Source: Bryobacteraceae bacterium (lineage in GTDB: Bacteria > Acidobacteriota > Terriglobia > Bryobacterales > Bryobacteraceae). Taken from it: 64,000 nt of DNA. The DNA is taken from positions 1 through 64,000 of the forward strand of contig JANWXD010000005.1 of NCBI GenBank assembly GCA_025055455.1, read 5' to 3'. The position numbers and the translations under genes are program-made. The notes under the pieces are model-generated. The model saw only the letters and a list, made by a program, of their open reading frames with translations, did not search any database and had not been told where the DNA came from. How positions within the stretch are numbered: the first letter of the stretch is position 1; each line of letters starts with the position of its first letter. Positions 1 through 64,000 of this stretch are shown here, piece by piece.

Positions 1-2184
1 GTACACGTGCATCCCGTCGCCGCCGGTCGTTTTCGGGTAGCCCCGCAGGCCGAGCTCGTCGAGTTTCGCTCGCACGAGTTGGGCCGCCTCCACGATTCGC
101 TCGAACCCGCAGTCCTGCGCGTCCAGATCGATCAGGATCCAGTCGGGACGATCGAGCGAGCCGATGCGGCTCATCCACGGATTCTGGTCGATGCAGCCCA
201 GGTTCACGAGATAGAGCAGTGTGGCCCGGTCGCCGCCGATCACGTACCGTTTCGGCGTCGCCCCTTCCTCTTCGACGACCAACTCAGTGCGAATCCAATC
301 CGGAAGCCCGCGCGGGGCGTCTTTTTGGAAGAAGTACGGCGCCTCGATGCCATCCGGATAGCGGCGCAGCGCCAGCGGCCGGTCTTTCAAGTGGGGCCCC
401 AGCAGATCCGCCACGGCGTCGTAGTAGTTCAGCAGGTCGGCTTTCGTGTATCCGTCCCTTGGGTAAAAGACCTTGTTCAGATTTCGCAGCCGGAGCGTGC
501 GACCGCCCGCTGTTACCACTGCCTCCGCGCGCCCTGGGGGGACCAGCGCGGGCCCCCGCTGCCCGCCCTCGGAACGCGCCGGTCGGCGCACGCACTCGCG
601 CGGCTCCACGTCCGGCCGCAGGCCCACGAACACCGGCGCGCGCAGCCGCCCGTCGTCCGTCCAAGCTTGAAATCGCACCGTGCAAACCAGCTCCGGTCGC
701 ACCCAGGTAACCGCCTGAGGTATCTCCGGCTCGGCTGGAAACGGACAGTGCTCGCTGCGCAGCGGCGCGAGCAGCCGCGCGATCCCCTCCAGGGCCTTGC
801 GGTCGAACCCCGTGCCGACGCTGCCTGCGCACCGCAACCCGCCGTCTTCGTAGATGCCCAGAACGAGCGCACCGAAATAGTCCCGCCGTCCCGCGGTGAA
901 GCCGCAGATGACGAATTCCTGCTCGGAGGCGACCTTGATCTTGCGCCAGTCCGGACTTCGGCCCGCCACGTAAGGGCTCGCGGCGTGCTTAGCCACGATG
1001 CCCTCCAGTCCCTGGGCGCGCACCGCTTCGAGCAGTTCCGCGCCGCTGCCGTCGAAATGCTCCGACAGGCGGATCCCCGCACCCGGACGCACGATGGAAG
1101 CCAGCAACCGCTTGCGCTCCGCCAGAGGCGCCCGGCGCAGGTCGTAACCGTCGAGATACAGCAGGTCGAAGACGTACAGCGTCACGGGACGGCGGCGAGC
1201 CAGGTGGGCGATCGCGCTCGGGTCGGAAGCCATGATGCGCGGTTGCAGGCGCGCGAAGCTCGGCCGGCCGCTTTCGTCGAGCGCCACGATCTCGCCGTCG
1301 AGCACGGCTTCGCTGGCCTCCACGTGGTGCCGGAGAATGGCCAGCTCCGGATATTGCCGGTCCATCGGCGTACCCTTGCGCGAGATCAGGCGCACGCCGT
1401 CCGGCCTGAGAAAACACAGAGCCCGCACGCCGTCCCACTTGACCTCGTACAGCCAGTCCGGTCCCGTCGGGGGGGCTTCCGCGGGAACGGCCAGCATCGG
1501 CGCCACTTCGCGGGGCATCTCGCTCGGGATCGCACCGGAAACGGTAGCCGCGATGCCCGGCGCCGGCGCGGGATCGGACGCCGTGCGCGCCGGCAGTTCC
1601 TGGGCGATCTCTTCCTGCGTGCGGCCCGTGGCCACGCTCCTGGCAAACGCTTCGGGATCCCAGCCCGCCTGCGCCGCCTCGTCTTTCTTCTTGATCAAGA
1701 GCCACTCGTTGCCCTTGCCCCGCCCTCGCATGCGGACCAACGCGAATGCCCCTTTGAGCTTCTCGCCATGGAGGCGGAATTTCAGATCGCCCCGGGCGAG
1801 CTGTCGCTCGGCGGTTTCTTCGCCCAGCAGGTCGTAGGTCCCCCGATCCCACAGCATCACGCTGCCGGCGCCGTAATTGCCCGGTGGAATGTTGCCCTCG
1901 AAATCTCCGTATTCGAGCGGATGGTCCTCCACCATGACGGCCAAGCGCTTGACCGACGGATCGAGTGTCGGCCCTTGCGGCACGGCCCAGGATTTCAGAA
2001 CGCCCCCGATTTCAAGGCGGAAATCATAGTGCAGCCGCCGCGCCAGGTGCCGCTGCACGCAAAAGCGCCGCCCCTCGGATGCGGCAGACGGCTTCGGCGG
2101 CGGTTCCGGCGTCTTGGCGAACGAGCGTTTCCGAGCGTATTCTTCGAGCGCCACGATGCGGTGAAGTTGAACAAACTGCCCCAT
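1..2184 (-). CDS. ligD: ATP-dependent DNA ligase LigD (C-terminus cut by window edge)
   Basis: Multifunctional ligase of bacterial non-homologous end joining; it works with Ku on broken DNA ends. 728 codons are visible. Domain order is 3'-phosphoesterase (about residues 20-165), ATP-dependent ligase (about 230-530) and the start of the AEP-type polymerase (about 560 on). The ligase nucleotidyl-lysine motif KWDG is seen with K249. The polymerase acidic DLD motif is present near the cut end. The start ATG at 2184 is the first in frame and lies 40 bases from the divergent ku start. No Shine-Dalgarno is visible, and the upstream AT-rich palindrome could give a nearly leaderless message. The rest of the polymerase domain lies before base 1. 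Confidence 0.95.
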   Translation of the reverse strand, partial: MGQFVQLHRIVALEEYARKRSFAKTPEPPPKPSAASEGRRFCVQRHLARRLHYDFRLEIGGVLKSWAVPQGPTLDPSVKRLAVMVEDHPLEYGDFEGNIPPGNYGAGSVMLWDRGTYDLLGEETAERQLARGDLKFRLHGEKLKGAFALVRMRGRGKGNEWLLIKKKDEAAQAGWDPEAFARSVATGRTQEEIAQELPARTASDPAPAPGIAATVSGAIPSEMPREVAPMLAVPAEAPPTGPDWLYEVKWDGVRALCFLRPDGVRLISRKGTPMDRQYPELAILRHHVEASEAVLDGEIVALDESGRPSFARLQPRIMASDPSAIAHLARRRPVTLYVFDLLYLDGYDLRRAPLAERKRLLASIVRPGAGIRLSEHFDGSGAELLEAVRAQGLEGIVAKHAASPYVAGRSPDWRKIKVASEQEFVICGFTAGRRDYFGALVLGIYEDGGLRCAGSVGTGFDRKALEGIARLLAPLRSEHCPFPAEPEIPQAVTWVRPELVCTVRFQAWTDDGRLRAPVFVGLRPDVEPRECVRRPARSEGGQRGPALVPPGRAEAVVTAGGRTLRLRNLNKVFYPRDGYTKADLLNYYDAVADLLGPHLKDRPLALRRYPDGIEAPYFFQKDAPRGLPDWIRTELVVEEEGATPKRYVIGGDRATLLYLVNLGCIDQNPWMSRIGSLDRPDWILIDLDAQDCGFERIVEAAQLVRAKLDELGLRGYPKTTGGDGMHVY

Positions 2185-2199
2185 TTATGATATGCATAA
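2185..2199. promoter_or_regulatory. AT-rich palindrome between ligD and ku, possible bidirectional promoter
   Basis: TTATG at 2185-2189 and CATAA at 2195-2199 form an inverted repeat around ATATG. TATGAT (2186-2191) reads as a -10 toward ku, and TATGCA on the minus strand (2198-2193) reads as a -10 toward ligD. It is the only AT-rich segment in the 40-base gap. No convincing -35 was found, so this is an inference. Confidence 0.35.
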
Positions 2200-2224
2200 G
2201 GGGCCGGCCCAACGGAGGAACCCA

Positions 2225-3079
2225 ATGGCATCCAGCGTGTGGAAGGGGCATCTCACTTTCGGTCTGGTCTCCTTCCCGGTCCGCTTGACGGTGGCGGCGC
2301 GCACCGATACCATCAGCTTCCACCAGTTGCACCGCACCGATCACTCGCGCGTCAAGCAGGTCCTGTTCTGTCAGGCCGAAGACAAACCGGTGCCGCGCAG
2401 TGAACTCGTCAAGGGCTACGAGTACGAAAAAGACAAGTACGTCATCGTGGACGAGGAAGAGATCAAGAAGATCGCCCCCAAGACCGCCAAGGTGATGGAG
2501 ATCCTGGAGTTCGTCAAGCTCGCCGAGGTGGACCCGATCTTTCTGGAAACCTCTTACTACCTCCATCCGGAAGAGGCGGGAGAGAAACCGTACACGTTGC
2601 TGCTCGAAGCGATGCGGCGCACCGGCTATGCGGCGGTCGCTAAGCTCACCATGCACAACCGCGAGCACGTCGTGCTGGTGCGGCCTGGCCGCTACGGCTT
2701 GATTCTGCACACGATGTACTACCGCGACGAAGTGCGCGCCACGGAAGAGTTTCGCGCCGATCCCTCGCAAGTCAAGGACAAAGAGGTCGAGCTGGCGATG
2801 ATGCTCATCGAGAACCTGGCAGCGCCCTTCGAGCCGGAAAAGTACAAGGACACCTACCGGGAGAACCTGCGGGCACTCATCGAGGCCAAAATCCAGGGCG
2901 CTGAAGTGGTCGAGGCGCCGGCGGCGGAAAAGCTCGCTCCGGTCGTGGACATCATGGAGGCGCTCAAAGCCAGCTTGCAGCAGCTCAAAAAGCCGGTGGC
3001 GGTCGCCGCCGAGCCAGGCCGCGCCACCGTGGTCGAGATGCCTGCCGAGCGACCCAAACGCAAGCGCGCCCCGGCGTAA
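2225..3079 (+). CDS. ku: Non-homologous end-joining protein Ku
   Basis: Prokaryotic Ku, 284 residues, the usual length for the family. It forms a ring on double-strand ends and recruits LigD. The N-terminus carries the typical beta-barrel opening (WKGHLTFGLVSFPVRL). The C-terminus ends in a basic, Ala/Pro-rich tail of the kind that modulates DNA binding and LigD contact. The start at 2225 is chosen because GGAGGA lies at 2214-2219, about five bases upstream; an in-frame ATG at 2192 has no such site and would add 11 unlikely residues. It is divergent from ligD, so the pair forms a complete two-component NHEJ locus. Confidence 0.95.
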   Translation: MASSVWKGHLTFGLVSFPVRLTVAARTDTISFHQLHRTDHSRVKQVLFCQAEDKPVPRSELVKGYEYEKDKYVIVDEEEIKKIAPKTAKVMEILEFVKLAEVDPIFLETSYYLHPEEAGEKPYTLLLEAMRRTGYAAVAKLTMHNREHVVLVRPGRYGLILHTMYYRDEVRATEEFRADPSQVKDKEVELAMMLIENLAAPFEPEKYKDTYRENLRALIEAKIQGAEVVEAPAAEKLAPVVDIMEALKASLQQLKKPVAVAAEPGRATVVEMPAERPKRKRAPA

Positions 3080-3130
3080 CACACAGCAAGCTCATCCTCC
3101 CAAACGACTGGAAGCGACGTCCGCTGTCCC

Positions 3131-3136
3131 TATACT
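3131..3136 (+). promoter_or_regulatory. -10 hexamer TATACT placed for a leaderless uvrB transcript
   Basis: TATACT ends six bases before the uvrB GTG at 3143, which puts the expected +1 on that G. The matching -35 position (3108-3113, CTGGAA) is poor. No Shine-Dalgarno precedes uvrB. Confidence 0.45.
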
Positions 3137-3142
3137 GAAATC

Positions 3143-5176
<2,034 letters not shown>

Positions 5177-5238
5177 CCGGTCCGAGACCGCCACCGCCGC
5201 GCGACCCGGCGCGCGGCCCCCGCTACAATAACCACAAG

Positions 5239-6657
5239 ATGCGATGCCCGAGCGCGCGAGTCCTTGTCGTCGACGATGAGCAGAGCCAGCGGCTGGGCAT
5301 GGCGGCGATGATCGCGGCCTGGGGCTACGAAGCCGACACCGCCGCCGACGGCATCGAGGCATTGGAGAAACTGTCCGCCGCCCCCGCTGACGTCATCGTC
5401 ACGGATCTCATGATGCCGCGCATGGACGGCGCGGAGTTGCTCCGCCAGCTCGCCGCCCGCGGCGACCGTTGCGCCGCCATCGTGGTGACCGCCTTTGGCG
5501 ACGTCGGAACGGCGGTCTCCACAGTCCACGACCTGGGCGCTTTCTGGTTCATGGAAAAGCCGCTCGATCCCAAGGCCCTGCGCGTGCTGCTGGAACGGGC
5601 CGTGGCTCACACCCGCCTAGCGCAGGAAGCCGAACGCTTGCATCGCCAGCTCAGCTACCACGGCCGCCTCGGCGAACTGGTGGGCCGCTCGAGCGCCATG
5701 CAACAGGTGTTTTCCTTGATCCAGCAAGTGGCGCCCAGCAAGGCCGTCGTCCTGATCACGGGGGAGAGCGGCACTGGCAAGGAGCTGGCCGCACGCGCCG
5801 TCCACGCCCTCAGCCCCCGCGCCGGCGGGCCGTTTGTGGCCGTCAATTGCGCCGCCATGCCGGAAACGCTCATGGAGAGCGAACTGTTCGGCCATGAAAA
5901 GGGCGCTTTTACCGGCGCCATGGAGCGGCGCGCCGGCTGCTTCGAACTGGCCCACGGCGGGACTCTATTGCTCGACGAAATCGGCGACATGCCCGTGGGC
6001 ACCCAGGCTAAACTGTTGCGCGTTCTGGAGGATTCCCGCGTGCGCCGCCTCGGCGGCAAGACGGAAATCGTCGTGGATGTGCGCGTGATTGCCTCCACCA
6101 ACAAGAACCTCGAAGAAGCGCTCCAGAGGGGCGGGATCCGCGAGGACCTCTACTATCGCCTCAACGTCTTTCACATCCACCTGCCGCCCCTGCGCCAGCA
6201 CAAAGAGGACTTGCCGCTGTTGACCGAAGCGCTCATCGCCGAACTCAACCGCAAGCACGGCTGCCGCGTCACCGACGTGGACACCAGAGTCATGGAGCAG
6301 TTCCAACGCTACGACTGGCCGGGCAACGTCCGCGAGCTTCGCAACGTGCTCGAGCGCGCCGTGATCGTCGCCGGCGAGGGGTCCATCCGGCCCGAGCACC
6401 TGCCGGCCCACTTCGGTGCGCCGGTTCGCCCGGCGCCCGCCGCCGCAGATCCGGCGGTCGTCCAGCTCCGCGTGGGCACCACCGTCGACGAGGCCGAAAA
6501 GGCGCTTATTTTGCGGACGCTGGAACACACGCGCCACAACAAGACTCGCGCCGCCGAGATCCTGGGCATCAGCCTCAAGACGCTCCACAACAAGCTCAAG
6601 GAGTACGGCGCCAGGGAAAGCGACATGGGCTGCGGCCCGAACGGCGTGCTAGGATAG
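5239..6657 (+). CDS. Orphan sigma-54-dependent response regulator (NtrC family)
   Basis: Transcription activator of 472 residues with three domains. A receiver domain (phospho-acceptor D56, conserved K107) is followed by an AAA+ sigma-54 activation domain (Walker A GESGTGKE at 175-182, GAFTGA loop at 222-227, [11 protein letters not shown] near 355) and a Fis-type helix-turn-helix at about 425-460. The GAFTGA loop shows that it can contact sigma-54. No histidine kinase is adjacent, so its partner is unknown. The last 20 residues after the HTH look unstructured. TACAAT at 5224-5229 lies nine bases before the ATG and there is no clear Shine-Dalgarno. The gene is followed by a strong hairpin. 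Confidence 0.93.
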   Translation: MRCPSARVLVVDDEQSQRLGMAAMIAAWGYEADTAADGIEALEKLSAAPADVIVTDLMMPRMDGAELLRQLAARGDRCAAIVVTAFGDVGTAVSTVHDLGAFWFMEKPLDPKALRVLLERAVAHTRLAQEAERLHRQLSYHGRLGELVGRSSAMQQVFSLIQQVAPSKAVVLITGESGTGKELAARAVHALSPRAGGPFVAVNCAAMPETLMESELFGHEKGAFTGAMERRAGCFELAHGGTLLLDEIGDMPVGTQAKLLRVLEDSRVRRLGGKTEIVVDVRVIASTNKNLEEALQRGGIREDLYYRLNVFHIHLPPLRQHKEDLPLLTEALIAELNRKHGCRVTDVDTRVMEQFQRYDWPGNVRELRNVLERAVIVAGEGSIRPEHLPAHFGAPVRPAPAAADPAVVQLRVGTTVDEAEKALILRTLEHTRHNKTRAAEILGISLKTLHNKLKEYGARESDMGCGPNGVLG

Positions 6658-6747
6658 TTGCAGGAGCGCCGCCGTAGGCTCCTGGATACCCCGAGACGAA
6701 GGGGACCACGAAGGCACAAACATAGGGTCAAACACGAGTCACGCGGC

Positions 6748-6776
6748 AAGGAGCTCGCCCCCGCGGCGAGCTCCTT
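6748..6776. terminator. 12-bp GC-rich hairpin between convergent genes
   Basis: A perfect inverted repeat has arms at 6748-6759 and 6765-6776 (AAGGAGCTCGCC and its complement) with a five-base loop. It sits between the plus-strand regulator ending at 6657 and the minus-strand gene ending at 6792. The A and T pairs at the stem base could serve as short T tracts in either direction, so it is probably a bidirectional terminator. Confidence 0.7.
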
Positions 6777-6791
6777 CTCATTTGGAGGTCC

Positions 6792-8084
6792 TCAGCCGAA
6801 GATCAGCGTGACGTCAACCGTGCGGCTGTCCTCGTGAACCTCGAGGACCGACTTCGTTCTCCGCAGGTTGTCGAAGACGCCGTCCTCGCGAATTCGCTCG
6901 AGGAAGTAGTCTGGATAGGTGGCGTCGAACGGCGCCCCGGGCTTCAGGGTCCACAAGCGCCGCACCGCCGCTTCAGCGTTGAGGTCGAGCCCCTGAATCC
7001 GCAGCTTCCCGAAAGTGAATTGCGGGCCGGGGGTCACTCGGATGCGCAGGTCCACCGTCTTGCTCTCGTCCCGGATTTGGCGCGCCATCTCGACTTCCGG
7101 CCGCAGGTAGCCGCGGCGTCCGAGCGCGCGCCGGATCCGCCCGACCCCCTCGTTGATCTCCGCAAAGTTGGCCGGCTCTCCGCTTTTGAAATCCGCGGCC
7201 GCCCGCAGCTCCTCGAGGGGCACGCCCTCGCCTTCGAACACCGCCTCGCCGAGGGAATAGGTTTCGCCCTCGCTGACCGCCACCGTCACCACCACGCCCT
7301 CGACGGCGGGCGACTTTTCGACGGCGATGCGCTCGAAAGCCACGCGCAGCCGGCCCCGCATTTCGTACAGCGGGCGGATGCTCGTGTCGAGCAGTTGCCG
7401 CATCCGGTTCTCGCTGTACGGCACACCCACCGCCACGCCCGAGATGGCGTTGCGCAGCACCGTTTCCGGGAACAGGCGATTGCCGGTGAACCGCACCTCG
7501 GCAATCACCGGAGGCGGCGCCGCCGGCTGGAAGACGATCACGAGCTGGTCGGGAGCGTCGGCCGTCAAGCGCGCCACGACCGTTTGCGCGGCGCCGCGCG
7601 CCGCCAGAGCCTTTTCGATGGCGGCGGTGCATTGGGCCAGCGCCCGGTCCGTGGCCGGAATCCGCTCGCCGAATAACGGACTCGCCTGCCGCACCGCCGA
7701 CTCGAGCTCTGCCTCGGAGAGCGGCAACCTCTCGAACCGGAACGCGTAGACCTGCTCCACCTCGGTCACCTCGAAGGTGACCGCCAATCCCTTCCCACTG
7801 GCCGCCGGTTGAAAACGATAGCCGATGCTCTCGAAGGCGCCCGTGGCGAGCAACCGCTCGCGAGCCGCTTCGAACTCCTCGCGCCCGACCGCTTGTCCCA
7901 GCTCGAGACCCGTCAGGCTCGCAATCTGGTCCCGGGTGTACCGCCGGTTACCCTCGACCGCCAGGCTCTCCAGCGGCCATTTGACGGCCACGGGCGCTGC
8001 GGCCGGCTTTCGCTCACGTCGCGTTTGACCCCAGCAGATCAGGGCTGCGGCCACTACGGCGAAAAGGCGCGTGGGCCACCCCAT
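6792..8084 (-). CDS. Secreted POTRA-repeat protein without a beta-barrel
   Basis: 430 residues with a signal peptide (about 1-20). Several POTRA-like modules follow, recognisable by repeated openings such as VEGNRRYT (about 44), VRFTGNRLFP (about 206) and IQGLDLN (near 365). POTRA modules are the periplasmic part of BamA/TamA outer-membrane proteins, which normally continue into a roughly 300-residue barrel. Here the protein stops just after the last module, so it resembles a detached periplasmic half of a BamA-family protein. TAGACT at 8092-8097 lies seven bases before the ATG, suggesting an almost leaderless message. The fold assignment is confident; the role (outer-membrane assembly or lipid transport) is inferred. 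Confidence 0.75.
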   Translation of the reverse strand: MGWPTRLFAVVAAALICWGQTRRERKPAAAPVAVKWPLESLAVEGNRRYTRDQIASLTGLELGQAVGREEFEAARERLLATGAFESIGYRFQPAASGKGLAVTFEVTEVEQVYAFRFERLPLSEAELESAVRQASPLFGERIPATDRALAQCTAAIEKALAARGAAQTVVARLTADAPDQLVIVFQPAAPPPVIAEVRFTGNRLFPETVLRNAISGVAVGVPYSENRMRQLLDTSIRPLYEMRGRLRVAFERIAVEKSPAVEGVVVTVAVSEGETYSLGEAVFEGEGVPLEELRAAADFKSGEPANFAEINEGVGRIRRALGRRGYLRPEVEMARQIRDESKTVDLRIRVTPGPQFTFGKLRIQGLDLNAEAAVRRLWTLKPGAPFDATYPDYFLERIREDGVFDNLRRTKSVLEVHEDSRTVDVTLIFG

Positions 8085-8146
8085 CCTTCTCAGTCTAAAC
8101 GGAAGCGGCTCCTGCGCCCCCGCCTGCGACGGCAGGTCGATGCGCC

Positions 8147-8941
8147 CTAGCGGATGACGATCGGCCGCAGCGGCCGCACGTAAATGTTCCGGTACGCCAC
8201 TGGGCCGTGGTCTCCTTGAAGCATCAGCGGGTTCTCCGGCGCTTCAGGAAGGTTCATGTGCGCCCGCGTCGGCCCGTCCACTTCCACGTTGTCCTGCACG
8301 GAAAGCCCGTTGTGCAGCACGCGGATGAAACGCGCGTTCTCGATCTTCTTGCCCGTCGCATCGAAGCGCGGCGCGCGGAACCAGATCTGAAACGACTGCC
8401 ATTCGCCCGGCCGGCGGCTCGCATTGCGCGACGGCGGGGATCCGCCCACTCCGCGGTTGCCGATCCAGCGGTGGTAGATGGCGCCGCAGTCGGAGGTTTT
8501 CATCGGCTCCGGCGAGCCGTAGCTGTCGAAGATCTGCACCTCGTAAAGTCCGTGCAGGTAGACGCCCGAATTGGAGCCCTTCGGGATCAGAAACTCCAAA
8601 TAGAGTTCGATGTCGCCGAACTTTTCGTCCGTCACGAGGTTGTTGGCCCGTCCCTGCGTGCCGTTCAACATCCGATCCCCGGGCAGAGGCACGGGAATCA
8701 GCCGGGTGGGCGCCAGCAGCCGCTCCCACAGCACGCCCCGCGTCGTGATCCAGCCGTGCGGCTTGCCATCCTGGCCGTGCCAGCCGGTGAGATCCTTGCC
8801 GTTGAACAGCGGCCGCCAGCCTTCTTCGAGCAAAAACGGCGGGTCGCCGTGGAACTCGCCGTCGTTGAGCTCGAACAGTTTCTGGCCGGCAGCGGGCCCG
8901 AGGACGCCGAGCAACACCGCGAGCAGGCAAAGCTTGCGCAT
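8147..8941 (-). CDS. Secreted DUF1080 (3-keto-disaccharide hydrolase-like) protein
   Basis: 264 residues. A signal peptide (about 1-20, MRKLCLLAVLLGVLGPAAG) is followed by a concanavalin-like jelly-roll of the DUF1080 family: WRPLFNGKDLTGW near 42, then GSNSGVYLHGLYEVQIFDS and, at the end, YRNIYVRPL. Family members are secreted and several act on 3-keto-glycosides; the substrate here is unknown. The ATG at 8941 is chosen because it gives a clean signal peptide. A TTG at 8959 with AGAGG upstream is an alternative that adds six residues. The gene lies 29 bases after the end of the ECF operon and may be co-transcribed with it. Confidence 0.85.
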   Translation of the reverse strand: MRKLCLLAVLLGVLGPAAGQKLFELNDGEFHGDPPFLLEEGWRPLFNGKDLTGWHGQDGKPHGWITTRGVLWERLLAPTRLIPVPLPGDRMLNGTQGRANNLVTDEKFGDIELYLEFLIPKGSNSGVYLHGLYEVQIFDSYGSPEPMKTSDCGAIYHRWIGNRGVGGSPPSRNASRRPGEWQSFQIWFRAPRFDATGKKIENARFIRVLHNGLSVQDNVEVDGPTRAHMNLPEAPENPLMLQGDHGPVAYRNIYVRPLRPIVIR

Positions 8942-8970
8942 GCTCCGATTCTCGCCCAATCGCCTCTGGG

Positions 8971-10401
8971 CTACAACAGGCGCCGCGCCTGCTCGACCGG
9001 GCGCGTGGGGCGCCCGGCCGGCTCCTTGCGAACCCAGATCGAGCCGCGGTGGGTGCGCACGCTGATGGCCGGACCCGGTCCCGTCGCCCCTTTGAGCGAG
9101 GCGCCGCGCCGTTCCGTGGACACCGCCAGGGGCGGGCCGAAGTCGTTGGTGACCTCACCCCGCTCCGCCACAGCCTCCAACGCAAAACGCGCCCCCTCGG
9201 GAATCACCAGCTCGACGTCGCCCGTTTCGGTGACCGCGGTGATCCGCGGCAACGGCGCCCGGCCTGGCGACAACTCCAGATCCCCACGCTCGACGGACAG
9301 ATCGAGCTCCTCGCTAAAGTCCTCGAGCTTGACGTCACGGGACCGCGCCCGGAAACGGATGGGGCCCTCGATTCCGGACCCGTTCAGATCGCCCAGATCC
9401 AGGTGCAATTGGCCCGGCAGCCGGGCCAGCCGCAACTCCGTGTTGCCGCTCTGGAACACCAGCGGCCCGGCCAGCTTGCGGAACCGCAAGTCCCCCGAAT
9501 AGTAGCCGCTGACCTCCACCGGACCGCTCACTTCCTCGAGCTCCACATCGCTCGCGCGCCCGCTGATCGTCACGCTACCCCGCACCTGCACCGCCCGCAC
9601 GATGTCGCTGCGCCGAAGCTCGACGCGCACCTTGCCGCCGATCTCCTGCAACCGCACGCCGGCGCGGTCGCTCATGATCTCCACGTCCCCATCCACGTGC
9701 AGGATGTCGAAATCGCCGTGTCGGCCTGACACGTGCAAGCTCACCTGCCGCGGTACGGTGAGCTCCAAATCGGTCGAGATCCGCGCCGGCGGAGGAGTCA
9801 CGGGCCCCGAGCGCTCCTCGGAAAGGGGGGGTTCGTCGGAGCGTACGCGCACGATCGCCTCGGCCCCGTTCACCTGGATCTCCACCGCCGTGGCCCGATC
9901 CAGCCGGTCCGCTAACGTGCGCGAGAACGTGCGAATGGTCTTGCGTCCGCTCAGTTCGATCTCCGATCCCTGGCTTCCCATAACGCGCGTGTTGCCTCGC
10001 GGAACCTCGATCTTGATTCGCCGGACACCGGGGGCCGCCTGCTTGGCGGAAACCGGATAATCATATGCCTCGCCGAACAGCTCCACTGTCTTACCGTGGA
10101 TCACCAGTGGCGGCAGACGCGGTGCATAGCGATACGCCGCGGAGATGCCGGCGCCGAGCAAACAAATGAACATCGCGAGCACCCACTCGCCCCCGGAGAG
10201 GCCCTTCGGCGGCAGTGGCCTGGAGGTCAGCCACCAGTACAGAATCTCGATGACCCGCAACAGGCCCCAACCGATCAGCACCACCGGCCAGTACCGCGCC
10301 ACCAGCTCCCAGGAGACGAGTTCCGGCTTCAGGTTGCGCACCAAAAACAGCACCCCGATCAGAATCAAAAGCACCGGACCCGCCAGCGAGGTGCGTCTCA
10401 T
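8971..10401 (-). CDS. Membrane protein with LiaF-like helices and DUF4097-type beta repeats
   Basis: 476 residues. Two or three N-terminal transmembrane helices (about 6-25, 32-55, 70-92) contain the RYWPVVLIGWG motif common in LiaF/DUF5668 membrane modules. About 350 residues of repetitive beta-strand sequence follow (GDFDILHVDGDVEI, GPVEVSGYYSGDL and similar), typical of DUF4097 putative adhesin or beta-helix domains that lie outside the membrane. GGAGGTGG precedes the ATG at 10401, which overlaps the previous stop (ATGA). It is the last gene of a sigma/anti-sigma operon, so a cell-envelope stress output or sensor is the natural guess. Confidence 0.75.
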   Translation of the reverse strand: MRRTSLAGPVLLILIGVLFLVRNLKPELVSWELVARYWPVVLIGWGLLRVIEILYWWLTSRPLPPKGLSGGEWVLAMFICLLGAGISAAYRYAPRLPPLVIHGKTVELFGEAYDYPVSAKQAAPGVRRIKIEVPRGNTRVMGSQGSEIELSGRKTIRTFSRTLADRLDRATAVEIQVNGAEAIVRVRSDEPPLSEERSGPVTPPPARISTDLELTVPRQVSLHVSGRHGDFDILHVDGDVEIMSDRAGVRLQEIGGKVRVELRRSDIVRAVQVRGSVTISGRASDVELEEVSGPVEVSGYYSGDLRFRKLAGPLVFQSGNTELRLARLPGQLHLDLGDLNGSGIEGPIRFRARSRDVKLEDFSEELDLSVERGDLELSPGRAPLPRITAVTETGDVELVIPEGARFALEAVAERGEVTNDFGPPLAVSTERRGASLKGATGPGPAISVRTHRGSIWVRKEPAGRPTRPVEQARRLL

Positions 10402-10637
10402 TGGCCACCTCCGCTCGGGGGCGGCGAAACCGTCCGAGACGGCGGGTACGAGGCAGTCGGTTTCGGTTCCACGACGTGCTCCAGCAACCTCAGCAGCCCG
10501 TACAGGATCAGCAGGACGGGCCAAGTTCGCCCGAATCCATACGGGGTGAACTGATCCGCGGTCAGCAGCACGCCCAGTGCGATGAGCAGGATCGGCCCGC
10601 GCAGGACCCGAAGCAGAGAACTTGGCGTGCGGTTCAT
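10398..10637 (-). CDS. Small LiaF-like (DUF5668) membrane protein
   Basis: 79 residues with two hydrophobic helices separated by a short loop containing WPVLLILYG, the same RxWPV motif seen in the neighbouring two proteins. The C-terminus is proline-rich and polar (PPPSGGG). The start ATG at 10637 overlaps the stop of the gene before it, and the stop overlaps the next start, both as ATGA, so the three are translationally coupled. GGGGGAG lies upstream at a good distance. The function is unknown; the repeated motif suggests three related membrane subunits in one operon. Confidence 0.75.
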   Translation of the reverse strand: MNRTPSSLLRVLRGPILLIALGVLLTADQFTPYGFGRTWPVLLILYGLLRLLEHVVEPKPTASYPPSRTVSPPPSGGGQ

Positions 10638-11299
10638 CGCGACTCCCCCTCCCCGCCACTGGCCGCCCCGCCCTCGCCCCAGCGAGTCCGCTCGCGACGA
10701 TCCGCCGCAAGCCGTGCATAAAGCATGTAGACGCCAAGAGCGATCAGGAAGACCGGCCAATAGCGCAGGATTTCCCGCATCTCGAGGAGCTCGAGGTTGT
10801 GCAAGAGGAACAAGGTTCCCAGCGCGATCAACACGACCGGCCCGGCCGGGAATGCCGTCCGGCCGCCGGCGGGCAACAGACCGGAAAACTCATCCACCGG
10901 CTCGCCGCGCTGGCGCCGGGCGGCTGTGTGGTACGCCTCGAAGGCCATGTAGAAAAACCAGAGAGCGATCAACAGGCCGAACAGAGGACCGAACTCTCCC
11001 GCTGCACCGGAGCTCACAATGCTGATCAGCACGCCCAAAATGACCACGTGGATCAGCCCCTTCACATACTGCCCGTTGTAAATCGCCCCCACGCCCGGAA
11101 TGAAACCCAGCAGAAACGCGAGAGCGGGGGAAGCGCCCGGAGGCGCGCCAGCCGGCGCCGCAGGGGGGTTCGGTTGCGGCGCGTGCTCACCGCAAAAGAT
11201 GGTGCCTTGTACGAAGCGCTGGCATTCCGCGCATAGCGCCTTGCCGCAGGTGCGGCAATAAGCCACTGCCGCACGTTCGGGATGAGCGTAGCAATTCAT
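10634..11299 (-). CDS. B-box-type zinc finger / TM2-like membrane protein
   Basis: 221 residues. The N-terminal 45 residues have a Cys/His array (CYAHPE, CRTCGKALCAEC, CGEHAP) like a B-box zinc finger. Helices of TM2 type follow (FIPGVGAIYNGQYVKG near 75), then two more helices with a RYWPVFLIALG motif near the end. The gene starts 20 bases after the anti-sigma stop and overlaps the next gene as ATGA. Proteins with this layout are frequent in acidobacterial ECF operons; no biochemical role is known to me. Confidence 0.75.
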   Translation of the reverse strand: MNCYAHPERAAVAYCRTCGKALCAECQRFVQGTIFCGEHAPQPNPPAAPAGAPPGASPALAFLLGFIPGVGAIYNGQYVKGLIHVVILGVLISIVSSGAAGEFGPLFGLLIALWFFYMAFEAYHTAARRQRGEPVDEFSGLLPAGGRTAFPAGPVVLIALGTLFLLHNLELLEMREILRYWPVFLIALGVYMLYARLAADRRERTRWGEGGAASGGEGESR

Positions 11300-11319
11300 C
11301 GTTGCACTCCTTGTCGGGG

Positions 11320-11919
11320 TCACGGCGACCGCTGCGACGGCGCCGCTCCGGGGGAATTCTGCAGCGCTTGCGGCTCGCCCGCAGGCACCGCCGCCTCCTC
11401 CTCCGGGGCCGTCAGCTCCCGCAGTCGGGATCGCACCTCGTAGACCAGTCGCAAACTCTCGTAAAACTTCATGGCTCGGGCCCACGTCCGGTGGACTTTG
11501 TCGTCCACAGCTTCCCAAAGACGCACCGGGCTCAAATCCGCGGGCTGGATCTGACGGATGCTGATGCCGGCAAACCGCGCCAGCATGGAAAAGGAAAGAA
11601 TCGTCATCGCCATGCCCATGGCCAGCCGCGGTTGCAGGACCGGGTCTCGAAACCGCGCCAGCAAAGCCCTCAGCCCGCGCCGCTGCCCGGTTTGCTGGTC
11701 GGCAGCCCCCAGTTCGAACAGGATCCGCGTCACCAACTCCGGCGGTGGCTCCACGGGCGGAACCTGCCGCAAATAGGCCGCCGCCGAAGCGGCATCCCGG
11801 GCCAGCTCCGCGCACAGGGAGCAAGAGGCCAGGTGCTGATCCACCTGCCGACGCCGCTCCGGCTCGAGCGCCCCGTCCAGGTAGTCGCACAGCAGCAGCT
11901 CCAGTTCGGCGCAGGTCAT
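11320..11919 (-). CDS. Zinc-finger anti-sigma factor
   Basis: 199 residues. The N-terminal ZAS domain has the H-x3-C-x2-C signature (HLASCSLC, about residues 29-36). One transmembrane helix (about 97-118) is followed by a roughly 80-residue region that should be extracytoplasmic. Such proteins hold their ECF sigma factor at the membrane until a signal triggers release. The ATG at 11919 overlaps the sigma-factor stop (ATGA), which couples the two and supports the pairing. The C-terminal domain is not recognisable and is the likely sensor part. Confidence 0.85.
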   Translation of the reverse strand: MTCAELELLLCDYLDGALEPERRRQVDQHLASCSLCAELARDAASAAAYLRQVPPVEPPPELVTRILFELGAADQQTGQRRGLRALLARFRDPVLQPRLAMGMAMTILSFSMLARFAGISIRQIQPADLSPVRLWEAVDDKVHRTWARAMKFYESLRLVYEVRSRLRELTAPEEEAAVPAGEPQALQNSPGAAPSQRSP

Positions 11920-12593
11920 ACGATCACCTTTTGTCGCCTCAGGATCCGCGCCAGCTCGGCGCGCCCCCGATTCAACCGGGACTTCACGGTGCCCTCGGGC
12001 ACGTTCAGCACCCGTGCAATCTCCCGGTACTCCATGTGCTCCAGATCCCGCAAAATCACGGTTTCCCGCAGCTCCGGAGAAAGCTTCAGCAGTGCGGCCT
12101 CCAGCGCCTCCGCCGCCTCGCGTCCGGCCAGCAGCCCGTCGGTGCGGCCGGAAATCGCCTGCGTCTCTTCCAGCGTCGCCAAGCGCTCTTCCAGCGATTC
12201 GGTCAGACGATCCTGCCGCGTGCGCCGGTAGTGATCCACCAGCAAATTGCGCGTCAGCCGCATCAGCCACGTGGCAAACGATCCCTCCCCGGCGCGGAAC
12301 GATTTCAGGGTCCGGAACACCCGCAGGAACACCTCTTGGGTGAGCTCCTGAGCCTGCGCGTCGTTGCCGGTGAAGCGGTAGCACAGCGCGTAGACGCGCC
12401 GCGTATACGCCTTGACCAGCTCCTCCCACGCCGCCTCGTCCCGGTGAAGGCAGCGCTCGATCAGAATCGCTTCCGGATCCAAGCTACCGCTCGCAACTTG
12501 CGCCCGATCCGATCGCGTCGCTCCCGAGGGCGCCCCCCGCTCGCCCCTTGGGGTGACCAAGTAACGTGAAGCCAGCTGGGCCGCGACTGCCAT
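11916..12593 (-). CDS. ECF-type RNA polymerase sigma factor (RpoE-like)
   Basis: 225 residues. Region 2 lies at about 62-125 (YRFTGNDAQAQELTQEVFL, then FATWLMRLTRNLLVDHYR) and region 4 at about 165-220 (LSPELRETVILRDLEHMEY, then VPEGTVKSRLNRGR). An N-terminal extension of about 35 residues is unusual and could be absent if a later start is used. It heads a five-gene operon with its anti-sigma factor. TTATCATCATAATC on the minus strand at about 12683-12696 may carry its -10. Confidence 0.92.
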   Translation of the reverse strand: MAVAAQLASRYLVTPRGERGAPSGATRSDRAQVASGSLDPEAILIERCLHRDEAAWEELVKAYTRRVYALCYRFTGNDAQAQELTQEVFLRVFRTLKSFRAGEGSFATWLMRLTRNLLVDHYRRTRQDRLTESLEERLATLEETQAISGRTDGLLAGREAAEALEAALLKLSPELRETVILRDLEHMEYREIARVLNVPEGTVKSRLNRGRAELARILRRQKVIV

Positions 12594-12682
12594 CAGTGCC
12601 CTCGCTTCGCCGGCCCGCGGAACTTGGCTGCACGGGGCGGGCCGCTTCGGCCAACTCAGATTTCCAGTATGAGAAACGAGAG

Positions 12683-12711
12683 ATTATGATGATAAGTTCG
12701 CGCAGTTTCAC
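12683..12711 (-). promoter_or_regulatory. Candidate promoter for the ECF operon
   Basis: On the minus strand, GTGAAA (12711-12706) and CATAAT (12688-12683) are separated by 17 bases, about 90 bases before the sigma-factor ATG. It matches consensus at 4/6 and 5/6 positions. No convincing autoregulatory ECF-type -35 was seen. Confidence 0.3.
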
Positions 12712-12770
12712 GGGATCGGCGCGCCGACTCCCATTCTAGTCTTTCCGCGGCGTCCGACAGCGGTCTGCGC

Positions 12771-13859
12771 TTGCCGGCCCGGCGCGCCGTAGCCCCCAAG
12801 GAGGCGACGATCCGCAAACATTCGTGGCGCTGGCTGGCAGCCCTCACCCTTTTGGTGGCGGCTGCGCTCGTGCTGTTCGCCCTCCGCTGGCGCGAACAGG
12901 GTTTCCGGTGGGCGGAGTTCCGAGCCGCTCTGCTCGGCATAGATCCCGTCTGGCTCGCCGGGAGCGCCGCCTTTGCTCTGGCTTCCTTTTATGGCCGGGT
13001 CCTGCGCTGGGCCGTGATGCTTCGCCCTCAAAAACGGAACGTCAGCCATTGGGGCCTATTCTCGGCCACCGCAATCGGCTTCACCGCCATTGTGCTCTTG
13101 GGCCGGCCCGCCGAGCTGGTCCGGCCTTTCTTGATCGCTGTAAAAGAGAAAGTACCCTTCAGTTCCCAAGTCGCTGCTTGGATGCTGGAGCGGATTTTCG
13201 ACCTGCTCGCCACGCTCGTCATTTTCGGGTTTGCCCTCACCCAAGTGCGGAACTTAGGCGTGGCTGTGGGCCCCGGCCTCGAGTGGGTCTTGAGGGTCGG
13301 CGGAGTGATTGCGGCCGCACTTGGAGCAATTTGCTTGGCGATTCTGTTGCTGCTGCGCTATTTCTCTGAAAGCATGAGGGTTCGGCTCGTTGAAGCTTTG
13401 GCGTTCCTGCCCCCGGCCCTGCACGAACGAGCCAATCACGTCGTCGGAGCCTTTGTTCAAGGGGTTGTCGCCACCAGGAGCGTGGCCAACGTGGTACTTT
13501 TGCTGGCCTACACCGTACTGGAATGGGTCCTGATCACGGGCTGCTATCTGTGTCTTTTCAAAGCGTTTCCATCCCTGAGCCACATGACCCTCAGTGGCGT
13601 GCTCATTTTTATGGGCTTTGTGTCTTTCGGCAGCGTCATCCAGATCCCCGGCATCGGCGGCGGCATGCAATTGGTAGCTATCGTCGTGCTCTCGGAGATC
13701 TTCAAGACGCCGTTGGAGCTCGCCAGCAGCGTGGCCTTGGTCGTTTGGATCGTCACGTTTGTCATCATCCTTCCCGTCGGAGTTCCCCTGATCCTGCACG
13801 AAGGGATCAACCTGCGAAAAATCAAGGAAATGGAAGCACAGGCCGAGGCCTCTTTATGA
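12771..13859 (+). CDS. Flippase-like membrane protein (LPG synthase TM family)
   Basis: Up to 362 residues with about eight transmembrane helices. GRPAELVRPFLIA and GGGMQLVAIVVL motifs are typical of the UPF0104 / lysylphosphatidylglycerol-synthase transmembrane family, which moves or builds lipid-linked molecules. The start is uncertain. TTG at 12771 has no ribosome site, while a perfect AAGGAGG at 12798-12804 sits six bases before an in-frame ATC at 12810. An ATC start would give 349 residues and place the first helix near the N-terminus. The stop overlaps the nrdR ATG, so the two are translationally coupled. Confidence 0.85.
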   Translation: MPARRAVAPKEATIRKHSWRWLAALTLLVAAALVLFALRWREQGFRWAEFRAALLGIDPVWLAGSAAFALASFYGRVLRWAVMLRPQKRNVSHWGLFSATAIGFTAIVLLGRPAELVRPFLIAVKEKVPFSSQVAAWMLERIFDLLATLVIFGFALTQVRNLGVAVGPGLEWVLRVGGVIAAALGAICLAILLLLRYFSESMRVRLVEALAFLPPALHERANHVVGAFVQGVVATRSVANVVLLLAYTVLEWVLITGCYLCLFKAFPSLSHMTLSGVLIFMGFVSFGSVIQIPGIGGGMQLVAIVVLSEIFKTPLELASSVALVVWIVTFVIILPVGVPLILHEGINLRKIKEMEAQAEASL

Positions 13860-14317
13860 ACTGCCCCTTTTGCGGCCATCGCCATGACCGTGTGATCGAC
13901 TCCAGGGAAAGCAAAGAGGGGGACGTGATCCGCCGAAGGCGCCAGTGCTTGGCTTGCGAGCGTCGGTTCACCACCTACGAACGAATCGACGAGGTCCCCT
14001 ACATGGTGGTGAAAAAAGACGGTCGTCGGGAGCGCTTTGACCGGCAGAAGGTTTTGACCGGGTTGCTGAAGGCCTGCGAAAAACGTCCCGTGGGCATGTC
14101 CAAGCTTGCGCAAATCGTTGACGACGTGGAAGCGAAACTCGTGGAGCGCCCGGATCGGGAAATTTCAACTACCGAAATAGGAGAATTCGTCATGGAGCGG
14201 CTCCGCGCGTTAGACAAGGTCGCGTACGTGAGATTCGCCTCCGTGTATCGCGATTTTCAGGACGTCGAAGCTTTCCTCAATGAACTCAAAGACTTAATGA
14301 AACAGAAGCGTCCTTGA
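13856..14317 (+). CDS. nrdR: Transcriptional repressor NrdR
   Basis: 153 residues, the standard NrdR length. The N-terminal zinc ribbon (CPFCGH at 3-8, CLACERRFTTYER near 32) is followed by an ATP-cone domain (VVKKDGRRERFDRQK from about 51). NrdR senses ATP/dATP and represses ribonucleotide reductase genes through NrdR boxes. No ribonucleotide reductase gene is in the window. The ATG at 13856 overlaps the flippase-like stop (ATGA). Confidence 0.96.
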   Translation: MNCPFCGHRHDRVIDSRESKEGDVIRRRRQCLACERRFTTYERIDEVPYMVVKKDGRRERFDRQKVLTGLLKACEKRPVGMSKLAQIVDDVEAKLVERPDREISTTEIGEFVMERLRALDKVAYVRFASVYRDFQDVEAFLNELKDLMKQKRP

Positions 14318-14415
14318 GAGCCGCCAAGGCATGCCGACACTTTTTCTGTGGACCCCGCCTTTGGGGCCCGATTGCCCGTAACCCGAGACACGGTCATGCA
14401 TCTGTAAGATTGGGC

Positions 14416-14444
14416 TTAACAGCGGGATGCAAAGGTGTTATAAT
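14416..14444 (+). promoter_or_regulatory. rpoD promoter, near-consensus sigma-70
   Basis: TTAACA at 14416-14421 and TATAAT at 14439-14444 are separated by 17 bases. This differs from consensus at one position. The expected start of transcription is about 14451, leaving a leader of roughly 127 bases before the rpoD GTG. Confidence 0.8.
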
Positions 14445-14450
14445 CTCTGT

Positions 14451-14577
14451 GGTATCCGGTGCCGAAAGACCACAGAAGGGCCGAACACCGCTAACGTAAA
14501 GGTGTGGCTAGGCTTTCAACGGCGACAAGAGCCCGACGGCGCGGAACCCCTGCCGGTGCCTGTGGAGGTGTTTAAAC
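14451..14577 (+). ncRNA. Structured 5' leader of rpoD (unclassified)
   Basis: The leader can fold into consecutive hairpins: GCC/ACACC (14480-14489) with GGTGT/GGC (14501-14508), GGCT (14511-14514) with AGCC (14530-14533), and CGGC with GCCG around 14537-14556. CCGGTGCC occurs twice (14457-14464 and 14553-14560). CCACAG at 14470-14475 can pair with CTGTGG at 14560-14565, which runs into the GGAGGTG ribosome site (14564-14570). No known riboswitch class was recognised. A cis-regulatory role is inferred only from this pairing. Confidence 0.35.
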
Positions 14578-16116
14578 GTGGATCATTTTGACGATCACTA
14601 CCTGAGTGAGCACCACGAGGGCTTGGGTCTGCCTTTTGATGAGGAAGAACACGTCAAGTTTTTCGATGCGGAGGAGGCGGAATCCGACGACCTTCACGCG
14701 ACCCAAGCCCTGGAGGAGTCCGTCTATACGGACGACCCCGTACGAGTCTACCTCCGGGAGATGGGTGCGGTTCCCCTTTTGACCCGGGAAGGGGAGGTGG
14801 AGCTGGCTCGCAAAATGGAGCGGGGCAAGCTCCGCATGCAGAAGGCCTTGAGCCGCTCCCCCTTGGTGCAAAAGGAAATCGTTGCTCTCGCCGAACGCCT
14901 CAAGAAGGGGGAGGAGGAATTGGAGCGCTGGGTCGAATTGGGCGACGTCGAACACGGCAGTCCGGCCTACGACCGGCGTAAAGCGGAAGTGCTCAAGCAG
15001 TTCGCCGCCGTGGCCGCCCTGTTCAAGAAGCAGCAGCAACTGGCCCAGAAGGCGGCTGCGGTTTCTTCTTCGCCGAAAAAGGCTGTTGCCCGACGCTGGA
15101 AGTGGAAGTGGAACCGCTGCCGGGTGGAATTGTCCCGCGCCATCCGTCAGATCCCGTTCTCGCCTCCGTGCTGGACGCAGTTTGCCAAGCACATCGAGAA
15201 GGAAGTCGAAGAACTGAGCCGTTTGGAAGCGGAGCTGAACAAGCTCAGCGGCCGCTCCGGGGCCGAGGCGCAGGCTAAGATTCGCGCTCAGCGTCGAGAG
15301 CTCCGCAAGCGGGAGCAGGCGGCGAGCGCCACGCTCGCAGAACTGCGACACACTCTGGCCCTCGTGCGCCAAGGGGAGCAGGAGGCGGAAAAGGCCAAGA
15401 AGGATCTGGTGGAGGCGAACCTGCGGCTGGTGGTGTCGGTGGCAAAGAAGTATGTGAACCGAGGGCTGCACTTGTTGGATCTCATCCAGGAAGGCAACAT
15501 CGGCTTGATGCGGGCTGCCGACAAGTTCGAGTACCGGCGGGGCTACAAGTTCTCCACCTACGCCACTTGGTGGATCCGCCAAGCCATCACCCGGGCCATC
15601 GCCGATCAATCCCGCACCATCCGGATCCCGGTTCACATGAACGAAAGCATGAACAAATTCTTGCGGGCGAACCGGGAACTGGAAAAGGAGTTGGGCCGAG
15701 CGCCGACCAATGACGAGATCAGCCGGCGCATGGACATTCCCGTCGAGAAGGTCCAGAAGCTCAAGACGATTTCTCGCGATCCGGTTTCGCTGGAGACGCC
15801 CGTGGGCCGCGATGGTGAGTCTGCGCTCGGCGACCTTATCGAAGACCGTTGGGTCGGCTCCCCGGTGGACACGGTCATCGAAACCAACGTGCGGGACGAG
15901 ACTGCGAACATCCTGAAAACCCTTTCGCCGAAAGAGGAAAAAGTCATCCGGATGCGCTTCGGCATCGGCTGTGAGCGTGAGCACACGCTGGAGGAGATCG
16001 GTCAGGAATTCGATGTCACCCGCGAGCGAATCCGCCAGATCGAGGCCAAGGCTTTGCGCCAGCTCCGTTCGCCGGAGCGGGCACGCTACCTGCGTGCCTT
16101 ACTGGCGGCTCGCTAA
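14578..16116 (+). CDS. rpoD: Primary sigma factor RpoD (sigma-70)
   Basis: 512 residues. Region 1.2 lies at about 48-82 ([19 protein letters not shown]). A non-conserved, charged region spans about 90-265. Regions 2.1-2.4 lie near 278-350 ([32 protein letters not shown]). Region 3 is at about 355-430, and region 4.2 ([20 protein letters not shown]) is near the end. These are the housekeeping sigma hallmarks. There is no long acidic region 1.1, only about 45 acidic residues. The GTG start has GGAGGTG eight bases upstream. It is expressed from its own strong promoter with a structured leader. Confidence 0.96.
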
Positions 16117-16126
16117 CGCAGGCGGG

Positions 16127-16666
16127 TCAGTCTTTGGGAAACATCTCCATTTGACCGGCCGCAGGAGCCTTTTTCCGCCGGCGTAGCGGGCTGCCCACGA
16201 CTCCCAGGACCTGCATCTCCAATAAGGCTTGGCGCGGAACAAACAGCCGCTGGCTGTTGGAAAACGGGTTCGGTGGAACCACGGTGAACCCAGAAGGCTC
16301 GAGCTGCAACAGGTTGTTGGCGAGCAAGCCGTCCATCAGCTCCCCGTCGCGAAATCTCATGCGGACCCACAGCCCATCTGTCTTCGGACGCGTGTGAAAG
16401 AGCTGTTGCGCCGGCCCCGGTTCGATTCCCTCGAAGTCCCGCACGAAACAGACTGCTTTGACCTCCCCGTACGGCACCAAGGCGATGCTCCCGGTGCGCG
16501 TCAGAATTTCGATGCCCCCCGGCGTCAGGTACGTCCGCGGGTTCACAAAACCCAGCACCGGCTCCCGTTCAAAGCGGCGCACCACCACCTTCTTGCTGGT
16601 GGAGCCGGTCAAGTCCTTCGTCCTGTTACGCAACTGCTTCCCAAGATTTCGCGAGTATTGTATCAT
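16127..16666 (-). CDS. Conserved hypothetical protein, acidobacterial type
   Basis: 179 residues with no signal peptide or transmembrane helix. The core (VVVRRFEREPVLGFV, then ALVPYGEVKAVCFVRDF) is a pattern I recall only from uncharacterised, mostly acidobacterial proteins. It reads as a small beta-rich domain followed by a basic, Ala/Pro tail. It converges on rpoD with 10 bases between stops and is divergent from the recombinase gene with only seven bases between starts, so their promoters must overlap the neighbouring coding sequence. The ATG at 16666 is chosen; earlier in-frame starts would run into the neighbour. Function unknown. Confidence 0.65.
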   Translation of the reverse strand: MIQYSRNLGKQLRNRTKDLTGSTSKKVVVRRFEREPVLGFVNPRTYLTPGGIEILTRTGSIALVPYGEVKAVCFVRDFEGIEPGPAQQLFHTRPKTDGLWVRMRFRDGELMDGLLANNLLQLEPSGFTVVPPNPFSNSQRLFVPRQALLEMQVLGVVGSPLRRRKKAPAAGQMEMFPKD

Positions 16667-16673
16667 TGGCACG

Positions 16674-17576
16674 ATGCTGGACGCGGAGCAACTGGGAGGA
16701 GAAATCCGCGCATTTTTGGACCACTGTCGCATCGAAAAAGGGTTGTCAGAGAACTCCTTAGCTGCGTACGCTCGCGACCTAGCCCGGTTCGAGCAAAGCC
16801 TTACGTCCCGGCAAGTTCGCGATGCTTGTGATGCGGCCGTGGTGGCCGGCTATCTGGATTCCCTGTACCGCAGCGGTTTGGGAACCCGTTCGGTCGCGCG
16901 ACACCTGGCCACACTTCGCAGTTTTTTTCGCTATCTTGTCGCCGAAAAAGGGCTTCCAAGGGATCCTACGGCGTTTCTGCCCCGGCCGCGCCTGAGCCGC
17001 CCTCTGCCGCGGTATCTGAATCTCAACGAGATCGAGACCCTCATCGCCGCTCCGGACCTCAAGAAACCCACGGGAGTTCGCGACCGCGCCATGCTCGAAC
17101 TTCTCTACGCCACCGGAGTTCGCGTCTCCGAACTCTGCGCGGCGGAGCTCTCCGACGCCGATTTGGAGCTCGGCCTGTTGCGGGTGTCGGGCAAAGGCGG
17201 CAAGCAACGTCTGGTTCCTATCAATCGCGCCGCCCTGTCGGCCCTGGAGTCGTACTTGCGCGATGCGCGCTTGCGGCTCTTGAAGGGTCGGGCATCCCGG
17301 TATCTTTTCGTCACCGCTCGGGGCGGGCCGTTGACCCGACAGGCATTTTGGAAACTATTGGCACGCTACGGTCGCCAAGCCGGACTGCGGCGCCGGCTTA
17401 CGCCTCACGTCTTGCGGCACAGTTTCGCGACGCATTTGCTCGAACGGGGCGCCGACCTGCGCAGCGTGCAAACGCTGCTCGGTCATGCGGACATCTCCAC
17501 GACCCAAATTTACACGCACGTGCTCCGCTCGAGACTGCGCGAGGCCGTGGACCGCTTTCACCCTCGGTCCCGCTGA
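16674..17576 (+). CDS. xerD: Tyrosine site-specific recombinase, XerD/XerC type
   Basis: 300 residues, exactly the Xer size. The N-terminal core-binding domain (GLSENSLAAYARDL) is followed by a catalytic domain with the full set: Arg in TGVRVSEL, Lys in GKGGKQR, HxxR in HVLRHSF, His in LGHADIS and the nucleophile Tyr in IYTHV. Xer proteins resolve chromosome dimers at dif. The wording of the linker and active-site regions fits XerD slightly better than XerC. There are no phage or integron features around it, so a housekeeping role is likely. TATCAT at 16661-16666 lies seven bases before the ATG. Confidence 0.88.
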   Translation: MLDAEQLGGEIRAFLDHCRIEKGLSENSLAAYARDLARFEQSLTSRQVRDACDAAVVAGYLDSLYRSGLGTRSVARHLATLRSFFRYLVAEKGLPRDPTAFLPRPRLSRPLPRYLNLNEIETLIAAPDLKKPTGVRDRAMLELLYATGVRVSELCAAELSDADLELGLLRVSGKGGKQRLVPINRAALSALESYLRDARLRLLKGRASRYLFVTARGGPLTRQAFWKLLARYGRQAGLRRRLTPHVLRHSFATHLLERGADLRSVQTLLGHADISTTQIYTHVLRSRLREAVDRFHPRSR

Positions 17577-17618
17577 GGCACCCATGTCCAAGCCGTCCGT
17601 CTCCGGGAGCTGTCGAGC

Positions 17619-18962
17619 ATGAGCGATTACATGTTCATGTTGGAGAGCCACTTGAGCGCCGAGCAGAATCGCGTGGTCGCCCAGGTCCAGGCCGCGGCCG
17701 CCCAGTCCCGTGTCAATCTATTTCTCACGGGCGGCGCCGTGCGCGACATGCTCGCCGGTCAGCGCATCCGGGATCTCGATTTCACCGTGGAGGGCGATGC
17801 CCTAGCCGTCTCTCGCGCTGTGGCTTCGCAGAGCGACGCCCGCATCCTCTCGCAAGATCCTCCCCGTCAAGCGGTCGAGCTGCTGTTTCCCGGAAACGTG
17901 CGCGCCAGCATCTCGATGGCCCGGCGGGAGGAGTACCCCCGTCCGGGGGCACAGCCCCGGATCGCACCGGCCACCATCCACGAAGATCTCCGCAGTCGGG
18001 ACTTCACCTTCAACGCCATCGCCCTGTCGCTGAACCGAGCCTCGCTTGGACTGCTGCTCGATCCCAACAACGGCATGGCGGATCTCGAGCATCGCGAAAT
18101 CCGCGCCGTGCACAACCGCGTTTTCGTCGACGACCCTTCGCGCCTACTGCGGCTCGTGCGGTTTCGCGTTCGCCTCGACTGCACCGTCGAACCCAAGACT
18201 CAGAGTCAGTACGAGAACGCGCGTCTCGAAGAGCTGGAAAAGCGCATCCCGCCCCGCCGCTTGTTCGAAGAATTGCGGGACATCGCCGAGGAGCAGAACC
18301 CGGCCCGGATCCTGGAACTTCTCGACGAAGAAAGCCTGTTGTCTCTGTACTCGCCAGCTCTGACCGGCGCCAAGCTGAACCTACCAGCCATCGCCCGGTG
18401 GCAAAAAGCCCGGGAGCTGATCCCTTTTAGCGTGGAATTGCCGGTCAATCACCTGGCCTTGCTGTTGTACCTGCTCACCGAAAAGCTCACCCCTAAGGAG
18501 CGAGCTGTGTTTGCCAAGGCCACGGCCCTGCACAAGGCGGAAGTTCAGCTCGCCGAAAAGCTGCCGAGCGAAAGCAAAGCGCTGGAACGCCAATTACGAT
18601 CGCCCCGTCTGCACAAGGCCTCTCAAGTTTACCACGTGCTCTCGGCTGCCCGCGGCGAGCAGATCCTGTTCCTTTACTTACGTTCCCCCCACCGGATCGT
18701 TCACGATCGCATTCGGAACTACTTGCAGAAGTATCTCCCAGCAGCCCAGGAGGTCACGGACCGGCAGGTGAGCGCCGCAGGGGCCGAACCCGGCTCCGAA
18801 AAATTCCGCAAACTTCGCGAACAGATGATTGCGGAGCGACTCGATGGGCGCACGCGCAAACCCAGGGAGGAACAAAAACCCGCCGGGGCTGCCCTCGAGC
18901 CGGCAAAACCGGCGCCCTCGGCGTCTGGACGGGCGCGATCCACGGGCGCCAAGCGCGGCTGA
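17619..18962 (+). CDS. CCA-adding enzyme / poly(A) polymerase family nucleotidyltransferase
   Basis: 447 residues. Class II nucleotidyltransferase head domain: GGAVRDML near 39, the catalytic DLDFTVEGD near 53, RDFTFNAIAL near 125 and RLLRLVRFRVR near 170. A helical neck and body follow. A roughly 70-residue charged, Ala/Pro-rich tail ends the protein. The family includes tRNA CCA-adding enzymes and poly(A) polymerases; sequence alone does not separate them here. It probably shares a transcript with the recombinase gene, 42 bases upstream. Confidence 0.88.
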   Translation: MSDYMFMLESHLSAEQNRVVAQVQAAAAQSRVNLFLTGGAVRDMLAGQRIRDLDFTVEGDALAVSRAVASQSDARILSQDPPRQAVELLFPGNVRASISMARREEYPRPGAQPRIAPATIHEDLRSRDFTFNAIALSLNRASLGLLLDPNNGMADLEHREIRAVHNRVFVDDPSRLLRLVRFRVRLDCTVEPKTQSQYENARLEELEKRIPPRRLFEELRDIAEEQNPARILELLDEESLLSLYSPALTGAKLNLPAIARWQKARELIPFSVELPVNHLALLLYLLTEKLTPKERAVFAKATALHKAEVQLAEKLPSESKALERQLRSPRLHKASQVYHVLSAARGEQILFLYLRSPHRIVHDRIRNYLQKYLPAAQEVTDRQVSAAGAEPGSEKFRKLREQMIAERLDGRTRKPREEQKPAGAALEPAKPAPSASGRARSTGAKRG

Positions 18963-18972
18963 ATCTCGCCCC

Positions 18973-19326
18973 TCAACGGCTACCCAAGTTCAGAATTACG
19001 ATCCCCAGCAGGATCAAACCGATCCCGGCCAGCTTGTGGCGGGTCAGCGGCTCGCCGAAAAACAACCGGGACCAAAACATCGTCCACACATACCCCAGAG
19101 CCACCATGGGATACAAGACGCTGAGCTCTCCTTTTCGGACGCCGAGAACGAAGAAAAACGAGGAGACCAGGAAGAAGGCCACGCCGCAAGCCAGACGCCA
19201 GTTGAGCAGCAACGTCATCGGGTTGCGGTGTAGACGGCTGGCTCCAGCTTTCAGAAACACAGCCCCGAAGGAACCGATGAAGGAAGCCAGCAGCACCAAC
19301 GCCATCGAGGAGATCGGGGTCGTCAC
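18973..19326 (-). CDS. Small four-helix transporter (EamA/SMR-like), second of a pair
   Basis: 117 residues with four predicted helices. GELSVLYPMVALGYVWTMFW near 65-85 is the signature half of EamA/SMR-type transporters and also of ArnE/ArnF-like undecaprenyl carriers. It starts with GTG overlapping the upstream stop (GTGA), so it is coupled to its paralogue at 19323-19745. The basic segment KAGASRLHRNP precedes helix 2. It converges on the CCA-type gene with ten bases between stops. The substrate is unknown; a heterodimer with the neighbour is likely. Confidence 0.75.
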   Translation of the reverse strand: MTTPISSMALVLLASFIGSFGAVFLKAGASRLHRNPMTLLLNWRLACGVAFFLVSSFFFVLGVRKGELSVLYPMVALGYVWTMFWSRLFFGEPLTRHKLAGIGLILLGIVILNLGSR

Positions 19327-19745
19327 TGCCGCTTGTCCTTCCCCAAGACGGCGACGCCCGTCACAATCATCGAAACCCCCACAATCTTGAACGCATTCAC
19401 CGTGTCCTTGAAAAACATGACCGAAAGAAAGGTGACCCAGACGTAGGTGAGCGAGATGACGGGGTACAAAATGGACAGCTCGCCGTCGCGAAGCGCCAGA
19501 ACTAGAAGCACGGTGCTGATGCCATAAAGTCCGTAACCCGTCACCAGCGGGGGATTCGTCAGCATCGCCCAGGGATGGGCGCTGGTCAGTACGTTGGCCC
19601 CGGTCTTGATCAGCATCTGGGCCGCGGCGCCGAACACCGTGCAGAGAAAGACCAGCGCGACCGACTGGCGGCGGCTGAAGCGGAAGGACTTTCGCCCGAG
19701 CGGTTCGGAGGTGGCGCTGGTCACGGCCTGTTGCTGCGTTCCCAT
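19323..19745 (-). CDS. Small four-helix transporter (EamA/SMR-like), first of a pair
   Basis: 140 residues. A 28-residue cytoplasmic N-terminus is followed by four helices. GELSILYPVISLTYVWVTFL mirrors the motif of the downstream protein. The ATG at 19745 is chosen because upstream in-frame codons lie inside the preceding gene's 3' end and code for an implausible cysteine-rich stretch. The tail ends in KDKRQ. Paired small transporters often assemble as antiparallel heterodimers; that is inference here. Confidence 0.75.
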   Translation of the reverse strand: MGTQQQAVTSATSEPLGRKSFRFSRRQSVALVFLCTVFGAAAQMLIKTGANVLTSAHPWAMLTNPPLVTGYGLYGISTVLLVLALRDGELSILYPVISLTYVWVTFLSVMFFKDTVNAFKIVGVSMIVTGVAVLGKDKRQ

Positions 19746-19812
19746 ATCATACCAGCTTATCGTCTCGCAGCATGTCGCCCGGAGGCGTCCACGTCGTCCG
19801 GCGCACCTTTTG

Positions 19813-21381
19813 CTAGGCCGAACCGTACCCTCCTCCGCCGGGCGTTTCGATCCGCAGAAGGTCTCCGGCGCGAGTTTGCAGTTTGACCTTTCCACGAAGC
19901 ACCAAGGACTTGCCGCTCCGCACCAGGACGTTGCGCCCGGCGCGTCCGGAGCCGCCGCCGCACAGTCCGTAAGGGCCGCTCCTGCGGCGATCCGACAGGA
20001 TCGTCACCTCGCAAGGGGCCAAAAACTCGATCTCCCGCACGATCCCGTCTCCTCCCCGGCGCCGTCCGATCCCGCCGGAGTTGGGCCGAATGCGGTAGGC
20101 TCGAATCCGCAGCGGGAACTGGTGCTCGAGGGCCTCCACCGGCGTATTCCAACTGTTGGTCATGTGCGTATGAACGGCGCTGTGGCCCGGCGCCGCCGCC
20201 GAGGCCCCCATGCCGCCCGCCACCGTCTCGTAGTAAGCAAAAGCCCGGCCCCGAAACGGATCCCACCCCCCCAAACTGAGGTTGTTCATGGTCCCGGAAC
20301 TGGCCGCTGGAATGCGTTCGGGGGCTGCCTGAGCCAGCGCCCCCAATAACGCGTCCGTGATTCGCTGGGAGGTTTCGACATTGCCCGCCGCCATAGCGGC
20401 CGGGAGGCGGGCATTCACCACCGTGCCTTCCGGAGCGACCACACGGATCGGTCGCATCAAGCCGGCCGTGTACGGCACATCCGGACCTGCCAGGCAACGA
20501 AACACGTACATGACGGCAGCGACGGTCACCGCGTAGTTGGCGTTGACGGGCCCTTCAGCTTGGGGGTCGGATCCGGAAAAATCCACCGTCGCTTCGCCGC
20601 CTTGTATCGTCACCGCAACGGCAATCCTCACCGGGCGCAGGGAAACGCCATCGTCGTCCAAACGGTCTTCGAACCGGTAGGTTCCCGGCGGCAACTGCCC
20701 CAGGGTGCGCCGCATGATGCGCTCGCTGTAGTCCTTGAGAGCCTGCATGTTGCGTTGGATCCGCCCCACGCCGAAGCGGCGCGCCAGATCCTCGAGCCGC
20801 TGCTGACCGCGGCGGAGCGCCATCCATTGGGCCTCCAAATCGCCGGCTCGCTCCTCAGGGGTCCGGACGTTGGCCAAGACAACCCGCCAGAGATCTCGAT
20901 CGGGCTCGCCACGCCGCACCAGCAGCACGGGCGGGATGCGCAACCCTTCCTGATAGATTTCACGCGCCAGCGGCATCGAGCCCGGGCTCATGCCGCCCAC
21001 ATCCGCATGATGGGCGCGGTTGGCCACATAAAAGGCCGGTCGGCCGGCGGAGTCGAAACAGGCTCCGGCCACGGCCGTGATGTCGGGCAAGTGGGTGCCT
21101 CCCGCGAAGGGGTCGTTCACGATCGCCACATCGCCGGGTCCGAGACGGAACAGGTGCCGCACTGCCTGGACGGCTAACGGCATGGCACCGAGGTGCACCG
21201 GCATGTGATCCCCCATCGCGACGGCCTCCCCCGCGGAGTCATAAATGGCGCAGGAATAATCGCGCCGCTCCTTGATGTTGGCCGAATAGGACGTCTTGCG
21301 GAGCACGACGCCCATTTCCTCGGGCACGGACACCAGCAGGTGGCGGAACAGTTCCAGTTCGACGGCGGCCGGCCCAGTCAT
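19813..21381 (-). CDS. Hydantoinase B / 5-oxoprolinase beta-type subunit (HyuB)
   Basis: 522 residues, normal for HyuB. Typical landmarks: [16 protein letters not shown] near 28, [18 protein letters not shown] near 83, [12 protein letters not shown] near 123, and a glycine-rich end (ETPGGGGYG). Family members are the beta subunit of ATP-dependent hydantoin, oxoproline or acetone/acetophenone-carboxylase-type enzymes and need a HyuA partner. No HyuA is seen within the window, which is unusual. The ATG at 21381 overlaps the stop of the BNR-repeat gene (ATGA). Confidence 0.9.
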
Positions 21382-22280
21382 GGACGGAACTTGGGGGGCG
21401 GCTTTGGCGCCGGGCGCACGCCGGGCGATCCGTTAGGAGCAGCGGGCTCCGGCGTTTCGGCGGGCGGTTCCATCGGTTGCTGCTCGGGCGGTCGACATTC
21501 CCCCAGCTGGATCAGAAACGCCGCCACGCTCCGCCACCGGTCCGCTTCCTGCCGCTCGACGTGGAAGGCTTTGGTGGCACGGTCGGCACGGATTCGCCAC
21601 CCGGTTTCTCGAGGAGGGGCTTGGGCGCCGGGGATCGGACGCGCGCTGACCTCCCGCAGCATCCAACTCTCGCCTCCCGTCAAGGACTCGTACCGCTCGT
21701 AGCGGCTTTCGGCATCGCCGGAGTGGGTCCGGTCAATCCAGAGCGTGCCCTGAGTGCGCGAGTCGAACCAGAAGCGTTCGAGCGAGGCGACGCGCCCCTC
21801 GTCGAATATCGGCCGGCGACGCCAAGTTGCGCCGCCGTCGGTGGTCAGCAACAGGAAGGGATCGCGGGGCAGTGGGTGGACCAACTGGCCTCCGACCCAG
21901 CCGGTCTGGAAATCCACAAATTGGACCTGCTCCAGAATCGCTCCAGGAATTCGCTCGTGCGGTTCCGTCCAGGACTTGCCCCCATCCGCACTGGCCAGCA
22001 AGACCGACCATAACGTGATCGCCGAGGTGTGGATGTTGCCCGTCAGAAAAATCTTCGTTCCCACACCCTCGACTCCCGCAAGTTCCAGATACACCGGGCA
22101 AGGATGCTCGGCCGTGCAATCGGCGCCCGCCGCGCGCAGGTCCTCCTCGCCGCAGTGATACTCGACGCGCATGGGCTTGCCGGTGTTCTCGAGCACGGTC
22201 CGGCCGGATCCCGTCGAAGGACTCAGTGCCTCCTGGGCCACCGCCAGCCCGAGCCCCAGCAGCAGCGTAGGCGCCCGCAT
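21378..22280 (-). CDS. Secreted BNR/Asp-box repeat protein
   Basis: 300 residues. A short signal peptide (about 1-15) is followed by two clear Asp-box motifs (SADGGKSW near 98, TTDGGATW near 146) and a weaker TGGESW near 203, as in Ycf48-like or sialidase-type propellers. The C-terminal 40 residues are rich in Pro and Glu. Three Asp-boxes are too few for a complete propeller alone. It is coupled to HyuB by an ATGA overlap although no functional link is known. Role unknown; probably periplasmic. Confidence 0.7.
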   Translation of the reverse strand: MRAPTLLLGLGLAVAQEALSPSTGSGRTVLENTGKPMRVEYHCGEEDLRAAGADCTAEHPCPVYLELAGVEGVGTKIFLTGNIHTSAITLWSVLLASADGGKSWTEPHERIPGAILEQVQFVDFQTGWVGGQLVHPLPRDPFLLLTTDGGATWRRRPIFDEGRVASLERFWFDSRTQGTLWIDRTHSGDAESRYERYESLTGGESWMLREVSARPIPGAQAPPRETGWRIRADRATKAFHVERQEADRWRSVAAFLIQLGECRPPEQQPMEPPAETPEPAAPNGSPGVRPAPKPPPKFRP

Positions 22281-22355
22281 CCCGCTCGCTGCGATTCTAG
22301 CAACTGCCCCGGGGGCCGGTGAAGCGCCCGGTCTTGGACGCCGCTTCGCGGCGCG

Positions 22356-22511
22356 TTATCCGGGGGGTTTGTTCCGGCGCCACCACAGGAGCTTGCGCCA
22401 CCACGCGCGAACTCCCGCGATCACCGCCAAAACCCCTCCCACCAGGATTTGGTAGGTCAAGCTTCCGGATGCCGGGTCCAGATAACACAGCACGAACGTC
22501 ACCCTCTCCAT
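22356..22511 (-). CDS. 51-residue membrane protein with YLDPASGSL motif
   Basis: 51 residues: a short N-terminus, the motif YLDPASGSLTYQ, one hydrophobic helix (about 20-37) and a strongly basic tail (RAWWRKLLWWRRN). The ATG at 22511 lies inside the sulfatase-fold gene and overlaps its last codons by 13 bases, so translation is probably coupled. I recall similar YIDPG-type micro-proteins beside polysaccharide or sulfatase-fold genes in other bacteria. It is easily missed because of its size. Confidence 0.6.
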   Translation of the reverse strand: MERVTFVLCYLDPASGSLTYQILVGGVLAVIAGVRAWWRKLLWWRRNKPPG

Positions 22512-24082
22512 ATCCCCACCATCGGAATGGCCTTCGGCGTACCTTCTGAACCGAACAAGAACACGGAATTTGTTTCTGCTTCGGTCGCCGGGCGGCCGTA
22601 GATTGCTTCTTTGAGAATCGACAGCGCGCTGGCCTGGCGCAGGTCGGCGCCCGCAGGCAGACCCCGCCGCCGGATGGCCAACAAGACCGAGAATCGGTCG
22701 AGCAGGTCCTCGACGGGCGGCGTGCCCAAGTAGTCGTAGCGCTCCGGATCGGCGTGGCCCGCGTAGCGGTCCGGCCTGCGAAGCCGGATGCGCGCGCCAT
22801 GGTCCCCGACCACCACGATGGTGATCGCCTCCAGCAGCCCGGCCCGCTCGAGTCGGGCGAAGAAGTCGTCCAGTTGCGACTGGACTTGCTCGATTTGCTG
22901 GGCGTAGCGCGCATAGCGGTCCCGGTATTGTTCCCAAGAAACCGGCTCATATCGCAGGTCATCCCGCCACTCGCCCCATCGCCGGATCGTGCCATCGCGG
23001 CGCCGCAGATACGGCCCGTGGGACACCATCAAATGCGCAAAGAAGAGCGACTTTCCAGGGGCCTGGGCGACTCGCTCGGCCAGCCACGCGGGCCAGTCCT
23101 CCGGGACGGCCAACGGTGCCAGCGGACGCGCTCCGAAACGGAATCCCGGGAAGAATCCTTTCCAGGACGCAAGCCAGCCATCCGACGCCTGGTAGGCGCC
23201 CACCAAGACGGCGAACTTCTCCGTCCACGGCAGGCGGGCCTTGGCAAACGAGGCGAGCTCACTGGCATAATCGACCACCTCGGCCGGAGCGCTGCTTCGC
23301 TCGAAGCTGATGCGCCGGTCCTGGAGCACCAGGATGCCGTAACCTCGCTTCCGATAGACCTCGAAGAAAGGCCGGGTCTCCAGGTGAGTCACACCGTAAA
23401 AATCCGGCAGCTCGTTGTTGCTGAACTCGCCTCTGCGGCCGAGAAGCCTGCCGTTGAGAAGACTGGGCACGGAACTCACGGTGCTGGCATAGTTGCTGAA
23501 GGCGTTGGGATACAAGCGGAAGCCACGGCTCAGGAACGTGGCTTCGATGGCGCGAGCCGCCCGGCGGCACTCGGGGATCTGTGGGGGAAGACCCGCCGGC
23601 CCGCAGTGTTCATCCAAGACGAGAAACAGCACATGGCCCGCGTCGGGCCGCGCGGCATGGGCAGCGCGGACGGTCGGCAAGGCCGGCCGCGCGAACGTGA
23701 CCCCGCAGTGAGCCGCGAAGGCGCCGGCCGCAAACGCGATGACCAGCGGGAAAAAGCGCTCGCGCAGCCACACCATCAGCCCCACAGCGAACAGGGCCAG
23801 TGCGGCGGCCACGGCGGCCCGGGGAGCTGACACCAGCGGCGCGAGGGTCCGCTGGAGGGGTTCCGTGGCGACCACGCAACCAGAAAGGAGGACGATTCCG
23901 TACAGCGCCGATCCGCGACCGACCCAGGCAAGCACTGCGGCGCTGATCCCTAACGCCGATAACGCAGCAAGCGCCTCCGGCTGCCAAGCCGGATAGCGAT
24001 GGCTCACCAGGAATCCGGCGAATGGGGCGACGATGACGGCGGAGATGACCGCCAGGCGCCGACGCCAGAGGGAAACCCACAT
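22499..24082 (-). CDS. Membrane-anchored sulfatase / phosphotransferase-fold enzyme
   Basis: 527 residues. About five N-terminal helices (up to residue 128) precede an alkaline-phosphatase-superfamily domain. VLFLVLDEH (D157) supplies a metal ligand, FSNYASTVSSVPSLLNG holds the probable nucleophile (T201 or a neighbouring Ser), and VVGDHGAR near 425 supplies further metal ligands. A Thr nucleophile and N-terminal helices are as in phosphoglycerol or phosphoethanolamine transferases such as LtaS and EptA; a Cys/Ser-x-Pro-x-Arg sulfatase signature is absent. It starts five bases after the methyltransferase stop. Likely role: modification of a surface glycan or lipid. Confidence 0.78.
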   Translation of the reverse strand: MWVSLWRRRLAVISAVIVAPFAGFLVSHRYPAWQPEALAALSALGISAAVLAWVGRGSALYGIVLLSGCVVATEPLQRTLAPLVSAPRAAVAAALALFAVGLMVWLRERFFPLVIAFAAGAFAAHCGVTFARPALPTVRAAHAARPDAGHVLFLVLDEHCGPAGLPPQIPECRRAARAIEATFLSRGFRLYPNAFSNYASTVSSVPSLLNGRLLGRRGEFSNNELPDFYGVTHLETRPFFEVYRKRGYGILVLQDRRISFERSSAPAEVVDYASELASFAKARLPWTEKFAVLVGAYQASDGWLASWKGFFPGFRFGARPLAPLAVPEDWPAWLAERVAQAPGKSLFFAHLMVSHGPYLRRRDGTIRRWGEWRDDLRYEPVSWEQYRDRYARYAQQIEQVQSQLDDFFARLERAGLLEAITIVVVGDHGARIRLRRPDRYAGHADPERYDYLGTPPVEDLLDRFSVLLAIRRRGLPAGADLRQASALSILKEAIYGRPATEAETNSVFLFGSEGTPKAIPMVGIWRG

Positions 24083-24087
24083 ACGCC

Positions 24088-25461
24088 TCAGGCCGCAAAG
24101 AGCATCAACCGCCGCTCCGTGCCCGGCAGCCAGGTTTCTTTGAGCAAGCGGAACCGACGCCGGAAAGCGGAAACGAACTCCTCCCGGCTGTAGTTTTCCA
24201 CGGCCGCTCCGAGCCGGGCCAACATGGGGCCTACCAAAGGGTCTGTCGGCGGCGCGAATTCGATCAGCACGTGCCGCCCCAGCTTGGCCAGGAACTCAGC
24301 CAACAATCCGAAGGGGATGGCTTGGCGCAGGCACAGCTCCCAGACGGAGGACATGGCCAAGACCAGGTCCGCACGCGCCCGCTCGAGCAGGCTTTGCCGT
24401 TCCGAGAGGGCAAAACCCAGGGCTGGCGTTGGGTTCCGCAAGTCCACCACTAGGGGCAGCAGCCTGCCGTTTCCGGCCGCGCGTTCCTCCCGGTACACGG
24501 ATTCCACCAGATCCGGGTTCGCGTCGTAAAGGATGACCTGGCTGCCCCACCGCGCCGCCTGGCGAGCATACGGCAACGTCCCAGCCCCCAGCCCCAGCAC
24601 CGTGCGCGGTCCGGTTTCCAAGAACACGGCGCGGACCATCTCATGCTTCCACTTCAGACTCTGTGGCGGCTCCAGTTCCGCGTCGGGCACGATCGGCCGG
24701 GCGGGAACCCGAAGCCGCTCCACCGTCCGGCGCAGTGACGCGGCCACCAAAGATTTGGTCCCCGGGCGTGGCTTGGCGACGCCGTGGGTGCGGGGCAGGC
24801 CCTTGCGCGCCCGAGCGTGCAGGTAAATGTGCAGGATCGCTCCCGGACGCAAACGAGCCCGCCACGGGAGGCTATTCCAAACGGCCTCCAAGTCGAACCC
24901 ATCGGGGCGCACTCTCAAGTGTTGCACCGCTCCCGGAAACCGCAGGCAGGCGAATAACGGCCCGAGAAACTCGCGGCAGAACTGCTCGTAGGCGATCCAC
25001 GGCCCGCCGTCATCCACCTCGAACGAGAGCGTGTCAATGAATTGCGGCCGGGTGAGCCGGAACTGCACGTTGAACGGCGAGGCGTCTTTGAGCGAAAGGC
25101 CGCGCTCGAGGGCCCGCTGCTGAATCTCCAGCGTCAGCAGCGCCGCATCTTTCAGTTGCGAAAAACACCACTCGTACGGGTAGGAAACGAACTCCAGTTG
25201 TTCGGGAACCAGAAGTTTCCAGATGCCCGGGGCGGGGGACGCTTCTTCGCGATGCCGAATCAGCAGCCCGTCCCGCGACAGCTCCCCGTACAGACCCGAG
25301 GCCATCAACCTCTCGTAATCCGCGCGCCCTCTCTCGGTCACCACGCGCTTATAGAGACCCCCGTCCTGCACCATGTAGCCCGCGGGGTCGCGAAATGACC
25401 CCGACACCGGAAGCGGGTGCCAGTCTTCCGAGATCCGAATTTCACCCCTTGCCGGCTGCAT
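24088..25461 (-). CDS. SAM-dependent methyltransferase, NoeA-like
   Basis: 457 residues. The N-terminal half matches the nodulation protein NoeA family: EQLEFVSYPYEWCFSQLKDAAL near 90 and SLKDASPFNVQF near 123. The C-terminal half is a Rossmann methyltransferase (VLGLGAGTLPYARQAA near 290, VILYDANPDLV near 314, DLVLAMSSVWEL near 365). NoeA-type enzymes methylate sugars on extracellular signal or surface glycans. It heads a minus-strand run with the membrane sulfatase-fold gene, again pointing to surface carbohydrate work. The start is ATG at 25461, with an equivalent GTG one codon earlier. Confidence 0.8.
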   Translation of the reverse strand: MQPARGEIRISEDWHPLPVSGSFRDPAGYMVQDGGLYKRVVTERGRADYERLMASGLYGELSRDGLLIRHREEASPAPGIWKLLVPEQLEFVSYPYEWCFSQLKDAALLTLEIQQRALERGLSLKDASPFNVQFRLTRPQFIDTLSFEVDDGGPWIAYEQFCREFLGPLFACLRFPGAVQHLRVRPDGFDLEAVWNSLPWRARLRPGAILHIYLHARARKGLPRTHGVAKPRPGTKSLVAASLRRTVERLRVPARPIVPDAELEPPQSLKWKHEMVRAVFLETGPRTVLGLGAGTLPYARQAARWGSQVILYDANPDLVESVYREERAAGNGRLLPLVVDLRNPTPALGFALSERQSLLERARADLVLAMSSVWELCLRQAIPFGLLAEFLAKLGRHVLIEFAPPTDPLVGPMLARLGAAVENYSREEFVSAFRRRFRLLKETWLPGTERRLMLFAA

Positions 25462-25547
25462 CACCCACCAGCGACAGCACTAGTTAAGACGCCCCGGAGC
25501 TGCTGGGGATTACACCCCGAAGAATCTAGAGGGCTTAGGTGATGCGG

Positions 25548-26927
25548 CTAATGGGAACCAGCGGCGTTGGGCACCTCCTGGCTCTTATCTTCGAGACCCA
25601 TCTGCGCCAGCCGGTAGCGGAAGGCGTTGCGGGTCAGGCCCAGCAAGCGCGCCGCTTGGCTCTTGTTGCCTCCGGCACGTTCCAGCGCCTCGCGAATCAA
25701 GGCTCGCTCGTACTGCTCGAGCGTCATGCCTTCCGGCAGAAACGGGATGGCCGTTTTTCGGCGCTCCCCCGGATCCAAACGGATGTCGCTGGCATCCAGC
25801 TTGGTTCCCGAACACAGTACGAGGCTACGTTCGATGACGTTCTCGAGCTGCCGCACGTTGCCCGGCCAGTCGTAGCTCACCAGCGTCTGGATGGCCGCTT
25901 CCGTGATGGTTTCTACGCGCGAGCCCAGCTCCGGCGCCAGTTTCCGCACGAAGTGCTCCGCCAGAAACGGAATGTCCTCCTTTCGCTCCCGCAACGGAGG
26001 GATGTTGATGGGCACAACGTTCAGCCGGTAGTAGAGATCCTCGCGGAAGGTCCCTTGCTCGAGCGCCGCCCGCAGGTCCTGGTTGGTCGCGGCGATGATG
26101 CGTACATCGATGTGCCGCGTCTTGTTGCTGCCCAGCCGCTCGAACTCCCGCTCTTGCAGCACCCGCAGCAGTTTCACTTGAATGGACGGCGGCACGTCGC
26201 CGATCTCGTCGAGGAACACGGTGCCCGTGTCGGCGAGCTCGAACTTGCCCGGCTTGGACGTCACCGCGCCGGTAAACGCTCCTTTTTCGTAGCCGAACAG
26301 TTCGCTTTCCATGAGGTTTTCGGGAATCGCGGTGCAGTTGATCTTGACGAACGGCCGGTCGCGGCGCGGCGAGTGGTAGTGGATCACCCGGGCGATCAGG
26401 TCCTTGCCCACGCCACTCTCGCCGGCCAGCAACACCGTGGCGCGGGTAGGGGCCACGCGGAGGATCGTGGCGAAAATCTCCTGCATCGCCCGGCTGCGCC
26501 CGATCACGTTGTCGAAGGTGTAACGTTTGGCCAGTTCTTCACGCAAGCTACGGTTCTCATCGCGCAGCGCCCGCACCTCGAGGGCCTTGCGGATCACCGT
26601 CGTCAGGTGGTCGAGCGAAAACGGTTTGAGCAGAAAGTCCACGGCGCCGGCCTTCATCGCCTCGACGGCGCTTTCCACGGTCCCGTAGGCCGTCATCACA
26701 ATGACCGGCGTCTGCGAGTTCTGCCGGCGCAGCAGCGCCAGCAGCTCCAGGCCGTCCATGCCCGGCAGCCGGAGATCGGTGAGGATCAAGTCGGCATGCT
26801 CGGCCCGCTTCAGGGCTTCCTCGGCGGAAACAGCGTGGTCGACCTCGAACCCCGACTGGGTCAAGTGCAACTCGAGCACGCGGCGGAGCTTGTCTTCGTC
26901 TTCGATGATCAGGACGCGGGCGCTCAT
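25548..26927 (-). CDS. Sigma-54-dependent response regulator, partner of adjacent kinase
   Basis: 459 residues. Receiver (D51 phospho-acceptor, K101), AAA+ domain (Walker A GESGVGKD at 169-176, GAFTGA at 216-221) and a C-terminal Fis-type HTH ([21 protein letters not shown]). It belongs to the AtoC/ZraR/NtrC group and activates sigma-54 promoters when phosphorylated. The ATG at 26927 overlaps the kinase stop (ATGA). No sigma-54-dependent target gene is evident beside it. Confidence 0.94.
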
Positions 26928-28171
26928 GGCTGAGCATGCGAGCGGCGCCGCGGCAGGTAGACACGAAACGCGCTCCCTTTCCCTGGCTCGCTCTCGACCG
27001 CCATTTTACCGCCGTGTTCGTCCACGATCTTGGAAACAATCGCGAGCCCCAGTCCCACGCCGTCCGGTTTGGTGGTGAAAAACGGGTTGAAGATGTTTTC
27101 CAGATGCTGCGGCTCGATGCCACAACCCCGGTCGATCACGGCGATCTCGACGCTGTCGTCCACGGGACGCGTTTTCACGGTGACGGCCGCGCCCGGTGCC
27201 GACGCCTCGACGGCATTGAGCACCAGGTTGTAGACCAGCCGCTCCACCAGCTCCTCGTCGAACCGGAAGGGCCCGATATCGGGCGAGTAGTTCTTGTGAA
27301 CGGTCACGTCATTGGCCGCCGCGAGCGGCGCCACGCGGGCCACCGCCCGATCGATGACCTCGCCGAGATCCGCCTCGGCCGCCTGAAGCTCCAGCGGGCG
27401 GGCGAACTCCAGAAAGCGGCTCACCAGCGAGTTGGCCCGGTCGACTTCGGCTGCGATGAAGCCGGCCAGCTCGTGGGCCACGCCGTGGTGCTCCGGCAAG
27501 CTTTTCTGTAACATCTCGGCCGAGGCGCGGATCGTGCCGAGGGGATTGCGTAACTCATGCGCCAGGCCCGCGGAAAGCTGCCCCAGAGCCGCCAGCCGCT
27601 CCGACCGCCGCACCGCCGCTTCCGCCACTTGAAGGTTGCGGTTGGCGGCCGCTAGTTGCTCCGTCGCGGCCTGATATTTGCGCGCCTCGACGCGGTTGGC
27701 TTCCGCCAGCCGGTAGGTCAGATAGGCGACGACCGCCAGAAACACAACGCGCAGGCTCAACTCCCGCACCTGATCCGGCGGAATGACATAGCGGTTCCAG
27801 TCGATGAACAGCAGAAACGACAGGTAGGAGCCGCACGCGAGCGCCGTGAACAGGGCCGTGCCGAGGGGTCCCCGCGTCGTAGCCGCCGACACCACCGGCA
27901 CCAGCAGGATCAGGTAGTAGCTGCTGGTGATCCCGCCCGTGTAGCCGATCAGCAGATACCCCGCCAGCAATTTGGCTCCGATCAGAGCCGCGTTGCGCCG
28001 CGGCCGCTCGAGCGCGGCAACCTTCGGTTCCAGCACTTGCATGGCCGCCAGCAAAGCCAACAAGACCAACTCCACCCAGGAGCGTTCCGGGCTCAATACG
28101 CCCAGCGCCGAAAACAGCACCAGCCAGACCGCGTCTTCGGCCCGAATCGGCAGGCGGCCGCCGCGCTTCAC
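26924..28171 (-). CDS. Membrane sensor histidine kinase
   Basis: 415 residues. About five or six hydrophobic helices (14-155) are followed by a coiled coil, HisKA (phospho-acceptor H205 in AGLAHELRNPLG) and HATPase (DRGCGIEPQHLENIFNPFFTT, GVGLGLAIV). There is no large periplasmic sensor loop, so it probably senses within the membrane. TAAGAT (minus strand, 28183-28178) ends six bases before the GTG start with no Shine-Dalgarno, suggesting a leaderless message. It is divergent from the S1 gene with 51 bases between. Confidence 0.92.
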   Translation of the reverse strand: MKRGGRLPIRAEDAVWLVLFSALGVLSPERSWVELVLLALLAAMQVLEPKVAALERPRRNAALIGAKLLAGYLLIGYTGGITSSYYLILLVPVVSAATTRGPLGTALFTALACGSYLSFLLFIDWNRYVIPPDQVRELSLRVVFLAVVAYLTYRLAEANRVEARKYQAATEQLAAANRNLQVAEAAVRRSERLAALGQLSAGLAHELRNPLGTIRASAEMLQKSLPEHHGVAHELAGFIAAEVDRANSLVSRFLEFARPLELQAAEADLGEVIDRAVARVAPLAAANDVTVHKNYSPDIGPFRFDEELVERLVYNLVLNAVEASAPGAAVTVKTRPVDDSVEIAVIDRGCGIEPQHLENIFNPFFTTKPDGVGLGLAIVSKIVDEHGGKMAVESEPGKGSAFRVYLPRRRSHAQP

Positions 28172-28222
28172 GCTGCCATCTTATCGGGGAATGTGTCACA
28201 ATGGGGGTTCCGGCTGACCCCA

Positions 28223-29926
28223 ATGACGCAGCAGCCATCCGATCCTGCCGAGCCTCCGCCTGCGCCGCCCGAGCCGGCGGCGGAGGATACGTTTGCGGAG
28301 GCCCTTTCCCGCTTTGAACGCGAGCACCGTCACGACCGTGACGGTTCCGCCGAGACCCGCCAGGGCGTGGTCGTCGCCGTCACCGATGAGTTCGTCTTTT
28401 TCGACATCGGTCTGAAGATGGAAGGTCTGATTCCGACCGCCGAGCTGCGCGACCCTCGGGGGGAGCTGCGCGTGCACCCTGGGGACACGCTTCCGGTTTC
28501 GATCCGCGGCCGCGACCCGGACGGCTACTACCGGCTTTCTCCGATCCGGGTCGAGCAGCCCAAAGACTGGGCCGCGCTCGCGCGAGCTTTTGCCGAGCAG
28601 CGCATCGTCAGCGGTTTGGTGACGGGTGCGGTCAAGGGCGGCCTCAGCGTGGATATCGGCGTGCGCGCCTTCCTGCCGGCCTCGCGCAGCGGGGTCCGGG
28701 AGGCCGCCGAGCTGGAAGGCCTCATCGGCCGGGAAATCCAGTGCAAGATCATCGAACTGGACGTGGCGAAAGAAGACGTCGTCCTGGATCGCCGCGTCGT
28801 GCTCGAAGAGGAGGAAGCGCGGCGGCGCGCGCAGGTCTTCGAGTCGCTCCGGGAGGGCGACGTGGTGGAAGGCAAGGTCCGGAGTCTCACGGCCTTCGGC
28901 GCGTTCGTTGACTTGGGCGGCGTGGACGGGTTGCTGCATGTCAGCGACATGAGCTGGGGCCGCGTCGCCAAGCCGTCGGATGTGCTGGCGGAGGGCGAGA
29001 CACTCCGCGTCAAGATTCTCAAAATCGACGCCGCCGCCCGGCGCATTTCCCTGGGCCTCAAACAGCTCACTCCAGATCCTTGGACCCTGGTCGGGGACAA
29101 GTACAAGCCCGGCGACCGCGTCCGGGGGTCCGTAGTGCGCGTCACGGATTTCGGGGCGTTCGTCGAGCTGGAGCCCGGCGTGGAGGGCTTGATTCGGGCT
29201 TCGGAATTGTCTTGGTCCCGCCGACCCGTCAAGCCGTCAGAAATCATCAAACCCGGCGAAGTGGTCGAAGCCGTGGTGCTGGAGGTGCGGCCGAGCGAGC
29301 GTCGCCTCGCCCTCGGGCTCAAGCAAGCTCTGGGCGACCCCTGGGAAGAAATCGATTCCCGCTACCCAGCCGGCGCCGTGGTCGAAGGCACGGTGGTCAA
29401 CTTGGCGGAGTTCGGGGCGTTCGTCGAGATCGAGCCCGGCGTCGAGGGCATGATCCACATCGGCGACATCGCCCGCGACAAGCGCCTCAAGCATCCCAAG
29501 GAAGCGCTCCAAGTGGGCCAGCGCGTCCGCGCCCTCGTCCTCGAAGCCGACCGCAACCGGCGCCGCCTGCGCTTGGGCATGAAGCAACTCGAGCCCACGA
29601 CGCTCGACGAGTACATCGCGGAGCACCGCTCGGGCGACGTGGTCACCGGCCGCCTCGTCGAGATCCTCGGCGAAACCGCCACCGTCGAGCTCGGCGACGG
29701 GATCGAAGCCCTGTGCCGGATCCCACCCCAGTCTTCGGCCGCGGCGGACTCCTCCGGCGGTCCGGCAGACCTGGAGCAGCTCACGGCAATGCTGGCCGCC
29801 AAATGGAAACACGGCGCCGTTGCGTCCCCTCGCAAGGAGCCATTGAAAGCAGGGCAGGTCCGCAGCTTCCGGATCACCTTTCTCGATCCCGCGGCGAAGA
29901 AGATCGAAGTCGAGCTGGCGGGTTAG
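28223..29926 (+). CDS. S1-domain RNA-binding protein (RpsA paralogue)
   Basis: 567 residues with six S1 repeats. The first two are degenerate (VVVAVTDEFVFFDIGL near 50; VTGAVKGGLSVDIGV near 133). Three are canonical, marked by FGAFVDLGGVDGLLHVSD near 227, FGAFVELEPGVEGLI near 312 and FGAFVEIEPGVEGMIHIGD near 397. The last is weak. It is as long as ribosomal protein S1 and resembles the rpsA product at 30806-32536 repeat for repeat, but it is more divergent. Either it is a second S1 or a translation/RNA-decay factor. The ATG at 28223 is preferred; a GTG about 30 bases earlier is possible. Confidence 0.85.
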   Translation: MTQQPSDPAEPPPAPPEPAAEDTFAEALSRFEREHRHDRDGSAETRQGVVVAVTDEFVFFDIGLKMEGLIPTAELRDPRGELRVHPGDTLPVSIRGRDPDGYYRLSPIRVEQPKDWAALARAFAEQRIVSGLVTGAVKGGLSVDIGVRAFLPASRSGVREAAELEGLIGREIQCKIIELDVAKEDVVLDRRVVLEEEEARRRAQVFESLREGDVVEGKVRSLTAFGAFVDLGGVDGLLHVSDMSWGRVAKPSDVLAEGETLRVKILKIDAAARRISLGLKQLTPDPWTLVGDKYKPGDRVRGSVVRVTDFGAFVELEPGVEGLIRASELSWSRRPVKPSEIIKPGEVVEAVVLEVRPSERRLALGLKQALGDPWEEIDSRYPAGAVVEGTVVNLAEFGAFVEIEPGVEGMIHIGDIARDKRLKHPKEALQVGQRVRALVLEADRNRRRLRLGMKQLEPTTLDEYIAEHRSGDVVTGRLVEILGETATVELGDGIEALCRIPPQSSAAADSSGGPADLEQLTAMLAAKWKHGAVASPRKEPLKAGQVRSFRITFLDPAAKKIEVELAG

Positions 29927-29974
29927 CGGTTTTCGGTTGCCCTTGCGCCGGCGGGTTAGAATAAGGGCTGTTCG

Positions 29975-30583
29975 GTGAGGATACCGGTGAAACACGCGAG
30001 TCTTCTCTGGTTGCTCCCGTTGCTGGCTTGGGCTGGGGGTCTGACCCAGGGAGAGCGGGACTTCGCCATGAGCCACCTGCACGCCAGCCGCAAGCTTTTC
30101 CTGGACGCAGTCGCCGGGCTTTCGGAGGCGCAGTGGAAGTTCAAGCCGGCGCCGGACCGTTGGTCCATCGCCGAATGCGCTGAACACGTTGCGCTGACCG
30201 AGGACGCAATCTTCGAAATGGTCACGGGCAAGATCCTCAAGTCGCCTCCCGTTAGCGGGCCGCGCGCCACGCGAGCCGACGACGAACAGCTCGTGCGTTG
30301 GCTGCGGGACCGGTCTCAGCGCGCTCAAGCGCCCGAGTCTTTGCGCCCCTCCGGCAAGTGGTCCAGCAAGGAAGCGCTGATCGAACACTTCAAGCAAAGC
30401 CGCGACCGCACCATCGCGTTCGTGGAAACGACGCAGGAAGACTTGCGGGCCCACACGGCTCCCCACCCGGTGCGCGCCCAGATGGACGCCTACCAGTGGC
30501 TGCTGTTGCTTGCGGCGCACGCCGAGCGCCACACGGCACAAATCGAAGAGATCAAGGCGGATCCACGCTTTCCCAAGCCGTAG
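29975..30583 (+). CDS. Secreted DinB-like protein
   Basis: 202 residues. A signal peptide (HASLLWLLPLLAWAGG, about 7-22) is followed by a DinB_2-type four-helix bundle. Putative metal histidines occur in ECAEHVALTED near 70 and AHAERHTAQIEEI near 182. DinB-fold proteins are typically metal-binding thiol S-transferases or of unknown role; exported ones are common in Acidobacteriota. The GTG at 29975 is used. TAGAAT at 29957-29962 lies twelve bases before it. Confidence 0.8.
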   Translation: MRIPVKHASLLWLLPLLAWAGGLTQGERDFAMSHLHASRKLFLDAVAGLSEAQWKFKPAPDRWSIAECAEHVALTEDAIFEMVTGKILKSPPVSGPRATRADDEQLVRWLRDRSQRAQAPESLRPSGKWSSKEALIEHFKQSRDRTIAFVETTQEDLRAHTAPHPVRAQMDAYQWLLLLAAHAERHTAQIEEIKADPRFPKP

Positions 30584-30620
30584 ACGTGCGCGATTGGCCC
30601 CGCCTGTTCAGGCCGCTAAG

Positions 30621-30650
30621 TTGACAACCTCGACGCGGGTCGGCTATATT
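30621..30650 (+). promoter_or_regulatory. rpsA promoter, sigma-70 type
   Basis: TTGACA at 30621-30626 and TATATT at 30645-30650 are separated by 18 bases. The expected start is about 30657, giving a leader of about 150 bases to the rpsA ATG at 30806. Confidence 0.7.
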
Positions 30651-30805
30651 TTGTAACGTATTGATCCGTCGTAGCTTTTCGGTGCGACGTCGCGGGGCCT
30701 GAGCCGTGTCCAATTTCAATGAAGGCGGAAGAACTCCCCAACGGAGCCTCTATCCGTCACGGTCAAGCTCTGGGACGGCGGGCCGGTTCGTGGGGAGACG
30801 TGGCC

Positions 30806-32536
30806 ATGGCCAGCAACCAGTCCGATGGGCGTCCGCAGCCCCAAGCTGCCGGTGAGATGCTCGACTATGAACAGCTCATCGACGACTACAGTCATTTTGC
30901 ACCGCCCGCCGAAGGGGAACTCCTCCAAGGCCACGTCTTGAAGGTGACCGACCAGGAAGTTATCGTCGACGTCGGCTATAAGTCGGAAGGTCTGGTCCCC
31001 ATCCATCAGTTCATGGAGCCGGACGGCTCCATCCAGGTGCAGCCCGGCGATGTCATCGATGTGGTGGTGGACCGCCACGGGGCGGAAGTCGAGGGCTACA
31101 TCCTGCTGTCTCACGAAAAGGCGCGACGCATCCGCGCCTGGCAAAATCTGGAGACCGCGCACCGCGAGGGACTGCTGGTCTCCGGCCGTGTGCTCGGGCG
31201 AGTCAAAGGCGGGCTGGCCGTGGACGTGGGCGTCAAGGCGTTCATGCCCGCTTCGCAAGCCGACGTGCGCCCCACCCACAATCTGGACGCGCTCATCGGC
31301 CAAGACATCGCCGTCAAGATCGTCAAGCTGAACCGGCGTCGCGGCAACGTGGTCGTCTCCCGGCGTCTGGCCATCGAGGAGGAGCTCGCCGCCCGCAAGG
31401 CGGCCCTGCTCGAACTCCTCCACGAAGGCGCCATCGTGCGCGGCGTCGTGAAGAACCTCACCGAGTATGGCGCCTTCGTGGACCTGGGCGGACTGGACGG
31501 ACTGCTCCATGTCAGCGACATGTCCTGGGGCCGCGTGACGCATCCCTCCGAAGTGGTGCACCCGGGCGACGAAATCACCGTCAAGATTCTCAAGTTCGAC
31601 CGGGAAAAGGAGCGTATTTCCCTCGGCCTCAAACAGGTGCTCCCCGACCCATGGGAAAGCGTCGCGGAACGCTACCCGGTCAACAGCCGCGTTGTCGGAC
31701 GCGTGGTGAGCATCACCGACTACGGCGCGTTCGTCGAGCTCGAACCCGGCGTCGAAGGCCTGATTCACGTCTCGGAAATGACGTGGTCGCGGCGCATGAA
31801 GCATCCCTCCAAGGTCGTCAAAGTCGGCGACTCGGTGGAGGCCGTCGTGCTGGCCGTCCAACCCCGCGAACGCCGCATCTCGCTGGGATTGAAGCAGCTC
31901 GAACCGGACCCCTGGACCACGCTGGAATCGCGTTACAGCGTCGGCTCGGTGGTAGAGGGACGAGTGCGCAAGCTCGTGGATTTCGGCGCCTTCGTCGAAA
32001 TCGAAGAAGGCGTGGACGGTCTGGTGCATGTCTCGGATCTCACCTGGAGCAAGCGCGTCAAGCACCCGTCGGAGGTCCTCAAGAAAGGCCAAGTGGTGCA
32101 AGCTGTCATCCTCCACATTGACGCCGCCAATCGTCGCCTGTCGCTCGGCATCAAACAGCTTCAGCCCGACGCCTGGGAAACGTTCTTCCGTTCCCATCAA
32201 GTCGGCGATATTGTCCGCGGCCGCGTCTGCCGCGCTGTCGCTTTCGGCGTCTTCGTCGAAGTGGCGCCCGGAGTGGAAGGACTTTGCCATAATTCGGAGA
32301 TTCCCGGAGCGCCCGAGCGCAATCGGAACGAATCCCCGCTGCCGATCGGCGAAGAGATGGAATTCAAGATCATCAAGCTCAACGAGGCGGAAAAGCGGAT
32401 TGGCCTGAGTGTGAAAGCCGTGGCCGAAGACGAGGAGCGCAGCCGGCTGGAGGAGTACCAGCGACAGGCGGCGGCCGCCACCATGACCATCGAGGAAGTC
32501 ATCCACTTGAAGGGCCAGGGCGACGCCCGCTCCTGA
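30806..32536 (+). CDS. rpsA: 30S ribosomal protein S1
   Basis: 576 residues with six S1 repeats: LLQGHVLKVTDQEVIVDVG, LVSGRVLGRVKGGLAVDVG, then four canonical repeats each containing GAFV or GVFV and ending VEGL or similar. It unfolds mRNA on the 30S subunit. The ATG at 30806 is chosen because GGGGAGA lies about eight bases before it. An ATG at 30719 is in frame but has no ribosome site, and its 29 extra residues look non-coding. The C-terminal 60 residues are charged and helical. A strong promoter lies at 30621-30650. HU follows 75 bases downstream. Confidence 0.93.
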   Translation: MASNQSDGRPQPQAAGEMLDYEQLIDDYSHFAPPAEGELLQGHVLKVTDQEVIVDVGYKSEGLVPIHQFMEPDGSIQVQPGDVIDVVVDRHGAEVEGYILLSHEKARRIRAWQNLETAHREGLLVSGRVLGRVKGGLAVDVGVKAFMPASQADVRPTHNLDALIGQDIAVKIVKLNRRRGNVVVSRRLAIEEELAARKAALLELLHEGAIVRGVVKNLTEYGAFVDLGGLDGLLHVSDMSWGRVTHPSEVVHPGDEITVKILKFDREKERISLGLKQVLPDPWESVAERYPVNSRVVGRVVSITDYGAFVELEPGVEGLIHVSEMTWSRRMKHPSKVVKVGDSVEAVVLAVQPRERRISLGLKQLEPDPWTTLESRYSVGSVVEGRVRKLVDFGAFVEIEEGVDGLVHVSDLTWSKRVKHPSEVLKKGQVVQAVILHIDAANRRLSLGIKQLQPDAWETFFRSHQVGDIVRGRVCRAVAFGVFVEVAPGVEGLCHNSEIPGAPERNRNESPLPIGEEMEFKIIKLNEAEKRIGLSVKAVAEDEERSRLEEYQRQAAAATMTIEEVIHLKGQGDARS

Positions 32537-32561
32537 GCCGGAATCCGGTATTTTTGGAAAA

Positions 32562-32593
32562 GCGCGCGCCGCCCGGGCGGATCGCGGGCGCGC
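32562..32593. repeat. GC-rich inverted repeat between rpsA and the HU gene
   Basis: GCGCGC at 32562-32567 and 32588-32593 flank the self-complementary CCGCCCGGGCGG. The arms could form a hairpin just before the HU ribosome site. No T tract follows, so it may be an attenuator or processing site rather than a full terminator. Confidence 0.3.
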
Positions 32594-32611
32594 AATCAGC
32601 AGGAGAGGAGA

Positions 32612-32956
32612 ATGACCAAAGCGGACCTGATTGAAGAAGTCTCCCGCGTCGTGGAAATGACGCGCAAGGATTCGGAAGTCATCGTCGAAACCATCTTCGA
32701 GAGTATCGTGCGCTCGTTGCGCAGCGGCGACAAGATCGAAATTCGCGGCTTCGGCAGCTTCCGGACGCGCGAGCGCCGCGCGCGTGTGGGCCGCAACCCG
32801 AAAACGGGCGCCCGCGTGGAGGTTCCGGCGAAGCGTGTGCCTTACTTCAAGCCGAGCAAAGAGCTCAAGGACCTGGTCAATCAACAGCACGCCACGCCTG
32901 TTCCATCGGCGCCGCCGGAGCCTTCGGGGTCTTCCAGTTCGGCCTCGCCGGCATAA
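32612..32956 (+). CDS. HU/IHF-family DNA-bending protein
   Basis: 114 residues. The HU fold covers residues 1-92: TKADLIEEVS start, GFGSFRTRERRARVGRNPKTG near 46-66, and the beta-arm VPAKRVPYFKPSKELKDLV. A 22-residue Pro/Ser tail is added. Wording is closer to IHF-beta/HU-beta than to HU-alpha. It sits directly after rpsA, an arrangement also seen for IHF-beta in proteobacteria. AGGAGAGGAG precedes the ATG. Confidence 0.93.
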   Translation: MTKADLIEEVSRVVEMTRKDSEVIVETIFESIVRSLRSGDKIEIRGFGSFRTRERRARVGRNPKTGARVEVPAKRVPYFKPSKELKDLVNQQHATPVPSAPPEPSGSSSSASPA

Positions 32957-32969
32957 GCGGCTTAAAGGC

Positions 32970-33455
32970 ATGGACCGCCTCTGGAGTCCTTGGCGGTACG
33001 CCTACGTGAGCACTGCGCGTGCCGAGAACGCCTGCATCTTTTGCGAAAAGGCCGCCGACGGACGGGATGAGGAGAATTACATCCTCTACCGCGCGCCGAA
33101 GAACTTTGTCCTGCTCAATCTGTTCCCGTACACCACCGGACATTTGATGATCGCCCCGTACGAGCATGTCGCCACGCTCGAGGAGGCCGCCGAGGAGACG
33201 CTCGTCGAGATGATGCTCCTCACGCGTCTGGCCGAGCGTCACCTCCGGACGGTCTACAAGCCCCGCGGTTTCAACGTTGGGATGAACATCGGCGAATGCG
33301 CCGGGGCGGGCGTGGCGGGTCACCTCCACATGCACGTACTGCCCCGCTGGCCTGCGGATTCCAACTTCATGACCACAATCGGGGAAACCAGAGTCCTGCC
33401 CGAGGAGCTGTCGGTCACCTACGACAAACTGCGCCGGGCCTTCAAGTCCCTGTAG
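32970..33455 (+). CDS. HIT-family nucleotide hydrolase / transferase
   Basis: 161 residues. The HIT histidine triad is in GHLHMHVLPRW (near 117-127). A CIFC pair near residue 23 is typical of bacterial HIT proteins of the Ap4A phosphorylase-like type. Members act on dinucleoside polyphosphates or other nucleotidyl substrates; the exact substrate cannot be told. It starts 13 bases after the HU stop, so it probably shares the rpsA-HU transcript. Confidence 0.88.
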   Translation: MDRLWSPWRYAYVSTARAENACIFCEKAADGRDEENYILYRAPKNFVLLNLFPYTTGHLMIAPYEHVATLEEAAEETLVEMMLLTRLAERHLRTVYKPRGFNVGMNIGECAGAGVAGHLHMHVLPRWPADSNFMTTIGETRVLPEELSVTYDKLRRAFKSL

Positions 33456-33601
33456 AGGAAGCCAACAGACCTGTCGGGAAAACCGCCGGCCCGATAAGCG
33501 TTTTCGCGACAATCGCCTCGTCGAAAAGTCGCGGTCAGCGTCCTGCTTTTCTGTAGGAAAGCGCAACACAAAGCCTTCCCACGACTCGGCAAGGATCCAT
33601 C

Positions 33602-33619
33602 ACAACTCCTGTAAGTTGT
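33602..33619. promoter_or_regulatory. Inverted repeat upstream of the redox operon, possible activator site
   Basis: ACAACT (33602-33607) and AGTTGT (33614-33619) form an 18-base dyad with a six-base centre. It lies about 40 bases upstream of a sigma-54-like element. It could be the binding site of the operon's own NtrC-type regulator. This is inference from position only. Confidence 0.3.
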
Positions 33620-33659
33620 TCGGATTCAAAGAGATCACGGAACTGTTTTCGGTCTGGTT

Positions 33660-33674
33660 TGGCGTGCGTTTGGC
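33660..33674 (+). promoter_or_regulatory. Sigma-54-like -24/-12 promoter of the redox operon
   Basis: TGGCGTGCGTTTGGC has GG and GC at the spacing required for sigma-54 (-24 GG, -12 GC) and matches TGGCACG-N4-TTGC except at three positions. It lies about 68 bases before the first gene of an operon that encodes a GAFTGA-bearing activator. Confidence 0.35.
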
Positions 33675-33741
33675 CACCGAGCTGCCCTGAGTCTGGCGGA
33701 AGCTTTGGCCACACTAGCAAGCGCGGCCAAAGGAGAAAGGA

Positions 33742-34410
33742 GTGACCGACATGACTGTGCTACTGGTTCTGCTGACATTTCTGACGTTCATCGTGATCGA
33801 CTACCTGATGAGCCGACGGCGGCTCGCGGTCGAAGTCGCCTCCACACAACCGGCAAGGGACCTCGAGGTAGCTTTTGTCGAGGGCTTTCGCGTTCCCCGG
33901 GAGCTTCGTTACCACCCCGGCCACACCTGGGTGCTGCGCGAGCGGAAGAATCTGGTCCGCGTGGGCATTGACGAGTTCGCCGCGGCTTTGATGGGCAAAA
34001 TCACGCGGATGGAACTTCCCCGACCGGGCCTGTGGGTCCGCCAGGGCCAGAAGATCTTCTCGTTTTACCGCGATGGCGAAAAGGCCGAGATGGTCTCGCC
34101 CACGGAGGGGGAAGTGGTCGAAGTCAACACCGAGGCCCTCAAGGAACCAGCGCTTCTCCGAAAGGATCCTTACGGGTCCGGGTGGCTGCTGCTGATCCAT
34201 GCTCCTGACGACGAAACCGTGAGCCGAAATCTGGTGCCCCGGCAGCTTGTCCGGGAGTGGATGCGGGAGGCGGTGGAGCGGTTGTACTTGCGACAGCCGC
34301 GCCTGGCCGGCGCCGTGGCGGCCGACGGGGGCCGTCCCGTCGAGGACCTGTTCGCGGCTCTTCCCGGGGAGTCCTGGACGAAGCTGACGCAGGAGTTCTT
34401 CCTGACTTAA
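33742..34410 (+). CDS. Membrane-anchored GcvH-like (lipoyl-carrier fold) protein
   Basis: 222 residues. One N-terminal helix (about 5-22) is followed by a GcvH-like domain: YHPGHTWVLRE near 57, VGIDEFAAALMGKI near 74 and SPTEGEVVEVN near 119. In glycine-cleavage H protein the lipoylated lysine lies in ESVKA. Here the corresponding stretch is DGEKAEMVSP (K114), two residues shorter and without ES, so lipoylation is uncertain. The domain is followed by about 70 residues with no recognised motif. No glycine-cleavage genes are nearby; instead it leads a ferredoxin/NrfD operon. GTG at 33742 or ATG at 33751 could start it; AAAGGAG motifs serve both. Confidence 0.78.
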   Translation: MTDMTVLLVLLTFLTFIVIDYLMSRRRLAVEVASTQPARDLEVAFVEGFRVPRELRYHPGHTWVLRERKNLVRVGIDEFAAALMGKITRMELPRPGLWVRQGQKIFSFYRDGEKAEMVSPTEGEVVEVNTEALKEPALLRKDPYGSGWLLLIHAPDDETVSRNLVPRQLVREWMREAVERLYLRQPRLAGAVAADGGRPVEDLFAALPGESWTKLTQEFFLT

Positions 34411-34481
34411 TGAAAGTGGACCCCGAGTTGCACGGCTAATTTCGGATGCAGTGCTCTGAATAACCGAAGGCGAGGGAAATC

Positions 34482-35258
34482 ATGAGCTTGGCGGTGCTCT
34501 TCGACAGCACGCGCTGCGTCGGCTGCCGCGAGTGTGAGCGCGCCTGCGCCCAGAAGTGGGGCTTGCCCTACGACGAGCGGGTCGCGGCGGAGGAGAAACT
34601 TTCCGAGCGCAAGCTCACCGCCGTCGTCACCCGGGGCGAAGTCTACAGCCGCCGCATGTGCATGCACTGCCTGGATCCGGCGTGTGCGTCCGTCTGCCCC
34701 GTCGCCGCTTTGCAAAAGACCCCCTCCGGTCCCGTGGTGTACGACGAGGGGCGTTGCATGGGGTGCCGCTACTGCATGCTGGCCTGCCCCTTCCGCGTTC
34801 CGGTGTACGAATGGAGCCGCCCCTCGCCGCGAGTCAAGAAATGCAACCTCTGCCAGGAGAGGCTCCTCGCCGGCAAGCCCACCGCGTGCTCGGAAGCCTG
34901 CCCAACGGGCGCCACCGTGACGGGGCGTCGCGAGGAGCTGATCCAAGAGGCCCGCCGCCGCATCGCTGCGGCCCCGAACGACTACTGGCACGGCATTTAC
35001 GGGCTCCGAGAGGCGGGTGGCACTGCGGTGCTGATGCTCGCCTCGGTTCCGCCGGCCCAACTGGGTCTGCCCGCCGACCTCCCGCAAGAGCCCCTGCCCG
35101 CCCTCACTTGGCGCGCCCTGTCGGTGGTGCCCGATGTGGTCGGTATCGGCAGCATCCTGCTCGGCAGCATCTACTGGATCACGCACCGGCGCGAAGAGGT
35201 GGCGGCGGCTGAGGGTCGCCGCGAACCAAGGCGCGCTACGGAGGACAAGCGCTCATGA
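34482..35258 (+). CDS. Four-cluster ferredoxin subunit, HybA-like
   Basis: 258 residues with sixteen cysteines in four groups: C12/C15/C18/C22, C60/C63/C68/C72, C92/C95/C98/C102 and C121/C124/C136/C140. This is the pattern of HybA/NrfC/PsrB-type subunits that carry four [4Fe-4S] clusters and pass electrons to a NrfD-type membrane partner. A single C-terminal helix (about 214-234) with a basic tail should anchor it. Unlike E. coli HybA there is no Tat signal, so the side of the membrane is unclear. The stop overlaps the next gene's ATG (ATGA). Confidence 0.9.
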   Translation: MSLAVLFDSTRCVGCRECERACAQKWGLPYDERVAAEEKLSERKLTAVVTRGEVYSRRMCMHCLDPACASVCPVAALQKTPSGPVVYDEGRCMGCRYCMLACPFRVPVYEWSRPSPRVKKCNLCQERLLAGKPTACSEACPTGATVTGRREELIQEARRRIAAAPNDYWHGIYGLREAGGTAVLMLASVPPAQLGLPADLPQEPLPALTWRALSVVPDVVGIGSILLGSIYWITHRREEVAAAEGRREPRRATEDKRS

Positions 35259-36415
35259 AATTCGCATGGCCGCGCACCTTCTGGCGTTCGGTTTTCTTGC
35301 TGGTGCTCGCCGCGGGAGTCTATGCCACCTGGATCCGCATCACAGGCGGCCTCGGCGCCTCCACTCACTTGAGCGACGAGTTTCCCTGGGGGCTTTGGAT
35401 CGGCTTCGACGTGCTCTGCGGCGTCGGCCTGGCCGCCGGCGGCTTCACCCTGGCCGCCGGAGTCCACATCTTCAACATCCGCCGCTACGAGCCGATCGTG
35501 CGGCCCGCCATTCTCACAGCGTTCCTCGGATACCTGCTCGTCATCGTCGCCCTGCTCTACGACCTTGGCCGCCCCGAGCGCATCTGGCACCCGCTGGTGA
35601 TGTGGAACCCGCGTTCGGTGATGTTCGAAGTGGCTTGGTGCGTGACGCTTTACACCACGGTGCTGTTCTTCGAAGTGTTCCCCTTGGTCCTCGAGCGGCT
35701 TGGCCACCGCCGCCCGCTCGCCTGGATGCACCGCGCCATGATCCCGCTGGTCGTCGCCGGCGTCATCCTCTCAACGCTCCATCAGTCTTCGCTCGGCAGC
35801 CTGTATCTCATCGTCCCGGAAAAGCTCCACCCGCTTTGGTACACGCCCTGGCTGCCCTTGCTGTTTTTTGTCTCCGCCATCTCGGTGGGTCTGGCCATGA
35901 CCATTTTTGAATCGTGGCACTCGAGCAAAGCTTTCGGCCACCAGCTCGAACTCCCGCTGCTGGCGGGCCTCGGGCGCCTGCTCGCCGTGGTGCTTCTGAT
36001 CTACCTCACGTTGCGGTTTCGGGACCTGGAGCGTCGGGGCGTGCTCGGGCAGGCCGTGGAGCCCGCCCCGGAAACCTGGCTGTTCTGGTTGGAGATCGGG
36101 CTGACCGCCCTGCCCATGTTCCTTCTCTTTCGCGCCTCCACACGCCGCCGGCCGCGCAGCTTGTACTGGTGTGCGGTGATGGTGATCTTCGGGTTCGTCG
36201 CGCACCGGCTCAACGTCAGCGTGACGGGCATGGAAGCGGCCTCTGGGGCCACCTACTTCCCGAAGTGGACGGAAATCTCGGTCACCCTGGCGATCGTGGC
36301 CCTGGGTTTCGCCGCCTTCCGGCTGGCCGCCAAGTACCTGCCGGTCTTCGAGCCGGCCCGGGAAGCGGCGGAAGGGCCGGCGAGGCCGGAGGTCGCCCTA
36401 GCTGCCGCCGACTGA
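35255..36415 (+). CDS. NrfD/HybB-like quinone-interacting membrane subunit
   Basis: 386 residues with about ten transmembrane helices. Features of the HybB branch: FPWGLWIGFDVLCGVGLAAGG near 43, LYDLGRPERIWHP near 102, STLHQSSLGSLYLI near 172 and HRLNVSVTGME near 312. These proteins exchange electrons between a ferredoxin subunit and the menaquinone pool. The start overlaps the ferredoxin stop (ATGA), so the two should be made in equal amounts. No hydrogenase, nitrite- or polysulfide-reductase catalytic gene lies in the window, so the electron donor or acceptor is unknown. Confidence 0.9.
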   Translation: MKFAWPRTFWRSVFLLVLAAGVYATWIRITGGLGASTHLSDEFPWGLWIGFDVLCGVGLAAGGFTLAAGVHIFNIRRYEPIVRPAILTAFLGYLLVIVALLYDLGRPERIWHPLVMWNPRSVMFEVAWCVTLYTTVLFFEVFPLVLERLGHRRPLAWMHRAMIPLVVAGVILSTLHQSSLGSLYLIVPEKLHPLWYTPWLPLLFFVSAISVGLAMTIFESWHSSKAFGHQLELPLLAGLGRLLAVVLLIYLTLRFRDLERRGVLGQAVEPAPETWLFWLEIGLTALPMFLLFRASTRRRPRSLYWCAVMVIFGFVAHRLNVSVTGMEAASGATYFPKWTEISVTLAIVALGFAAFRLAAKYLPVFEPAREAAEGPARPEVALAAAD

Positions 36416-36431
36416 GGCAGGGAGGGCGGCC

Positions 36432-38041
36432 GTGGCGCGGCTTCGGTTCCCGCTGGCGCTGAAGCTGGCCGCAGGCGCCGTGGGGAGTTTTCTGGTCTTC
36501 TTGGCGGCCTTCAGTTACCTGAGCCTCCGCGAACACCGCCGCCATTCCGAGGAGCTGGTCCTGCAAAGCGCCGACCGCATCAGCGATGTCATTCTCCGCG
36601 CCACGCGCTATCAGATGCTCCACAACGACCGCGAGGCGCTCTACTACACCGTCACTGCCATTGGCACCGAGCCGGGACTCCGCGTGGTGCGCATCTTCAA
36701 CGAAGAAGGCCGCATCAGCTTCTCGACCGACCCGAAGGAAATCAACACGGCGGTCGACAAAGCCGCCGAGGCCTGCTACCGCTGCCACGCCGAAGCCGCG
36801 CCTCTGGTGCGCCTGGAGCGGCCGGACCGGGCCCGCATTTTCACCGCCGAAGGACGGCGGGTTTTGGGCATCATCCGCCCCATCGAGAACCAGCCCGCTT
36901 GTTGGACGGCGGCGTGTCACGCGCACCCTCCCGAGCGACGCATCCTGGGCGTCATTGACGTCAACCTGTGGCTGAACGACGTAGACCGCCAGCTTGCCGA
37001 ATACCGCAGCCACCTTGTGGGCCTGACCGCGCTCTGGGTGCTGGCCGCCTCCGCCGCCAGCGTCTGGTTCATTGTGCTGGTGGTGCACCGCCCCGTCAAA
37101 GAGCTCATCGCCGGCACCAAGCAAGTCGCCCGCGGAGACCTCGCGCACCGCCTTCCCGTCCGCTCCCGCGACGAACTGGGGGAGCTGGCGGCATCCTTCA
37201 ACCAAATGACCGCCGACCTGGAGCGGGCGCGCCAGGAAATCACCGCTTGGGCTCGCACGCTGGAGCAACGGGTGGCCATCAAAACCCAGCAGCTCCAGCA
37301 GGCGCAGAACCGCCTGATTGCCAGCGAAAAGATGGCCTCGCTCGGCAAGCTGGCCGCCGTCGTCGCGCACGAAGTCAACAACCCCCTGTTCGGCATCCTC
37401 ACCTACGCGCGGCTGGTTCTCAAGGCCTTGGAGCAGGACCATCTCGATGGCCCCGCTAAGGCGGCAGTTGTCGAACAGCTGCGCATCATCGAACGAGAAA
37501 GCCACCGCTGCGGGGAGATCGTCAAGAACCTGCTTTCGTTTGCCCGCCAGGCGCCGCCCCGCAAGGAGCCTCGCGACCTGAACACGCTGGTCCGCCAGAC
37601 GCTGGCTCTCGTCCGCCATCAGCTCGACCTCCAGCAGATCCAGACCTCCGAGCAGCTCGCCGCCGGCTTGCCGGAATGTTGCTGCGACGGCCAGCAAATC
37701 CAGCAGGCTCTTCTCGCCCTGCTGGTCAACGCTGCGGAAGCCATGCCGCAGGGCGGTCAGCTCACGGTGGTCACCGAACGCGACCCCGACGCGCCTGTCG
37801 TCCGCATCCGCGTGCGCGACACGGGCGGCGGCATCCCGCCCGATGTGCTCCCGCACATCTTCGAACCGTTCTTCACCACCAAAGAGAACCAGCGGCGCAC
37901 CGGTCTGGGTTTGACCGTAGCTCGCAAGATCATCGAGGACCATGGCGGCAGCCTGGACGTAAACTCGTCGCCGGGCCAAGGCGCGGAGTTCATCATTCGC
38001 TTGCCGCTGACGCCGACGCCGGCTCTCCAGGAGGTGAGCGC

Positions 38042-38045
<4 letters not shown>
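36432..38045 (+). CDS. Sensor histidine kinase with c-type haem motifs in its periplasmic domain
   Basis: 537 residues. TM1 (about 9-30), a periplasmic region (about 31-195), TM2 (about 197-218), HAMP (219-272), coiled coil, HisKA (H313 in VVAHEVNNPLFG) and HATPase (DTGGGIPPDVLPHIFEPFFTT, TGLGLTVARKI). The sensor region carries CYRCH (C115, C118, H119) and a C-x4-CH motif (C157, C162, H163), consistent with two covalent haems. A haem-containing sensor beside a quinone/ferredoxin module suggests redox sensing. GTG start with GGGAGG upstream. It overlaps the regulator gene (ATGA). Confidence 0.9.
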
Positions 38046-39396
<1,351 letters not shown>

Positions 39397-39400
<4 letters not shown>

Positions 39401-39972
39401 GGGGCGCCGTGTCCGCCGGCGATCCCATCTGGATTCAGTCCGTGGGCGACACCGTTCCGCTGGAGTTTCTCGACTCCCTCGCCGCGCGCCTGGCGCGCGT
39501 CTTCGGCCGCTCCTGCCGTGTGCTCGGCCCGTCGCTGGATCCCGCTCCGTTTTACGATCCGGACCGGGGGCAGTATTGGTCCACGGCGATTCTTCGACAC
39601 CTCGCCGCTCGATTTTCCGATGCGCCCGCCCGTGTTCTGGGCGTCGCCGACGTGGATCTCTTCGTGCCGGTGCTGACCTTCGTCTTCGGCGAAGCGCAGC
39701 TCGAGGGGCGCTGCGCCGTGATCTCTCTGTGCCGGCTGCGGGAGGAGTTTTACGGCTTGCCTCCCAATCCGGAGCGGTTGTTGGAGCGCGCGGTCAAAGA
39801 GGCGGTTCACGAACTCGGCCACACGTTCGGGCTGCGCCATTGCCGCGACTGGCGTTGCGTGATGGCCTCCACCCACGCGGTCGAACGGCTGGATCTGAAG
39901 GAGGCGGACTTTTGCCCGGCCTGCCGGCGAGTCGTGGACACGGCAGGCGGCTTCTCGGCGGATGCTCGCTGA
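39397..39972 (+). CDS. Archaemetzincin-type zinc metallopeptidase
   Basis: 191 residues if the first GTG (overlapping the previous stop as GTGA) is used, or 187 from the GTG at 39409, which has GAGGGG upstream. The long zinc motif HELGHTFGLRHC is followed by four residues and CVM, then CPAC 16 residues on, as in archaemetzincins, which bind a catalytic and a structural zinc. No signal peptide, so it is cytoplasmic. The physiological substrate of this family is not established. It is translationally close to the redox operon's regulator, but a functional link is only positional. Confidence 0.85.
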
Positions 39973-40113
39973 TGGCTCCCCGCTCAGGCCTTGCGTGGCG
40001 GGATATGTTCGCGCCCGTTTCCGAGCCACTCGTATCCGCTCCTCGGGACGGAACAGTCTAAGATCAGAAGGGGCTCTCAAGATCGAGCCGAGGCCTCGAA
40101 GGATTGGGAAACG

Positions 40114-41520
40114 ATGCCAACCGCACTGATGCGCATAACGCTTGCCGTCTTGGGGTGCGGCGCGGGGCTGCTGGCGCATGCCGCCGCCCGCCAGACCGCC
40201 CTGGATCGCTACGTCCGAGCGCCGGACCCCAGCTACCGCTACGAGCTGGTCTCGACGTTGAGCGGTCCCGGCTACACCGCATTTGTCCTCGATATGGTCT
40301 CGCAAACCTGGCGCAAGCCCGAGGAAGTGGACCGCACCGAGTGGCGGCATTGGCTCACCATCATCAAGCCGGATCAGCTCTCGAGCGACATCGCGCTGCT
40401 GTTCATCACAGGAGGTTCCAACCCGGGCAAGCCGCCGGCGCGGGCGGACCTCATCCTCTCCATGATCGCCACCGAAACCCGCGCGGTGGTCGCCGAGCTG
40501 CGGATGGTGCCCAACCAGCCTCTGAAGTTTGCCGGCGACTCGATGGCCGAGCGGCGCGAAGACGCCCTCATCGCCTACACCTGGGACCGGTTTTTGCGCA
40601 CCGGCGACGAGCTCTGGCCGGCGCGTCTGCCCATGACCAAAGCCGCAGTCCGAGCCATGGACACCGTGACGGCGTTCTGCGCCACCGAGGCCGCGGGCCA
40701 GCTGCGGATCGAGCGCTACGTGGTGGCCGGAGGGTCCAAGCGCGGCTGGACCGCATGGACCACCGCCGCCGTGGATCCTCGGGTGGTGGCGATCGCCCCG
40801 ATCGTGATCAACACGCTGAACGTGGAACGGGCCTCCGAGCATCACTGGCGCTCCTACGGGTTCTGGGCGCCGGCTTTGCGGGACTACGTCGAGATGGACA
40901 TCGTGCGGTGGATGGGAACGCCCGAGCTGCGCCGGCTGATGGAAATCGAGGATCCCTATGCATACCGCGAGCGCCTGAGCATGCCCAAGTTCATCGTCAA
41001 CTCCACCGGCGACGAGTTCTTCCCCCCGGACTTGGTGCGCTTTTATTACGACGACTTGCCCGGGGAGAAGCATTTGCGCTTCGTACCGAACACGAATCAC
41101 TCGCTGCGCGGCTCCGACGCAGCGCAAAGCCTGCTGGCGTACTTCCACTCCATCGTGACCGGCCGCAAGCGTCCCCAGTTGCAGTGGACCTTCGAGGGGG
41201 AAGGGATCGTGCGCGTGACCACTTCCGAGCCGCCCTCGGAAGTGAAGTTGTGGCAGGCCACCAATCCCAAGGCCCGGGATTTCCGCTTGGAAACCCTGGG
41301 CGCGGTCTGGACCAGCTCGCCGGTCGAGGCCGCCGATGGAGTCTGGCGCGCCGCCGTGCCACCACCGCCGGAGGGCTGGACCGCCTACTTTCTGGAATTC
41401 ACCTTCCCGAGCGGGACGAAATTCCCGTTCAAGTTCACGACGCCAGTGCGCGTGGTTCCGGATCGCCTGCCGTTTCCGGCCCCCGAACCGCGGCGAGCGA
41501 GCGGGGCGGGCGTCCGCTAG
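40114..41520 (+). CDS. Secreted PhoPQ-activated pathogenicity-related (AprA-like) protein
   Basis: 468 residues. A signal peptide (about 1-27, MRITLAVLGCGAGLLAHAAA within it) is followed by an alpha/beta-hydrolase-like domain of the PhoPQ_related family: LFITGGSNPG near 101, VVAGGSKRGWTAW near 207, NSTGDEFFPPD near 300 and VPNTNHSLRG near 328. The GGSKRG nucleophile elbow, Asp in GDEF and His in NHSL form a plausible triad. The C-terminal part looks like a beta-sandwich. The substrate is unknown. The ATG at 40114 is chosen; TAAGAT at 40059-40064 could be its -10. Confidence 0.85.
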   Translation: MPTALMRITLAVLGCGAGLLAHAAARQTALDRYVRAPDPSYRYELVSTLSGPGYTAFVLDMVSQTWRKPEEVDRTEWRHWLTIIKPDQLSSDIALLFITGGSNPGKPPARADLILSMIATETRAVVAELRMVPNQPLKFAGDSMAERREDALIAYTWDRFLRTGDELWPARLPMTKAAVRAMDTVTAFCATEAAGQLRIERYVVAGGSKRGWTAWTTAAVDPRVVAIAPIVINTLNVERASEHHWRSYGFWAPALRDYVEMDIVRWMGTPELRRLMEIEDPYAYRERLSMPKFIVNSTGDEFFPPDLVRFYYDDLPGEKHLRFVPNTNHSLRGSDAAQSLLAYFHSIVTGRKRPQLQWTFEGEGIVRVTTSEPPSEVKLWQATNPKARDFRLETLGAVWTSSPVEAADGVWRAAVPPPPEGWTAYFLEFTFPSGTKFPFKFTTPVRVVPDRLPFPAPEPRRASGAGVR

Positions 41521-41655
41521 CCGCATCCGCCGTGGAGCAGGCCGCAGCTCAGGCTCGAAGCTGCTGCCGCGTCAACCCCACCGAAAATTCGGCACGCGGT
41601 CTCGCCTGCGGAAGCCGCGGTTGCGCAGGGTGTCCGGTCATGATAGGGAATCGCC

Positions 41656-44600
41656 ATGGATCGCACAAATGAAAACACCTTGGCTTGGTTCGCGATTTGC
41701 CTCGCCGGAGTGTTCTTGTCCGCCTCCTCCGCGTGGGCGGAAACCGTCAAACGCATCGCCATTGTTTGGAGACACGGCCCGACGGAAGGCACGATCGAGG
41801 TAGGCCGCGGCAAACTGGTCAACCTCACCTCCGTCGCGCGCCCCGCGACAGTGCGTGGCAACACCTTCCGGCACGAGGGACGGGAGGAGTACCGTCTCCA
41901 CCTCGAAATCGAGGATAGCGGGGCGCCGTTCGGACACGCCGCCACGCTGGTGACGGTGAGCGCCGCTCGGAACCCCTTCAGCTTCTTCCTGCGCGATGTC
42001 CATTCCAGATTTCCGATTTTTCTTCCGGCTTACGGGGTCGTGGTCACCGAGGCGGAGGACCTTCGATCCTATGGGGCCATCGCCGAGGATCTCCGCAGCC
42101 GCGGGTTGCTGACGGGATTGCAAGAGATCGAGAACGAGCCGGAGGAGTCGTTCGAATCGGCGGCATCGAAGACACGGAGCCTCAAGGTTCCGACCTGGTT
42201 GGGGATGAGTCGGGACATTCGCATCTTCGCGGTCAGCGAGCGCCTGGACTGGATCCAACCGCGCTTTCATGGCTACGAAGTGACATTACCGGAGACCGGC
42301 GACCGGCCAGTCCGGTATCAGTTCCTGATGGGGCGCGGATGGGGCCCACGGGAACGGATCACCCGGCGCTTGGAAGACGGGATCTTACCGATTCTCCGCG
42401 GCCGTCTCGACGACGGCAGGATCACGTACGAGTTCACGGCCTTCGTCGGACTGGAGGGGAAGCCTCCCACGGCGCTTCGGGGAACCCATTTTCTAGTCGC
42501 CGACGGCTACGGAAGAGGGCATGTGTTCACTGCGGAGCAACGCAAGCGGTTCGAGGAGCTTCGTGACACGGAGCTCAACCAACCGGAGGAGACCATCCTC
42601 TACCTGGCGGCCGTCGCGGTCAATCGCTCCCGGGCTCCCGCGTACGCCTTCTTCAAGTCGGTGTGGCCCCAAGGCGTTGCCGCGGACCAATGGTCGTTCG
42701 ACCCCGGCTACGGCTTCAGCATGTACCGAAGCGGCCGTGTCTTCGCCGTTTCCAAGCTGAACGGTAAGCCTCTGGCTCACGATGAGGTGGCGATCCTGCT
42801 GCAACCCGGCGAGAGCGCCACGCTCGAGGTGTACTTGCCCCACCGGCCCATTGCGAAGGAACGGGCGCTCCGGCTGGCTCGCCAGAGTTTTGCCGAGCGT
42901 CACGCAGAAATCCGGCAATTTTGGCAACAGAAGCTCGCCCGGGCCGCGCAGATTCACGTACCCGAGCGCCGCATTGCGGAAATGATTCGGGCGGGCCTCC
43001 TCCACCTCGACCTAGTTGCCTACGGGCTCGAGCCCGGTGGCACTTTGACCCCGACCATCGGCGTATATACAGCGATTGGATCGGAGAGTTCGCCGATCAT
43101 TCAGTTCGTGGACTCGATGGGGTGGCACGACGTGGCCCGGCGCGCCCTGACATATTTTCTCGAAAAGCAACACGAAAGCGGCTTCATGCAGAACTTCGAC
43201 GCGTACATGCTCGAAACCGGAGCCGCTCTTTGGAGCCTGGGCGAGCATTTCCGATACACGCGAGACGTGGAGTGGGTTCGACAGATCGCTCCGAAACTGA
43301 TTCGGGCCTGTGAATATCAGGCCAAGTGGCGTCAACGGAACATGCGAGAAGATCTTCGCGGCAAGGGATACGGGATGCTGGACGGCAAAACCGCGGACCC
43401 CGAAGACCCTTACCGTTCGTTCATGCTGAACGGGTATGCGTACCTCGGCTTCCGCCGCGTGGCGGAAATGCTCGAGAGCGTGGCGCCGCAAGAGTCCCGC
43501 CGGTGGCGCCAGGAAGCGGAGGCCCTGAAAAAGGATATCCGCACCGCTCTCCAGGAGGTCCTCGGGCGATCCCCCGTAGTGCCCCTCGGCGACGGCACCT
43601 GGTGTCCCACCGTGCCCCCGTGGGCGGAGTACCGGGGTCCCTTGCTGTTGATGGCGGACGGAGGGCGGTGGTTTACTCATGGGGCCATGACCAGCCGGGA
43701 CTCGTTGCTGGGACCGATCTACTTGATCTTCCAAGAAGTCGTGGATCCGAAGGAAGACATCGCGGATTTTCTATTGAATTTCCACCACGAGCTTATGACG
43801 GATCTCAACGTTGCTTTCAGCCAGCCCTATTACAGTCGGCATCCGATGGCCCACTTGCGTCGGGGCGAGGTGAAGCCGTTTCTGAAGGCATACTATAACA
43901 CGGTAGCGAGCTTGGCGGACCGCGAAACTTACACGTTTTACGAGCATTACTTTGGGGCAAGCCCGCACAAAACCCATGAGGAAGCTTGGTTTCTCATGGA
44001 TACGCGGTGGATGTTGTACATGGAAAGAGGCGACACGCTCGAGTTATTGGCCGGAATTCCGCGCGTTTGGTTGGAAGGGGACCAACGCATCCGTCTCGAC
44101 CGCGCCGCGAGCTACTTTGGGCCTTTGTCGCTCGAGGTTATCTCGCAATTAGAGACGCAGAATGAGATTCGCGCCACCGTGACCTGCACGTCGGACCGCA
44201 AGCCGCGGCGCGTGGTGCTCCGTCTGCCTCATCCCAAGGGTCTGCGAGCCGTCTGGGTGGATGGGGGCCGATACGACGCCCGGCAGGAACGGGTTGTCAT
44301 CGAAAACTTCACGGGGAAGGCCCACGTGGCGGTGGGATTCCAACCCCGGGACCGCAGCCGCCGGCAGCAGCAGACCGGGACTTCGGCCCGTGACGCCGCT
44401 TTCGCGGCGCGCCTACTTCGCCGGCTTTTGCACGCGCCCCGAACGGAGGCAGCGGGTGCACACGCGCAGGCGCCGCACGCCTCCGTTGACGACCGCGCGC
44501 ACCCGTTGCAAGTTCACGCTCCACTTACGGCTGGTGACATTGTGCGCGTGGCTGATCCGGTGCCCGAAACGGGGCCCGCGCCCACAAATTTCGCATACCC

Positions 44601-44673
44601 TAGCCATGAGCGATGGAAACCTCCGAAGGCGAATTTGTATTTTAGCATGAGCCTCGGCGCACCTGTGGCATAA
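41656..44673 (+). CDS. Large secreted six-hairpin-glycosidase-like protein with aberrant C-terminus
   Basis: 1005 residues. A signal peptide (about 1-28) and a roughly 400-residue beta-rich N-terminal part are followed by an (alpha/alpha)6-type region (about 440-780), recognisable by repeated motifs such as IQFVDSMGWHDVARRALTYFLEKQ, ALWSLGEHFRYTRD and YAYLGFRRVAEML. This layout is that of six-hairpin glycoside hydrolases; the GH family and catalytic residues were not assigned. A beta domain ends near residue 895 (VAVGFQPRD). The last about 105 residues are antisense to rpmB and look non-native. A TGA at 44391 lies in another frame, so a small frameshift may have removed the true stop. Confidence 0.75.
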   Translation: MDRTNENTLAWFAICLAGVFLSASSAWAETVKRIAIVWRHGPTEGTIEVGRGKLVNLTSVARPATVRGNTFRHEGREEYRLHLEIEDSGAPFGHAATLVTVSAARNPFSFFLRDVHSRFPIFLPAYGVVVTEAEDLRSYGAIAEDLRSRGLLTGLQEIENEPEESFESAASKTRSLKVPTWLGMSRDIRIFAVSERLDWIQPRFHGYEVTLPETGDRPVRYQFLMGRGWGPRERITRRLEDGILPILRGRLDDGRITYEFTAFVGLEGKPPTALRGTHFLVADGYGRGHVFTAEQRKRFEELRDTELNQPEETILYLAAVAVNRSRAPAYAFFKSVWPQGVAADQWSFDPGYGFSMYRSGRVFAVSKLNGKPLAHDEVAILLQPGESATLEVYLPHRPIAKERALRLARQSFAERHAEIRQFWQQKLARAAQIHVPERRIAEMIRAGLLHLDLVAYGLEPGGTLTPTIGVYTAIGSESSPIIQFVDSMGWHDVARRALTYFLEKQHESGFMQNFDAYMLETGAALWSLGEHFRYTRDVEWVRQIAPKLIRACEYQAKWRQRNMREDLRGKGYGMLDGKTADPEDPYRSFMLNGYAYLGFRRVAEMLESVAPQESRRWRQEAEALKKDIRTALQEVLGRSPVVPLGDGTWCPTVPPWAEYRGPLLLMADGGRWFTHGAMTSRDSLLGPIYLIFQEVVDPKEDIADFLLNFHHELMTDLNVAFSQPYYSRHPMAHLRRGEVKPFLKAYYNTVASLADRETYTFYEHYFGASPHKTHEEAWFLMDTRWMLYMERGDTLELLAGIPRVWLEGDQRIRLDRAASYFGPLSLEVISQLETQNEIRATVTCTSDRKPRRVVLRLPHPKGLRAVWVDGGRYDARQERVVIENFTGKAHVAVGFQPRDRSRRQQQTGTSARDAAFAARLLRRLLHAPRTEAAGAHAQAPHASVDDRAHPLQVHAPLTAGDIVRVADPVPETGPAPTNFAYPSHERWKPPKANLYFSMSLGAPVA
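44394..44409. terminator. Small hairpin downstream of rpmB
   Basis: CGCCGC (44394-44399) and GCGGCG (44404-44409) close a four-base loop, GAAA on the minus strand. It lies four bases after the rpmB stop and just past an out-of-frame TGA at 44391 of the convergent gene. No T tract follows, so it is a weak candidate. Confidence 0.35.
44413..44607 (-). CDS. rpmB: 50S ribosomal protein L28
   Basis: 64 residues, standard L28 length. MARVCEICGRGPRFGHRISH at the start and LQRVRAVVNGGVRRLRVCTRC near 33-53 are diagnostic. Four cysteines (C5, C8 and the CTRC pair) make it the zinc-ribbon (C+) form of L28. GGAGG lies twelve bases before the ATG on the minus strand. The whole gene lies antisense within the 3' end of the convergent glycosidase-like reading frame. 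Confidence 0.95.
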   Translation of the reverse strand: MARVCEICGRGPRFGHRISHAHNVTSRKWSVNLQRVRAVVNGGVRRLRVCTRCLRSGRVQKPAK

Positions 44674-44684
44674 TCGGTTCCAGC

Positions 44685-45101
44685 ATGGGCCGGTTGAGCC
44701 GCATCGGAGTCGCCATCGACTCGGATCTGCTCCGCAAGTTCGACGCGTTGATTCACCGCCGGGGCTACACCAACCGCTCGGAAGCCTTCCGGGACCTGAT
44801 CCGCAGCGAGCTGATCGGAGAAACGGCCCAATCCCCGGAAAGTCCGGTGGTGGCCACGTTGACGCTGGTCTACGATCATCACGTGCGCATGCTCGCCGAC
44901 AAGCTCACTGACCTCCAACACGAGCACTATCCCAACATCCTCTCGACCTTGCACGTCCACCTCGATCCGGACCACTGCCTCGAGGTGCTGGTGCTCAAGG
45001 GCAAGGCGGGAGCAGTGCGAAAAATCGCGGACCGTCTGCTCGCCACCAAGGGGGTCAAACACGGGCGCCTCACCATCACGACGACAGGCGAGGGACTCTG
45101 A
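44685..45101 (+). CDS. nikR: Nickel-responsive regulator NikR
   Basis: 138 residues. The N-terminal ribbon-helix-helix (SRIGVAIDSDLLRKFDALI, then YTNRSEAFRDLIR) is followed by an ACT-like metal domain with DHHVR, then LHVHLDPDHCLEV carrying the His/His/Cys nickel ligands. NikR represses nickel uptake genes when loaded with Ni. No nickel transporter, urease or hydrogenase catalytic gene is in the window; a HybAB-like pair lies 8-10 kb upstream. CATAAT at 44669-44674 lies ten bases before the ATG. Confidence 0.93.
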   Translation: MGRLSRIGVAIDSDLLRKFDALIHRRGYTNRSEAFRDLIRSELIGETAQSPESPVVATLTLVYDHHVRMLADKLTDLQHEHYPNILSTLHVHLDPDHCLEVLVLKGKAGAVRKIADRLLATKGVKHGRLTITTTGEGL

Positions 45102-45120
45102 GTCGGGACCCTTGGCGGCG

Positions 45121-45768
45121 TCAACTGCGGGTACGCCCCACAGCCTGGGCGGCCGCCTCCGGCGCGCCGCGCAACTGGGCCTCTTCCAAGCGCTTGCTCT
45201 CTTGCCAGGTGTAGATCATGCGGTGCATCACGGTGATGTTGGAAAGGACCGCGATCACCCATAACACGGGCGCCATGCGGTCGAACAAGGCCCCGATGAT
45301 GAGCAGCACCACACGCTCCGGACGCTCCATGAAGCCGACCTTGCACTGCGGAATCACCAGTTCGGCCCGCGCCCGCGTGTAACTCACCATGACCGATCCG
45401 GTCATGACCACCGCCGTCAGCACCACGTAAAAAAAGCGGTTGATCGAGGCGTAATAGACCAGCAGCCCCATCAGGAGCACGAGGTCGGAATACCGGTCGA
45501 GCACCGAGTCGAAAAACCCGCCAAACCGCGTCACTCGGTTGGTCTGGCGCGCGACCCGGCCGTCCACCATGTCGAAAATTCCGGCTCCGATCATCACCAG
45601 CCCGGCGGTGAAGAACTGGCCCGAGGCCAGCAGCACCGCCGCCACGCCGTTAATCACCAACCCGAGAAAGGTGAGGACGTTAGGGTGGATTCTCGAGAGG
45701 GCCAAAGCCCGTACGATCAGAAGGATCACCTTGTTACAGGCGATCCCGATAGCGCGCGTGTACGTCAT
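45121..45768 (-). CDS. CDP-alcohol phosphatidyltransferase
   Basis: 215 residues with about six helices. The catalytic motif D-G-x2-A-R-x8-G-x3-D-x3-D is complete (DGRVAR near 69, then GGFFDSVLD). Such enzymes make phospholipids by swapping CMP for an alcohol, e.g. phosphatidylglycerol-phosphate or phosphatidylinositol-phosphate; the alcohol cannot be told. It follows greA with 24 bases between. It converges on nikR. Confidence 0.9.
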   Translation of the reverse strand: MTYTRAIGIACNKVILLIVRALALSRIHPNVLTFLGLVINGVAAVLLASGQFFTAGLVMIGAGIFDMVDGRVARQTNRVTRFGGFFDSVLDRYSDLVLLMGLLVYYASINRFFYVVLTAVVMTGSVMVSYTRARAELVIPQCKVGFMERPERVVLLIIGALFDRMAPVLWVIAVLSNITVMHRMIYTWQESKRLEEAQLRGAPEAAAQAVGRTRS

Positions 45769-45792
45769 CGGCGGAGACCCGCCTTTCTTCAG

Positions 45793-46263
45793 CTACGCAT
45801 CCGAATCGTGGATGGTGCTCAACTCCAGGATCTCCAGCTCCCGCACACCGCCGGGGATCTGGACCCGGACCACGTCGCCCACCTGCTTGCCGAGCAACGC
45901 GCGCCCGATCGGCGAAGTGGTCGAAATCCGGCCCTGGGACGCATCCGCTTCTTCGCTCGTGACCAGTTTATACGAGATGCGCTCGTCTTTGTGCACATCC
46001 AGGACAACGACCGTCGAGCCCAGCCCCACGCGGTCGGTCGGCAAGCGCGACAAATCCACCATCGAGATCTCCGCCAGGCGCTTCTTGAGCTGCCCCAGGC
46101 GGGCATTGACATAGGCTTGGCGCTCTTTGGCGGCGTGGTACTCGGCGTTCTCGCTCAGGTCGCCGTGGGCGCGCGCCTTACGGATCTCTCTGGGCAACTC
46201 CGTGCGCAGTTCGTATTCCAGGGCAGCAATCTCTTGTTCGAGCTTCTTGCGGATGTCCTGCAT
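45793..46263 (-). CDS. greA: Transcription elongation factor GreA
   Basis: 156 residues. An N-terminal coiled coil with the catalytic-tip motif GDLSENAEYHAAKE (about 34-47) is followed by the C-terminal FKBP-like domain (STTSPIGRALLGKQVGDVV near 113). It rescues backtracked RNA polymerase by stimulating transcript cleavage. The minus-strand TATAAT at 46298-46293 gives it a likely promoter inside the end of mtnA. Confidence 0.95.
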   Translation of the reverse strand: MQDIRKKLEQEIAALEYELRTELPREIRKARAHGDLSENAEYHAAKERQAYVNARLGQLKKRLAEISMVDLSRLPTDRVGLGSTVVVLDVHKDERISYKLVTSEEADASQGRISTTSPIGRALLGKQVGDVVRVQIPGGVRELEILELSTIHDSDA

Positions 46264-46292
46264 GGGGGCGGAGAAGCTAGTCCCGGAAATTC

Positions 46293-46298
46293 ATTATA
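46293..46298 (-). promoter_or_regulatory. -10 element upstream of greA
   Basis: A perfect TATAAT on the minus strand, overlapping the mtnA stop codon. The expected start is about 46286, a 23-base leader. The -35 region is poor. Confidence 0.4.
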
Positions 46299-47331
46299 GT
46301 GCACCGCCGCCGGCCAGCTTGCGGAGCGACTCTTCAAAGGGGGGCCAGGCCACGCCGCGCTCGGTGATGATGGCGGTGACGTAGCGGTGGGGCGTCACGT
46401 CGAAGGCCGGGTTCTCGACGCGCACGCCCTCCGGGGCCACGCGCACGCCGAAGCAATGGGTCACTTCCTCGGCCGGCCGCTGCTCGATCGGAATCGCCTC
46501 GCCAGACGGCAGGCTCAAGTCCAACGTCGACAGCGGCGCCGCGACGTAAAACGGCACTCCGTGCTCCCGGGCCAGAACGGCCAAAGTATAGGTGCCCACC
46601 TTGTTGGCCACGTCCCCGTTGGCGGCGATCCGGTCGGCGCCGACGATCACGCAGCCGATCCGGCCGGACTTCATGAAATAGCCCGCCATGCTGTCCGCGA
46701 TCAAGGTGGTGGGAATCCCCTCGGCGAGCAGTTCCCAAGCCGTGAGCCGCGCCCCTTGCAGAAACGGCCGCGTTTCGTCGGCGAAGACGTGGATCTTCTT
46801 GCCGGCGCTCACGGCCGCCCGGATCACCCCTAGTGCGGTGCCATACCCCGCCGTGGCCAACGCCCCGGCGTTGCAATGCGTCAGTACCGCCTTGCCGTCC
46901 GGGATCAACCCGCAGCCGTTGCGGCCAATGGCTTGGTTGACCGCGATATCCTCCTCTTTGATGCGCAGCGCCTCGGCGACGAGCGCGGCGCGAATCTCCT
47001 CGACCGGACGCCCGCGCACGCCGGCGTAGACGCGCTTCATCCGGTCGATGGCCCAGAAAAGATTGACGGCCGTGGGCCGCGTCCGAGCCAGCGTTTCGCA
47101 GATCGCCTCGAACTGGACGTCCAGCTCGGGCGGCCGAGCCTGCTGCATTCCCAATGCGATGCCCATGGCCGCGGCCACACCGATGGCCGGCGCTCCGCGA
47201 ATCGCCATGGAGCGAATCGCCTCGGCCACCTCGCGATAATCGCGGCAGGTGACGTAGACCGTTTCGAGCGGCAGGCGTCGCTGGTCAATCAGCACGACGC
47301 CCTCGTCCGTCCACCGAATCGTCTCTACCAT
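46294..47331 (-). CDS. mtnA: Methylthioribose-1-phosphate isomerase
   Basis: 345 residues, standard length. Landmarks of the methionine-salvage isomerase: [14 protein letters not shown] near 44, the catalytic-cysteine motif [18 protein letters not shown] near 147 and the Asp motif [19 protein letters not shown] near 227. It converts methylthioribose-1-P to methylthioribulose-1-P. Other salvage genes are not seen. The ATG at 47331 overlaps the end of the CPBP gene by seven bases. Confidence 0.95.
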
Positions 47332-48095
47332 CGCGCCGGCAGGTTCCTTTCCTGCAGTGCGTACAGGAGCAGAAACGTGAAGTTGTAGAAGGCGTGCGCC
47401 ACCGCGGAAGCCGCCGTCGAGCCGGTACGATGGCGTATCCACCCAAACGCCGCTCCTGCGGCCAGGATCAGCACAATGTGCCGCCACGACCAGGCATACT
47501 GCGGCCCGTGGAGGATCGCAAACGGCATCGCTGCCAGCAAAATGCCGGGCGCCGCACCCCACGAGCGCACCAACAGCGGCAGCAAAAATCCTCGGAAGGC
47601 CAGCTCTTCGCATACCGGACCGAGGCTCACCGCCGCCAGTCCCACGGCAATCAGCGAGACCCGGTCCGACAGGAGCTGCTTCATCGGCATGTCGATGTCG
47701 GGGGTCCGCAGCAGCAGCCCTCCCAACACGATCCCGCACGCCACCAAGATCCCGGTGCGCGCCTGACGCCAGAACCAGAACGGCTCGGCGGGCCGGCCCC
47801 AGCCCAGGGAGCGCCAGAACGGCGCCCGATATTTGGCCCGAAGCAGGACGAGCAGAAACACGAACCACACGCCGTAAGCAAAGAACTGGGCCGGCAACAC
47901 GAGCAAGGCCTTTCGCCCGCTCCACTCGGGGAAGGCCAGCATCAGAGCCTGAGCCAGCAACGCACCTACAAGCAGCGACGGCGCTGCGGCCGCGGCAAAC
48001 AGCGCCAGATCCGCGTAGCCCCAGAACGGAATCGCCGGCAGTGGTGCGGGTTCCGCCGCGCTTTCGATCGGTGTGGCCGGCTGCGGCTCGCTCAT
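47325..48095 (-). CDS. CPBP-family intramembrane metalloprotease
   Basis: 256 residues with about seven helices. The Abi/CPBP motifs are complete: EELAFRG (E-E-x3-R) near 163, FAILH near 192 and HAFYN near 235. These are Rce1-like glutamate-dependent membrane proteases; substrates are generally unknown. The ATG at 48095 overlaps the upstream stop (ATGA). It is part of a run from uvrA to the phosphatidyltransferase gene. Confidence 0.88.
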
Positions 48096-49051
48096 GGCTC
48101 GCTCTCGATCAAGGCCGCCGCCAGCAGCGGCAGCGTCAGTTCGTGATGTCCCGTGATGGCGATCCCCCTGCCGCCGGAGCGCGCGTGAGGCCGCTCCACG
48201 ACGTTCACTCGCGGACGGTAGTGTTGGAGAAAGTCCAGGTTGACGGTCGTGAAGTTCTGAAGGCGCATGCCCAGGTTGCGCACCACGGACACGGCCTTGA
48301 GAAACACCTCCGGCAGGATGACGGCCGAGCCCACGTTCATGTACACTCCCCCATCGTCCAGCTCGCTCACCAGGGTGCAGAACAGGCGGAAGTCACGGTG
48401 GCTGGCCGAGCCGATCGCCGCCCCGTTTGCCGACGGATGGGTGTGGGGTGTGTCCGTCCCGACGGCGACGTGCACCGTGACCGGGACCCGGGCGCGCCAG
48501 GCCTCGAGCAGAAGGCTGCGGGACGAGAACGCCGGGTCGGCAACCCGCTGGAGCCGCTCGCCGAGCGCTTCGCCGATGCCCCAACCCTGCCCGTCTCCTT
48601 CGGCGATCGCCGCGTTCATTTCCCGCCCGGTCTCCTCGGCCGCGCCGAACCGGCCGTCGGGCAGCACCGCTTCGACGTCTTCGCTGGTGGCGCCCACCAG
48701 AGCGATTTCGAAATCGTGGATCGCCGCCGCACCGTTCAATGCAAACCCGCTCGCGAAACCTCGCCGCATCAGCTCGATCAGCACCGGCGCCAGGCCGCAC
48801 TTGATGACGTGGCCTCCCAGGCCCCACAGCACCGGTTTGCCCCGCCGGCGCGCCTCCAGCAGCGCGCGCATCACCTCGCGGAAGGACTCCCCGGCCAGGA
48901 TGCTCGGCAGCGAGTCGACGAGTCCGCGAACGCCCGAACCTCTCTCGTAGGGTGTGGCAAACGCCTCGACACGCACCTTGCCGCCCCGCTCGCGCAGGCC
49001 TACCGTGCGGAGTCCGCTGAAGTCCAAGGGCGCCTGCCGGTAGCGGCTCAT
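48092..49051 (-). CDS. Conserved protein of unknown function, translationally coupled to uvrA
   Basis: 319 residues, cytoplasmic. Conserved-looking blocks are [21 protein letters not shown] near 88, [24 protein letters not shown] near 123, [18 protein letters not shown] near 205 and [18 protein letters not shown] near 253. The GGH-x-IKCG and [10 protein letters not shown] stretches look like nucleotide- or cofactor-binding loops of a Rossmann-like fold. I recall similar uncharacterised proteins in deltaproteobacteria but no function. The ATG at 49051 overlaps the uvrA stop (ATGA). Confidence 0.75.
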
Positions 49052-51810
49052 GCCGCTCTCCCGTTGCCCAGCACCTTTGCCAGGGCTTGCGCCGTATAGC
49101 TCTTGCGGCTTCTCAAGATCTGCTCTGGCGTTCCAGCGGCCACGACAAAGCCGCCCTTTTCGCCGCCTTCCGGCCCGAGATCGATGATCCAATCCGCCGT
49201 CTTCACTACATCCAGATTGTGTTCGATCACGACGACCGTGTTGCCGTAGTCCACCAGCCGGTGCAGCACGTCGAGCAGCTTTTTGACGTCGTCAAAGTGC
49301 AGCCCGGTCGTCGGCTCGTCCAGAACGTAGAACGTACGCCCGGTCTGGCGGCGGCTCAGCTCCCGCGCCAGCTTGATGCGCTGTGCCTCGCCTCCGGAAA
49401 GGGTGGTGGCCGGCTGGCCCAGGTGGATGTAGCCCAAACCCACGTCGCGCAGCGTCTCCAGTTTGGTGCGGATGGCCGGGATGTTCTCCAACAGGCCGAG
49501 GGCCTCCTCGACCGTCGCCTCGAGGAGATCCGCAATGGAATAGCCCTTGTATTTTACTTGGAGCGTCTCCTGGTTGTAGCGCCGGCCGCGGCAGATGTCG
49601 CAGGTGACGTACACATCCGGCAAGAAGTTCATCTCGATGCGTTTGAGCCCGTCGCCCTGGCAGGCCTCGCACCGCCCTCCGCGCACGTTGAAACTGAAGC
49701 GGCCGGGCTTGTAGCCACGCTCACGCGATTCCGGCAGCATGGCGTACAGGTCGCGGATCGGCGTGAACACCCCGGTGTAGGTGGCCGGATTCGAGCGCGG
49801 CGTCCGTCCAATGGGCGACTGGTCAATGCGGATGGCTTTGTCGATGTGCTCGAGGCCGGTGATCTTGTCGTGCTCGCCCGGCTCCTCCCGCGCGTTGTAG
49901 AGCCGCTGCGCCAAAGCCCGGTAGAGGATGTCGTTGACCAGCGTGGACTTGCCGCTGCCGGAGACGCCGGTGACCACAATGAACACCCCCAGCGGGAATT
50001 CGACGTCGATGTTTTTCAGGTTGTGCTGTCGTGCTCCGTGCAGGATCAGCTTCTTGCCGTTGCCCCGCCGCCGGACCGGCGGCGGTTCGATCCGCAGCAC
50101 GCCGGAAAGGTATCGCCCAGTCAGGGAGTTGGGATTGGCGGCCACCTCCGTCGGCGTGCCGCAAGCCACCAGCGCGCCGCCAAGGCGACCGGCCCCGGGC
50201 CCGAGGTCAATGACGTAGTCGGCCCGCCGGATCGTCTCGGCGTCGTGCTCGACGACGATCACCGTGTTGCCCAGGTCGCGCAACTGTTCCAGTGTGTCCA
50301 GCAGGCGGTTGTTGTCCCGCGGGTGCAAGCCGATCGAAGGCTCGTCGAGCACGTACAGCACCCCGCGCAGGCGCGTGCCGATTTGCGTTGCCAGACGGAC
50401 CCGCTGAGCTTCACCCCCGGACAGCGTGGCGGCCGAGCGGTCCAGACTGAGGTAGTCCAGCCCCACCGCCTCCAGAAACGCCAGCCGGTCACGAATTTCC
50501 TCGATGATCCGGCCGGCGATCTGGCGCTCCCGCTCGCTCAGTTCCCAACCCTTGAGCACATCCAGCGCGCGGCCCACAGGCAGCGCCGTGAAGTCCGCAA
50601 TCGAGAGGCCCTTGACGCGGACCGCTAGGCTGCTTGGCCGCAGCCGCTTGCCCTGGCAGGCCGGACACGGCACCGGCGACATGTAATCGAGCAACCACTC
50701 CCGGTAGCTCTCCGGAGCTTGCTCGAAGGTCTGTTCCAGGATCTGAAGAATCCCCGGAAATTCTCCGGCGCCGAACAACACTTGCCGTTGCGCCCTCTTG
50801 GGAAGCTCGTCAAAGGGCGCGGAGAGATCCACCCCCAACGCTCGGGCCGCCTCGCGCAACCGATGGGCCATATATTCGGAGCCGGCCCCCGGTCCCAAGC
50901 CTCCCTCCAGGAGGGGCCGGGACGGGTCAGCGATCACTTTGGCGGGATCGAAGCTCCAGCGCGACCCCAGCCCATCGCACGCTTCGCAGGCGCCATAGGG
51001 GCTGTTGAAGGAGAACGAGCGCGGCTCCAGCTGCGGCACGCTGGCGCCGCACTCCGGACAAGCCAGTTTCTGGGACACGAGCCGTTCCGGGCCTTCGAGC
51101 GGCGCCACCAGCACCAATCCGTTGGCCAGCTTGGCCGCGGTCTCGATGGAGGCTTCCAACCGCCGCTCGACTCCTGGCTTGACCAATAGACGGTCCACCA
51201 CCACTTCGATCGTGTGGTTCCGCCGGCGGTCCAGCCGGATCTCCTCGTCGAGCGAGCGAAGCTCGCCGTCGATGCGTGCGCGGACGAAACCCTGGCGCGC
51301 CAGTTTTTCCAAGTCCTTCCTGTACTCGCCCTTGCGGCCCCGAACCACCGGCGCCAGAATCATCACCCGCTGGTCCATGTTCCGCTCGAGAATCTGCCGC
51401 AGGATCTGCTCCGTGCTCTGCTGGGAAATCTCGGCATCGCACTGAGGACAGTGGGGGATGCCGATGGCGGAGTACAGGACCCGAAGGTAGTCGTAAATCT
51501 CGGTGATGGTGCCGACGGTCGAGCGCGGGCTCCGGCCGGTGGTCTTCTGCTCGATGGAGATGGCCGGGCTGAGTCCGTCGATGGAGTCCACTTCCGGCCG
51601 CTCCATCTGATCCAGGAACTGCCGGGCGTAAGGCGACAGCGTTTCGACGTAGCGCCGCTGCCCTTCTGCATAGATCGTGTCGAAAGCCAGCGAGGACTTG
51701 CCCGACCCGCTCAAGCCGGTCACCACCGTCAGGGTGTTCCGGGGGATGTCCACGTCAATGCTCTTGAGATTGTGCTCGCGCGCTCCGCGCACGCTGATGC
51801 GGTCGAGCAT
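49048..51810 (-). CDS. uvrA: Excinuclease ABC subunit UvrA
   Basis: 920 residues with two ABC modules. Walker A motifs are GLSGSGKSS near 32 and GVSGSGKST near 620. Signature LSGGEAQR occurs twice, and LDEPSIGLH and LDEPTTGLH are the two Walker B ends. Zinc modules: [10 protein letters not shown] with CEACDG, and CEACQGDG with CDICRG. It recognises DNA damage and loads UvrB. It is divergent from the gene at 51893 with 82 bases between. The window also holds the C-terminus of a second UvrA. Confidence 0.97.
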
Positions 51811-51892
51811 TTTGGAGGGGGATCTGTCAGCTTCCTATTTTCGCACGCCCGGCCGTCGCCCATTGTCGGAGAATGAGAACACAGGGCTAACG

Positions 51893-52714
51893 ATGCGGTT
51901 GGCGGTTGTATTCGGGCTGGGCCTGGTTGCGGCGGCGGCCGGGGCCGCCGAGGATCCGCGCGAGATCGTGCGCCGCTCGGTCGAGGTGTTCGACCGCTCC
52001 GACAGCGTCCTCCAGTACGACTTCATGGAGCGAACCCTGACGCGCGAATTCGACGCGGACGGGCGGGTCAAGAAGGTCAGCTTGAAGACCCACGAGGTCG
52101 TCATGGCGGCAGGCACCCCATGCCGCCGCCTGGTGGAGCGCGACGGCAAGCCGCTGCCAGCGGAAGAGCAGCGCGAGCAGGAGGAAAGCTTGCGCAAGTG
52201 TATCGAGGCGCGCCGTAGCGAAACTCCGGAGCAGAAGCGGAAGCGCCAGGAGGAGTTCGAACGCCGCCGGAAACGCTACCAGAAGGCGATTCGCGAAATC
52301 CCAGACGCGTTCCGCTTTCGTTTGGAGGGCGAGGAGTCCGTGGACGGCCGCCGCGTTTGGGTCATTGCCGCGGAACCCAACCCGGATTACCGCCCACGCG
52401 ACCGCTTCGCCCGGCTCTTTCCGGCCCTGAGAGGGCGGCTTTGGATCAACCAGCAGGATTGGAACTGGGTCCGCCTCGAGGCCGAATTGACCGATACCGT
52501 CACTTTCGGCTGGATTCTCGTACGCATCCATCAGGGCTCGCGCGTAAGGATGGAACAAACCCTCGTCGGCAACGGGGTCTGGCTTCCCAGCTCGATGTGG
52601 CTGTGGGTGTCCCTTCGCGTGGGGTTGGTTCGCTCGATCCGACTCGAGGAGGAAAGCCGATACTGGGGCTACCGGCCGGCGGGTTCAGGGCAGGTGGCTC
52701 TCCGAACCAATTAG
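51893..52714 (+). CDS. Secreted protein of unknown function (LolA-like fold possible)
   Basis: 273 residues. A signal peptide ([18 protein letters not shown], about 1-19) precedes a domain opening with [19 protein letters not shown] highly charged helical stretch ([12 protein letters not shown] to RRRKRYQK, about 82-130) follows, then strands such as [12 protein letters not shown] and [18 protein letters not shown], which recall LolA/outer-membrane-lipoprotein-sorting folds. Proteins of this kind are common in Acidobacteriota. Role unknown; periplasmic. Confidence 0.65.
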
Positions 52715-52720
52715 TGAAAC

Positions 52721-52933
52721 CTAGCCGCGACTGACGCCGAACCGTTGCCGTGTCCGCTTGGCCTTGCGCTTGGCCCACACCAGCAGGCGCCGAGCCCAAG
52801 GCACGTGCTCACTGAGAACGACCAAGCCCAGGATCATCAGTGCGATGCCCGGGCCCGGAACGAGGGGCAGGCTCAAGATGAAGCCGACAATCAGCAACGT
52901 GAATCCCAACGACAGGCGAACCAGCTTTCTCAC
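52721..52933 (-). CDS. Small PGPGW-type transmembrane protein
   Basis: 70 residues. Two hydrophobic segments flank LPLVPGPGIALMILGL, the core of the PGPGW putative transmembrane family, and a basic tail (WAKRKAKRTRQR) follows. Function unknown. It converges on the gene before it with six bases between stops. Confidence 0.75.
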   Translation of the reverse strand: MRKLVRLSLGFTLLIVGFILSLPLVPGPGIALMILGLVVLSEHVPWARRLLVWAKRKAKRTRQRFGVSRG

Positions 52934-53031
52934 AAGTGTTGGTGTCCTGCGATTTTACCACGCGCGGGTGGGTTTTCGAAAGCGCGCCCGGAAGCACCAG
53001 TAGTTCTAGGAGTCCCGACAGCGATTCGGTC

Positions 53032-53060
53032 TTGACCCCCCTGACGAATCGCACTACAGT
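53032..53060 (+). promoter_or_regulatory. Promoter of the PilZ gene
   Basis: TTGACC (53032-53037) and TACAGT (53055-53060) are separated by 17 bases. The expected start, about 53067, is only four bases before the GTG start, so the message would be nearly leaderless. Confidence 0.55.
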
Positions 53061-53070
53061 AAAGTAGCAC

Positions 53071-53391
53071 GTGATCGAACAGCGGCGCAGCAAGCGATTC
53101 GAATTACGCCTCCCGATCGAAGTCACCCGCAAGAGCTTTCAGCCGGTCTCGGTTAGCGGTCAGACGCGGAACCTCAGCGCGGGTGGTGTGCTTTTCGCCA
53201 CCAACCTTGACGTCGAAATCGGCGAGTCGATAGAGTACGTCATCCACTTCCCCACCGAATCGCCGGAAGGCACCAGCGTCAACCTGCACTGCCTCGGCAA
53301 GGTCGTGCGGTTCGAAAAGACGCTATCCGATGACGGCGAACCGGTTTGTCTGGTCGCCGCGACGTTGGAGCGTTACGAGTTCCAGCGCTGA
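53071..53391 (+). CDS. PilZ-domain protein
   Basis: 106 residues, a single PilZ domain. RRSKRFELRLPIEV at the start and NLSAGGVLF near 33 correspond to the RxxxR and [D/N]xSxxG c-di-GMP-binding motifs, with N in place of D. It could bind c-di-GMP and regulate a partner protein, or be a degenerate PilZ. GTG start with no Shine-Dalgarno and a promoter ending ten bases before it. Confidence 0.85.
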   Translation: MIEQRRSKRFELRLPIEVTRKSFQPVSVSGQTRNLSAGGVLFATNLDVEIGESIEYVIHFPTESPEGTSVNLHCLGKVVRFEKTLSDDGEPVCLVAATLERYEFQR

Positions 53392-53482
53392 CGGCCGCGG
53401 GCGGCGAGGCGGAGCTTCTCCTTTTCGCCTCTTGTTCTCCTCCGACAACTGTGTTCTACTAGACAAAGAAAAGGCGAAGACC

Positions 53483-55852
53483 ATGAACCGCACCTTGCTC
53501 CTCTGCGTGGAATCAGAGGCCCCCTCCGGACTCGAGGCCGCGTTGCGTCGCTTCGAGCAGTGGATGGGCGATCCGGATTCTCCCGTGCGCGCCATTCGCC
53601 GCCAGCCGCCGAGCTCGGGAGAATTTGCTCCCTTCCCGAACTCGCTCCACCCCGAGCTCGCCCAAGCCCTGCGTTCCGCCGGCATCGAGCGACTGTATTC
53701 CCATCAGGCCGAAAGCTTGCGGCGCGTCGGCGAGGGCGCCAATGTCGTCGTGGTGACGCCCACGGCCAGCGGCAAGACGCTTTGCTATAATCTGCCGGTT
53801 CTAAACCGGCTGCTGGACGAGCCGGACGCCCGCGCCGTCTACGTGTTCCCCACCAAGGCTCTCGCCGAAGACCAACTGCACGAGTTTCACTCGCTCGTCG
53901 AGACGATCGGCGCCCCGATCCGGGCCTTCACCTACGACGGCGACACGCCCCAGGACGCGCGGCGCGCCATCCGCGAGCGCGCCAACGTAGTCTTCACGAA
54001 CCCGGACATGCTGCACGCTGGCATCCTTCCCCATCACACCCGCTGGGCCAAGTTGTTCGAGAACCTTCGCTTTGTAGTCATCGACGAGCTGCACGCCTGC
54101 CGGGGCGTCTACGGCAGCCACGTGGCCAACGTCCTGCGCCGCCTGAAGCGCCTCTGCGAGTTTTACGGCTCGCGGCCGCAGTTCATCTGCACCTCCGCCA
54201 CCATCGCCAACCCCGTGGAATTGGCTGAGACGCTCACCGGCGAACCCTTCCAGCTGGTGGACCGCAATGGAGCGCCGCGCGGCGAGAGGTACGTGATCTT
54301 TTACAATCCGCCGGTCGTCAACCGTCAGCTGGGGATCCGCCGCAGCTACCTGCAGGAGACCCGCCGCGTTGCCCTCGAGTTTCTGGCCCGCAACCACCAG
54401 ACGCTTGTGTTCGCTAACAGCCGTCTGGCGACGGAAGTTCTCGTCACCTATCTCAAGGATGCGGCGGCCCGCATGGCTTTCGGGCCGAACGCCGTCCGCG
54501 GCTACCGTGCTGGCTACTTGCCCCGAGAACGCCGCCAGATCGAGCGCGAGCTGCGCGACGGGGCGATTCGCTGCGTGGTGGCCACCAACGCCCTCGAACT
54601 CGGCGTGGACATCGGCGGTCTGGATGCGGTGGTGATGGCGGGCTATCCCGGGACCATCGCCTCCACCTGGCAGCGCGCCGGCCGCGCGGGCCGCCGCCAA
54701 AGCACGTCCGTGGCTGTGCTGGTGGCCTCGAGCACCCCCGTGGATCAGTACGTCATCGAACATCCCGACTACTTCTTCGGCCAGTCGCCGGAGGAGGCGT
54801 GCATCAATCCCGACAACCTCGAAATCCTGCTCAATCATCTCAAGTGCGCGGCCTTCGAGCTGCCGCTGCGGGAGGGCGAGAAGTTCGGTCCGCACGAGGT
54901 CGCCGAGCTTTGCCGGTTCCTGGAGGAGACCGGCTGCTTGCACCGCTCCGGCGAGCTCTGGCACTGGGTGTCGGACACCTATCCGGCCGACGCCATCAGC
55001 CTCCGAGCCGTCACCAGCGACAACTTCGTGGTCGTGGATATCACGGGGGAGCCGGCAGTGATCGGCGAGGTCTCTTTTCCTGCCGCGCTCACGACGCTCC
55101 ACGAGAAGGCCATTTATCTCCATGAGGCGCGCCAGTACCAAGTGGAGAAGTTCGACTACGAAGCGCGCAAGGCCTACGTCCGACGCGTCGAGTGCGACTA
55201 TTTCACTGACGCCATTGACTATACGCAGGTCAAGATCCTGGAGGAGTTCGACTCACGCCCCATAGCCGGCGCCAAAGCCGCCCACGGCGAAGTGCGCGTC
55301 AACCGCCAGGTGGTCGGCTTCAAGAAAATCAAGTTCTACACCTTGGAGAACGTGGGCGCCGGCAACCTCTTCATGCCGGAGCAGGAGATGCACACCACGG
55401 CGTTCTGGTTGCATTTTCCAGCGGAGTTCCTCGCCCGGCTCGGCGACCTGGCGCCGGCGCAGAAGCAGAGCGGGCTCACGGGTCTGGGCCAAGCGCTCCG
55501 GGCCGTGGCCTCGGTCCTGGTCATGTGCGACCCGCACGATCTCGGGGTAGCCTTGACCGAAGACGTGGCGCGGGGCGCGGTCTTCGAACCGGACCTGTAC
55601 CTTTATGACGCCTACCCAGGCGGCGTGGGATTGAGCCGCCACTTGTTCGGGATGACGTCTCGCTTGCTCACGGCCGCAGCGGAACTGATCGCCGCCTGTC
55701 CCTGTGAGTCGGGCTGTCCGAGCTGTACGGGCCCCGCCGGGGAAACCGGCGACGGCGGCAAGCGGGCCGCCGCCCGGATACTGGCGGAGCTGCTGCGGGC
55801 CACGGCCGCACCCGCTCAGTCGCGGTTCAACTCCTCGGGGAAGACGGCGTAG
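53483..55852 (+). CDS. DEAD-box repair helicase with DUF1998/MZB zinc domain (MrfA/YprA type)
   Basis: 789 residues. Helicase domains: TPTASGKTL near 93 (motif I), VVIDELHACRG near 199 (DE-x-H box), CTSATIANP near 235 and QRAGRAGRRQ near 397 (motif VI). A C-terminal DUF1998 domain ends in CPCESGCPSC, the four-cysteine zinc site of the MrfA family. B. subtilis MrfA works in excision repair of mitomycin-type damage. The ATG at 53483 is chosen; in-frame sequence before it overlaps pilZ. The 3' end overlaps the convergent gene by 37 bases. Confidence 0.88.
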   Translation: MNRTLLLCVESEAPSGLEAALRRFEQWMGDPDSPVRAIRRQPPSSGEFAPFPNSLHPELAQALRSAGIERLYSHQAESLRRVGEGANVVVVTPTASGKTLCYNLPVLNRLLDEPDARAVYVFPTKALAEDQLHEFHSLVETIGAPIRAFTYDGDTPQDARRAIRERANVVFTNPDMLHAGILPHHTRWAKLFENLRFVVIDELHACRGVYGSHVANVLRRLKRLCEFYGSRPQFICTSATIANPVELAETLTGEPFQLVDRNGAPRGERYVIFYNPPVVNRQLGIRRSYLQETRRVALEFLARNHQTLVFANSRLATEVLVTYLKDAAARMAFGPNAVRGYRAGYLPRERRQIERELRDGAIRCVVATNALELGVDIGGLDAVVMAGYPGTIASTWQRAGRAGRRQSTSVAVLVASSTPVDQYVIEHPDYFFGQSPEEACINPDNLEILLNHLKCAAFELPLREGEKFGPHEVAELCRFLEETGCLHRSGELWHWVSDTYPADAISLRAVTSDNFVVVDITGEPAVIGEVSFPAALTTLHEKAIYLHEARQYQVEKFDYEARKAYVRRVECDYFTDAIDYTQVKILEEFDSRPIAGAKAAHGEVRVNRQVVGFKKIKFYTLENVGAGNLFMPEQEMHTTAFWLHFPAEFLARLGDLAPAQKQSGLTGLGQALRAVASVLVMCDPHDLGVALTEDVARGAVFEPDLYLYDAYPGGVGLSRHLFGMTSRLLTAAAELIAACPCESGCPSCTGPAGETGDGGKRAAARILAELLRATAAPAQSRFNSSGKTA

Positions 55853-56583
55853 CCTTCGGGGGGCGGATAGAGGCCCTCGAAAAATTCGAGCCGCTTGCGC
55901 AGGTAGCGGCTGGGAAGCTGTCGCGGTCCCGGCTCGATGTCAATGTCGCAGCAGATGCCGTGCAGATACAACGTCAGCGTGTCAATAAAAGACTGGCGGG
56001 CGTACTCGCGAAACAGCTTGGTTTCCCGTCGCAGGTTGCTCTGCCGGCGTAGCAGCGCCTGCTTGAGCTCCCAACCCTTCTCGTCCACTTCGCCGTGGAC
56101 CCCGCGGCTGAGCTCCTCGCGAAGCAGCGCCCGGTAGCGCTCGAACGCCTCCTCCCCGGCCACGTCGGCCATCAGTCGCGCCACGGCCTGGTAGAAGTGA
56201 TAGTGATAGTCGGAGACATTACGGTCCTTGATGGCGAAGACGAGGCTGGGCGTGTTATCGTCCAGCACGGTGTGGGCCACCCAGGCCTGGCGGTTCTCCG
56301 GGGGCTTCTCGAAGCAGACCACTTCGCCGCATTCCCCGTCTTTGGGTTTGCCGTTGGATCGCTCCAGATAGGGGACGAACAGCAAGGCCACGCGCCGAAG
56401 GGCGGCCGCCACCGCTGGCGGGAGGGCCGCCACGGGCTCCTCGACGAAATCCTTGACGTCTTCCTCGCTGAAGGGCACCGCCGGGAAGTAGGAAAACGTG
56501 TTCGTCGCCGGGATGAGGGCGTCTCGGAAACGCTCGGCAAATTCCTCTACGCTCAGGCGTTCGACACCGGTGGAGGCGGACAT
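55816..56583 (-). CDS. Hypothetical protein, no recognised domain
   Basis: 255 residues, cytoplasmic, rich in aromatic and acidic residues with helical character. Readable stretches include SVEEFAERFRDALIP, VKDFVEEPVAALPP, RNVSDYHYHFYQAVARLMAD and LTLYLHGICCDIDIEPG. No family recognised. It converges on the helicase gene and overlaps its 3' end by 37 bases; its own start lies 59 bases from divergent lpxB. The ATG at 56583 is the first in frame. Confidence 0.65.
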   Translation of the reverse strand: MSASTGVERLSVEEFAERFRDALIPATNTFSYFPAVPFSEEDVKDFVEEPVAALPPAVAAALRRVALLFVPYLERSNGKPKDGECGEVVCFEKPPENRQAWVAHTVLDDNTPSLVFAIKDRNVSDYHYHFYQAVARLMADVAGEEAFERYRALLREELSRGVHGEVDEKGWELKQALLRRQSNLRRETKLFREYARQSFIDTLTLYLHGICCDIDIEPGPRQLPSRYLRKRLEFFEGLYPPPEGYAVFPEELNRD

Positions 56584-56642
56584 CGAGGCTGTACTTCATC
56601 CTAGCAGAACGGGGCGCCGCGCCGCGCCTGCTAGACTGACGG

Positions 56643-57800
56643 ATGTTGGGCTTCAAGATTCTCGTCTCGGCCGGCGAAGCTTCAGGGGATCTTTATGCCG
56701 CGAGCTTGGTGGAGCGACTACGCCGCGACATACCCGGATTGGAATGTTTTGGCTGCGCGGGTCCCCGGATGCGGGAAGTGGGCGTGCGAGCGGTGGTGCG
56801 CGCCGAGGAGCTGGCGGTAGTCGGACTGGTCGAGGTCATCGCACACATTCCCCGCATCTACGGCCTATTTTGCCGGCTCATGGCCGCTGCCCGGGCCGAA
56901 AAGCCTGATCTGGCCATCCTGGCGGACAGTCCGGACTTTCACCTACGCTTCGCCGCCCGCCTCAAGCGGTTCGGGATCCCGGTGGTAGGCCTGGTGGCGC
57001 CTCAGGTGTGGGCCTGGCGGCCATGGCGCATTCACACAATTCGCCGCAACATAGACCGGCTGCTGTGCATCTTTCCCTTCGAGGAGGAGTATTTCCGCCG
57101 CCGAGGCGTTCGGGCTTATTACATCGGCCACCCCCTCGCCCAGATGGTGAAAGCTTCGACGACGCGATCCGAATATTTCGCGCGGCACCGGCTGCCCGAG
57201 GCGCCGCTTGTCGCGCTTCTGCCGGGAAGCCGTGCGGGCGAAATCCGGCGGCATGTTCCCGTGTTGCTGGACGCGGTCGCACGCATGCGAGCGTGGGGCC
57301 GACTCGGATTCGTCCTGGCCCTGCCAGCGGGACTGGCGCCGGCATGTACCGCGCCGGTGCGCCAACAGGCCGAGCCGGCGGGGGTGGTCGTGACCGAGAG
57401 TGGCGCCTGGGACGCCCTGGCGCACGCGGACCTGGCGTTGGCCGCGAGCGGCACCGTCACGATCGAGGCAGCCTTGCTCGGTACGCCGCTGATTGCGTTC
57501 TATCGCGTCGCGCCCTTGAGTTGGTGGATCGGTCGCCCGCTGGTCCGCGTGCCTTTCTTGTCCATGGTCAACCTGGTGGCCGGCCGGCGCATCATCCCGG
57601 AGTTGATGCAGAATGAAGTCACAGGACAACGGCTGGCCGAGGAGGCGCTTGGGCTGCTGGCCCGGCCGGAGGCGCGGGCTGCCATGCGCCGCGAACTTGG
57701 CGACGTCGCTCAGCGCCTGTCCCCGCCGGCAGACGCCATGGTTCGGGCTTCATCCATCGTCCAGGCACTGTTGCTCCAAGGAGCTTTGCATGTCGAATAA
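56643..57800 (+). CDS. lpxB: Lipid-A-disaccharide synthase
   Basis: 385 residues, standard length. GT-B glycosyltransferase of lipid A synthesis: VSAGEASGDLY near 8, LADSPDFHLRFA near 92, PQVWAWRPWR near 120, LLPGSRAGEIRRH near 193 and ASGTVTIEAALLGTP near 275. It joins UDP-2,3-diacylglucosamine and lipid X at the inner membrane, which shows that the cell makes LPS-type lipid A. TAGACT at 56632-56637 ends five bases before the ATG, suggesting leaderless expression. Its end overlaps the next gene by 11 bases. Confidence 0.96.
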   Translation: MLGFKILVSAGEASGDLYAASLVERLRRDIPGLECFGCAGPRMREVGVRAVVRAEELAVVGLVEVIAHIPRIYGLFCRLMAAARAEKPDLAILADSPDFHLRFAARLKRFGIPVVGLVAPQVWAWRPWRIHTIRRNIDRLLCIFPFEEEYFRRRGVRAYYIGHPLAQMVKASTTRSEYFARHRLPEAPLVALLPGSRAGEIRRHVPVLLDAVARMRAWGRLGFVLALPAGLAPACTAPVRQQAEPAGVVVTESGAWDALAHADLALAASGTVTIEAALLGTPLIAFYRVAPLSWWIGRPLVRVPFLSMVNLVAGRRIIPELMQNEVTGQRLAEEALGLLARPEARAAMRRELGDVAQRLSPPADAMVRASSIVQALLLQGALHVE

Positions 57801-59754
57801 GATGCGACGCGCTGCGTTGTTGGTGGCGGTTACTGCCGCCGCCGCTCAAGAGACGACGCGACGTCCCGCCATTGACGTGGAACATTATGCCATCCAGGCG
57901 GAGATCCGTCCGGAGGCGCATTCGCTGGCCGCCACCGTCGAGGTTCGGTTCCGGCCACAGGAGGAGAACACGTACACGGCGGTCTTCGAGCTGCACAACG
58001 CCTTGAACGTCTCCAAGGTGGAGGACGAGCAAGGCCGTCCCATCCAAGCCACGCGCTCGCGCCCAGATTTCACGGTCCGTTTGACCTTTCCCGAGGTATT
58101 GCCCACCGGGCAAATCAAGACCGTCAGGTTTTATTACGACGGGGTCCTGCGCGGGCGGGAGGAGTCGCCGGTGTACGGGATCAAGTTCGCGGCCATTCAA
58201 CCGGACTATGCGTTCCTGCTCTATCCGGCGCGCTGGTTTCCGGTCAGCGGCTACACCACGGACCGGTATACGGCGGATTTGCGGATCACGGTTCCGGAGG
58301 GATACCGAGTCGTGTGTTCCGGCAGCGAGAAAAGCGATCGCGCCGCCTCCGGCAAGGTTGCGTACTCGTTTCGGGTCTCGCAGCCCTCTTTTCCGGGCAG
58401 CCTGGCGGTGTCGCGGAGCGACCCCGCTCAGATCGCGGCGGAAGGCATTTCGACGACCGTGTTTTTCCGCGGCCCGCACGCGGAGATGGCGGGGGCGTAT
58501 GCGCAGGAAACGGCGCGCGTGCTCACTTACCTGACGGGCGTGTTCGGCCTGGCCCCCCAGGCCAATCTCACTTTGTTCGAGACCGAGGAGGGCGCCCCGA
58601 ACGGCTACTCCGCCGGCGGCATCGTCTTTTTGTCTCCGCGCGGCATCGGCCGGGAGGTGAACGGCCGGCTGCTGGCCAATCAGATTGCCCGCCAGTGGTG
58701 GGGCCATCTGGTCTCCCCGGTGACGCGCAACCACCTCTGGATCACCAACGGCGCGGCGCGCTATGCCGAGCTGCTCTACCTGCACCACACCGCAGGCGAG
58801 GCGGCATTCGCGAGCGCGCTCAAGGACACCTACATCGAAGCGCTGACCGTGGACAACCCGCCCCTGAGCCAGTCGGGGCGCTGGGAGGACTACGCTCCGG
58901 AACTCTGGGCCAGCACGGCGGGAAAAGGCGCGGCAGTGTACCACATGCTACGCACCGTCATCGGCGAAGAGCCGTTTTTCAAGCTCCTCAAAGAGGTCCC
59001 CGACCGTTCCGCCTGGCGCTCGGTGAGCACCGACGAATTTCGCCGGGTCACGGAGGAGCTCACCGGCTCGAACCTGCAGTACTTCTTCATCCAGTGGATC
59101 GAGTCGAGCGGCGCCCCGGAGTTCCGTATGGAGTACACCATCTTCCGGACGCAGAAGGGGTTCCGGGTAGTGGGGAAGGTGGCTCAGGACCTGGACACCT
59201 TTCGGATGCCGGTGGAGCTCAAGATCGAGACCGAAGGCAATCCGGAGATGAAGACCATCGAGGTCGTGGGCACGTCTTCGGAGTTCGTCGTGGAAACGTT
59301 CGGCAAGCCGAAGAACGTGATCCTGGATCCCAACCACAAGGTACTGCGGCTGGACGACTCCATCCGTGTGGCGGTGGCGATCCGGCGCGGCGAGCAGTTT
59401 GCGGAAGTCGGCGAGTTCGCCGAAGCGCTCAAGGAGTACCAGAAAGCGCTGGAGGTGAACCGTTACAGTTCGCTGGCCCACTACCGCATCGGGGAGATCT
59501 TCTTCCTCCAGAACAACTACCAGTCGGCGGCGAATGAATTCCGGGCGGCGCTCGACGGGGACCTGGACCCGCCCTGGGTCGAGGTGTGGTCGCACATCAA
59601 TTTGGGCAAGATCTTCGATCTCACCGGGCAGCGCGAGCGCGCCATCAACGAATACCAGCAGGCCATCCGCACCAAAGACAATACGCAGGGGGCACAGGAG
59701 GAAGCCGCCAAGTATCTCAAGGAGCCCTACCAGCGTCCGGCGCCGAGCTACTGA
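57790..59754 (+). CDS. M1-peptidase-fold protein lacking catalytic residues, with C-terminal TPRs
   Basis: 654 residues. A possible short signal peptide (about 1-19) is followed by an M1 aminopeptidase-like N-terminal beta domain (from IDVEHYAIQAEI) and a thermolysin-like region. The HExxH site reads N297-Q-I-A-R301 in NQIARQWWG, and the downstream NEG glutamate reads TNG (N320); the GAMEN exopeptidase motif is absent too. All zinc ligands are therefore gone while the surrounding QWWG and LWI frame remains. Two or three TPR repeats end the protein (about 545-640). It overlaps lpxB by 11 bases and its 3' end overlaps the convergent ATPase gene. Confidence 0.82.
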   Translation: MSNKMRRAALLVAVTAAAAQETTRRPAIDVEHYAIQAEIRPEAHSLAATVEVRFRPQEENTYTAVFELHNALNVSKVEDEQGRPIQATRSRPDFTVRLTFPEVLPTGQIKTVRFYYDGVLRGREESPVYGIKFAAIQPDYAFLLYPARWFPVSGYTTDRYTADLRITVPEGYRVVCSGSEKSDRAASGKVAYSFRVSQPSFPGSLAVSRSDPAQIAAEGISTTVFFRGPHAEMAGAYAQETARVLTYLTGVFGLAPQANLTLFETEEGAPNGYSAGGIVFLSPRGIGREVNGRLLANQIARQWWGHLVSPVTRNHLWITNGAARYAELLYLHHTAGEAAFASALKDTYIEALTVDNPPLSQSGRWEDYAPELWASTAGKGAAVYHMLRTVIGEEPFFKLLKEVPDRSAWRSVSTDEFRRVTEELTGSNLQYFFIQWIESSGAPEFRMEYTIFRTQKGFRVVGKVAQDLDTFRMPVELKIETEGNPEMKTIEVVGTSSEFVVETFGKPKNVILDPNHKVLRLDDSIRVAVAIRRGEQFAEVGEFAEALKEYQKALEVNRYSSLAHYRIGEIFFLQNNYQSAANEFRAALDGDLDPPWVEVWSHINLGKIFDLTGQRERAINEYQQAIRTKDNTQGAQEEAAKYLKEPYQRPAPSY

Positions 59755-62488
59755 GGCTTTCGCCGTACGGGTCGGCGGCGGGGCGACCGCGTACATCTTG
59801 AGATTCCTCGGCGTGGAGGGCGAAGTTTTCCAGGCGCACGAAGCGCGCTCCGGGGAGGGCGCGGAACCGCTCCGGATGGCACGTCAAGATGAGGATTTGC
59901 AGTGACTCCTGCAACTCACTCAGGAGGTCGAACAGGCGCCCGAGACGTTCGCTGTCGGTGGCCGTCAGGACGTCATCGAGGACGACCAACTGCCTCTCCC
60001 TCTGGGCGAGGAAGCGAGCCAGAGCGAGCCGCACAGCCAGATAGAGCTGCTCCCGTTCTCCGCCCGAGAGTTCGCCGAGATCCACGTCGCGGCCGGCGGA
60101 TTCGGGCTGTACGGAGGCCACGGTGAAGTCTGGGCTCAGGCTCAGTGTTCCCATGGGGCGCCCCGCAATCCGGGCCAGAATGCGGGCGGCTTCAGCCGCG
60201 ACCGGCTCGGCGAGACCTTCCAGCATCTCCTCCTTGGCTGCGAGGACGGCCTCATGCAGCCGCCGGACAGCCTCGGCGTGAAGCTCGACCGATTCCACGG
60301 CGCGGCGGCGCCGCTCGACTTCTGTTTCGAGGTTGGAGTACTGCTCGTAGGGCCCACGCGCGAACAGAGCGCGTGAGTCCGCTTCCGCTTGAAGGCGGCG
60401 CTGTTCCGCTTGAGCCAATCGCTGTTCCCAAACTTGAACCTGGGCTTTGAGCGCGGCTGCTCGACCTGGCTGCGAGCGGGCCAGCTCGTCGCGAGCCTTT
60501 TCGAGCTGGTCGTGAATCCGCTTCCACTCCAGCTCTAAGCGCTGAAGGTCGCGCTCGCGCTCCTCGGGGGTCCGGCCGTCGTGCTGGCAGGCGATCAGCT
60601 CCTGGCGGGCGCGGGCTAATTCCTGGCGCGTCATCTGGAGTTTGCTTTCTTCGACCTCCAGTGCCGAACAGAGCGACTGCCATTCGTGGTGGGCATGTTC
60701 CCACTCGCGCCGGGCTGTCTCCGCCTCCTGTTGTTTGAGGGCCATCTCGCGGCCCGACTGTTCAGCCAAGCGCCGCAGCTCGTCCGAACTCGAAGGCCCC
60801 AATGCCGGCTCCTCGCGGACGATTTCGGCTGCCTCGTGCTGGAGGCGGGCGAGGCGCTGGTTCAGCTCCTCCGAAGTGGAACCGGCCAGCAGGGTCTGTC
60901 GTTCAGTCTGGAGGCGATCGATGCGGCTTTGGATTTCCGCATGCTGGGACTGGCGGGACGCGAGTTCTGCCAACTGGTCGGTACCGAAACGCTCGAACCA
61001 GGAACGTAATTGGGCCGCTGTGGCCTCGCGATCCCGCTGCAACTGTGGCGCGGAGGTTTCCGGGCCGAGGAGGCGGACCTGGCCGAAACCCGCGAGGTGT
61101 AGTTCCATACGGCCCTGCGCGGTAATGCGGAACGGCGCGCCGGCCACAAGCCGATGGCGCCCCGCCGGCGCGCCTTCGATGACTTCCACGTCAGCTTCGA
61201 GCTCCGGCACCAGTTCCGCCTTTAAGAGCAAAGCCTCTAGTCGGATGTCCAGTTCGCGCAAGCGGTCGTGGAGCTGGCGAATCGTAGCGAGCTCCCCCTC
61301 CGAAGGCGCCCGAAGCGCCTCCAGGCGCCGCCGCTCCTGGTCGAGCTGCTGCTCTAACTCCTCGACGCGGGCGACGCGCTCGGCCACAGCACGTTGCTCG
61401 CCCAAGAGTTGCTCCAAGCGACGGGCGAGCTGTTCTGTGCGGCGCAGGCGATCGATCTGAGCGGCCAGCGTGTCGCTCCGCGCCTTGGCGTCCGCGGCTT
61501 GCTGGGAAGCGAGTCGTTCGGCTTGCCGCTTTTGTTCCACGGAGGTCTCGACGTTCCGCTCGGCCTGTTGCAGTTCGGCGATACGGGCGGACAGGTCTCG
61601 GATTTGCTCGATTCGTTTCAACAGCTCGTGGCGATCTTTTTCTTTCAGGCGCGCCTGGGCTTCCAGATTTCCCACGATCGCGCGCAGCAGCTCCGCGTTT
61701 TTTTCTTGCTGTAGCGCCTCCTCGAGTTCGCTGCGGATCGCGGAGGCTTGGCGGTGCAGCTCCGCGGCTTCGCGACGGGCGATCTCGGCAGCGCCGGCCA
61801 GCTCCTCGAGGTGGGCTAGTCCCACGCGAGCCTCGTCCAAGCGATGTTCGAGCTCCCGAAGGGCAGCTTTTTCCTGTTCCCTCGACTTCTTGGGTTTCCC
61901 GGTCGGCGTCCAGAACTGCCCATATTGCTCGGCAACCCAGCATTCAAGGGCGGGGCCGAGGCGGCCGCCGAGCTGGGCACCCAAAATTGCCCGAACGTCC
62001 TCGAGAGCGCGGCCGCTGAGCGCCGGCAGCTCGAGTTCGCCCTGCGGGGCCCACAGGATCTGCGCCACGCCCATCGCTTCGACGCCGGCGGCGCCGGGCG
62101 CGGGCTCGAGCCCGAGCAACTCCGCGAGCTGCTGGTCGGCGGCCTTGCCTTCGGCCTGCAGCCGGTAGTGTCCGCGAGCCGCCAGCTTCTCGAGCCGGCA
62201 CTGGGGACGATCCAGGAACCGCTTCCAGACTCGCCAGGCGGCGCCACCGTGCTCGAAAGCCACCGTGACCTCCGGCGCTAAATTGGTGTCCCAAGGACGC
62301 AGCGTTTCCATCGCTCGTCCTTTGGCGCTATGAGCATTGGCCAAGGCGGCGATGAGGGCCTGAAGCAGCGTGGACTTGCCGGAGGCGTTCGGCCCATACA
62401 GTACGGTGAACGCCTTCGGGTCCAAGGGCAGGTCCACGCGATTCAGGAAGCAACGGAACTTTTCGACCGTCAGATGCGATACGGTCAT
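59717..62488 (-). CDS. SbcC/Rad50-like coiled-coil ATPase without zinc hook
   Basis: 923 residues. Walker A GPNASGKST at 32-40; two long coiled coils (about 200-420 and 500-760) flank a globular centre; signature LSGGEREQ near 826 and Walker B QLVVLDDVLTATD near 856. The Rad50/SbcC CxxC hook is absent; instead a small beta domain (GRHRLVAGAPFRITAQGRME, about 443-462) sits between the coils. It is coupled to the SbcD-like nuclease by an ATGA overlap, as in sbcDC and B. subtilis yhaO-yhaN. Likely DNA end processing. Its last 13 codons overlap the convergent M1-like gene. Confidence 0.85.
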   Translation of the reverse strand: MTVSHLTVEKFRCFLNRVDLPLDPKAFTVLYGPNASGKSTLLQALIAALANAHSAKGRAMETLRPWDTNLAPEVTVAFEHGGAAWRVWKRFLDRPQCRLEKLAARGHYRLQAEGKAADQQLAELLGLEPAPGAAGVEAMGVAQILWAPQGELELPALSGRALEDVRAILGAQLGGRLGPALECWVAEQYGQFWTPTGKPKKSREQEKAALRELEHRLDEARVGLAHLEELAGAAEIARREAAELHRQASAIRSELEEALQQEKNAELLRAIVGNLEAQARLKEKDRHELLKRIEQIRDLSARIAELQQAERNVETSVEQKRQAERLASQQAADAKARSDTLAAQIDRLRRTEQLARRLEQLLGEQRAVAERVARVEELEQQLDQERRRLEALRAPSEGELATIRQLHDRLRELDIRLEALLLKAELVPELEADVEVIEGAPAGRHRLVAGAPFRITAQGRMELHLAGFGQVRLLGPETSAPQLQRDREATAAQLRSWFERFGTDQLAELASRQSQHAEIQSRIDRLQTERQTLLAGSTSEELNQRLARLQHEAAEIVREEPALGPSSSDELRRLAEQSGREMALKQQEAETARREWEHAHHEWQSLCSALEVEESKLQMTRQELARARQELIACQHDGRTPEERERDLQRLELEWKRIHDQLEKARDELARSQPGRAAALKAQVQVWEQRLAQAEQRRLQAEADSRALFARGPYEQYSNLETEVERRRRAVESVELHAEAVRRLHEAVLAAKEEMLEGLAEPVAAEAARILARIAGRPMGTLSLSPDFTVASVQPESAGRDVDLGELSGGEREQLYLAVRLALARFLAQRERQLVVLDDVLTATDSERLGRLFDLLSELQESLQILILTCHPERFRALPGARFVRLENFALHAEESQDVRGRPAADPYGESLSSSAPDAGRAP

Positions 62489-63582
62489 AGACCCACCTCC
62501 CGCAGGCCTCGGTAAAGCAGGCGCAGGGCCTCAGCGGCGGCAGGGTCCGGGCTGTGGACGGCCTGTTCGAGCAGTCGTCGGGCGGCTTGGCGCAGATAGC
62601 CGGCGGGCAGATTTTCGATCCACGCGGCGTCCTCCGGTTCCGGCAGCAACTGCGTAGTGTCCAGCCGGCCGAAGAAGAAGCGTTCGGCAAGAATGCGCTC
62701 CACAGGTTCGAGCTCGTCAAGATGCGCGCGCCGCAGGACTCCGTCGAGCCGGCATTCGACGAGAGTGTGAGCAGGGTTGGGCAAGCGCTCCAGTTCGGCC
62801 CGAAGTTCTTTGAGGCCGGCATCTTGCCGAACAGTTCGTTCGAGCGTGAGCCATTGGAGGCTGGCTACGCGGCGTTTTTCGACTTGCGGGGAAGCCCTGG
62901 GCCCTGGAATTTCCACCACCAGGACGTTGCCAGAGTCAGGTTCCCCGAAACGCGTCGGTTCATGTGTGCCCGCATAGGCCATGCGTGCGGGACCGCCGGG
63001 AGGGAACAGGGCGGTGGAGTGCCAGTGGCCGAGGGCCAAGTAATCGAGTCCGCGCAGTTCGGGGGCATTGCGCGAGATGGGGTAACTCGGCTCGATCTCC
63101 GGATTGCCGAGGACGCTACCGTGGGCCAAGCCGATCCGGATCTGATCGGTGGGCTGATGGGGAATCCACTGCGTCGGATCCTCCGTGGCATGCGGATCGC
63201 GCACGGGGCAAGGAAACAGGATCCCGCCGGGCACCGGCACCGGCTGTGGCTGGATTAACAGATGCACGTTGGGGCACTCCTGCCAGACGGTGCGTTCCCA
63301 GACAGAGCCGGGCACGGCGGGGTCATGATTGCCCGGGATCAGGTACACGGGGCATGGGAAGCTGCTCAGGATCGAGGCGATTTCGGTCACGGTGGTTTCG
63401 CTCAGTCCGTTGTGTTCGAAGATGTCCCCAGCGATCAAGACGAAGTCTACGGCGGCGCTACGGGCCAGGTGGGCGATCCGGCGAGCCGTCGCCACGCGGC
63501 GGTTTCGCGCCTCCGCCGTCTTCTCGCCAAGCTGGGCGAGGCTCAGGCCGATTTGCCAGTCAGCCGTGTGAAGGAATTTCAT
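62485..63582 (-). CDS. SbcD/Mre11-like metallophosphoesterase
   Basis: 365 residues. Calcineurin-type nuclease motifs: HTADWQIG (motif I) at 5-12, GDIFEHNG near 52, GNHDPAVP near 84, GLAHG near 151 and ALGHWHST near 182. In Mre11/SbcD motif I is D-x-H; here it is D8-W9-Q10, so one metal ligand is replaced. Other ligands are intact. The C-terminal 130 residues are helical, as expected for contacting its ATPase partner. It is the first gene of a two-gene operon. Confidence 0.88.
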   Translation of the reverse strand: MKFLHTADWQIGLSLAQLGEKTAEARNRRVATARRIAHLARSAAVDFVLIAGDIFEHNGLSETTVTEIASILSSFPCPVYLIPGNHDPAVPGSVWERTVWQECPNVHLLIQPQPVPVPGGILFPCPVRDPHATEDPTQWIPHQPTDQIRIGLAHGSVLGNPEIEPSYPISRNAPELRGLDYLALGHWHSTALFPPGGPARMAYAGTHEPTRFGEPDSGNVLVVEIPGPRASPQVEKRRVASLQWLTLERTVRQDAGLKELRAELERLPNPAHTLVECRLDGVLRRAHLDELEPVERILAERFFFGRLDTTQLLPEPEDAAWIENLPAGYLRQAARRLLEQAVHSPDPAAAEALRLLYRGLREVGL

Positions 63583-63670
63583 GATTTCAGGGTATGGGAG
63601 TCAGTGGCTCAAAGGATGAGCCCGGACCGGGAAGCTGCGGAGTAGGGTTGGGAGGGCGTTTGGCGGGAAA

Positions 63671-63688
63671 GCGCGCCGGATGGCGCGC
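63671..63688 (-). terminator. Terminator after the second uvrA
   Basis: GCGCGCC (63671-63677) and GGCGCGC (63682-63688) form a 7-bp stem with a four-base loop. On the minus strand the stem is followed by TTTCCC. It lies about 80 bases after the uvrA-type stop at 63769 and before the SbcD-like gene. Confidence 0.5.
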
Positions 63689-63768
63689 CTGTGGCGGGTG
63701 GCTGATCGTTTGTGGGGAGGAACTTCACGGTTGTAGCCGGAAAAGGCGACGCGCCAAGCTGACGGATT

Positions 63769-64000
63769 CTACAGCAGCGGGGCCAGGTGGCGGCCGGTGT
63801 GGGAGGCGGGCGTGGCGGCGATCTGCTCGGGAGGACCCTCGGCCACGATGCGCCCGCCGGCATCACCGCCTTCCGGGCCCAGATCGATCACCCAGTCCGC
63901 AGCGCGGATCACCTCGAGGTTGTGCTCGATAATCAGCACGCTGCCGCCGCTGTGGATCAGGCGCTGGAAGCTATCGAGCAGCTTGGCGATGTCGTCGAAG
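63769..64000 (-). CDS. UvrA-family ATPase, C-terminal 76 residues only (second UvrA)
   Basis: Only the 3' end is in the window. [45 protein letters not shown] and the closing [10 protein letters not shown] are the standard end of UvrA. It resembles the corresponding part of the full uvrA at 49048-51810 but differs at many positions, so it is a paralogue (UvrA2-like), not a repeat. Stop TAG at 63769-63771; the rest lies beyond base 64000. Confidence 0.9.

Follow-up and report, generated by a model that had tools for sequence, protein, structure and literature searches.

A glycosidase-like gene that runs antisense through the whole of rpmB in a Bryobacteraceae bacterium, probably after loss of its stop codon

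Why does a gene for a secreted glycosidase-like protein run on, on the opposite strand, through a complete ribosomal protein gene? In the window (the whole 64,000-nucleotide stretch of DNA analysed here, from a Bryobacteraceae bacterium) rpmB lies entirely within one such ORF (Table 1). The first-pass annotation had described an ORF running through all of rpmB on the other strand, and this is borne out, the frame being open over its full length. The rpmB product matches L28 in Pfam (8.9e-22) and NCBIfam (TIGR00009, 2.5e-22), and a genome search found one copy of the gene. With 64 codons it is of normal length, compared with 63–65 in 17 distinct short-type rpmB genes of relatives. The overlap has practical consequences for annotation: the predicted product would have 1005 residues instead of the ∼895 of the family protein, and rpmB could be discarded because it overlaps a longer ORF. 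Were the tail translated, the locus would offer a clean example of new protein sequence arising from the antisense of an essential gene.

Table 1. Features of the overlap, in window coordinates.
Feature	Position	Strand	Remarks
ORF	41656-44673	+	1005 codons, open throughout
Ancestral part, secreted six-hairpin-glycosidase-like protein	41656..44340	+	895 codons; N-terminal signal-peptide-like helix; assigned from orthologues and predicted fold
Non-ancestral tail	44341..44673	+	110 codons and stop; absent from 76/76 usable homologues
rpmB, ribosomal protein L28	44413..44607	-	Pfam PF00830, TIGR00009
Out-of-frame TGA	44391..44393	+	Frame one base behind the ORF; from frame arithmetic and a chance estimate
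6-bp hairpin between the two gene ends	44394..44409		No T-run on either side; directly 3' of the TGA

Where the protein family ends

Of 99 loci in the genome collection 80 were retained as homologues, and to these came orthologues from the same bacterial family, found at E up to 1e-100 in 10 of 236 other genomes (57–66% identity). For the alignment of ends 76 of 89 loci were usable; the 13 dropped had a match that started late or ended early, N or an early stop, the match being broken at an early stop in L060, L064 and L110. With codon 895 of the window as reference, the end falls at exactly this position in 54 of the 76 homologues, two residues before it in two (L099, L101) and 1–15 residues after it in 20, whereas the window ORF continues for 110. 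Nine of the later enders exceed the reference by one residue, three by two, three by three, and one each by 4, 5, 6, 10 and 15. The ten orthologues from the same bacterial family end 0–5 residues past codon 895 and none has the tail. The frame of the ORF is homologous through codon 895, where the window reads NFTGKAHVAVGF and two homologues read NFSGEARVEVGF (L117) and NFTGKARVVLRF (L176). In a separate count, 85 of 86 loci had an end, always within 22 residues of where the match stopped, the rows of L060, L064 and L110 being unreliable.

These results agree with the earlier suggestion that the recognisable protein stops near 44345 and that the tail lies outside the family, since all 76 usable homologues end between -2 and +15 of codon 895. 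Homologues sharing the long tail, named in advance as the observation that would speak against the suggestion, were looked for and none was present among the 76. Judged by these alignments, the tail is not ancestral. The first-pass annotation was right to call it antisense to rpmB, but its positions were slightly off: the protein ends at 44340 (codon 895), not 44345, and 110 codons follow, not 105. The core family (41656-44340) has members at ∼39–65% identity among records with the labels Acidobacteria, Verrucomicrobia/Opitutaceae, Bacteroidetes, Paenibacillus, Planctomycetota and others.

The tail and the frame antisense to rpmB

The tail consists of 24 codons before rpmB, 65 facing rpmB with its stop codon and 21 past its start codon. 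Codons of the ORF and of rpmB are exactly in register, and only the rpmB codons TTA, CTA or TCA could stop the ORF. We collected rpmB at 50 loci of the bacterial family, from a genome sample that excluded G156 and G157; eight loci without a hit at 1e-3 by the L28 of the window were left out, and the other 42 rows hold 39 distinct sequences (window excluded). The in-register antisense frame is stop-free in 35 of these 39, including all 17 of the short type, and in eight of the 39 it continues without a stop for 24 codons or more beyond the end of rpmB. When the window and three repeated sequences are included (43 rows), the other two antisense frames are stop-free in 7 and 0. Because TTA, CTA and TCA are mostly missing from rpmB of the family, a run through the whole gene is the usual outcome when the stop has been lost and no other in-frame stop lies in the gap. 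When open frames of > 200 codons in the window were read past their own stop, 34 of 133 stayed open for at least 109 codons, although the 133 probably include many antisense frames that are not genes. L154, with an open antisense frame and an ORF of 406 codons, was considered as a second case and taken as a chance ORF. Its 406-codon frame faces rpmB and a 286-codon minus-strand ORF, the product of which is presumably fumarylacetoacetase-like.

Within the bacterial family rpmB comes in two forms, short (63–65 codons) and long (73–78 codons), the long with 34–47% identity to the short; the short copy in the window has two CxxC pairs. The nikR gene (44685-45101) is divergent from rpmB, 77 bases apart, and was found beside rpmB in 0 of 20 regions from relatives at 1e-6.

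The tail gave no Pfam match at E up to 1, and none of 46 pattern matches in viral contigs was confirmed as a relative; we therefore rejected the tail as a separate domain. Matches at 34–48% in other genomes were likewise rejected as true relatives. Those comparable with rpmB loci are the antisense strand of rpmB (G034:C618, G030:C30, G027:C115, G047:C45, G044:C303 and G001:C216, among others), a check that covered the comparable matches and left out class-level ones such as G083, G089 and G093. The comparable matches thus reflect conservation of L28 and not of the tail. In the predicted structure (see below) block means of pLDDT are 51–70 for residues 901–930 and 25–31 for residues 931–1005, values that are partly built in, as no homologue in the structure alignment covers the tail. 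Two short helices are predicted with middling confidence, at 900–907 and 911–926. The frame-0 codon-usage score falls from about 0.15–0.28 before 44320 to between -0.11 and -0.32 in 120-nt segments starting at 44380–44560. The drop says little, because rpmB in its own frame scores -0.129 on the same scale.

Probable loss of the stop codon and its alternatives

We consider it probable, at about 0.7, that the original stop, directly or a few codons past codon 895, was lost by a small frame-preserving change, either a point mutation or an assembly error. A stop at or just after codon 896 would have disappeared, either in the organism or only in the assembly, and translation would then continue in the unchanged frame, which is open by chance for the 24 codons of the gap. 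From there the frame happens to match exactly the codon register of rpmB on the opposite strand, meets no stop and ends 21 codons past the rpmB start. A single transition would turn codon 896, which occupies the column of the stop in most homologues, into a stop codon. Such a codon is not rare enough to prove a substitution, yet we infer a substitution, not an indel, as the cause of the loss. The genus is represented by this one genome and the ancestral stop is not seen at this very locus; an indel just after codon 895 could also have been involved, because the orthologues are only 57–66% identical.

The first-pass annotation had instead proposed a frameshift of one or two bases, real or a sequencing error, which we place between 44341 and 44390 and which would have put the protein out of a frame ending at the TGA at 44391, directly before a hairpin. 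The TGA and hairpin are both there, they adjoin, and the TGA is out of frame, one base behind the ORF. As the original stop, however, it would imply that the ancestral protein went on for 16 or 17 residues past codon 895, further than any of the 76 homologues and well beyond the 0–5 of the ten family orthologues; L043, with a tail of 15 residues, comes nearest. A frameshift is also superfluous, since frame 0 is homologous to the usual last codon (that of 54 of the 76 homologues) and in-frame loss of the stop explains the tail alone. How likely a stop is to arise by chance within 72 nt in either of the other two frames depends on the dinucleotide make-up assumed: with that of the G+C-rich gap itself such a stop is expected in only 10%, which favours a frameshift, and with that of the surrounding 12 kb in 59%, which does not. 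The codon-usage scores of the gap, 0.017 in frame against -0.503 in the TGA frame (∼ -0.42 of which is stop penalty), do not speak for the TGA frame but come from 24 codons, too few to decide between frames. A frameshift toward the TGA is not supported by these data and we regard it as unlikely; the TGA is probably incidental. On sequence comparison we prefer stop loss, the simpler event given a frame that is homologous through the usual last codon. The hairpin was rejected as a terminator or regulatory element between the genes: it has no T-run and its stability is unremarkable (plus strand, z -1.1, 30 of 200 shuffles folding at least as well; minus strand, z -0.9, 39 of 200), and no terminator-like site was found in 44100-45200. 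A further alternative, that two separate pieces were misassembled between 44340 and 44413 with removal of the true gene end, we hold to be very improbable. It would fit an assembly in 145 contigs and the observation that the two genes are neighbours in none of the 20 rpmB and 10 orthologue regions. In relatives, the 20 regions around rpmB, taken as ∼ 4 kb to either side or up to the contig end, yielded no glycosidase-like gene at 1e-6, and rpmB was not found in the ten orthologue regions, four of which (L002, L117, L177 and L178) reach a contig end within about 2.6 kb downstream of the glycosidase-like gene. The two genes are on different contigs in G002, G026, G032, G037, G055, G056 and G197, and rpmB was not found in G154, a genome with an orthologue. 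Against a misassembly, the tetranucleotide correlation between the 10 kb on either side is 0.974, compared with 0.939–0.977 at 12 other split points, a measure that is blind to joins within the genome. A chimera with a compositional break at the joint was likewise rejected, as tetranucleotide composition revealed none.

A functional overlap, in which the 110-residue tail is translated and selected as a new C-terminus from the antisense of a ribosomal protein gene, has a very low probability in our estimate. The frame is open for 110 codons, two short helices are predicted at 900–926, and 54 of 178 convergent overlaps in bacteria were judged possibly real in the account of Pallejà et al. (PMC2478687). 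The tail, however, occurs in one genome only, matches no family and has a low-confidence predicted structure; the fall in frame-0 codon usage points the same way but weakly, since rpmB itself is at -0.129. A recent origin of a translated C-terminus of 110 residues on the secreted enzyme, drawn from the antisense of an essential ribosomal gene and caught at birth in one lineage, is in our view highly improbable. Most likely the tail has no function and is neutral or slightly harmful.

The overlap has close parallels among those already known. Of 178 convergent overlaps of > 60 bp, Pallejà et al. (2008) assigned 124 to 3'-end extension and treated the other 54 as possibly real; the long overlaps of their category iii are 3'-end extensions that arise by a point mutation in the stop codon or by a frameshift at the 3' end (PMC2478687). 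The window overlap resembles this category as set out there: it is convergent, exceeds 60 bp and involves one gene that is 3'-longer than its orthologues and another of normal length, and the comparison of lengths with orthologues is of the same kind in both studies. By that comparison the ORF is significantly longer at its 3' end (110 versus -2 to 15 residues). The overlap is not conserved in two or more species, the ten family orthologues having no tail and no rpmB found in their regions. Unlike category iii as described, the overlap spans the whole of a small neighbour, although the cases of Pallejà et al. may include such an arrangement (PMC2478687). Movement of stop codons is discussed elsewhere as a source of convergent overlaps (PMC4161906), and the window overlap similarly requires a moved stop codon; compared with the overlaps treated in that account, it is seen in one genome and shows no sign of sharing or selection. 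The case fits the 3'-end extension class of convergent overlaps, an ordinary and already described kind of error or mutation at a gene end.

Predicted fold of the core protein

A structure predicted from the window protein and 47 of the 76 homologues (mean pLDDT 88.1, pTM 0.86) has a confident fold to about residue 894, with the last strand at residues 888–894. A helix is predicted at residues 7–23 and the sequence then reads AWA-E, which looks like the end of a signal peptide. Searched against the PDB with Foldseek, the model was closest, among the matches listed, to GH95, GH94, GH63, GH78-type and related enzymes. The best E value was 8.8e-13 with a probability of 1.00; among the matches listed, TM scores of 0.26–0.41 by query length and identities of ∼8–13% mark the relationship as distant. 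The predicted fold thus resembles these enzymes as a distant match. We take six-hairpin glycosidase to be the class name for this fold.

The whole ORF had no Pfam or NCBIfam match at 0.001, the core had no Pfam match at E up to 1, and none of six other members of the core family scored above the curated cut-off in Pfam. No curated model for a named glycoside hydrolase family matched in Pfam or NCBIfam, and sequence searches of the PDB gave nothing significant (0 matches in one, four at E 0.63–0.72 in another). Given the predicted structure, the label glycosidase-like seems fair for the core. The gene upstream (39991-41520, same strand) encodes a member of the PhoPQ-activated pathogenicity-related family (PF10142, 3.6e-127).
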